Positions 1-37,061 of a stretch of DNA of 37,061 nt are shown one piece after another. Within the stretch, counting starts at the first letter, position 1. Each line of letters opens with the position of its first letter. Source of the DNA: Phycisphaerae bacterium (GTDB taxonomy: Bacteria > Planctomycetota > Phycisphaerae > UBA1845). The notes under the pieces were generated by a model. The model was not told the origin of the DNA. It ran no database searches and saw nothing but the letters and a program-made list of their open reading frames with translations. The position numbers and the translations under genes were made by a program. Where the stretch lies: NCBI GenBank assembly GCA_029260165.1, contig JAJDDT010000046.1, positions 1-37,061 on the forward strand, written 5' to 3'.

Positions 1-1
1 G

Positions 2-115
2 ATTGGCCGTTACCGTCGGATGAGCAAAGATTACGAAATGTTGCCCGTCAGCAGCGAAGCCATGGTGCTACTGACCATGATCAATCTGATGATTCACCGG
101 CTAAAACCAGGATGA
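2..115 (+). CDS. IS5-family transposase, C-terminal fragment
   Basis: Only the last 37 codons lie in the window, read from base 2 to the TGA at 113-115; the rest is off the left edge. The peptide has the R-Y-R-R-M-S-K-D-Y-E segment followed by S-S-E-A-M and a hydrophobic N-L-M-I-H-R-L end. This is typical of the C-terminus of DDE transposases of the IS5 (IS427-like) group, where the segment follows the catalytic E helix. No terminal inverted repeat can be paired because the left end is not visible. Whether the transposase is intact upstream cannot be judged. Confidence 0.75.
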   Translation: MGRYRRMSKDYEMLPVSSEAMVLLTMINLMIHRLKPG

Positions 116-123
116 TCTTGCTT

Positions 124-154
124 CTCACACACCCTCTAAAGAGATGGGCCACCC
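124..154 (+). repeat. Dispersed hairpin repeat, copy A
   Basis: A short repeat ending in ATGGGCCACCC with a central stem CTCT-AA-AGAG. It shares its layout with copies at 4228-4259 and in both arms of 17295-17376. The outer CCCCCA part seen in the other copies is degenerate here (CACACC). It lies directly after the transposase stop. Confidence 0.6.
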
Positions 155-175
155 GTGCCTGAATATGAACATGAG

Positions 176-214
176 AATCGCCGTGGGCCTGGATTGGTCT
201 GCGGCGATTTTTTT
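176..214 (+). terminator. Rho-independent terminator
   Basis: The 8-bp arms AATCGCCG (176-183) and CGGCGATT (202-209) enclose an 18-nt loop, and the 3' arm runs into seven T residues (208-214). It would end plus-strand transcription coming from the transposase side before the gene at 538. Confidence 0.75.
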
Positions 215-537
215 GTGAATCGATTGCGTTGACGGTGCCGTCGTTGATCGGTGGGGACGACGTCGTCAGGGTAGCCATCATGTTTTCAAACAGGTCGAAT
301 GCGCGCGATTGGGTTCGGACCGGAGAAGGCATTTCGCTTGGATCGAGCGGTTTGTCCGCGTATGATTGTGGGCTGAGTTCGGGTAACGGGAAATGTTCTG
401 TTTATAGAGGTCTCGCAGTATTTGGTGCAGTGCTCACGGTGGGCGTTTGGTCGCAGACCGTCGTCGGGCGACTGCGCCGTTTGTTTGGCGACATCCGTGT
501 TTGGGTGCGGACCTTGAAAACCGGAAAGGGAACGAAC
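215..537. other. Non-coding leader before the repeat-rich secreted protein
   Basis: The reading frame of the gene at 538 stays open upstream to a possible GTG/ATG near 229-280. The translated stretch has no signal peptide and no recognisable domain, while a good ribosome site and a signal peptide mark 538. I therefore treat this stretch as untranslated or promoter-containing. I could not pick a convincing -35/-10 pair in it. Confidence 0.4.
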
Positions 538-3117
538 GTGGGCAGGATCAAATCAAATCGATTCGGAAGTGTGCTCGTTATTGTATTGTTTGTTGCTCCT
601 GTCGCATTGGCGCGGGTGCCGCTTGGAAACGCGTTTACCTACCAGGGACAACTCAAGCTGTCCGGACAGGCGGTCAACGACACGGTGGATTTCCAGTTTA
701 CGCTTCGAGATGCGGATACGGCGGGCAATATGGTCGGCTCCGTCGTCGCGGTGGATAACGTCGCGGTTGTTGACGGGCTTTTTACGGTTCGTCTCGACTT
801 CGGGGTGAACGCGTTCAACGGTGACGCCCGTTGGCTGGAAATTGCGGTTCGCAGTCCGGCCGGCAGCGGTGATTTCACCACGCTTGGTCCGCGGCAGGAA
901 GTTACGGCGACGCCTTATGCCCTGTTGGCGAAAATCGCGGCTGATCTGGCGGTTCCTTTCGTCAAGGCGGTGACCACCGGAGCGGACGTTGTTTCCATCA
1001 CGAACAACGGTGGACGCGCCATCGTTGCCACGTCACTCGGCGACGAAGCGCTTGTCGGGGTTACGAACAGCGGTGTCGGGGTGAATGCGGTCTCGGGCGG
1101 AGACGGAATCGCGCTGGTCGCGACGAACTTCACGGATGGACCGGGTGCGGAAATTTCGTCTGCGATGGGACCGGGTCTGGATGTGAGCGTGCAGGGTGGC
1201 GGTCTTCATGCTGCGAGGTTTTCGCGTCTTTCGGCTGCTGCGACCGAGCCTGTGGTGCAAATCCAGACTGATGATGATCAACCGGGGTTGGCGCTTGTCG
1301 CCACGAATTCCGGGGACGCACTGAGTATTGTAAGTAATGACGTCGGGTCCGGAATCGTTGTGACATCGACGGGGCTTGCCACTCCTGCGATTGTGGCTAA
1401 ATCGGAAACCGGGATCGGTATTGACGTTGAGGGGCAAACCGGCCTGCTCGTGAAGACGCCTGTTGTCCCGGGTAAAGTCTCCGGTCCCGGCATTGACGTG
1501 TTCGTTGAAAACGAGGACGCGTCTGCGGCCAGGTTTGTTGTAAACAACGCTATGAACAATGCCCCCGCGGTTTCCGTACAATCCAACGGCGCTGCCGGCG
1601 ACGGGATCCGCGTTAGGGTTACGGGTGAAATGGCCTCTGCTGCCGAATTCAGTATTGATAATGCCTCGAACGGTGAAACTGCAGTGTTGGTCGAATCCAA
1701 CGGTTCCGGTGACGGGTTTCGGGTCAGCACGTCCGGCGAGGGCAGGGCTGCGGTCTTCAACGTCGACAACACGTTCCACCTCCAACCGGCTGTGTCCATT
1801 GAATCAAACGGCGACGGTGAGGGGCTTCGGGTCAGCACGTCCGGCAGCGGTAGCGCCGCGGTCTTCAACGTCGACAGCACCTTCAACTTTGATCCGACTG
1901 TATCTGTCGAATCCAACGGTAGCGGTGACGGGCTTCGGGTCAACATGAGCGGCGGGGGCAGGGCTGCGGTCTTCAGGCAGCTGGGTCAGGTTTTCCCTAC
2001 CGGGCCCACCGTGACCATCGAAACCGAGGGCGAATTTGAAGCCCTCAACGTCTCCACCACCGGGAATTTTTTCGGGGCAGCCAGGTTTTCGGTGGATAAT
2101 GCCGACAGTTCATCGTCCGCGGTGAGTATCAGTTCCAACGCAACACAAGGAATCGGTGAACCGATCGCGGCGCTTGATGTATCGAGTACGGCACCGGCGA
2201 GCGCCGCGAGATTTCGGTCTACCGACGCGCAATCGATGTTCGACGTGGTCGAGATCATGGCTGACAATCGCGCCCGTGCCCTGAATGTCGTACAGAGTCA
2301 GACAGGCGTGCTCTTCCCGCCGCCCTCGAGCTTTCCGGTTGCAGCACGCTTCTCATCGCCCAACGCAGGAGAAGCCAACACGACCGTGGTCGTTGACACG
2401 CAAGGCGACGGTAATGGATTACGGGTGTTCGGCAACGGCCTGGGCAAGGCGATCGATATCGATCAGGAAGGCGGCGGCGTCATCGGTGAAATGGACTGCT
2501 TCTCCGGGAATCCGGGACTGACCGTGCGAAACGGAGGTGTGGGCTTCGCCCTTGCGGTCGTCGGAGGGTTGAGCACCATCGGGGTCAACGAACTCGGCGG
2601 AGACACAACCGTTGCGGGGCAGTTTTGTGCCAACTCCGTTTGTGCCCAGGTGAAGAATTTCAGAATCGACCACCCCCTCGACCCGGAGAACAAGTACCTT
2701 GTGCACTCGTCGGTCGAGAGTGATGAAATGAAAAACGTTTACGACGGCGTTGTCGTTACCGACGCGCGAGGATATGCGACGATTGCGCTTCCCGAATGGT
2801 TCGAGGCGCTCAACAACGATTTTCGATACCAGCTTACTGTTCTCGACGACGGCGACAGTGATGAATTCGTGCTGGCCAAGGTTGTTCGCAAGGTGGCGGG
2901 CAACCGGTTCGCCATTCGCACGAGCAGCCCCGGCGTGGAGGTCTCGTGGCAGGTCACCGGTGTTCGCAAGGACGCCTACGCGTTGGGTAATCCGCTTCGC
3001 GTTGAGCAGGAGAAGCCGACGGGGCACGGGAGTACGATTGGTTCAAAACGCATACGGAAAGCGTCACGAGATTTGCGTCGGAAGAGTGCCGGGCTTATGG
3101 GAAAGGCGGGATCGTGA
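538..3117 (+). CDS. Repeat-rich secreted surface protein (beta-solenoid/tail-fibre-like)
   Basis: The protein is about 859 residues. The GTG at 538 is preceded by GGAAAGGG at 523-530 and followed at once by a signal peptide (basic start, [13 protein letters not shown]). The mature N-terminus has the F-T-Y-Q-G-Q-L...G-L-F-T-V...[10 protein letters not shown] motif and ends in P-Y-A-L-L-A. I know this N-terminal domain from many planctomycete secreted proteins; its function is undetermined. The middle holds many short repeats of the form A-A-V-F-N-V-D...[14 protein letters not shown], suggesting a beta-solenoid or trimeric fibre stalk. The last ~150 residues are non-repetitive, contain a [10 protein letters not shown] segment and a beta-rich domain, and end in a basic tail. 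This resembles phage tail-fibre-like proteins with a C-terminal knob. The stop overlaps the start of the next gene. The role is probably cell-surface; adhesion is only a guess. Confidence 0.7.
1600..1976 (+). repeat. Tandem 108-bp coding repeat (36 residues)
   Basis: The GGGTCAGCAC-type element recurs at 1721, 1829 and 1937 (last copy GGGTCAACAT), exactly 108 bp apart. An older unit sits 111 bp upstream of the first. Each unit encodes G-D-G-x-R-V-S-T-S-G then A-A-V-F-N-V-D and V-S-x-E-S-N-G. Similarity at DNA level, including shared synonymous codons, indicates recent duplication. Confidence 0.8.
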
Positions 3118-3557
3118 TGACGACAGGTTTTTTCACGACGGTGATCACAGCGATGACGACAATGGTCATTGCGATCGCGATGCCGGTCGAGGATTTCGAT
3201 CTTTCGCAGTATACGATCGACGGTGGCGGCGGGATGCTCAGCAGCGGGGGCGGATTCGAGCTTTCGGGCACCGTGGGTCAACCCGACGCCGGTCCGTTGT
3301 CCGGCGAGATGATCGGTGGTGGGTTTTCGATAAGCGGCGGGTTTTGGCTTGGGATACGGTCTGTCGGATCGAACCTGTCCGGCGACTGCGATGGAGACGG
3401 CGACGTGGATCTGTCCGACCTTCGGGGCTTCAACGGGTGTGGGGTTGGCCCCGGCGGTGGACTATTGCCGAGTTGTGCGTGCTTTGACATCGACAACGAC
3501 GGCGATGTGACGGTGCGCGATTTCGGTCGGTTTCAGAGTTCGTTCACCGGGGGATAG
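3117..3557 (+). CDS. Small secreted protein with dockerin-like C-terminus
   Basis: This 146-residue protein uses the ATG at 3117, which overlaps the upstream TGA (TGATG); GGCGGG lies 6 bases upstream. A GTG at 3114 in the same frame is the alternative. A hydrophobic N-terminus looks like a signal peptide. The middle contains Y-T-I-D-G-G-G-G and a G-T-V-G-Q-P-D-A-G...G-G-G-F-S-I-S-G-G-F-W motif, common in planctomycete secreted proteins. The C-terminus carries two calcium-loop-like motifs, D-C-D-G-D-G-D-V-D-L-S-D-L and D-I-D-N-D-G-D-V-T-V-R-D-F, as in type I dockerin-like repeats of this phylum. No cohesin is visible nearby, so the dockerin-like part may serve in sorting or anchoring rather than a cellulosome. 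Coupling to the upstream gene suggests the two act together. Confidence 0.75.
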   Translation: MTTGFFTTVITAMTTMVIAIAMPVEDFDLSQYTIDGGGGMLSSGGGFELSGTVGQPDAGPLSGEMIGGGFSISGGFWLGIRSVGSNLSGDCDGDGDVDLSDLRGFNGCGVGPGGGLLPSCACFDIDNDGDVTVRDFGRFQSSFTGG

Positions 3558-4514
3558 CTACGGCTAAAAAGGATTGGCCTCAGCAGGAAAGTCCCGGCGC
3601 GCTGAGATTACACATCCCTTCACTGTCGATCTGCAAGCAAGAAAATCGTGGCGAACTGGACGGGACGACGTTTGTATTATTATAATGACGGCTGGCAATT
3701 GTTGACGACGCGCAAACCTGTAGGGCAGGTGCTGCGATCGACGGCGGCTGCCCTGTGTTTGTCCCGGGAGCGGAGCAATGACAATGAGTGATTTTCAAAA
3801 AAGAAAACGGCTGATGAACTATGTATGAATTTCTTCCTCTACTTTCGTATTCGCGGGATGGTTGATTGACTTTGTTGTATTGGGAAACGTAAGTGGACTG
3901 TCTGCGAAGGTTTTTAGCTTTATTGGGGGCGTCTTTTGCGGCACAAGTATTGCCAGCGTCGAAATACGAGGTAAGCGAGACCGTCAATTGGAATAACCCG
4001 CCAAATTCTGTCGTGGTACTCGGCGTGCAATCCCCGCCGAGTATGGGCCGCGAGCATTCGGCGCGCCGAGTTCGTTGGGCTACGTTTTCGCTCGCGAAAG
4101 TTGCCGAGTGCGACGGGGTATTCAGGTCACGCCAAACTTCGCCTGTCGCCTGAAAACGGGTCTGCTTCAATGGCCAGGCTCGTTGACTGGTTTCAGGTGC
4201 GACTGCGTGACATGAGCATGACGATTCGACTCCCCCACCGCTGAAGCGATGGGCCACCCGGTCTGTTTTGCTGCGGGGCACCCGGTCTGTTTTCCATGGC
4301 CCACTCGGCTAACCTGCCTTCGCCGGCTCGGCACGCGATGGAAAGTAATCCGCGCGTAACCGTCGTGTAATCAGCAACAAAACAGTCTGTCGGTCGTCCT
4401 CAACGGGCGGTATTGTCCGTCGAGGCTGGTCCTGTGGGGCAATCCACGGAATCGCAGAATCAGGGATGACAGAATATCGGGAAACGGTTATCAACGGCGC
4501 GGTGGGGCACATGA
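3558..4514. other. 957-bp intergenic region with repeats, no convincing gene
   Basis: A perfect TATAAT occurs at 3681-3686 but lacks a -35 partner. A short plus-strand frame from a GTG at 3893 begins with a signal-peptide-like stretch, then loses protein-like character after about 45 codons; it could be the relic of a small secreted protein. A 233-codon minus-strand frame (3580-4281) has no recognisable motif. The hairpin repeat family is present at 4228-4259. I see no RNA gene. Confidence 0.5.
4228..4293 (+). repeat. Dispersed hairpin repeat, copy B, plus 15-bp direct repeat
   Basis: Bases 4228-4259 contain GACTCCCCCA, the stem CGCT-GA-AGCG and ATGGGCCACCC, matching the repeat family at 124-154 and 17295-17376. 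Immediately after it, CACCCGGTCTGTTTT occurs twice (4255-4269 and 4279-4293), 24 bp apart. Confidence 0.7.
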
Positions 4515-6821
4515 GTGCGCGGTGAGCATGCGCAAGAAGGATGGAATGTTTTGTCCAACAGGAAAGAGACGCGGCGCGTCCGCAGCCGGTGGGCGTGTGC
4601 GGTAATCGTCGCGGTGATTATTATGGTATCTTCGAGTTTTCCGGGTTCCTCTTCTGCTGAGGGCGACGGCGTTCGCCGACCGATTCCGTCTGCGGAAGTA
4701 ATCAAAAAGCTTCCACCCGACGGCGGGCCTGAATTCAACCGACTTGTTTTTGAGAAAAGTCCCTACCTGCTCCAACACGCAGCCAATCCGGTGGATTGGT
4801 ATTCGTGGGGAGAGGCTGCCTTCGCGCGGGCGAAAAAGGAGGACAAGCCGATCTTCCTGTCGATTGGGTATTCGACCTGTCACTGGTGTCATGTGATGGA
4901 GCACGAGTCGTTTGAGGACGACGAGGTGGCTGCGCTTATGAACGAGCATTTCGTTTGTGTCAAAGTCGATCGCGAGGAGCGCCCTGATATTGACAATATT
5001 TACATGGGCGTGTGTCAGGCGATGACCGGTCGGGGGGGTTGGCCTATGACGATCGTGATGACGCCTGACAAACAACCGTTTTTTTCGGGGACCTATTTTC
5101 CCAAGTCAGGTCGTTTCGGTCGCAAGGGGATGATGGAGCTGATCCCCGAGTTGGGTGTCTTGTGGAAATCGGAGCGCGAAAAACTCCTTGCAGACGCGGA
5201 TCTGGTTGTCAGCAGGTTGCGGGCCGGGCAGTCGCAGGGTGCACGTGGCGAACTTGATGCAGGTACGCTTGATTTGGGACATGAACAGCTCCGACGGATA
5301 TTTGACGCGGACCGGGGTGGATTCGGTGGGGCACCGAAGTTTCCGACGCCACACAAGGTTTCGTTCTTGCTGCGATTCTGGGCGCGTTCGGAGTCCGGGT
5401 CTGCACTTCGGATGGCGGAGGAAACACTCGTCGCGATGCGCCGTGGTGGGATATATGACCATGTCGGTTTTGGTTTCCACCGGTACGCGACGGATGCCAA
5501 CTGGCTGGTACCACATTTTGAGAAGATGCTCTACGACCAGGCGTTGCTGGCGATCGCGTACGTTGAGGCGTTTCAGGCGACGGGCAAGGCTGAATATGCG
5601 CAGAGTGCGCGTGAGATTCTGACGTATGTGTTGCGAGACATGACCTCCCCGGAGGGTGGGTTCTATTCAGCGGAAGACGCTGACAGCGAGGGTGAAGAGG
5701 GGAAATTCTATCTGTGGGGAGCGGACGAGCTTGCACCGATTCTGGGGGACGACGAAGCGAAGCTTTTCGCCCGGGTTTTCAACATCAAGCCTGCCGGAAA
5801 CTTTCGGGCGGCTCATTCGCCACCGCGCACGAATATTCCACACCTGACGCGGTCGCTGGGCGAACATGCCAAAGACCTCGGATTGAGCGAGGAGGTGTTG
5901 CGTCAGCGTCTGGAAGTGTCGCGCCGCAAGCTGTTCGAGGTGCGTGAGAAACGGGTTCATCCTTACAAGGACGACAAGATCCTCACCGATTGGAACGGGT
6001 TGATGATCGTCGCGTTTGCCAAGGCTGCTCAGGCGCTTGACGCCCCTGAATATGCCAGGGCTGCTGAGCGGGCGGCTGATTTTGTGCTTGAGCGACTGGT
6101 GGACAAGAAGGGGCGATTGCTGAAACGTTTTCGCGATGGTGAAGCGGGTTTGCCCGCACACGTCGAGGATTACGCGTTTTTCATATGGGGATTGCTTGAG
6201 TTGTATGAAACCGACTTCGACGTCCGTTATCTTCAAAAGGCCGTCGCGTTCAACCGTGATTTTGTTGAGCGGTTTTGGGACGATCAGAATGGTGGGATGT
6301 TTTTTACGGCCGACGATACAGAATCGCCATTGGTGCGGATGAAAGAGGTGTACGACGGTGCGATTCCGTCGGGAAATTCCGTGGCGATGGGCAATCTCCT
6401 GAGGCTTGGTCGCATCACCGGCGACACGTCGCTTACGGAGAAGGCCGCTGCCATCGGGAGTGCGTTTTCGCAACAGGTGTCGCGCGGGCCTTCGGCGTAT
6501 ACGCAACTCTTGTGTGCGCTGGATTTCGGTGTCGGGCCATCGTTCGAGGTTGTGTTGGCGGGTTCGCTGGACGATCCGTCGATGACGGCGATGCTGCGAG
6601 GTCTGCGACATCGGTTCATTCCCAACAAGGTTGTTCTGTTTCGCCCGGACGGGGAAGCCCCACCGATCACGCAACTGGCTTCCTTTACGAAGAACCAGAA
6701 AATCCGCAACGGCAAATCGACGGCCTACGTTTGTCGCAATCATCGCTGTCGTCTGCCGACCAATGACGTCGAGGCGATAATCGCTGATCTGCTGCCTAAT
6801 GCGACAAGCAAAGCTGAATAA
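4515..6821 (+). CDS. YyaL/SSP411-type thioredoxin-domain protein (DUF255)
   Basis: The protein has 768 residues and two parts. The N-terminal thioredoxin-like domain (about 74-240) opens with K-S-P-Y-L-L-Q-H-A-x-N-P-V-D-W-Y and carries the C-x-x-C site in T-C-H-W-C-H (C122, C125). The rest is an alpha/alpha-toroid resembling N-acylglucosamine 2-epimerase/cellobiose epimerase folds, with [10 protein letters not shown] and [13 protein letters not shown] motifs. The family (YyaL in Bacillus, SPATA20 in animals) is widespread, but its reaction is not settled. Here a hydrophobic N-terminal segment (about 27-45, then S-S-S-A-E-G) suggests export. I used the GTG at 4515; a TTG at 4551 with AAGAAGGA upstream would give a more compact signal peptide. 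It ends 14 bp before the RND permease, so the two are probably co-transcribed. Confidence 0.9.
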
Positions 6822-6835
6822 GGAGTAGGAATCGC

Positions 6836-9800
6836 ATGAGGGCGATTGAGGCTGGGATACGCAATCCCTATCTGGTGGTCGTGATGGTGTTGGCGGTTTT
6901 CGTCATCGGCGTGGTGTCGTTAAAGGACATCCCGGCCGACTTGTTGCCGGAATTCAAGACACCGGCTGTGCAGATCGTGACCTTTTATCCGGGCATGCCG
7001 CCGGAGGTCATGGAGCGCGACATCATGAGCCGGCTGGAGCGGTGGACCGGACAATCGGTGGGCATCGAGCATCAGGAAGCCAAGGCGATGTTGGGTGTGT
7101 GCGTGGTCAAGGATTTCTTTCGCGAGGGCATCAGTTTCGACACCGCGATGTCGCAGGTGACGTCGTATGCGATGTCAGACATGTTCTATCTTCCACCCGG
7201 GACGATTCCGCCGATGGTGATGCCGTTTGATCCGACGGCGTCGGTGCCGTTGTGTCTGGTGAGTGTGTCAAGCCCGACAATGACGGAAAAGGAGTTGTAT
7301 GACGTTGCGTATTATGAATTGCGCAACCGATTGCAGGCGATTCAGGGTGTGATCGCACCGGCGGTTTATGGCGGTGTGCTCAAGCGCATTTATGCGTATG
7401 TCGACCCGATGAAGCTGGCGGCGCGGGGTCTGTCTCCGATGGATGTTGTGAACACGCTTGGGAACCAGAGCGTTTTCGTGCCGACCGGTAATGCGAAATT
7501 CGGCGATATTGACTATCAAATCGTGTCCAATGCGATGCCGGATACGGTCGAGGAGATGAACGACATACCGATCATTGCCAAGGATGGAGCCGTCGTGTTT
7601 CTTCGTGATATCGGTGAGGTGAAAGACAGTCATCAGATACAGGGAAACAAGGTGCGCATTAACGGGAAAACGATGGCGTACATTCCCATTTATCGCCAGC
7701 CCGGTGCCAACACGCTCGCCATCGTCGATTCGATCAGGGGCAAACTGGAACGCATCAACGCGCGACTTCGCGAGGAGGATCCCAAGGCGAAGGACCTGGT
7801 GCTGGGGGTGGTGATGGATCAGTCGTCCACGGTGCGGGCGTCGGTGAAGTGGTTGCAATTTTCTGCCGGGTTGGGTGCGCTGTTGGCTGGCCTTGTCGTG
7901 CTGGTGTTTCTTCGCAGTCTGCGGATGACGTTTATCGTGTTTCTCGCGATTCCGCTGTCAATTCTGGCGGCGTTGATCGGACTGTTCTATACGGGGGATA
8001 CGCTCAACAGCATGACGCTCGGGGGCTTGGCGCTTGCGATCGGAATTCTCGTGGATCAGTCCATCGTGGTGCTGGACAACATCGTGCGTCACATGCACAT
8101 GGGCAAGTCGAGGACGCAGGCAGCGTTGGAGGGCACGCGCGAGGTGGCGTTGCCGGTGCTTGTGTCGACGATTACGTTTGTGATTGTGTTCTTTCCGATT
8201 GTGTTCCTGAGCGGGATCCCGCGATTCCTGTTTGAACCGTTGGCGATCACGGTGACGTTGGCTGTTGTGGCTAGTTATCTGATCGCCATGTTGGTGATCC
8301 CGTCGTTTTGCGCCAGGTTGCTCCGCGCGCCGTCTTCGGCGAGTGGCACCTCAGATGGTGGTACAAGTCAGCCCGCGTGGTTTCAGTCCATGTTTTCGCG
8401 AATGATGGGAATGCGTCACGTTGTTTTGATATTGGCTGTCCTGCTGGCGGCTGGGGCGGGTTTGTCTGCTTCGACGATGGGTCAGGAGTTGTTTCCGCCC
8501 GTGGATTCCAGGCAATTCACCATGTACGTTCGCCTGCCTTCCGGGACGCGGATCGAGCTGACCGAGGAGGTCATCACTCGGATCGAGCAAAGCATCATCG
8601 ATGAAGTCGGCGCACCCGATCCCGATCCGACAGATGAGAAACTCCCGGACTCGAATCTTCGCATCCTGATTTCCAACATCGGCGTGCTGATGGATTGGCC
8701 TGCGGCGTATACCCCGAACAATGGTCCGATGGATGCGTTCATGCTCGTGCAGCTCAAGGGCAAGAGCGACAAGCCCAACACGTTTGCGACCGTGGATTCT
8801 CTTCGTGAGCGATTGCATCGCGAGTTTCCGCTGGTCGACTTTGCGTTTGACACCGGTGGGATGATGACGGCGGCGATGAACTTCGGTCAGCCTTCGCCGA
8901 TTCAGATTCAGGTGCGTGGTTTCGACATGCCGACGTCGCAGGAGATCGCCGGGCACATTCTGGACATCGTCAGGCAGGTGCCGGGGACGACGGACGTGCG
9001 GGTCGCCCAGCGTATCGACTATCCGCAGATCGGCATCGAGGTTGATCGCGTCAAGGCTGCCCAACTCGGTCTGGTGCAGGAAGACGTCATCAAGAACGTG
9101 GTGACGGCCGTTAATTCGAGCGTCGGATTCAACCCGTCGTTCTGGGTCGATCCGAAAAAAGGCAACCACTATTTCATCGGTGCGCAGTACGCCGAGCAGG
9201 ACATTAACTCCTTTGAAACGCTGCGAAACATTCCCATCACGGGAACGTCGAGTGTGCAACCGGTACCGTTGCGAAACGTGGCTGATTTCTACCGTACGAA
9301 CGGACCCGCGGTGATTAATCATCACAACATCACCCGCGTCACGGACGTCTACGCCAACGTCGCCACCGGCTACGATGCGGGCACGATCACCGAGGAAATC
9401 GAACGACGCCTCGAAGCGTCAAGTGCGTTGAGCCCTGATCCGACAACGGACGAACGCGGAAAGTTCTACGAAGTGCGCGGTGATTACGCGGGACGCGGTT
9501 ACAGTTTCAAGCTCAAAGGCGAGACCGAAACGATGCGAAATGCGTTCGGGCAATTCCTGACCGGGTTGGCGATCGCGGGGATTCTGGTCTACCTCGCGAT
9601 GGTCGCGCAACTGCGGTCGTTCGCAATTCCACTGATTATTTTGTTTAGTATTCCACTCGGGTTCATCGGCGTGGTTGCGGCGTTGAAACTCACCGGCACG
9701 AATTTGAGTATCCCAGCCTTTATGGGCATCATCATGATGATGGGTATCGTGGTTGAGTATAGCATTCTGTTGTTGGAATTTGCCAATCAGCGTGTTCGTG

Positions 9801-10054
9801 ATGGTCTGCCGGTTCGACAAGCCATTCAGGAGGCGACATGGATTCGGCTTCGTCCGATTCTCATGACGTCGCTGACGACGTGGCTGGCGTTGATACCGAT
9901 GGCCATCGGCGCCGCGGGTGGAGAAGCCAACGCACCGTTGGCGAGAACGATCATCGGAGGTGTCTTGGCAGCCACCGTATTGACCATCGTTGTGGTGCCC
10001 TGCCTGTATGTCATGGTCCGCCGCGACAACGTTCCGGCAGCCGCGATCGTATAG
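6836..10054 (+). CDS. RND-family efflux permease
   Basis: This 1072-residue inner-membrane pump has the usual length and topology: one helix at the N-terminus (about 12-28), a large periplasmic region, helices from about 340 to 495, a second periplasmic region and a last helix group from about 900. AAGGAG lies 9 bases before the ATG. It has the family signatures I-P-A-D-L-L-P-E-F near the start and G-G-L-A-L-A-I-G-I-L-V-D-Q-S-I-V-V-L-D-N in helix 4. The helix-4 pair that is D407-D408 in AcrB is D407-Q408 here, and the helix-10 lysine position is E974 (V-V-E-Y-S-I-L-L-L-E-F). The relay therefore resembles heavy-metal RND pumps more than drug pumps. The substrate cannot be stated. It is followed by its adaptor and outer-membrane partner, forming a full tripartite system. 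Confidence 0.93.
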   Translation: MRAIEAGIRNPYLVVVMVLAVFVIGVVSLKDIPADLLPEFKTPAVQIVTFYPGMPPEVMERDIMSRLERWTGQSVGIEHQEAKAMLGVCVVKDFFREGISFDTAMSQVTSYAMSDMFYLPPGTIPPMVMPFDPTASVPLCLVSVSSPTMTEKELYDVAYYELRNRLQAIQGVIAPAVYGGVLKRIYAYVDPMKLAARGLSPMDVVNTLGNQSVFVPTGNAKFGDIDYQIVSNAMPDTVEEMNDIPIIAKDGAVVFLRDIGEVKDSHQIQGNKVRINGKTMAYIPIYRQPGANTLAIVDSIRGKLERINARLREEDPKAKDLVLGVVMDQSSTVRASVKWLQFSAGLGALLAGLVVLVFLRSLRMTFIVFLAIPLSILAALIGLFYTGDTLNSMTLGGLALAIGILVDQSIVVLDNIVRHMHMGKSRTQAALEGTREVALPVLVSTITFVIVFFPIVFLSGIPRFLFEPLAITVTLAVVASYLIAMLVIPSFCARLLRAPSSASGTSDGGTSQPAWFQSMFSRMMGMRHVVLILAVLLAAGAGLSASTMGQELFPPVDSRQFTMYVRLPSGTRIELTEEVITRIEQSIIDEVGAPDPDPTDEKLPDSNLRILISNIGVLMDWPAAYTPNNGPMDAFMLVQLKGKSDKPNTFATVDSLRERLHREFPLVDFAFDTGGMMTAAMNFGQPSPIQIQVRGFDMPTSQEIAGHILDIVRQVPGTTDVRVAQRIDYPQIGIEVDRVKAAQLGLVQEDVIKNVVTAVNSSVGFNPSFWVDPKKGNHYFIGAQYAEQDINSFETLRNIPITGTSSVQPVPLRNVADFYRTNGPAVINHHNITRVTDVYANVATGYDAGTITEEIERRLEASSALSPDPTTDERGKFYEVRGDYAGRGYSFKLKGETETMRNAFGQFLTGLAIAGILVYLAMVAQLRSFAIPLIILFSIPLGFIGVVAALKLTGTNLSIPAFMGIIMMMGIVVEYSILLLEFANQRVRDGLPVRQAIQEATWIRLRPILMTSLTTWLALIPMAIGAAGGEANAPLARTIIGGVLAATVLTIVVVPCLYVMVRRDNVPAAAIV

Positions 10055-10085
10055 CAATTTGGGTCGATCTCTCAAGAGAGGCGAA

Positions 10086-11363
10086 ATGATGTATTTATTG
10101 AATAGAAATGTCGCGATGGCAGGTGTGATGACGTTCGCATGGCTGGCCACTGCGTGCGTTCATGCACAGTCGAAGGGCGGTAATCAAGCCGTTCGGGTGG
10201 AGGTGGTCAAACCCGTGCGGCGGTCGCTCGCGCAATCGTTGCACATTCCCGGCACGATGGCGGCGGGTGAACGCGTTGACCTGTTCGCCAAGGCAAGCGG
10301 GTATATTCGCGAGGTCCGCGTCGATATCGGCAGTCGTGTCAAAAAGGGCGACGTGCTCGTGGTTCTCGATATTCCGGAGATGATGGACGAGTTAAGACAA
10401 GCCGAAGCTATCCTCGACGCAAAGCGTGCTACGGTCGGGTCTCTGCAGGCGAAGGCAGCGCACGCGCAGTCCATGATCAGGACGGCTGAAGCGTCCGTGA
10501 TGCGGTATCGGGCTGAACTGGAATTGTCAGGCAACACCGTTCGTCGCAAGAAGGAGCTGCTCGACGCCAAGGCGATTCCGGATCAGGATTTTGACGAAGC
10601 GCGAACCCGTCTGGCTGTGGTCGAAGCGCAGGTGCAGAGCGCCGGTGCACACGTCGCAAGTACCAAGGCTGAGAAGCAATCCGTCGATGCAGATGTTGAC
10701 ATCGCGCGCGCTCGCGTCGCGGTCGAAAACGCTAATGTCGCAAGACTCCGAACCCTGATCGAATATGGCACGATCCGCGCCCCGTTCGACGGCGTGGTGA
10801 TCGCACGGATGGTCGATCCTGGTGATTTCGTCCGATCTGCCGCCGAGGGAGATGCGCGGTCACTCGTCACGGTCGCCAACGACGGATTCATCCGCCTCGT
10901 TCTCGAAATCCCCGAGTCCGACGTGCCCTTCGTGCATGTCGGATCCAGGCTTGAAGTCCAGTGCGACGCGTTGGGTGAAAAACCGCTGACCGCCAAAATC
11001 TCGCGAACCGCCGGTGCGGTCAAGGCACAAACGCGGACCATGCGCGCCGAAGCCAACATCGACAACACAAACCACGCAATCATTCCGGGACTCTACGCCC
11101 GTGTCACGGTTCACTTTGAAGCCAATGCTCAGGCGATGGTGATTCCATCAAAGGCCATTCGCGCAAGTGGGAAAGAAGTCACCGTACTTGTCGTCGACGG
11201 CAACATTGCCCAGGCAAAACCGATCACGCTTGGTTATGACGACGGTATCTGGGCGGAAGTCAAATCCGGTCTCGATGGTGACGAGCGCGTCATTGTTGCC
11301 GCCTCCGGTGCGGTGGTTCACGGGACCACTGTTCAAGCTGTTTCAGCGGGTTCTTCGTCGTAA
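10086..11363 (+). CDS. RND efflux periplasmic adaptor (HlyD/MFP family)
   Basis: A 425-residue membrane-fusion protein that bridges the permease and the outer-membrane channel. The ATG at 10086 follows AAGAGAGGCG and starts a signal peptide ending near V-H-A-Q. The order is a beta-barrel/lipoyl half with G-Y-I-R-E-V-R-V-D-I-G-S-R-V-K-K-G-D-V-L, then a long alpha-hairpin rich in A, E, R and K (about 95-220). The second lipoyl half contains T-I-R-A-P-F-D-G-V-V, followed by the barrel and membrane-proximal domains. The frame extends upstream into the permease gene, but that part is a shadow. It lies 31 bp after the permease and 27 bp before the outer-membrane gene. No histidine- or methionine-rich metal-binding segment is evident, so a metal substrate is not supported by this subunit. 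Confidence 0.92.
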   Translation: MMYLLNRNVAMAGVMTFAWLATACVHAQSKGGNQAVRVEVVKPVRRSLAQSLHIPGTMAAGERVDLFAKASGYIREVRVDIGSRVKKGDVLVVLDIPEMMDELRQAEAILDAKRATVGSLQAKAAHAQSMIRTAEASVMRYRAELELSGNTVRRKKELLDAKAIPDQDFDEARTRLAVVEAQVQSAGAHVASTKAEKQSVDADVDIARARVAVENANVARLRTLIEYGTIRAPFDGVVIARMVDPGDFVRSAAEGDARSLVTVANDGFIRLVLEIPESDVPFVHVGSRLEVQCDALGEKPLTAKISRTAGAVKAQTRTMRAEANIDNTNHAIIPGLYARVTVHFEANAQAMVIPSKAIRASGKEVTVLVVDGNIAQAKPITLGYDDGIWAEVKSGLDGDERVIVAASGAVVHGTTVQAVSAGSSS

Positions 11364-11390
11364 AATAGTCTCAAACCGAGCGATAAAGAC

Positions 11391-13007
11391 ATGATCGACC
11401 ACCGCAGAACGCATTTTACCCGAACAATCCTGACAATTCCGCTGATGGCCAGTTGCCTTTTCTCAGGCTGCATGAAACCCGAGAAATTAGCCACGCCCCA
11501 GCGACCGGATGTCGCGCCAACCGAGCTGCGCGAAACCGACCAACCGCTCCTGCTCGATCCATCCACGATCAAGCCGATGTACACGCAAATGCTCGCCGTC
11601 GATTTGCCAACCGCGTTACGCGTCGCCTCAGCGCAAAACGTCGACATCCAGGCTGCGAGACAGTCCGTCGAAGCGATGGCTGGTCAATACGAAAGTGCCA
11701 TAGGCAGCGCCTTTCCCGCCATCGTTCCCACGGCGATGTTTGAACATGTCGAAGGCAGCGTGCGCGCCGCCGAAGGAAATCTCGTCGGTGTCGGATTCAA
11801 CACGTTTGAAGCCTCAATCGCCGTCCAGTGGATCGTCAACCCAGGTCGTGTCATTTACGACATCATCGCCGCCAAAAAACGATTGCTCGCCAGCGAGGAT
11901 CAGGAGCAAGCAATCATCCAGGAAGCACTGCGACGCTCCGCGATCCAGTTCTACGAGCTGGTCTTCAACCAGGCCCGCGTCGCAGCGGCTGACCAGGGCG
12001 TCAAAGAAGCGGAAGAACTCCTGCGCATAAGCCGCATCCGCGAGCAAACCGGTACAGGTGTCCAGGCCGACACCCTTCGCGCCGAAGCGCGCGTCGCCGA
12101 GCGACAACAGGATTTGGTATCCGCCATCAACGATCTGTACAATGCGTCGGTCGCTCTGGCGGTGACGCTCCATCTGGACGCCTCGATCACGCTGATACCC
12201 AATATCGAGGAACTTCCCCCCAAACAGCTTGTTCGCGACGACATCGAGATAGAAGAAATGCTCGGTATCGCCGTGGCTTTTCGTCCCGATCTTGAAAGCG
12301 TTCGCAAGCTCGCCGCAGCAGCGCAGGCGGAATACGGGGAAACGTGGTGGCGCGGGTTCGGCCCCACGCTCAACGTTGGTTATCAGTATGGTGGTATCGC
12401 GTCGCACGCAGACAACATCCAACCCGCCGGGGGCGTTCCCGGAAATCTGATTGTGAACCCGGTTTCTCCAACGGGCAGTTTCAGCGCGAGTCCAGCCGCC
12501 AACGGTCTGATCCGCGAGGGGATTCTCCGTGGCTCGAGACGACTCGATCATCGTAGCGACCAGACGTTTGGATTCAGTGATCAGCAGCGCGCCCAGGCCG
12601 GGGCGGGGTGGCGACTGAGTCTGGCGATTTTTGGCAATCTCAAATCCGCCAAGGCGGGCGAACGACGGGCCATCATCGAGGCGGAACGATTGCTCGACGA
12701 GGTTCGCGCCCAGGTCGTTCGCGCCGCACAAGCCAGCGACACCAACAACCAACTCATCGCACTGTCTCGCCATCAGGTCAACGCAGCCGAGGAAGCCCTG
12801 CGACTCAGCCAAGCCAATCTAAGCGCGGGAACCATGACGACGCTCGACGTGCTCCAGGCGCAGGACGCAGCCACACAAGCCAGGCTTCGCTACGCGGACG
12901 CCGTTGTTCGATACAACCAGTCACAAGTCAACCTGCTCGCCTCGCTGGGACTCATCAACCGCGATGTATTCGAGACGACCAGGAACGTGGAATCTGCCGA
13001 GGGGTAA
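11391..13007 (+). CDS. TolC/OprM-like outer-membrane efflux lipoprotein
   Basis: The protein has 538 residues. The N-terminus is a lipoprotein signal with lipobox C-L-F-S-G-C (acylated C27). Two long helical repeats of the outer-membrane efflux family follow, with D-L-P-T-A-L-R-V-A-S-A-Q-N near 65 and the second-half features A-G-A-G-W-R-L-S and S-A-G-T-M-T-T-L-D-V-L-Q-A-Q near the end. Residues around 320-390 form a glycine/serine-rich insert, probably in the barrel or at its rim. It exports substrates across the outer membrane with the two preceding gene products. The ribosome site is weak, so translation may depend on coupling to the adaptor gene. Confidence 0.92.
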   Translation: MIDHRRTHFTRTILTIPLMASCLFSGCMKPEKLATPQRPDVAPTELRETDQPLLLDPSTIKPMYTQMLAVDLPTALRVASAQNVDIQAARQSVEAMAGQYESAIGSAFPAIVPTAMFEHVEGSVRAAEGNLVGVGFNTFEASIAVQWIVNPGRVIYDIIAAKKRLLASEDQEQAIIQEALRRSAIQFYELVFNQARVAAADQGVKEAEELLRISRIREQTGTGVQADTLRAEARVAERQQDLVSAINDLYNASVALAVTLHLDASITLIPNIEELPPKQLVRDDIEIEEMLGIAVAFRPDLESVRKLAAAAQAEYGETWWRGFGPTLNVGYQYGGIASHADNIQPAGGVPGNLIVNPVSPTGSFSASPAANGLIREGILRGSRRLDHRSDQTFGFSDQQRAQAGAGWRLSLAIFGNLKSAKAGERRAIIEAERLLDEVRAQVVRAAQASDTNNQLIALSRHQVNAAEEALRLSQANLSAGTMTTLDVLQAQDAATQARLRYADAVVRYNQSQVNLLASLGLINRDVFETTRNVESAEG

Positions 13008-13082
13008 GGACAGATTCATTCTGCTGCGGTCTCGGGTGTTTCGGATGGCGCGGTGGTCGTTCATCGTTGAAACGAGGTCTGA

Positions 13083-14288
13083 ATGTTTCGCGACTATCTA
13101 CGGCTGCCACGGACGATTCACATTCTCTGTTTGGGTGCGTTCATCAATCGCGCCGGAGCATTCCTGCTGCCGTTCCTGACGCTTTATCTGCGCAAGGATT
13201 TGGGGCTTGGAACCGAGTTTGCGACAACCGCGATGGGGGTATTCGGCGCGGGATCGATGACCGCGTCTTTTGTCGGGGGGCACCTGGCGGATCGGATCGG
13301 GCGGCGGACGGTGATGCTGATGGCGCTCCTGTCCGCAGCGGTGATTCTCGTGGTTTTCGGATTCCTGACGAGTGTGTGGTCCATCCTCCTGGCTGTCTAT
13401 CTGTTTGCAACCTGTGCGGACATGTTCAGGCCGGCGGTTCAGGCGATGATCGCGGACCTGACCGAAGGCGAGGAGCGGACGCTGGCGTTCAGTCTGAATT
13501 ACCTCGCCATCAATCTCGGGTTCGCGGTCGCCGGTTCGGTGGGGGGATTCCTCGCGGAGTATTCGTATCAACTGCTGTTCTGGGGTGATGCTGCGACAGC
13601 GGTTGTGTTCGCGATCATCCTGGCAAGGTTGATACCGGAGACGTTGCCGAAGCAGGTGAAGGATGATTCGGGAAACGTGTCGCCAACGGATCAGGTACCG
13701 TTAATGGGAGCGGTTCGACACATTCTGACGGATTGGGTGTTTCTGGTGTTGTGCGGAGGGATGTTTTGTCTGGCGATTTGCTACCTGCAGATGAACTCGA
13801 CGTTACCCCTGTATGTGGAGGGATTGGGATATGGTTCGACCGAGGTCGGGCTGATCCTGGCGGTGAACGGAGCGATGATTGTCCTGTTCCAAATCCCCGT
13901 GACAGCGTTGATCGTTCGGTATCATCGCGGCTGGGCGGTCGCGATTTCTGCGGTGGTGGTCGGACTCGGGTTTGGATTGACGAGTGTCGCCACCGTTCCA
14001 ATCGCGATCGCAGGGACGGTGGTCGTGTGGACCATCGGCGAAATGATGAATGCGCCGATGATGGCGTCGATTGTGAGCGACCTTGCCCCCGCGACGATGC
14101 GCGCGAGGTACATGGGCGTGTTCGCCATGAGTTGGTCAACCGCCAACATGCTCGGCGCGCCGATCGGTGGACGCGTATTGGTAACGCTGGGTGCGGAACG
14201 ATTATGGATCGGTGCCGCCTGTATCGGATTGCTGGCCGCATTCCTGTTCTGGTCAATCCGCCGACGTGTTGTCGAGGTTGACCGGTAA
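13083..14288 (+). CDS. MFS transporter (12-helix drug/sugar-type)
   Basis: This 401-residue integral membrane protein starts at an ATG with GAGG 6 bases upstream. About 12 hydrophobic helices are visible. The major-facilitator motif A, G-G-H-L-A-D-R-I-G-R-R-T, sits at 65-76 between helices 2 and 3. A shorter central cytoplasmic loop (about 185-205, K-Q-V-K-D-D-S-G-N) separates the two halves. It lies 75 bp after the outer-membrane efflux gene on the same strand and may be part of the same transcription unit, although a separate promoter is possible. The substrate is unknown; an MdtG/MdtH-like drug or metabolite exporter is plausible from the overall pattern. Confidence 0.88.
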   Translation: MFRDYLRLPRTIHILCLGAFINRAGAFLLPFLTLYLRKDLGLGTEFATTAMGVFGAGSMTASFVGGHLADRIGRRTVMLMALLSAAVILVVFGFLTSVWSILLAVYLFATCADMFRPAVQAMIADLTEGEERTLAFSLNYLAINLGFAVAGSVGGFLAEYSYQLLFWGDAATAVVFAIILARLIPETLPKQVKDDSGNVSPTDQVPLMGAVRHILTDWVFLVLCGGMFCLAICYLQMNSTLPLYVEGLGYGSTEVGLILAVNGAMIVLFQIPVTALIVRYHRGWAVAISAVVVGLGFGLTSVATVPIAIAGTVVVWTIGEMMNAPMMASIVSDLAPATMRARYMGVFAMSWSTANMLGAPIGGRVLVTLGAERLWIGAACIGLLAAFLFWSIRRRVVEVDR

Positions 14289-14309
14289 AGTCGCGAACGT
14301 CAGTGTTTT

Positions 14310-14705
14310 TCAACCATGTGCGAAAGTGTCCGGCGAAGAATCGGATTGTGCGGTCTCGGTAGAAAGACCACATTCCGGGCAACGCCCTGACACGTTGGCG
14401 GTCAGATTATACCCGCACCCTGCGCAATTGGTGGTATCATCAACCAACGGCCTGCGCATAAACTCCCAAACGACTTGGAAAATCGTCCATCCAACGACAA
14501 CGGCAGCAAGCGCAGCGGAGCATGCAAGTCCGCCGATGACGACCGATGACCAGGTTATGTCACTATCGTCCGCTCGGCCAACTCGCGTCAAACCTGGGAC
14601 GACTAATGAGAAGCCGCAAAAAGTCACAATATACAATCGCAGTGGCAGTTTCTTCCAGACGCGGGACTTGTTTGCGGGTACTGGAGGAGTATCGTCGGTT
14701 CGCAT
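14310..14705 (-). CDS. Small membrane protein with C-terminal zinc ribbon
   Basis: The protein has 131 residues. A basic N-terminus is followed by two hydrophobic segments (about 23-40 and 54-82). Then comes a zinc ribbon with C94-A-G-C97-G-Y-N-L and C109-P-E-C112. This C-x-x-C-G-Y-x-L...G-x-C-P-E-C-G ribbon is very common in planctomycete membrane proteins of unknown role. The gene converges on the MFS gene with 21 bp between the stops. The start (ATG at 14705) lacks a clear ribosome site, so its exact position is uncertain. Confidence 0.75.
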   Translation of the reverse strand: MRTDDTPPVPANKSRVWKKLPLRLYIVTFCGFSLVVPGLTRVGRADDSDITWSSVVIGGLACSAALAAVVVGWTIFQVVWEFMRRPLVDDTTNCAGCGYNLTANVSGRCPECGLSTETAQSDSSPDTFAHG

Positions 14706-14901
14706 GACATGGTTATCGGATATCGGTCGACATCGATCAATTTTGTCGAGTCAGCCGGTCGGGTAACGCGGGCGATGCTGGTGACGAGTGACCGGGTCGA
14801 CAATCTTGTTCTCCGGGCTGCGCTGGATGCTGACGCGGGCATCGCTTAAACTGGCAGGCGACCTACCAACGGGCAAAGCATTTTTCAGCAAGGAACGTGT
14901 C

Positions 14902-16074
14902 ATGGAATACCGATTGGCCGACCGAGTCGCGTCGATGCAACAATCCGACATCCGCCGGTTCTCAGCCTGGTGTGCCGAGATCGGTGGCGTGAATCTATCA
15001 CAAGGCGTCTGCGATCAACCCGCCCCTGACGTTGTCAAAGACGCTGCCAAAAAAGCCATCGATGACGACCACGCCATCTACACCCACATGCGCGGAATCG
15101 CCGAATTGCGGCAGATTATCGCCAGGAAAATGAAGGAATTTAACGGCATTGACGCCGACCCCGAAGCGCAGGTCGTCGTCTCGATCGGCACCGCCGGGGT
15201 TTTCGCCTGTGCAGCGATGGCCACCCTCAACGCAGACGACGAAGCTATCGTGTTTTCACCTTATTACAGTTATCACGTCAATCTCCTCCACCTCATGGGT
15301 GCCAAGGTCAATTTCGTCGATACGCATCCACCGGATTGGCAATTCAGCATGGACGAGCTGGAAAACGCCGTGACAGATCGAACCCGGTGGATTCTCGTGA
15401 ACACGCCGGCCAACCCAAGCGGTAAGGTTTTTTCAGAACAAGAGTTACGCGATATCGCCGCGCTGGCGAAGCGAAAAAACCTGCTGATCGTCACCGATGA
15501 AATCTACGAGTACATCACCTACGGCAAGCCGCATTTCAGTATTGGAAAACTGCCCGACGCCGCCGACCGCACGATCACGATCAGTGGTGCTTCAAAAACA
15601 TACGCGGTCACCGGATGGCGAGTTGGCTACGCGGTCGCGCCGGCGGAGATTTGCGACAAGATCGGCGTGGTCAGTGACCATCTCGCGATTTGTGCACCCG
15701 CACCATTGCAACACGGCATCGTTGCGGGCATGCAACTTCCGGACACCTACTACGAACAAATGGCGAAGGATTATTTGATCAAGCGGGAAATGCTGGTGGA
15801 CACCCTTCGGGCGATCGATTTTGATCCTTACGTCCCGGACGGTAGTTATTACATTCTCGCTGCATTTGAAAAGGGGCGATTCCGGGACGATACGGATGCG
15901 ACTGAGACGATTTTGAAGGAGGTTGGCGTCGCGACGGTTCCGGGTTCTGCGTTCTACCGTGATCCGGCGGACGGGCGGAATCAATTGCGTTTTTGTTACG
16001 CCAAGCAGGTGGCCGATCTGGAAGAAGGGTGCAGGCGATTGCGGAAGCTGGGCAGCTATTCCAGGACCGTGTAG
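14902..16074 (+). CDS. Pyridoxal-phosphate aminotransferase, class I/II
   Basis: A 390-residue fold-type I aminotransferase, cytosolic by lack of a signal. The ATG at 14902 has AAGGAA 7 bases upstream; the open frame reaches further up, but without a better start. Family residues are visible: N-T-P-A-N-P-S-G (168-174), D199-E-I-Y202 and S-G-A-S-K232-T-Y with the PLP lysine. R240 follows in G-W-R-V-G-Y, and a substrate-carboxylate arginine lies near the end in Q-L-R-F-C. The Y-x-x-x-x-G-x-x-E-L-R motif at the cofactor site reads Y-T-H-M-R-G-I-A-E-L-R. The amino-donor preference (aspartate, alanine, aromatic) cannot be read from the sequence. It stands alone between the divergent zinc-ribbon gene and a thioredoxin-like gene. 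Confidence 0.9.
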   Translation: MEYRLADRVASMQQSDIRRFSAWCAEIGGVNLSQGVCDQPAPDVVKDAAKKAIDDDHAIYTHMRGIAELRQIIARKMKEFNGIDADPEAQVVVSIGTAGVFACAAMATLNADDEAIVFSPYYSYHVNLLHLMGAKVNFVDTHPPDWQFSMDELENAVTDRTRWILVNTPANPSGKVFSEQELRDIAALAKRKNLLIVTDEIYEYITYGKPHFSIGKLPDAADRTITISGASKTYAVTGWRVGYAVAPAEICDKIGVVSDHLAICAPAPLQHGIVAGMQLPDTYYEQMAKDYLIKREMLVDTLRAIDFDPYVPDGSYYILAAFEKGRFRDDTDATETILKEVGVATVPGSAFYRDPADGRNQLRFCYAKQVADLEEGCRRLRKLGSYSRTV

Positions 16075-16200
16075 GACTGTCCGGGCGTTGCGCGAAAATT
16101 GCTTTTCGGTCGGTTCGTTCATAAACTGAGGCGTGATGGGTATTTGGGTGTTATTGGGGCTGGGTGACGATGCGTTGCCCGGCACTTCGGAGCGAAATTC

Positions 16201-17256
16201 ATGAGATATCGCATGTGGCTGGCGACGGTTGTGCTGTTGACAGCGCTGACAGGCGGGAGTCAGGCGCAGCTCAAGGTGGGTGACAAGTCGCCGGAACTGA
16301 GCGTGTCAAACTGGGTTAAGGGTGAACCTGTAGATTTTGCGAAAAACGTTGGCAAAAAGGTTTATCTCGTCGAATTCTGGGCGACGTGGTGTCCGCCTTG
16401 TCTGGAGTCGATCCCGCACCTGACGGAATTGCAGCGAAAGTACCGAGCCGACGGTTTGGTCGTGGTCGGGGTCAGTCAGCCCGGGCGTGGTGAATCGTTG
16501 AAGGCGGTCAAGCGATTTGTCAAACGGCAGGGGGACGGGATGGGGTACACCGTTGGTTTTGATGAGACGGGACAGACGCAGCAGCGGTTCATGGCGGCGG
16601 TGGGTGCCGGTGGTATTCCGTACGCTTTTTTGATCGATCGCGATGGTGTGCTTGTCTGGCATGGTCATCCGGGTGATCCCGCGATGGACGTCACGATATC
16701 GGATGTGTTGGCCGGTCGGTTTGACGTGGCCACTGCGAAGATGCGTCAGCAACTGGAGCCGATCTTCGCGCGGATGCAGCGGGATGCGATGCGTGGGGAT
16801 TGGAAGGCGTTCAAGAGTCTGGTGAGCGAAGCGATCCAGCTTGATCCCACGAGTTATGAAGCGATGTCGGCGGGTGTTTATGTTTATCTTTTTGAAACAA
16901 ATGACGCCACCGGATTGCGGACGCTTGTGGAAGGGCATATCGAGACGCATGGGGGTGATGTGCGGGCGATGACAAGTGTTGCCCTTGCGTTGCTCGATAT
17001 TCAGGAGATGGACAAGCGACTGCCGGACCTTGCGTTGGAGGCTGCTGATCGTGCGTATCGATCCACAAATCCCGCGACGCCGGAGACGACCAGTATTTAC
17101 GCCCGGGCGCTGTTCGAGATCGGCATGATCGATCGTGCCATCCAATTGCAATCAAGCGCGATTACGATGGTCAACGGTGAAGGTGACCGCGACCCCCTCG
17201 AAAAAGTGCTCGAGTATTACAAGACCTGCAAAACCCTGCACTCCGAGCGGATGTAG
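16201..17256 (+). CDS. TlpA-like periplasmic thioredoxin protein with helical C-terminus
   Basis: The protein has 351 residues. GGAG lies 9 bases before the ATG. A signal peptide ends near S-Q-A-Q. Residues 25-175 form a TlpA/ResA-type thioredoxin domain with F-W-A-T-W-C64-P-P-C67 and the cis-proline loop G-G-I-P-Y-A-F-L-I-D. The remaining ~170 residues are helical and resemble tetratricopeptide-like repeats, ending in a part rich in A, L and E. It probably reduces or isomerises exported thiols, or delivers reductant to another periplasmic enzyme. The fusion of a TlpA domain with a helical-repeat tail is recurrent in planctomycetes and Bacteroidetes. Confidence 0.85.
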   Translation: MRYRMWLATVVLLTALTGGSQAQLKVGDKSPELSVSNWVKGEPVDFAKNVGKKVYLVEFWATWCPPCLESIPHLTELQRKYRADGLVVVGVSQPGRGESLKAVKRFVKRQGDGMGYTVGFDETGQTQQRFMAAVGAGGIPYAFLIDRDGVLVWHGHPGDPAMDVTISDVLAGRFDVATAKMRQQLEPIFARMQRDAMRGDWKAFKSLVSEAIQLDPTSYEAMSAGVYVYLFETNDATGLRTLVEGHIETHGGDVRAMTSVALALLDIQEMDKRLPDLALEAADRAYRSTNPATPETTSIYARALFEIGMIDRAIQLQSSAITMVNGEGDRDPLEKVLEYYKTCKTLHSERM

Positions 17257-17294
17257 TGCTTCATGGCAGGTGGTTTGAGGCCTCATCAGCACAC

Positions 17295-17376
17295 GGGTGG
17301 CCCACCTCTTTAGAGGTGGGGGACTCGATTGCCGGTTTGGATTCGACTCCCCCAAGGCTAAAGCCATGGGCCACCC
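17295..17376. repeat. Dispersed hairpin repeat, copy C (two inverted arms)
   Basis: Two copies of the repeat face each other. The left arm begins GGGTGGCCCA, contains the 9-bp palindrome CCCACCTCT-TT-AGAGGTGGG (17301-17320) and ends GGGGGACTCG. The right arm begins CGACTCCCCCA, contains GGCT-AA-AGCC and ends ATGGGCCACCC. The whole could fold into one long imperfect hairpin between the thioredoxin-like and beta-propeller genes, and may act as a transcript end. Confidence 0.8.
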
Positions 17377-17422
17377 AACCGTCAGACGTCGAGTACCGAA
17401 GCAGCAGGAGACCCATCCGACC

Positions 17423-18613
17423 ATGAGAATTTCATTTTTTTCGACGGCATTGAGCGTGTTGGGCGTGGTGTGGACCGTGTGCGGTGTTACGCTGCAGGCG
17501 CAGATGATTGTGCCCATGGGCGATGATGTTGCGTCGCGGGCAGACGTCGCTCCTGGCCGTGTCCTGTACGAGCAGTGGGAGCTTGACCTTGCATTGGCGG
17601 GTCGTGATTCGGTGGCTGGTGCGACGATCATCGACGATCAAATCTTCGTAACGACGGCCGACGATCGAGTCTATGCCATTGATGCGGCGAATGGATTCGT
17701 GAAGTGGATTTATCATCTTCCGCAGACGGTGTTTCATTATCGTGCACCGGTGAAGGTCATCACGGTCGACAATGACGGTCCTGTTGTGTTGGTCATGCGA
17801 ACGTTGGCTGATGTCGTCGATCGCGACAGCGGGCGATTGATCGAGCGGGTCGCGTTGCCGTTGTCGGCGGGCGGGTCGGTGGTCGCAGACGCCTGTCGCA
17901 TGTATGTCGGTGGGGCGGACGGGATGTTGGTTGCGTTAAACTGGAACCCGGCTTGTGGACGCGAGTCCGGGTTGGCATGGCGGGTTCGGTTGGATGGTCC
18001 GGTGGCGTCGGCTCCGGTGTTGGGGATTGACGGGAGTTTGTATGTAGCCACAACCACCGGGCAGGTCTATGCAGCCGACGCCCATTCAAAACGATTTCAT
18101 TGGCGATTTTCCGAGACTGATGCGGTTGTTGGTCAGTTGATTGTCCATGCCACCGGTGTTGACGTGGCGTCGTTCGATCGGAAACTGCTTGTGCTTGATC
18201 CCGTGACGGGTGATTTGTTGGCGGGGCATCGATTTTCAAGCCGTCTGACGGAGGGGCCTGCCGCCTGGGGCAATCAGCGGTTTCAATATTGCGAGGATGA
18301 GGGCGTCAGCGCTTTCGCGGTGGGTGGTCATGGACGGGCGTGGACTGCTCCAAAAGTGCGATCGATTTTGTCCGGGGATGACGACCGGTTGCTGGCTCGG
18401 GGAATTGACGGAAGCGTCAGAATATTGAATGCGATGACGGGTGAAACCATTGATTCGGTGTCGCTGTCGCCTGGTTTGCGGGTCGTTCGCGGATCAACGG
18501 CGGATGCGGTGTTTGTGGTGTCATCGGGGGCGCGGATAACGCGTGCGTCGATGTTTGTGCCGGATTTCAGGCGGGGGTCTGGTTGGTTGGGAGCGAGGGA
18601 TCGCGTCCGTTGA
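17423..18613 (+). CDS. Secreted PQQ-like beta-propeller repeat protein
   Basis: The protein has 396 residues. The ATG at 17423 is preceded by AGGAG 12 bases upstream and starts a signal peptide ending near L-Q-A-Q. Blades of the PQQ-dehydrogenase-like type are visible: D-D-R-V-Y-A-I-D-A-A-N-G-F-V-K-W, G-M-L-V-A-L-N-W-N, G-Q-V-Y-A-A-D-A-H-S-K-R-F-H-W and D-G-S-V-R-I-L-N-A-M-T-G-E. These form a BamB-like propeller. There is no sign of quinone-binding enzyme residues, so a scaffold or binding function is more likely than a dehydrogenase. Reading the frame further upstream would run into the hairpin repeat and is not supported. Confidence 0.82.
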   Translation: MRISFFSTALSVLGVVWTVCGVTLQAQMIVPMGDDVASRADVAPGRVLYEQWELDLALAGRDSVAGATIIDDQIFVTTADDRVYAIDAANGFVKWIYHLPQTVFHYRAPVKVITVDNDGPVVLVMRTLADVVDRDSGRLIERVALPLSAGGSVVADACRMYVGGADGMLVALNWNPACGRESGLAWRVRLDGPVASAPVLGIDGSLYVATTTGQVYAADAHSKRFHWRFSETDAVVGQLIVHATGVDVASFDRKLLVLDPVTGDLLAGHRFSSRLTEGPAAWGNQRFQYCEDEGVSAFAVGGHGRAWTAPKVRSILSGDDDRLLARGIDGSVRILNAMTGETIDSVSLSPGLRVVRGSTADAVFVVSSGARITRASMFVPDFRRGSGWLGARDRVR

Positions 18614-18656
18614 GTGACCCGTTGCGCAGGCGGGTTGTCCGCCGGCGGTGAGTCTC

Positions 18657-18684
18657 TTGACACGCGTGTGACGGTGACTACGAT
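18657..18684 (+). promoter_or_regulatory. Possible sigma-70-type promoter
   Basis: TTGACA at 18657-18662 and TACGAT at 18679-18684 are separated by 16 bp. They lie about 100 bp before the lipoprotein gene at 18783. The -35 is perfect and the -10 matches 4 of 6. No experimental support. Confidence 0.4.
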
Positions 18685-18782
18685 CGGGTCGGGTTGGCCG
18701 ATTGCGCGGTCAACGGATCCACCCTGCAAAGAAGTCGGTGCGTTCATTCGCATCGTTCCGCGAAGATTACAGGAGATGGTTT

Positions 18783-19886
18783 ATGAACAAGGCGAAGATA
18801 TCCAGGATCGTCGCGCGTGTTGGACGGCGGGTTGCCGTTGTTGCGGTTGCGTTGGCTGGCCTGTCGGTTTTGGGTTGCAGTCAGACGAACGGCATGTTCG
18901 ACAACTACGCGGCTGATCGTACATTCCAGGTGCAGTTTTATTCACCCGAAGATGCAAAGCTGGTGCTTTGCAATCAGTCGGGGCATGCGATGGTTGCGTC
19001 GCGCGGACCGCTGGGCGATCGACTGGAGCATCGTCCGGAGGAGTTCGCGGTTTATGATCTTCTCCCCGGTCGATACGAATTTGCCTACACGCAAGGTGAG
19101 GGCGTTGGTGACGCGGCGATTTACGGCGAGTTGGAAATTCTTCGCGTTCCGCAAGGATATGCGGAGGATTATCGACGTACCGCATTTCTTCCGGTTCGAT
19201 TGCCCTCGCTCCAGCGGCAATTGGCGGAACATCTCGTGCCGTCGCGCGACCTGTCGTATACGATTGGGCTGGAGGATCGTGAATTCCAGCATCTGCGACA
19301 GGGAGACATGCTGACCAGGGCGTATTTCATCGCGGATCTGGACCGGGTTCGCGAGGAGCACGACATCGATTACTATCAGGAGATCAACGATGTTGATCGC
19401 GCGTTGACGGTGTTGGCTGATCGCGAGGAATACCTGACGGTGCGGTATGACGAGGCGCGTCGGCGTGCGTTGTTCCGCAATCCGGAGCTTAATATCAACG
19501 ATAAGATTGCGTACGACCTGTATGACGGATTCGGTGTTGAAGAGGAATACATCGTGCTTTCCAGAAAGCTGCAATCGCTGGGACGTGAGCGTGAGTCGCT
19601 CCAGCTTGAACGGGATCGGTTGAAGGATGAGCGTGGTCGCCGCAATGCGTTGCTGCGTTCCATGCGGATCGAGCACCGGGCGGGTGCCCTGGTCCTTGCG
19701 ACGCCCGATCTGACCCGACCGTACACCGATGTTGTCGAACAGGCCGGCGAGCTTGGCGAGGTGGTTGCGGTGTTGCGTGTGGGCGGACGGCATCAGTATT
19801 GGGCGATGGGTCTGCTGGCTGCCGGCGGTGGTGATATGGCGTTTGAGGAAGCAGAGACTGAGATGATCGAGGCAGTCGAGCCTTAG
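18783..19886 (+). CDS. Lipoprotein of unknown function with coiled coil
   Basis: The protein has 367 residues. AGGAG lies 7 bases before the ATG at 18783. The N-terminus has a basic region, a hydrophobic core and lipobox S-V-L-G-C (C32). Residues 40-130 look beta-rich, with L-L-P-G-R-Y-E-F-A-Y suggesting an immunoglobulin-like or carboxypeptidase-regulatory-like fold. Residues 175-300 are strongly charged and helical (L-Q-S-L-G-R-E-R-E-S-L-Q-L-E-R-D-R-L), a probable coiled coil. The end is acidic. I do not recognise a family. A terminator follows, and a possible promoter lies upstream, so it is probably a single-gene unit anchored in a membrane. Confidence 0.75.
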   Translation: MNKAKISRIVARVGRRVAVVAVALAGLSVLGCSQTNGMFDNYAADRTFQVQFYSPEDAKLVLCNQSGHAMVASRGPLGDRLEHRPEEFAVYDLLPGRYEFAYTQGEGVGDAAIYGELEILRVPQGYAEDYRRTAFLPVRLPSLQRQLAEHLVPSRDLSYTIGLEDREFQHLRQGDMLTRAYFIADLDRVREEHDIDYYQEINDVDRALTVLADREEYLTVRYDEARRRALFRNPELNINDKIAYDLYDGFGVEEEYIVLSRKLQSLGRERESLQLERDRLKDERGRRNALLRSMRIEHRAGALVLATPDLTRPYTDVVEQAGELGEVVAVLRVGGRHQYWAMGLLAAGGGDMAFEEAETEMIEAVEP

Positions 19887-19908
19887 AATTGTGTCCATTT
19901 GATTACCC

Positions 19909-19943
19909 AAAGGCGATCGGTGTGAAGCTGGTCGCCTTTTTTT
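19909..19943 (+). terminator. Rho-independent terminator
   Basis: AAAGGCGA pairs with TCGCCTTT around a short loop and runs into a T tract (TTTTTTT). It follows the lipoprotein gene by 22 bp and separates it from the adenosyltransferase gene. Confidence 0.85.
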
Positions 19944-19980
19944 GTGGGCCTATAATGCGGATCCGAAGTGGAGGGCAGTG

Positions 19981-20532
19981 ATGCGTTTGTATACGCGAAC
20001 CGGCGACAGTGGTGAGACCGGGTTGATCGGCGGTTCGCGCGTGCGTAAGGATGACATCCGCGTCCGTGCGTATGGATCGCTGGACGAAACCAACGCGTCC
20101 ATCGGGATGGCGCGGGCGGCCTGTACCGACGCGTCGTGGTTGTCCCAATTCGATGAAATTCAAAACGTGTTGTTCGTCATCGGTTCGATCATGGCAGCGC
20201 CCGACGATGCGACATCGTTGCCGACGATGGCCGACGATGATGTCAAAAAACTGGAGACCTGGATCGACGATGCCTGTTCGCATCTGCCGCCACAGAAACA
20301 TTTTATTCTCCCCGGTGGTGGCGAGCTTTCAGCCCGATTGCATCTGGCACGCACCGTGTGCAGACGTGCCGAGCGAGAGGCAGTGACGCTTTCAACAGAG
20401 CGCGATCTGAACCCAGCCATTGTTATCTATCTGAACCGTTTGGCTGACCTGCTTTTCGCGTGGGCACGATTTGCCAATGCGAAGGAAGGCATTGACGACA
20501 TCTCCTGGATACCTTCCAAGCCATCGGACTAA
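19981..20532 (+). CDS. Cob(I)alamin adenosyltransferase, PduO type
   Basis: This 183-residue enzyme transfers the adenosyl group of ATP to cob(I)alamin, giving coenzyme B12 (or acts on the cobyrinate diamide). The ATG at 19981 has GGAGGG closely upstream. The N-terminal ATP-binding motif R-L-Y-T-R-T-G-D-S-G-E-T-G-L begins at residue 2. It is followed by A-Y-G-S-L-D-E-T-N-A and the helical-bundle signatures A-R-T-V-C-R-R-A-E-R and Y-L-N-R-L-A-D-L-L-F, at the family's usual length. No cobalamin riboswitch is recognisable in the ~40 bp leader after the upstream terminator. The next gene starts 46 bp downstream on the same strand but is functionally unrelated. Confidence 0.95.
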   Translation: MRLYTRTGDSGETGLIGGSRVRKDDIRVRAYGSLDETNASIGMARAACTDASWLSQFDEIQNVLFVIGSIMAAPDDATSLPTMADDDVKKLETWIDDACSHLPPQKHFILPGGGELSARLHLARTVCRRAEREAVTLSTERDLNPAIVIYLNRLADLLFAWARFANAKEGIDDISWIPSKPSD

Positions 20533-20578
20533 ATCCGCAGAGTCACCTGTCTCTAACGATCAAGGAGCACTCTCAACG

Positions 20579-23554
20579 GTGAGCATCATACGCGTTGTGG
20601 AAAAGGAGAGCGTCAAGCCATTTCAAGTGGTGCTCGTATGTCTGGTGTTGGGTTCGCTCGCGGGCAGCTTCCTTTTGACCTCGGGTCCGCACGGCACGAT
20701 GGAAGGTGCAAGGGACTGGCACGAGGAATCGCTCCTCCGCGCGGTTATTCATGTACTCAACCTTGCCTACACGCAAACCACGTCCCGCGCGATTGAGATC
20801 AAATGGCTCGTTTTCGCTGTCGGGGCTGGTTTGGCTGCGGTGGTGTCCGGGGTGGCGATGTTGTCGAAACCGACGGTCGAGACAGCCGGCGCGGACGACA
20901 CGATTGTCGGCGAAGATTCATCGAACAAATCCGTTTCGATGGCCAAGCGCCAAATCCCGCCGCTCGCGGCAGCACAAATCATGATGATCTGTTACGCGCT
21001 GTGGTCATTCGCGAGCGCGAGTTGGTCGCATGCGCCAGACATGGCCATCGGCGGGTCGGTCCTGTTGGCGATCGGCGTTTTGTGGGCGTTGGTGATCGGA
21101 AGGGGGCTTTCGTCGCGTCCTGCCATCGCGGTCTCCCATGGCTTGCTTGCAATTTGCACGATCGCAGCCTCGATGGCGATTGCCTATCACGACATTCGCA
21201 ATCCGACCCAGCGCGTTGGATACCCGATCGGAAATCCCCTGTTCCTCGCCGCCTGCCTGCTTCCCGGACTCCTGGGCGGCGTGCACATGGTCTGGACGCA
21301 CTGTCGTCACGATGTTTGTTCCGGAATCGTTCGGCGAATCGTCACCGTGGTCGCCGCGGTCGTCTCCATCATGGTCATCGTATTCGCCATCAAACTGACC
21401 GGATCGCGGAGTGCGGTTGTGGCTGCGATATTCGGGTTCGTTGCCTTGTATTTCTTCGAATCCGCAAAACGCGGGAAAATCATCGCCGTCGTTGTCGCAA
21501 CGATCATGATCGCGTTCGGCGTACGTTTCATTCAGTCAGCGATGTTCACGCCATCCGATACCGGTCGCGATGCGACGTTGCGAACGCGAGTCTACGCATG
21601 GTCCTACGCACAGGAGTTGATTCAGGAAAAAATGTTCCTCGGACACGGGCAGGGCGGGTACACCCTGCTCGCCGATCGCTTCGCGCGCGAGGATGTCCTG
21701 GCTGATGCGATGGCGCTCGAAGCGCGCATCGCACACGCGCACAACGAATGGATCGAGACGTGGGTTGATCTCGGCATTATCGGACTCGCGTTCATCGCCT
21801 CTTCGCTCGTATTGACCCTGATGGCCGGCGTCCGTGCCGTTCGCCATGTGGATAGCAAATTGAAACGCGGGACACTAATCTCGTTGCTGGCCATTCTGGT
21901 CGCGCTCGCGGTTGAGGAATGCGCGGACAATGCGCTTCGGGTCGCCGGATTGCCCATCGTCTTCTACACCGTCATCGGACTAATCTGGGCAATGTCGCGA
22001 AATAACCAATCGCGGCAGGACGACGGGGGGTTCCGGGGCAGGCTTCCACGCTCGATCGCAGGAGTGACCTCGATCGTGCTCGGACTGGCCTGCATGGGCG
22101 CAGGTATCGTCGATTTTCAGGCATCGCGGGACCTCTTTGAAATCGAATCAGCCCTGTCGCGAAAGGACCATGGTCGTGCGGAAGCGTTGGCGAGTACCGC
22201 CGCTCGCGGTCGTCTTGGTCCACAACGTCGCATTGAAGCGCTTGAGCGCAAGTGTGCCACGCAATTTCAAATTGCAAGGAATGCCCAGGTCGCCTTCGCC
22301 GATCGCCTGCAGCAACTGACCCGGAATCCGGACGACCCATCCATCAGAGCGCTGGTCGATCGGGATCGGCAGAAATGCCTGTCGTATCTCGAAAAATCAG
22401 GCGTGACGTTGTCCGAACTGCTGGAAAAATCGCCGGAATTCTTCAGCACAGGCTGGCGTGGATATCAGTTGCATCTGGCGATGGTTTATCTGGCGGAGAC
22501 CATCGGCGATACCGACACAGCCCGGAAAAACCGCGACGCAGCCGCTCAATGGCTTCGCAGCGACCTGGTCCGCCGACCTTTTGATCCGATGATCGCGGTG
22601 AATTTTGTCGACGTCGCGTCTGACAAACTAACCGCAGACGAGATGGTCACCATTCTTGCGCGTCCGTTGCGATACAATGCGATTCCCGACGTATATGGAC
22701 AGTACCTTGCGTCCGCCTCCGCCAATTCCGCCTGGATTCAACAGCTCAGCGCGATCGGCGAGTCCGTTGCGGGTGTGATAAATCTCAACGATACCGATCA
22801 GCCCTGGGCACCTGAGAAACTGCGAATTCTCGCAGATGTCTACATGATCAACGGAAATCCGGCGCTGGCAGCCCAACTCGCCATGCGTGCCACGAAACAA
22901 TACGAATCGATACCGAGTGTCGGGTTGATCGGCCCCGGTGCCTCCCTCGCCGAGTCGGCTGATTACCAGTACCTCGCTGATCCACACACCGCCGAGTCGT
23001 CACTGACCCTGGCCGACGCAGCCGCAGGCATGCTCCCAAACTCAACCCCGGGTCGTCAGCTCAAACGTGCCTACGCGGGCAGGGCGATTGTGTATTGTTT
23101 GGCGGCGGGTCGTGAGGACGAAGCCATCGCACGGATGAAAAACCTGTCGCCAAACCGCTCCGACGCAGCCATCAAGGAAGACCTCGCCTCTGCCTACGCA
23201 GCCATGACGCGTAATGCCATGCGCCAGTCTTCCGGAAAACCGTTACCGATGTTTGAAACGTGGATCACGCGAGCGACTGTTCTGTCGCCTGAATATCATG
23301 TCGTGTGGTGGGTCAACGCGCAGGTACAATTCGCACTCGGCAAAATCGATCATGTCGTGGAAAGCCTGCAACGCGCGGTCCGGTTCGGCGGCGATCGCGA
23401 CGCTATTCTCGAATTCGCCGTCGCCGTCCGGGAACAACACCCGGATCATGTTGCACTGACGAGATTCATCCTGAATTTGCAGGGACCGTCCGAAACGAAT
23501 CCGAGCGATCAGAAACCGGGCGTCGAACAGGATCCGACAACGCCCGTCCCATAA
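20579..23554 (+). CDS. O-antigen ligase/polymerase-like membrane protein with helical-repeat C-terminus
   Basis: The protein has 991 residues. I chose the GTG at 20579 (AAGGAG 11 bases upstream); earlier starts overlap the previous gene. The first ~500 residues hold 10-12 membrane helices. A periplasmic loop (about 310-400) with R-T-R-V-Y-A-W and A-H-N-E-W-I-E-T-W-V-D-L-G-I-I-G-L is the signature of the Wzy/WaaL O-antigen ligase family (PF04932). The remaining ~480 residues are soluble and helical with tetratricopeptide-like periodicity. The family joins or polymerises lipid-linked glycans at the periplasmic face. No other polysaccharide gene is nearby, so the acceptor is unknown. Large ligase-TPR fusions are known from planctomycetes. 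Confidence 0.82.
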   Translation: MSIIRVVEKESVKPFQVVLVCLVLGSLAGSFLLTSGPHGTMEGARDWHEESLLRAVIHVLNLAYTQTTSRAIEIKWLVFAVGAGLAAVVSGVAMLSKPTVETAGADDTIVGEDSSNKSVSMAKRQIPPLAAAQIMMICYALWSFASASWSHAPDMAIGGSVLLAIGVLWALVIGRGLSSRPAIAVSHGLLAICTIAASMAIAYHDIRNPTQRVGYPIGNPLFLAACLLPGLLGGVHMVWTHCRHDVCSGIVRRIVTVVAAVVSIMVIVFAIKLTGSRSAVVAAIFGFVALYFFESAKRGKIIAVVVATIMIAFGVRFIQSAMFTPSDTGRDATLRTRVYAWSYAQELIQEKMFLGHGQGGYTLLADRFAREDVLADAMALEARIAHAHNEWIETWVDLGIIGLAFIASSLVLTLMAGVRAVRHVDSKLKRGTLISLLAILVALAVEECADNALRVAGLPIVFYTVIGLIWAMSRNNQSRQDDGGFRGRLPRSIAGVTSIVLGLACMGAGIVDFQASRDLFEIESALSRKDHGRAEALASTAARGRLGPQRRIEALERKCATQFQIARNAQVAFADRLQQLTRNPDDPSIRALVDRDRQKCLSYLEKSGVTLSELLEKSPEFFSTGWRGYQLHLAMVYLAETIGDTDTARKNRDAAAQWLRSDLVRRPFDPMIAVNFVDVASDKLTADEMVTILARPLRYNAIPDVYGQYLASASANSAWIQQLSAIGESVAGVINLNDTDQPWAPEKLRILADVYMINGNPALAAQLAMRATKQYESIPSVGLIGPGASLAESADYQYLADPHTAESSLTLADAAAGMLPNSTPGRQLKRAYAGRAIVYCLAAGREDEAIARMKNLSPNRSDAAIKEDLASAYAAMTRNAMRQSSGKPLPMFETWITRATVLSPEYHVVWWVNAQVQFALGKIDHVVESLQRAVRFGGDRDAILEFAVAVREQHPDHVALTRFILNLQGPSETNPSDQKPGVEQDPTTPVP

Positions 23555-23583
23555 TACCCACGATAACGTGGTATTTGTTTTTT
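23553..23583 (+). terminator. Rho-independent terminator
   Basis: AATACC-CACG pairs with CGTGGTATT with one bulged C and a short loop, followed by TTGTTTTTT. It begins at the stop codon of the O-antigen-ligase-like gene. Confidence 0.65.
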
Positions 23584-23725
23584 CCCTTGCCTCAGCGTCC
23601 GATTTTTCCCGATCACCACTCGCCCCCGATCACCCAAATCGTATGAATACCAAAGAGACGCCCACTGCCGCGGACAGCTTGTCCAACCCGATGGCACGAC
23701 GCGGTGATCTCCGAGGGGAACGAAA

Positions 23726-25033
23726 ATGCGACCGACCGTCCACATTCCATTGGAACGATTGTGTATCATTGTTGCGCTGATTATCGGTGCCGGCGGATGC
23801 GGCAACGGCGACCTGTTCGTCAGTCCCGCAGGCCTCCGCGCCTTTGAATCCGACGATCTCGTCACCGAGGAACACGAAGACAACGGCACCTTTGAAAGTG
23901 CGTCCCATATCGAATTGATCCCAGGCCAACGAAAATCCATCGCCGGACGCCTAAGCTCCAACGCCGATATCGACATCTACGCAACAGGCCAATCCTTTGC
24001 AGGCGACCGAATCGAAGTAGAAGTCGTCGGTAAACCCCCGCTCGATTCAGCCGCCGCCGTTTTCGATTCCCGGGGCATGTTGCTCTACACCAACGACGAC
24101 CGGCATTTCTTCGCAAGACAGATCAACCCAAGAATTGATTTCATTCTCCCGCGCGACGTTGACGAACTGTTCATCGCCGTATCAGTCAGCCCGACATCAC
24201 GATCAAAAGGCGACTACGCGCTCACGATGCAGATCACGCCCGACAAACAAGAGGCGGAAAAACATCCACAAACCATCGTCCTCAACTTCGATGGTGCGTT
24301 CGGCATCGCATTCGGTGGCAGACCGCCGGTCAACATTCCCATTTTCGACCCGACCGACATCTCTGAAAAACTCGACGGCACCGATGACGAGCTCATCGAT
24401 CGCATCACCCAACTCGTACGGCAGGATTTCACCGGGTTGGATGTCGAGATTCTCACAACGCGCGAAAACGTCGATTTCCCGATCGACGCGTCATACATCC
24501 ATTTCGGCACCCATGATCCCGCACTGCTCGGGGTGGCTGAAAACGTCGACGAGTTTAACCAGGCTCCGGTCCAGGATGCGATCGTCTTCACGGAAACGTT
24601 CGCCGTTTTCAACGTCCTCGAACCGGGCATCGAAGAGTACGCCCGAGCGCTCGCCAACGTCACAAGCCACGAAGCCGGTCATCTGATGGGGCTTGTCCAC
24701 ACCACCGATCCGGGCGGGTTGATGGACATTACCGCTTCCCTGCGTCAACTCACGCACAACCAGGCCTTCAAACAATCACCCATCGAACGCTCAACATTCC
24801 CCATCGGTACGCAGGACGCAGCCCAAACGCTTGTAGACGGTGTTGGCGGAGACCTCGACGTTGTTCGAGAGAACGCAGCCGCACAAATCGAGCTTCACCA
24901 AAAGGTTTTCAGTGCGCCTGAACACGCTCCGATCGCCCGTGTTCCATTCTCCACATGCTACTGTCGTTTCCACGACGCGAAACACGCGGAATACGCGTCA
25001 CAGGACAGCCGAATTCAATCGGCGACGCACTAG
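23726..25033 (+). CDS. Lipoprotein metalloprotease (metzincin-like), paralogue 1
   Basis: The protein has 435 residues. GAGGGGA precedes the ATG. The signal ends in lipobox G-A-G-G-C (C25). Residues about 50-170 resemble a bacterial pre-peptidase (PPC-like) beta-domain, with D-I-D-I-Y-A-T-G-Q-S-F-A-G-D-R-I and D-S-R-G-M-L-L-Y-T-N-D-D. The catalytic half carries H315-E-A-G-H-L-M-G-L-V-H325, the H-E-x-x-H-x-x-G-x-x-H zinc site, and a following L-M-D (M333) that may be the Met-turn. The C-terminal 40 residues are polar and cysteine-containing, unlike the paralogue. It probably hydrolyses proteins at the cell surface. It is the first of a tandem pair with the gene at 25248. Confidence 0.82.
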   Translation: MRPTVHIPLERLCIIVALIIGAGGCGNGDLFVSPAGLRAFESDDLVTEEHEDNGTFESASHIELIPGQRKSIAGRLSSNADIDIYATGQSFAGDRIEVEVVGKPPLDSAAAVFDSRGMLLYTNDDRHFFARQINPRIDFILPRDVDELFIAVSVSPTSRSKGDYALTMQITPDKQEAEKHPQTIVLNFDGAFGIAFGGRPPVNIPIFDPTDISEKLDGTDDELIDRITQLVRQDFTGLDVEILTTRENVDFPIDASYIHFGTHDPALLGVAENVDEFNQAPVQDAIVFTETFAVFNVLEPGIEEYARALANVTSHEAGHLMGLVHTTDPGGLMDITASLRQLTHNQAFKQSPIERSTFPIGTQDAAQTLVDGVGGDLDVVRENAAAQIELHQKVFSAPEHAPIARVPFSTCYCRFHDAKHAEYASQDSRIQSATH

Positions 25034-25080
25034 AGAAAGTTCAATCCCGATTCAGCGCCACCCCAGGCGATCTTAATGAG

Positions 25081-25101
25081 CGTCACCCCTTGTGGGTGAC
25101 G
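25081..25101 (+). other. Perfect hairpin without T tract
   Basis: CGTCACCC and GGGTGACG form an 8-bp perfect stem with loop CTTGT. It lies 48 bp after the first metalloprotease gene. No T run follows, so it may be an mRNA-stabilising or protein-binding element rather than a classical terminator. Confidence 0.5.
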
Positions 25102-25247
25102 GGATTGCCAGGCGATGTCCACAAAATAATAACCCCGCCCTCGTAGTACAACCGCTCCAATTCACAAACATCCTCCCCCTCCCGTTTGACACGACATTCG
25201 TCCACTGCCTACCATGCCTGCGAACAGCGCGGGCCAGGCAGGACAAA

Positions 25248-26420
25248 ATGAACAAACACATATCGGGAAACCATGGGTGGCGAGCTTGTGTTACCGTCGC
25301 AACCATCGCCATCAGCCTTGTTGGCGGATGCGGTCTCATTCCCGGGCAGGGTGTTGTCGACGGCAACGTGGACCCAGCCCTGCGATCACCCGACGGTCCC
25401 ACCCGTGGTGAGCCGAACGACGAATTCGCCGAAGCGGTCGTGGCTGTTTTCGACACCGAACGCACCGCGCGACTCCAGGGCACCATCAACCAATCCGACG
25501 ATCTGGATGTCTACCGGGTCGGTCCGCTGATCGCTGGTGATCGGTTGGTTGTGGCTGTTGAAACCGTGCGCGACAGCACCTCGCTCGACGCCATGATCAT
25601 CGTCTTCGACGCCGAGCAACGCATCTTCATCGACAACGACGATTCCGAAACAAGCCTCGACCCCGCCATCGACGAATTCATCCGCCACGACGGCGATCCA
25701 TACTTCGTCGCGATTGGCAAATCGAGCCTCGCGTCTGATACGCGCTCAACCGGGGCGTATCGAATGACCATCACCGTAACACCAACAGACGCTACGTCTT
25801 CCCCAGCTTCCCCACGCCGACAGGTCATCCTGCTCGATTTTAACGGCGACCGGATCGGCGTTCCCGAGATTGGTGTTAACTCCGTCCCACCGTTTGACGC
25901 TGGCGCAATCAGTCTGCGCTATCAGGGAGCGACCGAGCAAATCAGGGATTCCGTCGTCCAACAGGTCAGGGATGAATTCGCGCCGTACGACATCGACATC
26001 GTCACCACCGACGAAACAGACGACCCCGCCGACGTGTTTTCCTCCGTCCTGTTCGGCGGTTTTCACCCACCGGGATTGCCCGCCTTCGGAGCAGCCGTCG
26101 GCGTTGATCATTACAATCGAAAGCCGGACGACGTCGCCGTCATCTTCACCGAGGTCTTCAACCCCAGCGTTTTCCGCCAGGTACCATCCGTAACCCAACT
26201 CGCCACCGCCATCGGAAACGTCGCCTCCCACGAGATCGGTCACATCCTCGGGCTTAACCATGTCACCGATCCAGCCTTCCTGATGGACGCCGTCTCGCCC
26301 GCCGACACGCTCCTCGTCGATCAGGAGTTCGGCATCGCACCGTTATTCAGCGACGAATTCTTCGACATCGGAATTCAGGACGCGCCATTGCTGTTGGCCG
26401 AAATCCTCGGGCTGCTATGA
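25248..26420 (+). CDS. Lipoprotein metalloprotease (metzincin-like), paralogue 2
   Basis: The protein has 390 residues. The ATG at 25248 follows GCAGGAC and starts a lipoprotein signal with lipobox S-L-V-G-G-C (C28). The layout equals that of the upstream paralogue: a PPC-like domain (about 60-180, D-D-L-D-V-Y-R-V-G-P-L-I-A-G-D-R-L), a linker, and a catalytic half with V-I-L-L-D-F-N-G. The zinc motif is H328-E-I-G-H-I-L-G-L-N-H338, with L-M-D (M346) after it. Sequence identity to the first copy is modest in the N-terminal half and higher around the active site, so the duplication is old. It lacks the polar cysteine-containing tail of the first copy. Confidence 0.82.
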   Translation: MNKHISGNHGWRACVTVATIAISLVGGCGLIPGQGVVDGNVDPALRSPDGPTRGEPNDEFAEAVVAVFDTERTARLQGTINQSDDLDVYRVGPLIAGDRLVVAVETVRDSTSLDAMIIVFDAEQRIFIDNDDSETSLDPAIDEFIRHDGDPYFVAIGKSSLASDTRSTGAYRMTITVTPTDATSSPASPRRQVILLDFNGDRIGVPEIGVNSVPPFDAGAISLRYQGATEQIRDSVVQQVRDEFAPYDIDIVTTDETDDPADVFSSVLFGGFHPPGLPAFGAAVGVDHYNRKPDDVAVIFTEVFNPSVFRQVPSVTQLATAIGNVASHEIGHILGLNHVTDPAFLMDAVSPADTLLVDQEFGIAPLFSDEFFDIGIQDAPLLLAEILGLL

Positions 26421-26442
26421 TCACTACCTCGGGGGCAGACGC

Positions 26443-27276
26443 GTGAAACCAGGATATATCACTAACGGTTTCACAAACCACACACTCGAAGACGCGATCC
26501 GCATCCTCGCCGACATCGGATACAAAAGCGTCGCCATCACGCTCGATCACCACCACCTCAACCCGTTCGCCGAGACGATTCTCGACGACGCCAGCCGCAT
26601 CCGCCATCTGCTCGACAGTCACGGACTCGACCGAACAATCGAAACCGGGGCGAGGTTTCTGCTCGACCCGCGACGAAAACATTTCCCAACGCTGGTCAGT
26701 GCGAATCCCGTCGATCGCCAACGACGCATCGATTTCTTCATCGCGAGCATCGACGTCGCTGCCGCCATCAACGCAGACACCGTCTCCTTCTGGTCAGGCC
26801 AAACAGACGACGACACGCCCTTCGAACAAGCCCTCGACCGCCTCGTCGACAGCATCACCGACGTCATCACCCATGCAACCCGACGCAACATCCGCCTCGC
26901 CTTCGAACCCGAGCCCGGCATGCTCATCGAAACAATGGCCCAATACGAAGAACTCGCCGACCGCATCGACGCACCCTGCTTCGGACTGACCCTCGACATA
27001 GGCCACGTCCACTGCCTCTCAGACGGCGACCTGTTCAAACACCTTCAACGATGGCGCGATCGAATCTACAATATACACCTCGAAGACATGAACAAAGGCG
27101 TGCACGAACATCTTTTCTTCGGCCAAGGCCAAATCAAATTCGCCGAGGTGATCCACATGCTCACCGCCATCGACTACCAGGGACCCGTCCACGTCGAACT
27201 CTCACGCCACAGCCACGACGCACCCAACGTCGCCAAACGCGCTCACGAATTCCTGTCAGACCTCTGGCCAAAATGA
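26443..27276 (+). CDS. TIM-barrel sugar-phosphate isomerase/epimerase-like protein
   Basis: A 277-residue soluble protein of the xylose-isomerase-like/AP-endonuclease-2 superfamily. Expected metal-site positions are visible: a glutamate in L-A-F-E-P-E-P-G, an aspartate and histidine in L-T-L-D-I-G-H-V-H, a histidine/glutamate in Y-N-I-H-L-E-D and a final glutamate in V-H-V-E-L-S. It begins 22 bp after the metalloprotease gene and ends 28 bp before a phosphatase-superfamily gene, so it probably forms an operon with the latter. That pairing recalls ebo-type clusters, where a TIM-barrel protein accompanies a phosphatase-like protein. I cannot assign a substrate. Confidence 0.82.
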   Translation: MKPGYITNGFTNHTLEDAIRILADIGYKSVAITLDHHHLNPFAETILDDASRIRHLLDSHGLDRTIETGARFLLDPRRKHFPTLVSANPVDRQRRIDFFIASIDVAAAINADTVSFWSGQTDDDTPFEQALDRLVDSITDVITHATRRNIRLAFEPEPGMLIETMAQYEELADRIDAPCFGLTLDIGHVHCLSDGDLFKHLQRWRDRIYNIHLEDMNKGVHEHLFFGQGQIKFAEVIHMLTAIDYQGPVHVELSRHSHDAPNVAKRAHEFLSDLWPK

Positions 27277-27304
27277 ACCAAACCAGTCAACGAGAAACAT
27301 CACC

Positions 27305-28636
27305 ATGACAAAACACCTGATCTACCTCTCCGTCCCCGGACTGCGACCGCAGGATGTCACCGACCCAGCCATCACCCCAACCCTCCATGCATGGGCCAAC
27401 AACGGAACCACCGCCAGGCTCGCACCATCTTTCCCCGCCGTCACATCACCCGTCCAAGCCTCAACATGGACCGGGACCACCCCACAAGACCACGGCGTCA
27501 TCGCCAACGGCTTCTACCACCACGACCGCAGGCAGGTCGAATTCTGGGTTGCCGACAACAGCGTCATCCAGGGCGAACAAATCTGGGACGTCATCGCCAA
27601 AACCGACGGACTAACCTCCGCCGTCTGGCATGCGCAAAACATCAAACACGCCGCCGCAAACCACATCATCACCCCCGCACCCATCCACGAACCCGATGGC
27701 AGTACCAAACTCTGGTGCTACGAAAAACCTGCCAATCTCTACACCGAACTCATCGCCGACCTCGACCATTTCCCGCTCAAACACTATTGGGGACCGCTCG
27801 CTGGCATCCAGTCCACGCAATGGATTCTCGACGCCGCTCAATGGCTCATCAATAAACACGACCCCAACTTCCACTACATCTATATCCCACACCTCGACTA
27901 CGCCTCGCAAAAATTCGGTCCCAACAGCCCCCAGGCCATCGACGCGCTAAAACAGCTCGACGCCGAGTTGACACGGTTCCGCGATTTCGTCGCCAACACA
28001 CCCGCAGGCAGGGACGTCGTCTTCCTCGTCGCCTCCGAATACGCCATGACCGACGTCACAGGCGTCATCTACCCCAACCGCATCCTCGCCGACGCGGACA
28101 TGCTCAAAACCAAACCATCTCCCGACGGACCGGTCATCGACCACGACAGCAGCACCGCCTTTGCCATGGTCGACCATCAGGTCTGCCACATCTACGCCAT
28201 ACCGGATGCTATCCCCGCCATCATCGATTTGTTCAAAACCACCCCGGGCCTCGACGGCGTCTTCACCGCCAACGAACGATCGGCGGTCAACCTCGACCAC
28301 GACCGCAGTGGCCAGGTCATCCTCGCCGCCAACCCCGACCACTGGTTCGCCTACTACTATTGGACCGACGACACCGACGCACCCGCCTTCGCCCACACCG
28401 TCGATATCCACAAAAAACCAGGCTACGACCCCGTCGAACTCTTCTTCGACCCAAAAACGAAATCCATTCCGCTCAACGCAACGCTCGTCAAGGGTTCGCA
28501 CGGCGCGCGCGTCCAGCGCGACGATCAACTCGGCGGCATCGTCTGCTCAACCACGAACCCCGCCATCGAACCGAGGAAAACCTACCGTGACACGGATATC
28601 AAAAAGATGGTGCTCGACATGTTGGGCATCAGGTGA
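27305..28636 (+). CDS. Alkaline-phosphatase-superfamily protein (NPP-like, ebo-associated type)
   Basis: A 443-residue protein of the nucleotide pyrophosphatase/phosphodiesterase type without a signal peptide. The nucleophile region P-A-V-T47-S-P-V-Q-A-S is clear. Metal-site positions differ from classical NPPs: the N-terminal D-G pair is P-G (S-V-P-G-L-R), the D-x-x-G-H motif reads L-D198-Y-A-S-Q-K-F-G-P, and the D-H-G-M motif reads S-E-Y-A-M. A late G-S-H-G is kept. From memory, the same replacements and the block V-D-I-H-x-K-P-G-Y-D-P-V-E-L-F occur in the phosphatase-like protein of ebo clusters, so this is likely a subfamily trait. Activity is uncertain. Its stop overlaps the convergent mqnP by 8 bp. 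Confidence 0.85.
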   Translation: MTKHLIYLSVPGLRPQDVTDPAITPTLHAWANNGTTARLAPSFPAVTSPVQASTWTGTTPQDHGVIANGFYHHDRRQVEFWVADNSVIQGEQIWDVIAKTDGLTSAVWHAQNIKHAAANHIITPAPIHEPDGSTKLWCYEKPANLYTELIADLDHFPLKHYWGPLAGIQSTQWILDAAQWLINKHDPNFHYIYIPHLDYASQKFGPNSPQAIDALKQLDAELTRFRDFVANTPAGRDVVFLVASEYAMTDVTGVIYPNRILADADMLKTKPSPDGPVIDHDSSTAFAMVDHQVCHIYAIPDAIPAIIDLFKTTPGLDGVFTANERSAVNLDHDRSGQVILAANPDHWFAYYYWTDDTDAPAFAHTVDIHKKPGYDPVELFFDPKTKSIPLNATLVKGSHGARVQRDDQLGGIVCSTTNPAIEPRKTYRDTDIKKMVLDMLGIR

Positions 28637-29546
28637 CCACCGACGCCCCGACCAGAATGTCCGTGATCCCCAAAACCGCCAGCAGAACGCTGACGATCCC
28701 GTTCACCGTAAAAAACGCCAGATTCACCCTGGAAAAATCATCCGATCTCACAAGGCCGTTCTCCACGACCAACAACACCGCCACAACCCCAACCCCGACG
28801 AGATAGATCCACCCCAACTCCGCCGTAAACGACAACCCAATCAACGCCACCACCACCAACGCATGAAACAATCGCGCGATCCACAGCGCCACCGACGGTC
28901 CCAATCGCGAAGGCAAGCTGAACAACCCCTCCCGCCGATCCGCCTCGATATCCTGACAGGCGTAAATAACGTCAAAACCCGCAATCCAAAGCGTCACCGC
29001 CGCCCACATCAGCACCGCAGACCACCCCAGACTATCCGGATCAATCGCCAACCAGGCCGCCACCGGCGCAAACCCGATCGCCGTCCCCAGATAAACATGC
29101 GACCACTTCGTAAACCGCTTCGTATACGAATACCCACACAAGTACAGCAGCACCGGAATCGCCAAAATCGCAGGCAGTGGATTCCCAAACAATTTGTAAA
29201 AACCCATGCAGCCCGCCACAAACAACGCCGAACACGCCCCGAGAAAAACAGTCGCCGACCGCATCGACAATAGACCCGCCGGCAGGGGACGACCCGCCGT
29301 CCGCGGATTTCGAGCATCAATGCGCGCGTCGACAATCCGATTGAACGTCATCGCAACGCCCCGCGCACCAAACATGCAAATGACGATCAGCAACAAATGC
29401 GTCCACGTCGGTCGGCCCGTTGCCTCCAGATGTCGCCCTGCCAAGAACGTCGCCAAAACAGCAAACGGCAACGCAAAAACCGTGTGCGACAATTTGATCA
29501 TCTCCCCCCAGACGCGTACGCTCGACACCAATCCCCGCTCGCCCAT
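28629..29546 (-). CDS. mqnP: Menaquinone-pathway prenyltransferase, MqnP (UbiA family)
   Basis: A 305-residue integral membrane enzyme that attaches the polyprenyl chain to the aromatic acid of the futalosine menaquinone route. The start chosen is the ATG overlapping the ubiX stop (TGATG at 29548-29544); an upstream in-frame ATG would overlap more. The first prenyl-diphosphate/Mg site is N69-R-I-V-D73-A-R-I-D77, with A-G-R-P-L after it. The second is Y-A-C-Q-D-I-E-A-D-R-R-E-G-L-F-S-L-P, a form characteristic of MqnP-type enzymes rather than UbiA of ubiquinone synthesis. About eight or nine helices are visible. It is the last gene of the ubiE-unknown-ubiX-mqnP operon. EboC is a related UbiA-family alternative, but the neighbours favour MqnP. 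Confidence 0.9.
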   Translation of the reverse strand: MGERGLVSSVRVWGEMIKLSHTVFALPFAVLATFLAGRHLEATGRPTWTHLLLIVICMFGARGVAMTFNRIVDARIDARNPRTAGRPLPAGLLSMRSATVFLGACSALFVAGCMGFYKLFGNPLPAILAIPVLLYLCGYSYTKRFTKWSHVYLGTAIGFAPVAAWLAIDPDSLGWSAVLMWAAVTLWIAGFDVIYACQDIEADRREGLFSLPSRLGPSVALWIARLFHALVVVALIGLSFTAELGWIYLVGVGVVAVLLVVENGLVRSDDFSRVNLAFFTVNGIVSVLLAVLGITDILVGASVVT

Positions 29547-30151
29547 CACGATTCCGACGACCCCGACGCACCCGCCCAACGCGTGTTGAGTTGGTGCTCA
29601 ACCCCAACCAGATCGAGCAGTTTCCCCACGACAAAATCAACCAGATCCTGAATCGACGTCGGCTTCATATAAAAACCAGGATTCGCAGGACAGATAATCG
29701 CCCCCGCGTCGGACAGCCTCACCATGTTCTTCAAATCAATCGGACTCGTCGGCATCTCCCTGGGAACCACAATCAACCGACGATGCTCCTTCAACGTCAC
29801 CGCCGCCGCCCGTGCAATCAACGCATCACCAATCCCCGCCGCAAGCTCCGCAAGGGTATGACTGCTGCACGGACAAACAATCATCGCATGTGTCAAAAAC
29901 GAACCACTGCTCAGCGGACTGCCAACGTCCTGATACGAATGCACGACGACCTGATCCGTCTCACGACCCACCAACGACGCTGCAGTCACCTTCCCAATGC
30001 CCAACTCGTCCGCGATCAACCGACGACCCCACGTCGAAATCACCAGATGAACCTCTGCCCCGCCCTCCACGAGACATTCCACCAACCGCCTCGCATACAA
30101 CGCGCCGCTCGCACCCGTAATACCCACAACAATACGCTTCCGGTCCGCCAT
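29546..30151 (-). CDS. ubiX: UbiX-like flavin prenyltransferase
   Basis: A 201-residue enzyme that prenylates FMN to make the cofactor of UbiD-type decarboxylases. In futalosine menaquinone synthesis it supports removal of the aromatic carboxyl group. The ATG at 30151 overlaps the upstream gene's TGA (TGATG). The N-terminal Rossmann-like motif V-V-G-I-T-G-A-S-G-A-L-Y-A is clear, as are V-C-P-C-S-S-H-T-L-A, R-E-M-P and the C-terminal C-P-A-N-P-G-F-Y of UbiX/Pad1 proteins. Length is normal. No ubiD homologue lies in the window, so it should be elsewhere in the genome. Confidence 0.93.
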   Translation of the reverse strand: MADRKRIVVGITGASGALYARRLVECLVEGGAEVHLVISTWGRRLIADELGIGKVTAASLVGRETDQVVVHSYQDVGSPLSSGSFLTHAMIVCPCSSHTLAELAAGIGDALIARAAAVTLKEHRRLIVVPREMPTSPIDLKNMVRLSDAGAIICPANPGFYMKPTSIQDLVDFVVGKLLDLVGVEHQLNTRWAGASGSSES

Positions 30152-31977
30152 CAGTCCGCCTCCGAACCCGTCCGATCCAACTCCCGAACCCTCGCGTCCG
30201 TCAGTCCCCGCCACGCACTCTCCGAAAACTCCGTCACCACACGTTCAAAAGCACGCGCTGCCGCAACAGGCTCACCACGCTCCCGGTACGTCTCTCCCAA
30301 CGAATACAACGCCCCAGCCACCGAATCTTCCGCCGGACTCGCAAGCGTACATTGCCCCAGTGCAACCGAACGCTGCTCGGCGTCATCAATCGACCGCGCC
30401 ATCTCCAACCGAAGGTTGTCCGCCAACTGACAATTCGGATACCGCTCAATGACCCCCTCCAGATGCCTGGCATACTGCAACGTCCGCGGCGCAAACCCCG
30501 CGAACTCCCGCAACGGAACATCCCCATAGATCGGATCACGATTCCGCTCCAACAGCTCCAGAAATATCCGCGATTCCAAAATCTTCCGCGCAATCGGAAT
30601 CTCCAAACTAGCCTCGGGAAGTTTACGCCCCATCAACGGTCTATCCTCGCGAGACAACCCCTCGCTGGAAAGAACCGACTGCCCCAATGCGATCCCGCGA
30701 CGCAATCGCGAAATCGCCCGATCGACCTCCCCTGCCCGCACGTCCAGCCGCGCGAGATGCAAACCCGCCACCACCCACTGAGGCGTCTCACGACCATTCG
30801 CCTCGATCATCTCCCACGCCAAACGCGACCGCTCATTCGGAAAGTCGTCAAAAAACACAAGCCGACCCTCCTTCTCCAACGCCGTGAAATCCGGTCGCAT
30901 GTCCAACGCCCGACCCTTGATATACAACGCCGCCGTCGCATAACGACTGTCCGGAAAAAGATGCACAAACCGGTTCACCGCCAAAGCAGCCTTGTCCTGA
31001 TACGCAACCCACTCCCTGCTCGCCTCAGGGTCCATCGCCAACGCAACCCGCAACGTCAGTTGATCGCGAACAGCCGAAAAACTCCGCTTGTTCTCCGGGT
31101 CCGCCATCCGCGATTCAATCACCGGATCAAGAATGCTCTGAATGTCACGACTCACCATGTATTGCGAACCGGGACCGTAATTCCGCTCAAGCAAACGATA
31201 ATGCAACTCATCACGACCAACCTGAAACTCAAAAATAATGGCTGGCGACACGAACAGAATCGCCATCAACGGCGCAATCGCACCAGGCCGATAGTTCACC
31301 AATCGCGCGATCGTCAACACAATCCCCATCACCACCGCCGCCGCAATCAGCGACAAACTCAGCATCGCCTGCAACTTCACAAAATCAGACGGATTCGCAA
31401 GCTTCTCCACCGCCCCCGACACCTGACGAGACGCCATAAACATGTAAACAACAATCGGCACCAGACTCATCAGCGCAGACGCATACCGCGAACGCACTCG
31501 AAAAGGCTTCACAGACGCGATCAGACACGACGCCACCAGCGTAATCGCCAGCCACGGCATGACCCCCAGAAAACCCACCGACACCGAAAACGGAATCGAC
31601 CACCAGAATCGATACAGAATCGAAACCACAATCGGGATCGACACCAGGGCAGCCAGAACCAACCCCAGGACCACGATCATCATCGGAACATCGACGATGC
31701 TGATCGGGTCCAACCCCAACGCCAACGGCGTATGCTCCGTCTGCGACGAAATATGAAATGTCGCAACCAACTGCGACCAATACTCCCCGCTCGCCGGTGC
31801 AAACACCACCCCCGTGCGAAGCCAATACGCAACACAGCAAATACCACCAAACAAAACGATGTTGATCGCCATCAGCACCAACGCCCGACGACGATACTTG
31901 CGCTCCGTCCGGGACCAAACGTCCACATACGTCTCTTCCGAACGCCCAACGCTGTTCATCGCTGCGTCTGCCGACAT
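30151..31977 (-). CDS. Unknown membrane protein with helical-repeat C-terminus, in quinone operon
   Basis: The protein has 608 residues. I do not recognise a named family. The N-terminal third has about six or seven hydrophobic segments (33-55, 95-120, 125-155, 173-190, 208-235, 248-263). The C-terminal ~340 residues are soluble and helical, with patterns like tetratricopeptide repeats (F-P-D-S-R-Y-A-T-A-A-L-Y, A-A-R-A-F-E-R-V-V-T-E-F). The ATG at 31977 is one base after the ubiE stop (TAA-C-ATG), and its TGA overlaps the ubiX start. This tight placement implies co-translation with quinone genes. It might scaffold membrane-bound quinone enzymes; that is inference only. Confidence 0.8.
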   Translation of the reverse strand: MSADAAMNSVGRSEETYVDVWSRTERKYRRRALVLMAINIVLFGGICCVAYWLRTGVVFAPASGEYWSQLVATFHISSQTEHTPLALGLDPISIVDVPMMIVVLGLVLAALVSIPIVVSILYRFWWSIPFSVSVGFLGVMPWLAITLVASCLIASVKPFRVRSRYASALMSLVPIVVYMFMASRQVSGAVEKLANPSDFVKLQAMLSLSLIAAAVVMGIVLTIARLVNYRPGAIAPLMAILFVSPAIIFEFQVGRDELHYRLLERNYGPGSQYMVSRDIQSILDPVIESRMADPENKRSFSAVRDQLTLRVALAMDPEASREWVAYQDKAALAVNRFVHLFPDSRYATAALYIKGRALDMRPDFTALEKEGRLVFFDDFPNERSRLAWEMIEANGRETPQWVVAGLHLARLDVRAGEVDRAISRLRRGIALGQSVLSSEGLSREDRPLMGRKLPEASLEIPIARKILESRIFLELLERNRDPIYGDVPLREFAGFAPRTLQYARHLEGVIERYPNCQLADNLRLEMARSIDDAEQRSVALGQCTLASPAEDSVAGALYSLGETYRERGEPVAAARAFERVVTEFSESAWRGLTDARVRELDRTGSEAD

Positions 31978-31978
31978 G

Positions 31979-32728
31979 TTACTTGAACGCCGAATAAATC
32001 GTCACAACACCCATCGTCAACGACCTCGTCTCAACCCGCGCAAAACCCGCCTCAACAAGCTGCCCCACAAACGCCTCCGCGCTCGGGAAGGATACCACCG
32101 ACCTGGGCAGATAGCGATACGCTCCCGTTCGATCGCCACTCAACAACGTCGCACCCATCGGCATGATCCGCGATGCGTAAAGCTCATAAATCCCACGCAT
32201 CAACCGATTCCTCGGCCTCGAAAATTCCAGAATAATCGCCCGACCACCATCCCTCAGCACACGACACATCTCCCCCAACCCACCCGACAAATCCTGAAAA
32301 TTCCGAACCCCAAACGCGCACGATACAATCGAAAAAGACCCATCACCAAACGGCAGACGCAACGCATCCGACTGAACCCAACCGATCGACGTCCGATCCC
32401 GCTCCACCGCCCGCACCAACATCCCCGACGCAAAATCGCTTCCCACCACAGATCGCGGGCAAACCCCACCATCGCGAAACGCACGAGCAAAATCACCCGT
32501 CCCACACGCAACGTCCAACACATCATCCGACGCGGTCACCCCCGCCATTTCAACCGCCACCCGACGCCACGCCCCATCTCGCCCACCGCTAAACACCCGA
32601 TTGACCAGCTCATACGTCGGCGCAATCGCATCAAACATCCCGCGAACCCGATCAGCCTTGTCCCCCTGAACGTGCGGGTTCTCCAACCGGGATTCATCCC
32701 ACAGCACCTTGTCCTCACCAACCGACAT
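31979..32728 (-). CDS. ubiE: Demethylmenaquinone methyltransferase (UbiE/MenG family)
   Basis: A 249-residue SAM-dependent methyltransferase performing the final C-methylation of menaquinone. The ATG at 32728 has GGTGGG 6 bases upstream; an ATG at 32734 touches that site and is less likely. Motif I is V-L-D-V-A-C-G-T-G-D-F (70-80). Family signatures F-D-A-I-A-P-T-Y-E-L-V-N-R-V-F-S-G-G, D-A-L-R-L-P-F-G-D-G-S-F, A-F-G-V-R-N-F and the Y-R-Y-L-P-x-S-V near the end are all present. It begins just after the terminator of the superoxide dismutase gene, so its own promoter must lie within or upstream of that terminator unless readthrough occurs. Confidence 0.93.
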   Translation of the reverse strand: MSVGEDKVLWDESRLENPHVQGDKADRVRGMFDAIAPTYELVNRVFSGGRDGAWRRVAVEMAGVTASDDVLDVACGTGDFARAFRDGGVCPRSVVGSDFASGMLVRAVERDRTSIGWVQSDALRLPFGDGSFSIVSCAFGVRNFQDLSGGLGEMCRVLRDGGRAIILEFSRPRNRLMRGIYELYASRIMPMGATLLSGDRTGAYRYLPRSVVSFPSAEAFVGQLVEAGFARVETRSLTMGVVTIYSAFK

Positions 32729-32742
32729 CAACATCCCACCAC

Positions 32743-32778
32743 AAAAAAACGACAAGGCCAATCACGCGACCTTGTCGT
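32743..32778 (-). terminator. Rho-independent terminator after superoxide dismutase gene
   Basis: Read on the minus strand, ACGACAAGG (32778-32770) pairs with CCTTGTCGT (32757-32749) and is followed by seven T residues (32749-32743). The stem is a perfect 9 bp. It ends 15 bp before the ubiE start. Confidence 0.9.
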
Positions 32779-32811
32779 TCTTTAATTCATCACGCGACCA
32801 TGTCACCCAAA

Positions 32812-33423
32812 CTACGAAGCCTTCTCAAAACGCTCCGAAACGTTCGACCAGTTCACAACATTCCAAAACGCCGCAACATAGTCAGGACGACGATTCTGAT
32901 AATTCAAGTAATACGCATGTTCCCAAACATCCAACCCCAGCAACGGCTTCAACCCAACCGTCACAGGACTGTCCTGATTCGCAAAACTCTGAACCACCAA
33001 CTTCCCCGATCCATCCAGACAAAGCCAAGCCCAACCACTGCCGAACCGGGTCGCAGCCGCCGTCGCAAATTTCTCCTTAAACGCATCGAACGACCCAAAC
33101 GCCGAATCAATCGCAGACGCCAAACCGCCCGACGGATTCCCACCGCCGTCAGCGCTCATGTTGTTCCAGAAAATGCTGTGGTTCAGATGCCCACCGCCAT
33201 TGTTGTTCACCGCACCACGAACCGAATCCGGCAGTTCCTTCAAACCTGAAAGCAACTCCTCAACACCCTTCGACTGCAAATCCGCATGCCCCTCAAGAGC
33301 CGCATTCAACTTCGCAACATACCCCGCATGATGCTTCCCATGATGAATTTCCATCGTCCGCGCATCAATATGAGGCTCCAAAGCGTCAAACCCGTACGGC
33401 AATGCTGGTAACTCGTGTGCCAT
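32812..33423 (-). CDS. sodA: Superoxide dismutase, Mn/Fe family (Mn-type residues)
   Basis: A 203-residue cytosolic enzyme that disproportionates superoxide. The ATG at 33423 has AAGGAGAG upstream; the frame continues further up without protein-like content. Metal ligands are H27 (E-I-H-H-G-K-H-H), H82 ([11 protein letters not shown]), D165 and H169 (D-V-W-E-H-A-Y). The glycine near 77-78 combined with Q150 (A-N-Q-D-S-P) is the arrangement of Mn-specific or cambialistic enzymes, not of Fe enzymes. It has its own terminator and is divergent from the formyltransferase gene. Confidence 0.95.
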
Positions 33424-33607
33424 CAGTAACTCTCCTTCCATCCAAAAACCCGCCGCGTGTCCATCCCGTCCACGCCAGCGCGAAAGCTTATCCCAGTCAC
33501 TCATCCAGTCAAGCTTCAACCGTTTTGCCTTATCACAAACACCATTTCTCGCCGATAAACACTCCAGGGCAAACCAGCGAAACCGACCATCCACGCAGGA
33601 GCACGCC

Positions 33608-34447
33608 ATGAACGTCGGCATCCTCACCAGCACCGACATCCGACACCGCTTTTTCGTCAACACCATCGCAGACGTCTTCAACGTCACCGCCATCGTCCAC
33701 CAGGACACAGGCTACATCCCCGCAGACACCGACAAGGAAAACCTCGACATACGCACCGCCAAAACCCTCCGAATGCACTTCAACGAACGCACCAGACAGG
33801 AGCAGGCCTTCTTCAACCACAACGCCCAAACCCGCACAGGACAATCCGACTGCAAGGTCTGTTTCGTCGATCCCAAAACACTCAACTCCCACGACACCGT
33901 CAACTTCCTCGCCCGCGCAAAAATCGACATCCTGCTCGTCTACGGCACCACCCTCATCAAACCGCCCCTGCTCGACCAGTTCGCAGGACGAACCATCAAC
34001 ATGCACCTCGGTCTAAGCCCCTACTACCGAGGCACCGCCACAAACTTCTACCCACTACTCAACGAGGAACCTGAATACGTCGGCGTCACCATCCACATGA
34101 TCGACCCCGGAATCGACACCGGACCCATCGTCCGCCACGCCCGCGCCGAAATCACACCCGACGACATGCCCCACACCATAGGTTGCAAAACCATCCTCGC
34201 AGGAATCGAAGCCATGATCATGACCCTCCACGAAGTCGAAGCCGGACGCACAAACCCCGTCCCACAATGGAATGAACCAAGCGCCAAACTCTACCAGCGA
34301 AAAGACTACTACCCATCCCAGGTCGTCAAACTCTACGACCTCATCGATAAGGGCTTGTTTACCAATTACGCCACCCGAATGGACGACGTCCAGGACGACA
34401 TGAAACTCATCAACCCAATCATGATCGGCCAACCCCTGACCGTGTGA
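33608..34447 (+). CDS. Formyltransferase-family protein (Fmt/sugar N-formyltransferase-like)
   Basis: The protein has 279 residues. AGGAG lies 8 bases before the ATG. It has the formyltetrahydrofolate-dependent transferase fold: N-terminal G-I-L-T-S-T, the catalytic triad N131-x-H133 ([12 protein letters not shown]) and D170 in G-I-D-T-G-P-I. It lacks the C-terminal tRNA-binding domain of methionyl-tRNA formyltransferase, and the region before the active site is longer. A small-molecule or sugar-nucleotide amine is therefore a likelier acceptor than tRNA, although no sugar gene is adjacent. It is divergent from the superoxide dismutase gene with 184 bp between. Confidence 0.85.
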
Positions 34448-34460
34448 CCGCCCCCAAACC

Positions 34461-34474
34461 GCGAGTACACTCGC
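34461..34474. promoter_or_regulatory. Palindrome, possible activator site
   Basis: GCGAGT-AC-ACTCGC is a perfect inverted repeat (6-bp arms, 2-bp centre). It lies 54 bp upstream of the sigma-54-type element, a usual place for an enhancer-binding protein. It also begins 14 bp after the formyltransferase stop, so a hairpin role is possible. Confidence 0.4.
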
Positions 34475-34527
34475 AGACCAACCCGCTCCCCACGTCCCAA
34501 AACGTCGATTCCCGCACAGCAACGCAT

Positions 34528-34543
34528 TGGCACGCCATTTGCT
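34528..34543 (+). promoter_or_regulatory. Sigma-54-type promoter (-24/-12)
   Basis: TGGCACGCCATTTGCT matches the consensus TGGCAC-N5-TTGCW at every fixed base, and the GG and GC doublets are 10 bases apart. It lies 53 bp before the start of the PP2C phosphatase gene and in non-coding DNA, which would place the transcript start near 34555. Confidence 0.65.
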
Positions 34544-34595
34544 TCATCACCATTCAGCGTCGCAGGTGTTGCGACCCGAATGTAAGGATGAGCTA

Positions 34596-35279
34596 ATGTC
34601 CAACACACAAATCAACAAACAATGGACCTTCAACGTCACCCCCTGGCAAAAACAAGCCGACAGGCAGGGCGGCGATTTCTACCTCATCCACCGTACCACG
34701 AACCACACACGTATTTTCATCGGCGACGTCTCCGGTCACGGCGAAGACGCCGCCCCTTTTGCAAACAAACTGCGACCATGGATCCAGCATCACCTCGCAA
34801 ACCACATGACCGTCAACACGCTGCGTCAATGGTCGAGCAAAGTGCGCAGGATGATGCCCAATCGTTTCGTCGCGTTCACCTGCATCCAGATCGATCGACA
34901 AAACGCAACCGCCGAAATCTTCGCCGCAGGAAACCCCGATCTCATCATCCGAAAACAGGATGGCACGACGACCTGCCTCGAAGCCAACGGCATGCCCTTG
35001 GGTCTTGTCGACGATCACGAGTGGGTGTCACCGCAACCCCAAGAAATCCAGATAGCAACACAGGACGAAATCGTCTGTTTCACAGATGGTTTGACCGATA
35101 CCACAAACAAAATCGATGAGCGCTTCGGCTTCAACCGCGTGCTGACCTCCATCACCGCCGCGACAAACGATTGCGTCGCCGCCATAAGATCAGCCGTCCG
35201 AACCTTCGCCGAAAGCGCCATCGCCCAGGACGACCTCACCCTTTTGAGAATCGCACCCATGACCCGAAAAGCCGCGTAA
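34596..35279 (+). CDS. SpoIIE/RsbU-type PP2C serine phosphatase
   Basis: A 227-residue, single-domain protein phosphatase. AAGGATGAG precedes the ATG at 34596. All metal-site motifs are visible: G-G-D-F (25-28), I-G-D-V-S-G-H-G (42-49), A-A-G-N-P, M-P-L-G-L, F-T-D-G-L-T-D (162-168) and Q-D-D-L-T-L-L (211-217). There is no N-terminal receiver, GAF, PAS or HAMP domain, so control must come from a partner or from transcription. The family usually dephosphorylates anti-anti-sigma (STAS) factors in partner-switching systems; no STAS or anti-sigma kinase gene is in the window. The upstream sigma-54-type element suggests regulated expression. Confidence 0.92.
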   Translation: MSNTQINKQWTFNVTPWQKQADRQGGDFYLIHRTTNHTRIFIGDVSGHGEDAAPFANKLRPWIQHHLANHMTVNTLRQWSSKVRRMMPNRFVAFTCIQIDRQNATAEIFAAGNPDLIIRKQDGTTTCLEANGMPLGLVDDHEWVSPQPQEIQIATQDEIVCFTDGLTDTTNKIDERFGFNRVLTSITAATNDCVAAIRSAVRTFAESAIAQDDLTLLRIAPMTRKAA

Positions 35280-35311
35280 GACCACGACTCCTGAGTTCCC
35301 TTACCTCTACA

Positions 35312-35359
35312 GGCGGAACAAGCCCGGACAACCACGTCCGGGCTTGTTTCGTTTCCGCC
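35312..35359 (+). terminator. Strong terminator hairpin
   Basis: AACAAGCCCGGAC (35317-35329) and GTCCGGGCTTGTT (35336-35348) form a perfect 13-bp stem with a 6-nt loop, followed by TTTCGTTT. An outer GGCGGAA/TTCCGCC pair can extend it. It ends the phosphatase transcript. Confidence 0.85.
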
Positions 35360-35431
35360 CCGACGTAACGTCACCATCGCAAGACGATCGCGCCGTCATC
35401 CATCGCGAAACCATTGTAGATGGGGATGAAA

Positions 35432-35460
35432 GCCCGTTGCGGGCTGGTAGGCTACCAGCC
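35432..35460 (+). repeat. Two consecutive hairpins upstream of the IS110-type transposase
   Basis: GCCCG-TTG-CGGGC (35432-35444) overlaps the perfect palindrome GGCTGGTAG-G-CTACCAGCC (35442-35460). They sit about 50-70 bp before the transposase start, so only one of the two hairpins can form at a time. Both IS110-end structure and guide-RNA folding are possible readings. Confidence 0.55.
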
Positions 35461-35469
35461 TGTGTTGAA

Positions 35470-36601
35470 GGACCCCTGTCAGGATTTTGAAAAGGAGCAA
35501 CGGGCATGGAGAATATACCGGTTTACGTTGGGTTGGACTACCACCAGGATTCGGTTCAGGTTTGCGTGCTGGATCCATCGGGAAACGTGCGGCAGAATCG
35601 TTCGTACGAGAATGATGCCCTGGTGATTGCGACGGTCGTGGAGAATCACGGGACGCAGGTGCATGCGGCGATCGAGTCGTGCACGGGTGCGCGGCGGACC
35701 TGGCCGACGAGTTGACCTTGCGGAGCGGCTGGACGATCGACCTGGCCCATCCGGGGTATGTGTCGCGCATGAACAAAACCCGGACAAGACGGATTTCACG
35801 GACGCACGCATGCTGGCGGACCTCGAACGCGTGGGGTACCTGCCCAAAGTGTGGTTGGCACAGCGGGAGGTTCGTGAGCTTCGTCGGCTGGTGCGTTACC
35901 GACAGCAACTGGTCGATGAACGTCGGCGGATCAAGCTGCGGGTGAGCGCCTTGTTGCGCGACCAGCGGGTTCGCAGCCCGTATGCTTCGGGAACCAAAGG
36001 CTGGCTGAACTGGTTGCGAACGACGAAGGAGGTCAGCGAAGAAAGTCAGTGGATTCTGAAACGACACGCAAGGCGACTGGTGTCTTTGGATCGAGACGTC
36101 AGGGAAGTGGAGACCCGGCTGACGCGGGTGACGAAGAAGGACCCGTTGGTGGCGGCGTTGCAGAAGCAAAAAGGCATCGGACCGGTGACAGCCTGGACCA
36201 TTCGCGATGAGATCGGCCGCTTCGATCGCTTCCGAAACGGCAGGCAGTTGTCATGGTTCTGTGGATTGAGTCCGCGCAATGCCTCGAGCGGTCAGCGACA
36301 GGCCGATGCGGGTTTGATTAAAGCGGGCAATCGACAACTGCGATCCACGTTGATGGAAGCCGCCCATCGCCTGATTCGGTTCGATGATCCGTGGAAGGTC
36401 TTCGCGGAAAAACTGCTGGCGCGCGGCAAGCCCAAATGTGTGGTGGTGGCCGCGGCGGCCAATCGGTGGATGCGCCGGTTGTATCATCAGATGCAGCCAG
36501 CCAGGCTGGCGGCGTAGGAGACAACCGCCTCTGTTTTGGAGCGGAACAGGTGACCCGTGATCCCGTGCGTGTGAGGATGAGCTCGTCCTGCCCCTGGGTC
36601 C
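35470..36601 (+). mobile_element. IS110-family element, approximate extent
   Basis: The transposase reading frames at 35506-36517 define the element; its ends are not certain. GGACCCCTGTCAGG at 35470-35483 and the complement of 36587-36601 (GGACCCAGGGGCAGG) resemble one another (about 11 of 15) in inverted orientation. They may be subterminal inverted repeats of the IS1111 kind. No target duplication was recognised, as expected for this family. Confidence 0.35.
35506..36517 (+). pseudogene. IS110-family transposase, broken by two frameshifts
   Basis: AAGGAG lies 8 bases before the ATG. The DEDD (RuvC-like) domain starts with V-G-L-D-Y-H-Q-D-S-V and continues to A-I-E-S-C-T-G near 35690. The expected continuation A-A-D-L-A-D-E-L then appears in a second frame (two extra bases or one lost). 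At about 35774 the frame shifts again: M-N-K continues as N-P-D-K-T-D-F-T-D-A-R-M-L-A-D in a third frame, consistent with one lost A in the run of four. The rest, including the transposase-20 domain (K-G-I-G-P-V-T-A-W-T, C-G-L-S-P-R-N-A-S-S-G, K-A-G-N-R-Q-L-R), is open to the stop at 36515-36517. Two shifts make programmed frameshifting unlikely; the copy is probably inactive. Confidence 0.85.
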
Positions 36602-36845
36602 GCCACTTCGGTGGCTTGCTCGTCGTGTAAATGGGGCAGTCCTCACCGTCTCGAAAGCACCCACCTAGGCTATCCTTCGGGAGACGCTCGGATAGAAGAA
36701 TGGGACAACCACGGTGCCACCAAAGCCGCCTGACCGGAACAGCTATCATTTTGACAGATGACTATCCGATCGACCGCAGACGTCAATGCTCGCCGACTCC
36801 GGCAGTCAAGAAGTATGTGCACTGAATCACGACTGTTCACGCCTG
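36518..36845. other. Non-coding DNA after the IS110-type transposase
   Basis: No convincing gene on either strand. The left part is strongly folded (36588-36639 and 36670-36695). The right part carries no recognisable motif up to the dockerin-type remnant on the minus strand. Confidence 0.5.
36588..36639 (+). ncRNA. Candidate structured RNA downstream of the transposase
   Basis: CTGCCCC (36588-36594) pairs with GGGGCAG (36633-36639). Inside, GCCAC-TTCG-GTGGC (36602-36615) is a perfect 5-bp hairpin with a C(UUCG)G tetraloop. A third hairpin, CTATCC/GGATAG, lies at 36670-36695. In the IS1111 subgroup of IS110 elements the guide (bridge/seek) RNA is encoded after the transposase, so this position fits, but it is not proven to be transcribed. 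Confidence 0.3.
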
Positions 36846-36941
36846 CTAGCGACAGCCAAAATCTCGCTGAAACTGACCAAAATCGAGAAGGTCCACATCC
36901 TGATCAGCATCTAGGTCCGACATTAGCAGTACAGCGCAAAG
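36846..36941 (-). pseudogene. Dockerin-like C-terminal remnant
   Basis: The minus strand encodes S-D-L-D-A-D-Q-D-V-D-L-L-D-F-G-Q-F-Q-R-D-F-G-C-R and a TAG stop. This is a clear planctomycete-type calcium-loop motif, as in the protein ending at 3557. The frame is closed by a TAA at 36944-36942, so no full gene precedes it in this frame. It looks like the end of a secreted-protein gene cut by insertion or frameshift. Confidence 0.5.
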
Positions 36942-37061
36942 TTACTCTCCAGGCATGACCTGATCTGGTCCATGTCGATCTCTGATTTGGACAGAGTTTC
37001 TCGCATGGTTTTGGTGTGGCTGAGTTTGGCTTCGGTGTTGCGGCGGCGATGATAGGCGATC
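36923..37061 (-). CDS. Partial gene at right edge, possibly transposase C-terminus
   Basis: The last 45 codons of a minus-strand frame that enters from beyond the right edge; the stop is TAA at 36925-36923. Third codon positions are strongly G/C, as in real genes here. The peptide has Y-H-R-R-R-N-T-E near the start and S-K-S-E-I-D further on, loosely like the Y-H-R-R-S-N-V-E...S-K-T segment at the end of some DDE transposases. The match is weak and the family is uncertain. It overlaps the dockerin-like remnant by 19 bp in another frame. Confidence 0.35.
   Translation of the reverse strand, partial: IAYHRRRNTEAKLSHTKTMRETLSKSEIDMDQIRSCLESNFALYC

Follow-up and report, generated by a model that had tools for sequence, protein, structure and literature searches.

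A predicted sigma-54 promoter and an upstream palindrome precede the gene of a SpoIIE-domain PP2C phosphatase in a Phycisphaerae bacterium

The phosphatase gene and its control region

The window analysed here is the entire contig C60 (37,061 nucleotides), one of 119 contigs in a 4.43 Mb Phycisphaerae genome (G000). It carries a lone PP2C phosphatase gene that is separated from a formyltransferase-like gene on the same strand by 148 non-coding bases, in which the following features were recognised.

33608-34447, plus strand: formyltransferase-like gene (Formyl_trans_N), the upstream neighbour, whose last codon lies 13 bp ahead of the palindrome
34461-34474, no strand assigned: palindrome GCGAGTACACTCGC, GCGAGT-AC-ACTCGC, also readable as GCGAG-TACA-CTCGC; candidate site of an activator (enhancer-binding protein)
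34527-34543, plus strand: predicted sigma-54 -24/-12 promoter element TTGGCACGCCATTTGCT, read in the sequence; its exact core also precedes the homologue in a related genome, G015
34552-34556, plus strand: expected transcription start, about 12 nt past the -12 C, placed by geometry
34559-34575, plus strand: second inverted repeat with 6-bp arms, GTCGCA-GGTGT-TGCGAC, within the predicted leader
34584-34588, plus strand: AAGGA, ribosome-binding-site-like, 7 nt before the ATG, recognised by eye
34596-35279, plus strand: lone PP2C phosphatase gene of 227 aa, SpoIIE domain only, by profile match and alignment

The phosphatase matches PF07228 (SpoIIE) over residues 36-219 of 227 with an E-value of 6.1e-31 and 108.3 bits, against a cut-off of 25. 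Only 35 residues lie ahead of this match, no second Pfam family was found at E <= 0.01, and the Pfam search revealed no RsbU-type N-terminal sensor or switch domain. The conserved acidic residues of PP2C phosphatases bind metal. Aspartates 27, 44, 164, 168, 212 and 213 are invariant in an alignment of five homologues and, judged from that alignment, the acidic residues that an active PP2C would be expected to have are intact in the window protein.

Downstream of the phosphatase gene, an IS110-type transposase frame spans 35627-36517. The frame is listed from 35627, yet an ATG follows AAAAGGAGCAACGGGC at 35506, and the 5' part of this IS110-family transposase seems to be out of frame. At 37026-37041, TTGGCTTCGGTGTTGC is a repeated element with nine copies in the genome, at least six of them within 40 bases of a contig end.

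The promoter element TTGGCACGCCATTTGCT matches all 13 of the 13 specified bases of YTGGCACGNNNNTTGCW and shows canonical spacing, with GG at 34529-30 and GC at 34541-42 in a TGGCAC/TTGC core. An earlier note on this DNA had claimed a -24/-12 consensus with exact spacing, and this claim was confirmed. Its placement of the element in non-coding DNA before a SpoIIE/RsbU-type phosphatase also stood; the orientation is right, but the distance to the ATG is 52 bp and not 53 bp. TTGGCACGCCATTTGCT is the only match to YTGGCACGNNNNTTGCW in the window at up to one mismatch, and it has none. Shuffled sequences contained a mean of 0.27 such matches, with at least one place in 24 of 100 shuffles. The pattern TGGCACNNNNNTTGC occurs exactly once in the window, and at seven places with up to one mismatch, against a shuffle mean of 3.1. 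In sigma-54 promoters, transcription starts approximately 12 nt after the -12 element. The leader predicted on this basis folds no better than its shuffles. A search of 34300-35500 for a sigma-70-like promoter returned none, which is uninformative because shuffles average 0.5.

Sigma-54 elements in the genome and its relatives

The genome encodes RpoN (one match, E 4.7e-53) and ten strong activator domains (E <= 3.2e-60; four weak matches were set aside). The activator domain family matched, weakly or strongly, in 14 of 14 control genomes. The exact core TGGCACNNNNNTTGCW was found nine times in the genome, against four times for a reversed-pattern control, and these four control matches indicate that chance alone yields a few exact cores per genome. 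Four of the nine cores are intragenic: the gene caller places L004, L009 and L010 inside genes, and L003 was assigned by hand to a ferredoxin-like frame. The remaining five are non-coding, four of them before genes and one before a structured RNA. Those before genes begin 66, 68, 77 and 82 bp ahead of the start codons for PilZ, PP2C, lipoprotein-like and Hsp20 proteins. Pfam supports the PilZ (E 3.5e-7) and Hsp20 (E 9.7e-27) assignments, and the 99-aa lipoprotein-like protein has no Pfam match. It is thus placement, rather than the number of cores, that sets the element of the phosphatase gene apart from chance.

The fifth non-coding core, TTGGCACACGGGTTGCT, is an exact sigma-54 element at G000:C64:9659-9675. 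Behind it lies an RNA stretch of about 215 nt (G000:C64:9433-9648; L008:1275-1490, minus strand) with several stems and a predicted folding energy of -106.9 kcal/mol (z -6.0 against shuffles), which ends in a terminator-like GC stem followed by T8. Rfam at gathering thresholds gave nothing in this locus, in the window or in the loci of the G021 and G040 homologues described below, and among the loci examined the stretch has no relative beyond a 17-base match. It is a candidate sigma-54-dependent small RNA. On another contig (L092; G000:C46), TTGGCACGGAACTTGCC lies 116 bp ahead of a CXXCH cytochrome gene, with the start taken from the gene caller, and an activator gene is found on the same contig.

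Dyads of the form GGGC-N6-RCCC lie 45-97 bp ahead of the core at the PilZ and lipoprotein-like genes. The pattern GGGYN6RCCC is exact before the PilZ genes of G001 (L151) and G015 (L154) and occurs exactly twice before the G000 lipoprotein-like gene (L007), and the PilZ gene of G000 (L002) has a GGGC-N6-RCCC dyad at 7/8. The background is 10 exact occurrences per 145 kb, a figure that includes the two lipoprotein sites. From this pattern, one activator possibly controls both PilZ and the lipoprotein. The same activator probably does not serve the phosphatase gene, where matches reach only 7/8, at the background rate, and none falls within the non-coding stretch ahead of the promoter.

In four relatives, the exact core was found 39 times against 25 control matches, a small excess (G001, 12 versus 6; G015, 4 versus 3; G024, 13 versus 7; G021, 10 versus 9). 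Thirty of these 39 cores were inspected; six were tagged intragenic, and five of the nine from G024 are copies of one sequence. The exact core precedes genes for PilZ (G001 and G015), Hsp20 (G021), GroES (groES; G001), a response regulator (G024) and a homologue of the PP2C phosphatase (G015), with the families confirmed by Pfam. Judged by the gene families behind these exact cores, PilZ, chaperones and PP2C recur behind the sigma-54 element.

At E <= 1e-20, homologues of the phosphatase occur in 11 of the 114 genomes of the order, its own genome counted, and, among 397 class genomes sampled, in none from outside the order. The nearest named homologues belong to MAGs called Phycisphaerae or Phycisphaerales. 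A scan of contigs recovered the same five homologues and a series of weak ones (best 80 of 98), with at most 31% identity except for one fragment at 34%; the scan with P0001 alone as query confirmed no homologue. G001, the one same-genus genome examined, has no close homologue. The closest clade (support 80/89) comprises the window protein and the homologues in G015 (L012), G024 (L013), G021 (L014) and G040 (L015). A further homologue, L017 (G030), was left out of the promoter comparison, its upstream region being cut by the contig end.

Among the four clade homologues compared, the exact element precedes one (G015), only the -24 part precedes two (G021 and G040), and neither part precedes the fourth (G024). 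The G015 homologue, which is the best-scoring at 43% identity, has the exact core ATGGCACACGGCTTGCT 93 bp before its ATG. The G021 and G040 homologues retain TTTGGCACGC, a perfect -24 element, 113 and 109 bp before the start, and their -12 regions read GTGAC and GTGAT, without the consensus GC. The G024 homologue, also 43% identical, has neither a -24/-12 element nor a dyad. The conservation that the earlier note had proposed as a check gave a mixed picture in this sample of four: the element is exact in G015, lacks the -12 GC in G021 and G040, and is absent in G024.

Scores on our own weighting (maximum 16) were 16 for the window, 15 for G015, 13 for G040, 12 for G021 and 11.5 for G024, where random 300-bp stretches have a median of 11 and a 99% quantile of 14. 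The G015 score was attained in 14 of 3000 random 300-bp stretches. Scores of 12 and 13 are attained in 25% and 5% of random draws, respectively, so the G021 and G040 scores alone are unconvincing. The promoters of these two homologues are supported instead by a comparison of the 340 bp upstream of each, where overall identity is 56%. Unbroken identity of nine bases or more is confined to CGTTTGGCACGC, which is the -24 element of the PP2C gene, and AGCGTGCCAA, which belongs to a divergent TTGGCACGCTRAATGCT as its -24 element, so that the sole long identical runs coincide with the two -24 elements.

The match before the phosphatase gene could have arisen by chance, with transcription of the gene coming from a promoter that went unseen or from read-through of the formyltransferase-like gene. 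The four control matches in the genome, the intragenic position of four of the nine exact cores, the small excess over control in the four relatives and the bare G024 homologue all speak for such an origin. Chance sites, however, would be expected mostly in coding DNA, whereas this one is non-coding and in the right orientation at the right distance; it also agrees with the consensus at all 13 specified bases, and its exact core is found again upstream of the G015 homologue. A chance match thus appears very improbable. Sigma-54 control of the phosphatase, as the earlier note had proposed, is well supported by the presence of RpoN and ten strong activators, by sensibly placed sites elsewhere in the genome and by the exact core before the G015 homologue. 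On these grounds, the -24/-12 element of the phosphatase gene is very probably functional.

The palindrome as a candidate activator site

The palindrome GCGAGT-AC-ACTCGC is perfect, as the earlier note had described, although it lies 52 bp upstream of the promoter motif (53 bp before TGGCAC) and not 54 bp. Its centre is 62 bp from the GG of the -24 element and about 86 bp before the expected start. Enhancer-binding proteins bind dyads roughly 80-200 bp before the start, and activators often use two or more sites, whereas only one such dyad precedes the phosphatase gene.

By its length alone, the palindrome is not very rare. When the 80 bases from the gene end to the motif were shuffled 2000 times, arms of at least six bases (gap 0-10) appeared in 2.5% of the results; shuffling all 148 intergenic bases gave 18.5%. 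The 4.43 Mb genome has one exact copy; allowing up to one mismatch brings the number to 20 strand hits (10 places), where a reversed-pattern control gives 30. A genome-wide operator was rejected on the basis of this single exact copy and the lack of any excess with one mismatch.

Support for the palindrome comes from matching dyads before two of the four homologues, in a comparison made post hoc. Aligned with it are GTGAC-CTAT-GTCAC in G021 and GCGAC-TTAT-GTCGC in G040, which differ from one another by symmetric substitutions and are centred 72 and 74 bp, respectively, away from the -24 GG. The form common to all three is GYGAS-N4-STCRC. Strict dyads of this form number 13 in 1.03 million distinct positions, and three of these are the window, G021 and G040 sites, in loci gathered partly by these very patterns. 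Of 92 -24/-12-like sites, five have a strict dyad 40-150 bp upstream, against 0.13 expected for a form that was defined post hoc. All five lie in control regions of the PP2C clade to which the phosphatase belongs. G021 and G040 are near relatives and count as about one event in the dyad comparison.

The earlier note had suggested that the palindrome might be sought near other sigma-54 promoters; when 38 further exact sigma-54 sites were counted, not one had a strict dyad. The G015 homologue has the promoter without a strict dyad (best 7/8, which is background level), and a simple count across 16 sigma-54 sites revealed no shared upstream word or dyad above shuffles.

The palindrome may be unrelated to a real promoter, being a repeat that arose by chance or a small structure at the 3' end of the upstream gene, with the activator binding elsewhere or acting from solution. 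The shuffle frequency of 18.5%, the lack of genome enrichment and the dyad-free promoter of G015 fit such an explanation. So does its position, since the palindrome begins 13 bp past a gene end and a one-mismatch copy on contig C78 starts 10 bp past the end of a kinase-like gene. As RNA, it also folds better than its shuffles (-7.3 against a mean of -2.5, sd 1.5). An intrinsic terminator was nevertheless rejected, as the palindrome lacks a T run and 34300-35500 holds no intrinsic-terminator-like site. The symmetrically substituted dyads at a similar distance before the G021 and G040 homologues likewise argue against an unrelated repeat. We regard this explanation as a serious one, somewhat short of an even chance. 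Binding of an activator at the dyad 34461-34474, in turn, is given even odds from the sequence comparison.

The G021 palindrome also fits the CRP-type consensus, TGTGA-N6-TCACA, and a CRP-like regulator may act there. Beyond the dyad in both G021 and G040 lies the divergent TTGGCACGCTRAATGCT, one base off consensus at -12, and divergent sigma-54-like elements flank the conserved palindrome (L081, about 5865-6105, and the matching part of L082). In G021, the divergent element points towards a frame that would encode a protein of 1728 aa, the start of which resembles a signal peptide. The arrangement looks as if, in these two genomes, one activator site served two divergent promoters.

Phosphatase targets, proposed control and known systems

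The genome contains eight STAS matches and seven HATPase_c_2 matches, three of the latter strong (RsbW-like). Three STAS/kinase pairs were found, one on contig C117 and two on contig C70, and some STAS genes have no partner kinase match. The phosphatase contig has no STAS or RsbW-type match, and no STAS or RsbW-type genes were recognised by eye beside the homologues. Possible targets thus exist, but they are unlinked to the phosphatase gene, as the STAS/RsbW-like pairs lie on C117 and C70. A STAS protein as the substrate has about the same chance of being right as of being wrong, judged from the gene families present. The earlier note went further and linked sigma-54 to another sigma pathway through the phosphatase; this step we only infer.

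The target could also be of a non-transcriptional kind, such as a STAS-controlled enzyme, a transporter, or a biofilm or secretion regulator. Two of the STAS/RsbW-like pairs adjoin ABC-transporter-like and chemotaxis-like genes (assigned by eye), and the STAS genes that lack a partner kinase match point the same way. The neighbourhood of the G024 homologue (L080:5361-12507) includes a TPR gene and a YscJ/FliF-family gene (E 2.9e-24) whose product has a lipoprotein-like start; it is perhaps a type III secretion-like cluster, a setting found there only. SypE/SypA of Vibrio fischeri, for its part, acts on biofilm formation (PMC10120452). None of these settings is linked to the window phosphatase gene, and a non-transcriptional target is plausible but rather less probable than its opposite.

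It is proposed that the phosphatase gene is transcribed from the sigma-54 promoter at 34527-34543. A signal-responsive enhancer-binding protein of the genome would bind upstream, probably as a dimer on 34461-34474, and contact the sigma-54 RNA polymerase by looping, which would turn the gene on. As the search of the phosphatase turned up neither a sensor nor a regulatory domain, its activity would probably be set by the amount made. The phosphatase would then dephosphorylate at least one STAS-type antagonist encoded elsewhere and so shift a partner switch. For this account as a whole, from the sigma-54 promoter and an activator at the dyad to a STAS partner switch set by phosphatase amount, we estimate a probability of roughly 0.68.

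A broader version is unlikely on present evidence. It would hold that a small Phycisphaerae clade makes a sensorless PP2C on demand through a dedicated GYGAS-N4-STCRC activator, with two divergent promoters per dyad in two genera, and that a sigma-54 stress regulon (Hsp20, groES, PilZ and the structured small RNA) is thereby joined to a second sigma pathway. The promoter, the dyad and the candidate small RNA provide concrete sites for probing the sigma-54 regulon of Phycisphaerae. If the proposed account is true, it suggests a partner-switch phosphatase that is controlled by amount and not by a built-in sensor.

The phosphatase shares its catalytic domain (PF07228) and conserved acidic residues with RsbU, RsbX and SpoIIE. 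RsbU and SpoIIE carry a sensor or membrane domain, whereas none was found in the window phosphatase. The only solved relative found by sequence at E <= 0.01 is Rv1364c (3ke6, E 4.5e-5). One study of predicted sigma-54 regulons in Planctomycetota reports that chaperone groups, the small heat-shock proteins among them, are enriched, chiefly in Planctomycetia and to a lesser extent in Phycisphaerae (PMC12316311). The Hsp20 and groES sites described here fit this enrichment, whereas RsbU, SpoIIE and PilZ are absent from the main text of that study by word search (PMC12316311). Within the accessible portions of the literature searched on sigma-54, PP2C, partner switching and planctomycetes, the present arrangement was not recognised as one already described in planctomycetes.

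In Vibrio fischeri, the sigma-54-dependent activator SypG and the PP2C-containing partner-switch protein SypE belong to one pathway (PMC5019070, PMC10120452). SypE, as described there, combines a serine kinase, a receiver and a PP2C domain, whereas the window phosphatase has the SpoIIE domain only. In Chlamydia trachomatis, a knockdown study reports that loss of sigma-54 decreases the transcripts of rsbV (-4.26) and of the PP2C-like phosphatase CTL0852 (-4.17) (PMC10597470). For rsbU, it gives a decrease of -2.34 in a double sigma-28/sigma-54 knockdown, with no value for sigma-54 alone (PMC10597470). Chlamydial RsbU differs from the window phosphatase in having a periplasmic sensor domain, of which none was found here. 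The likeness is that sigma-54 acts on partner-switch genes in another PVC member, as seen from these transcript changes, whether direct or not. Given the Chlamydia and Vibrio fischeri precedents, the general link between sigma-54 and partner switching is already known. If the proposed account is true, Phycisphaerae would join Chlamydia as a second PVC branch with a phosphatase-driven switch that is fed by sigma-54.
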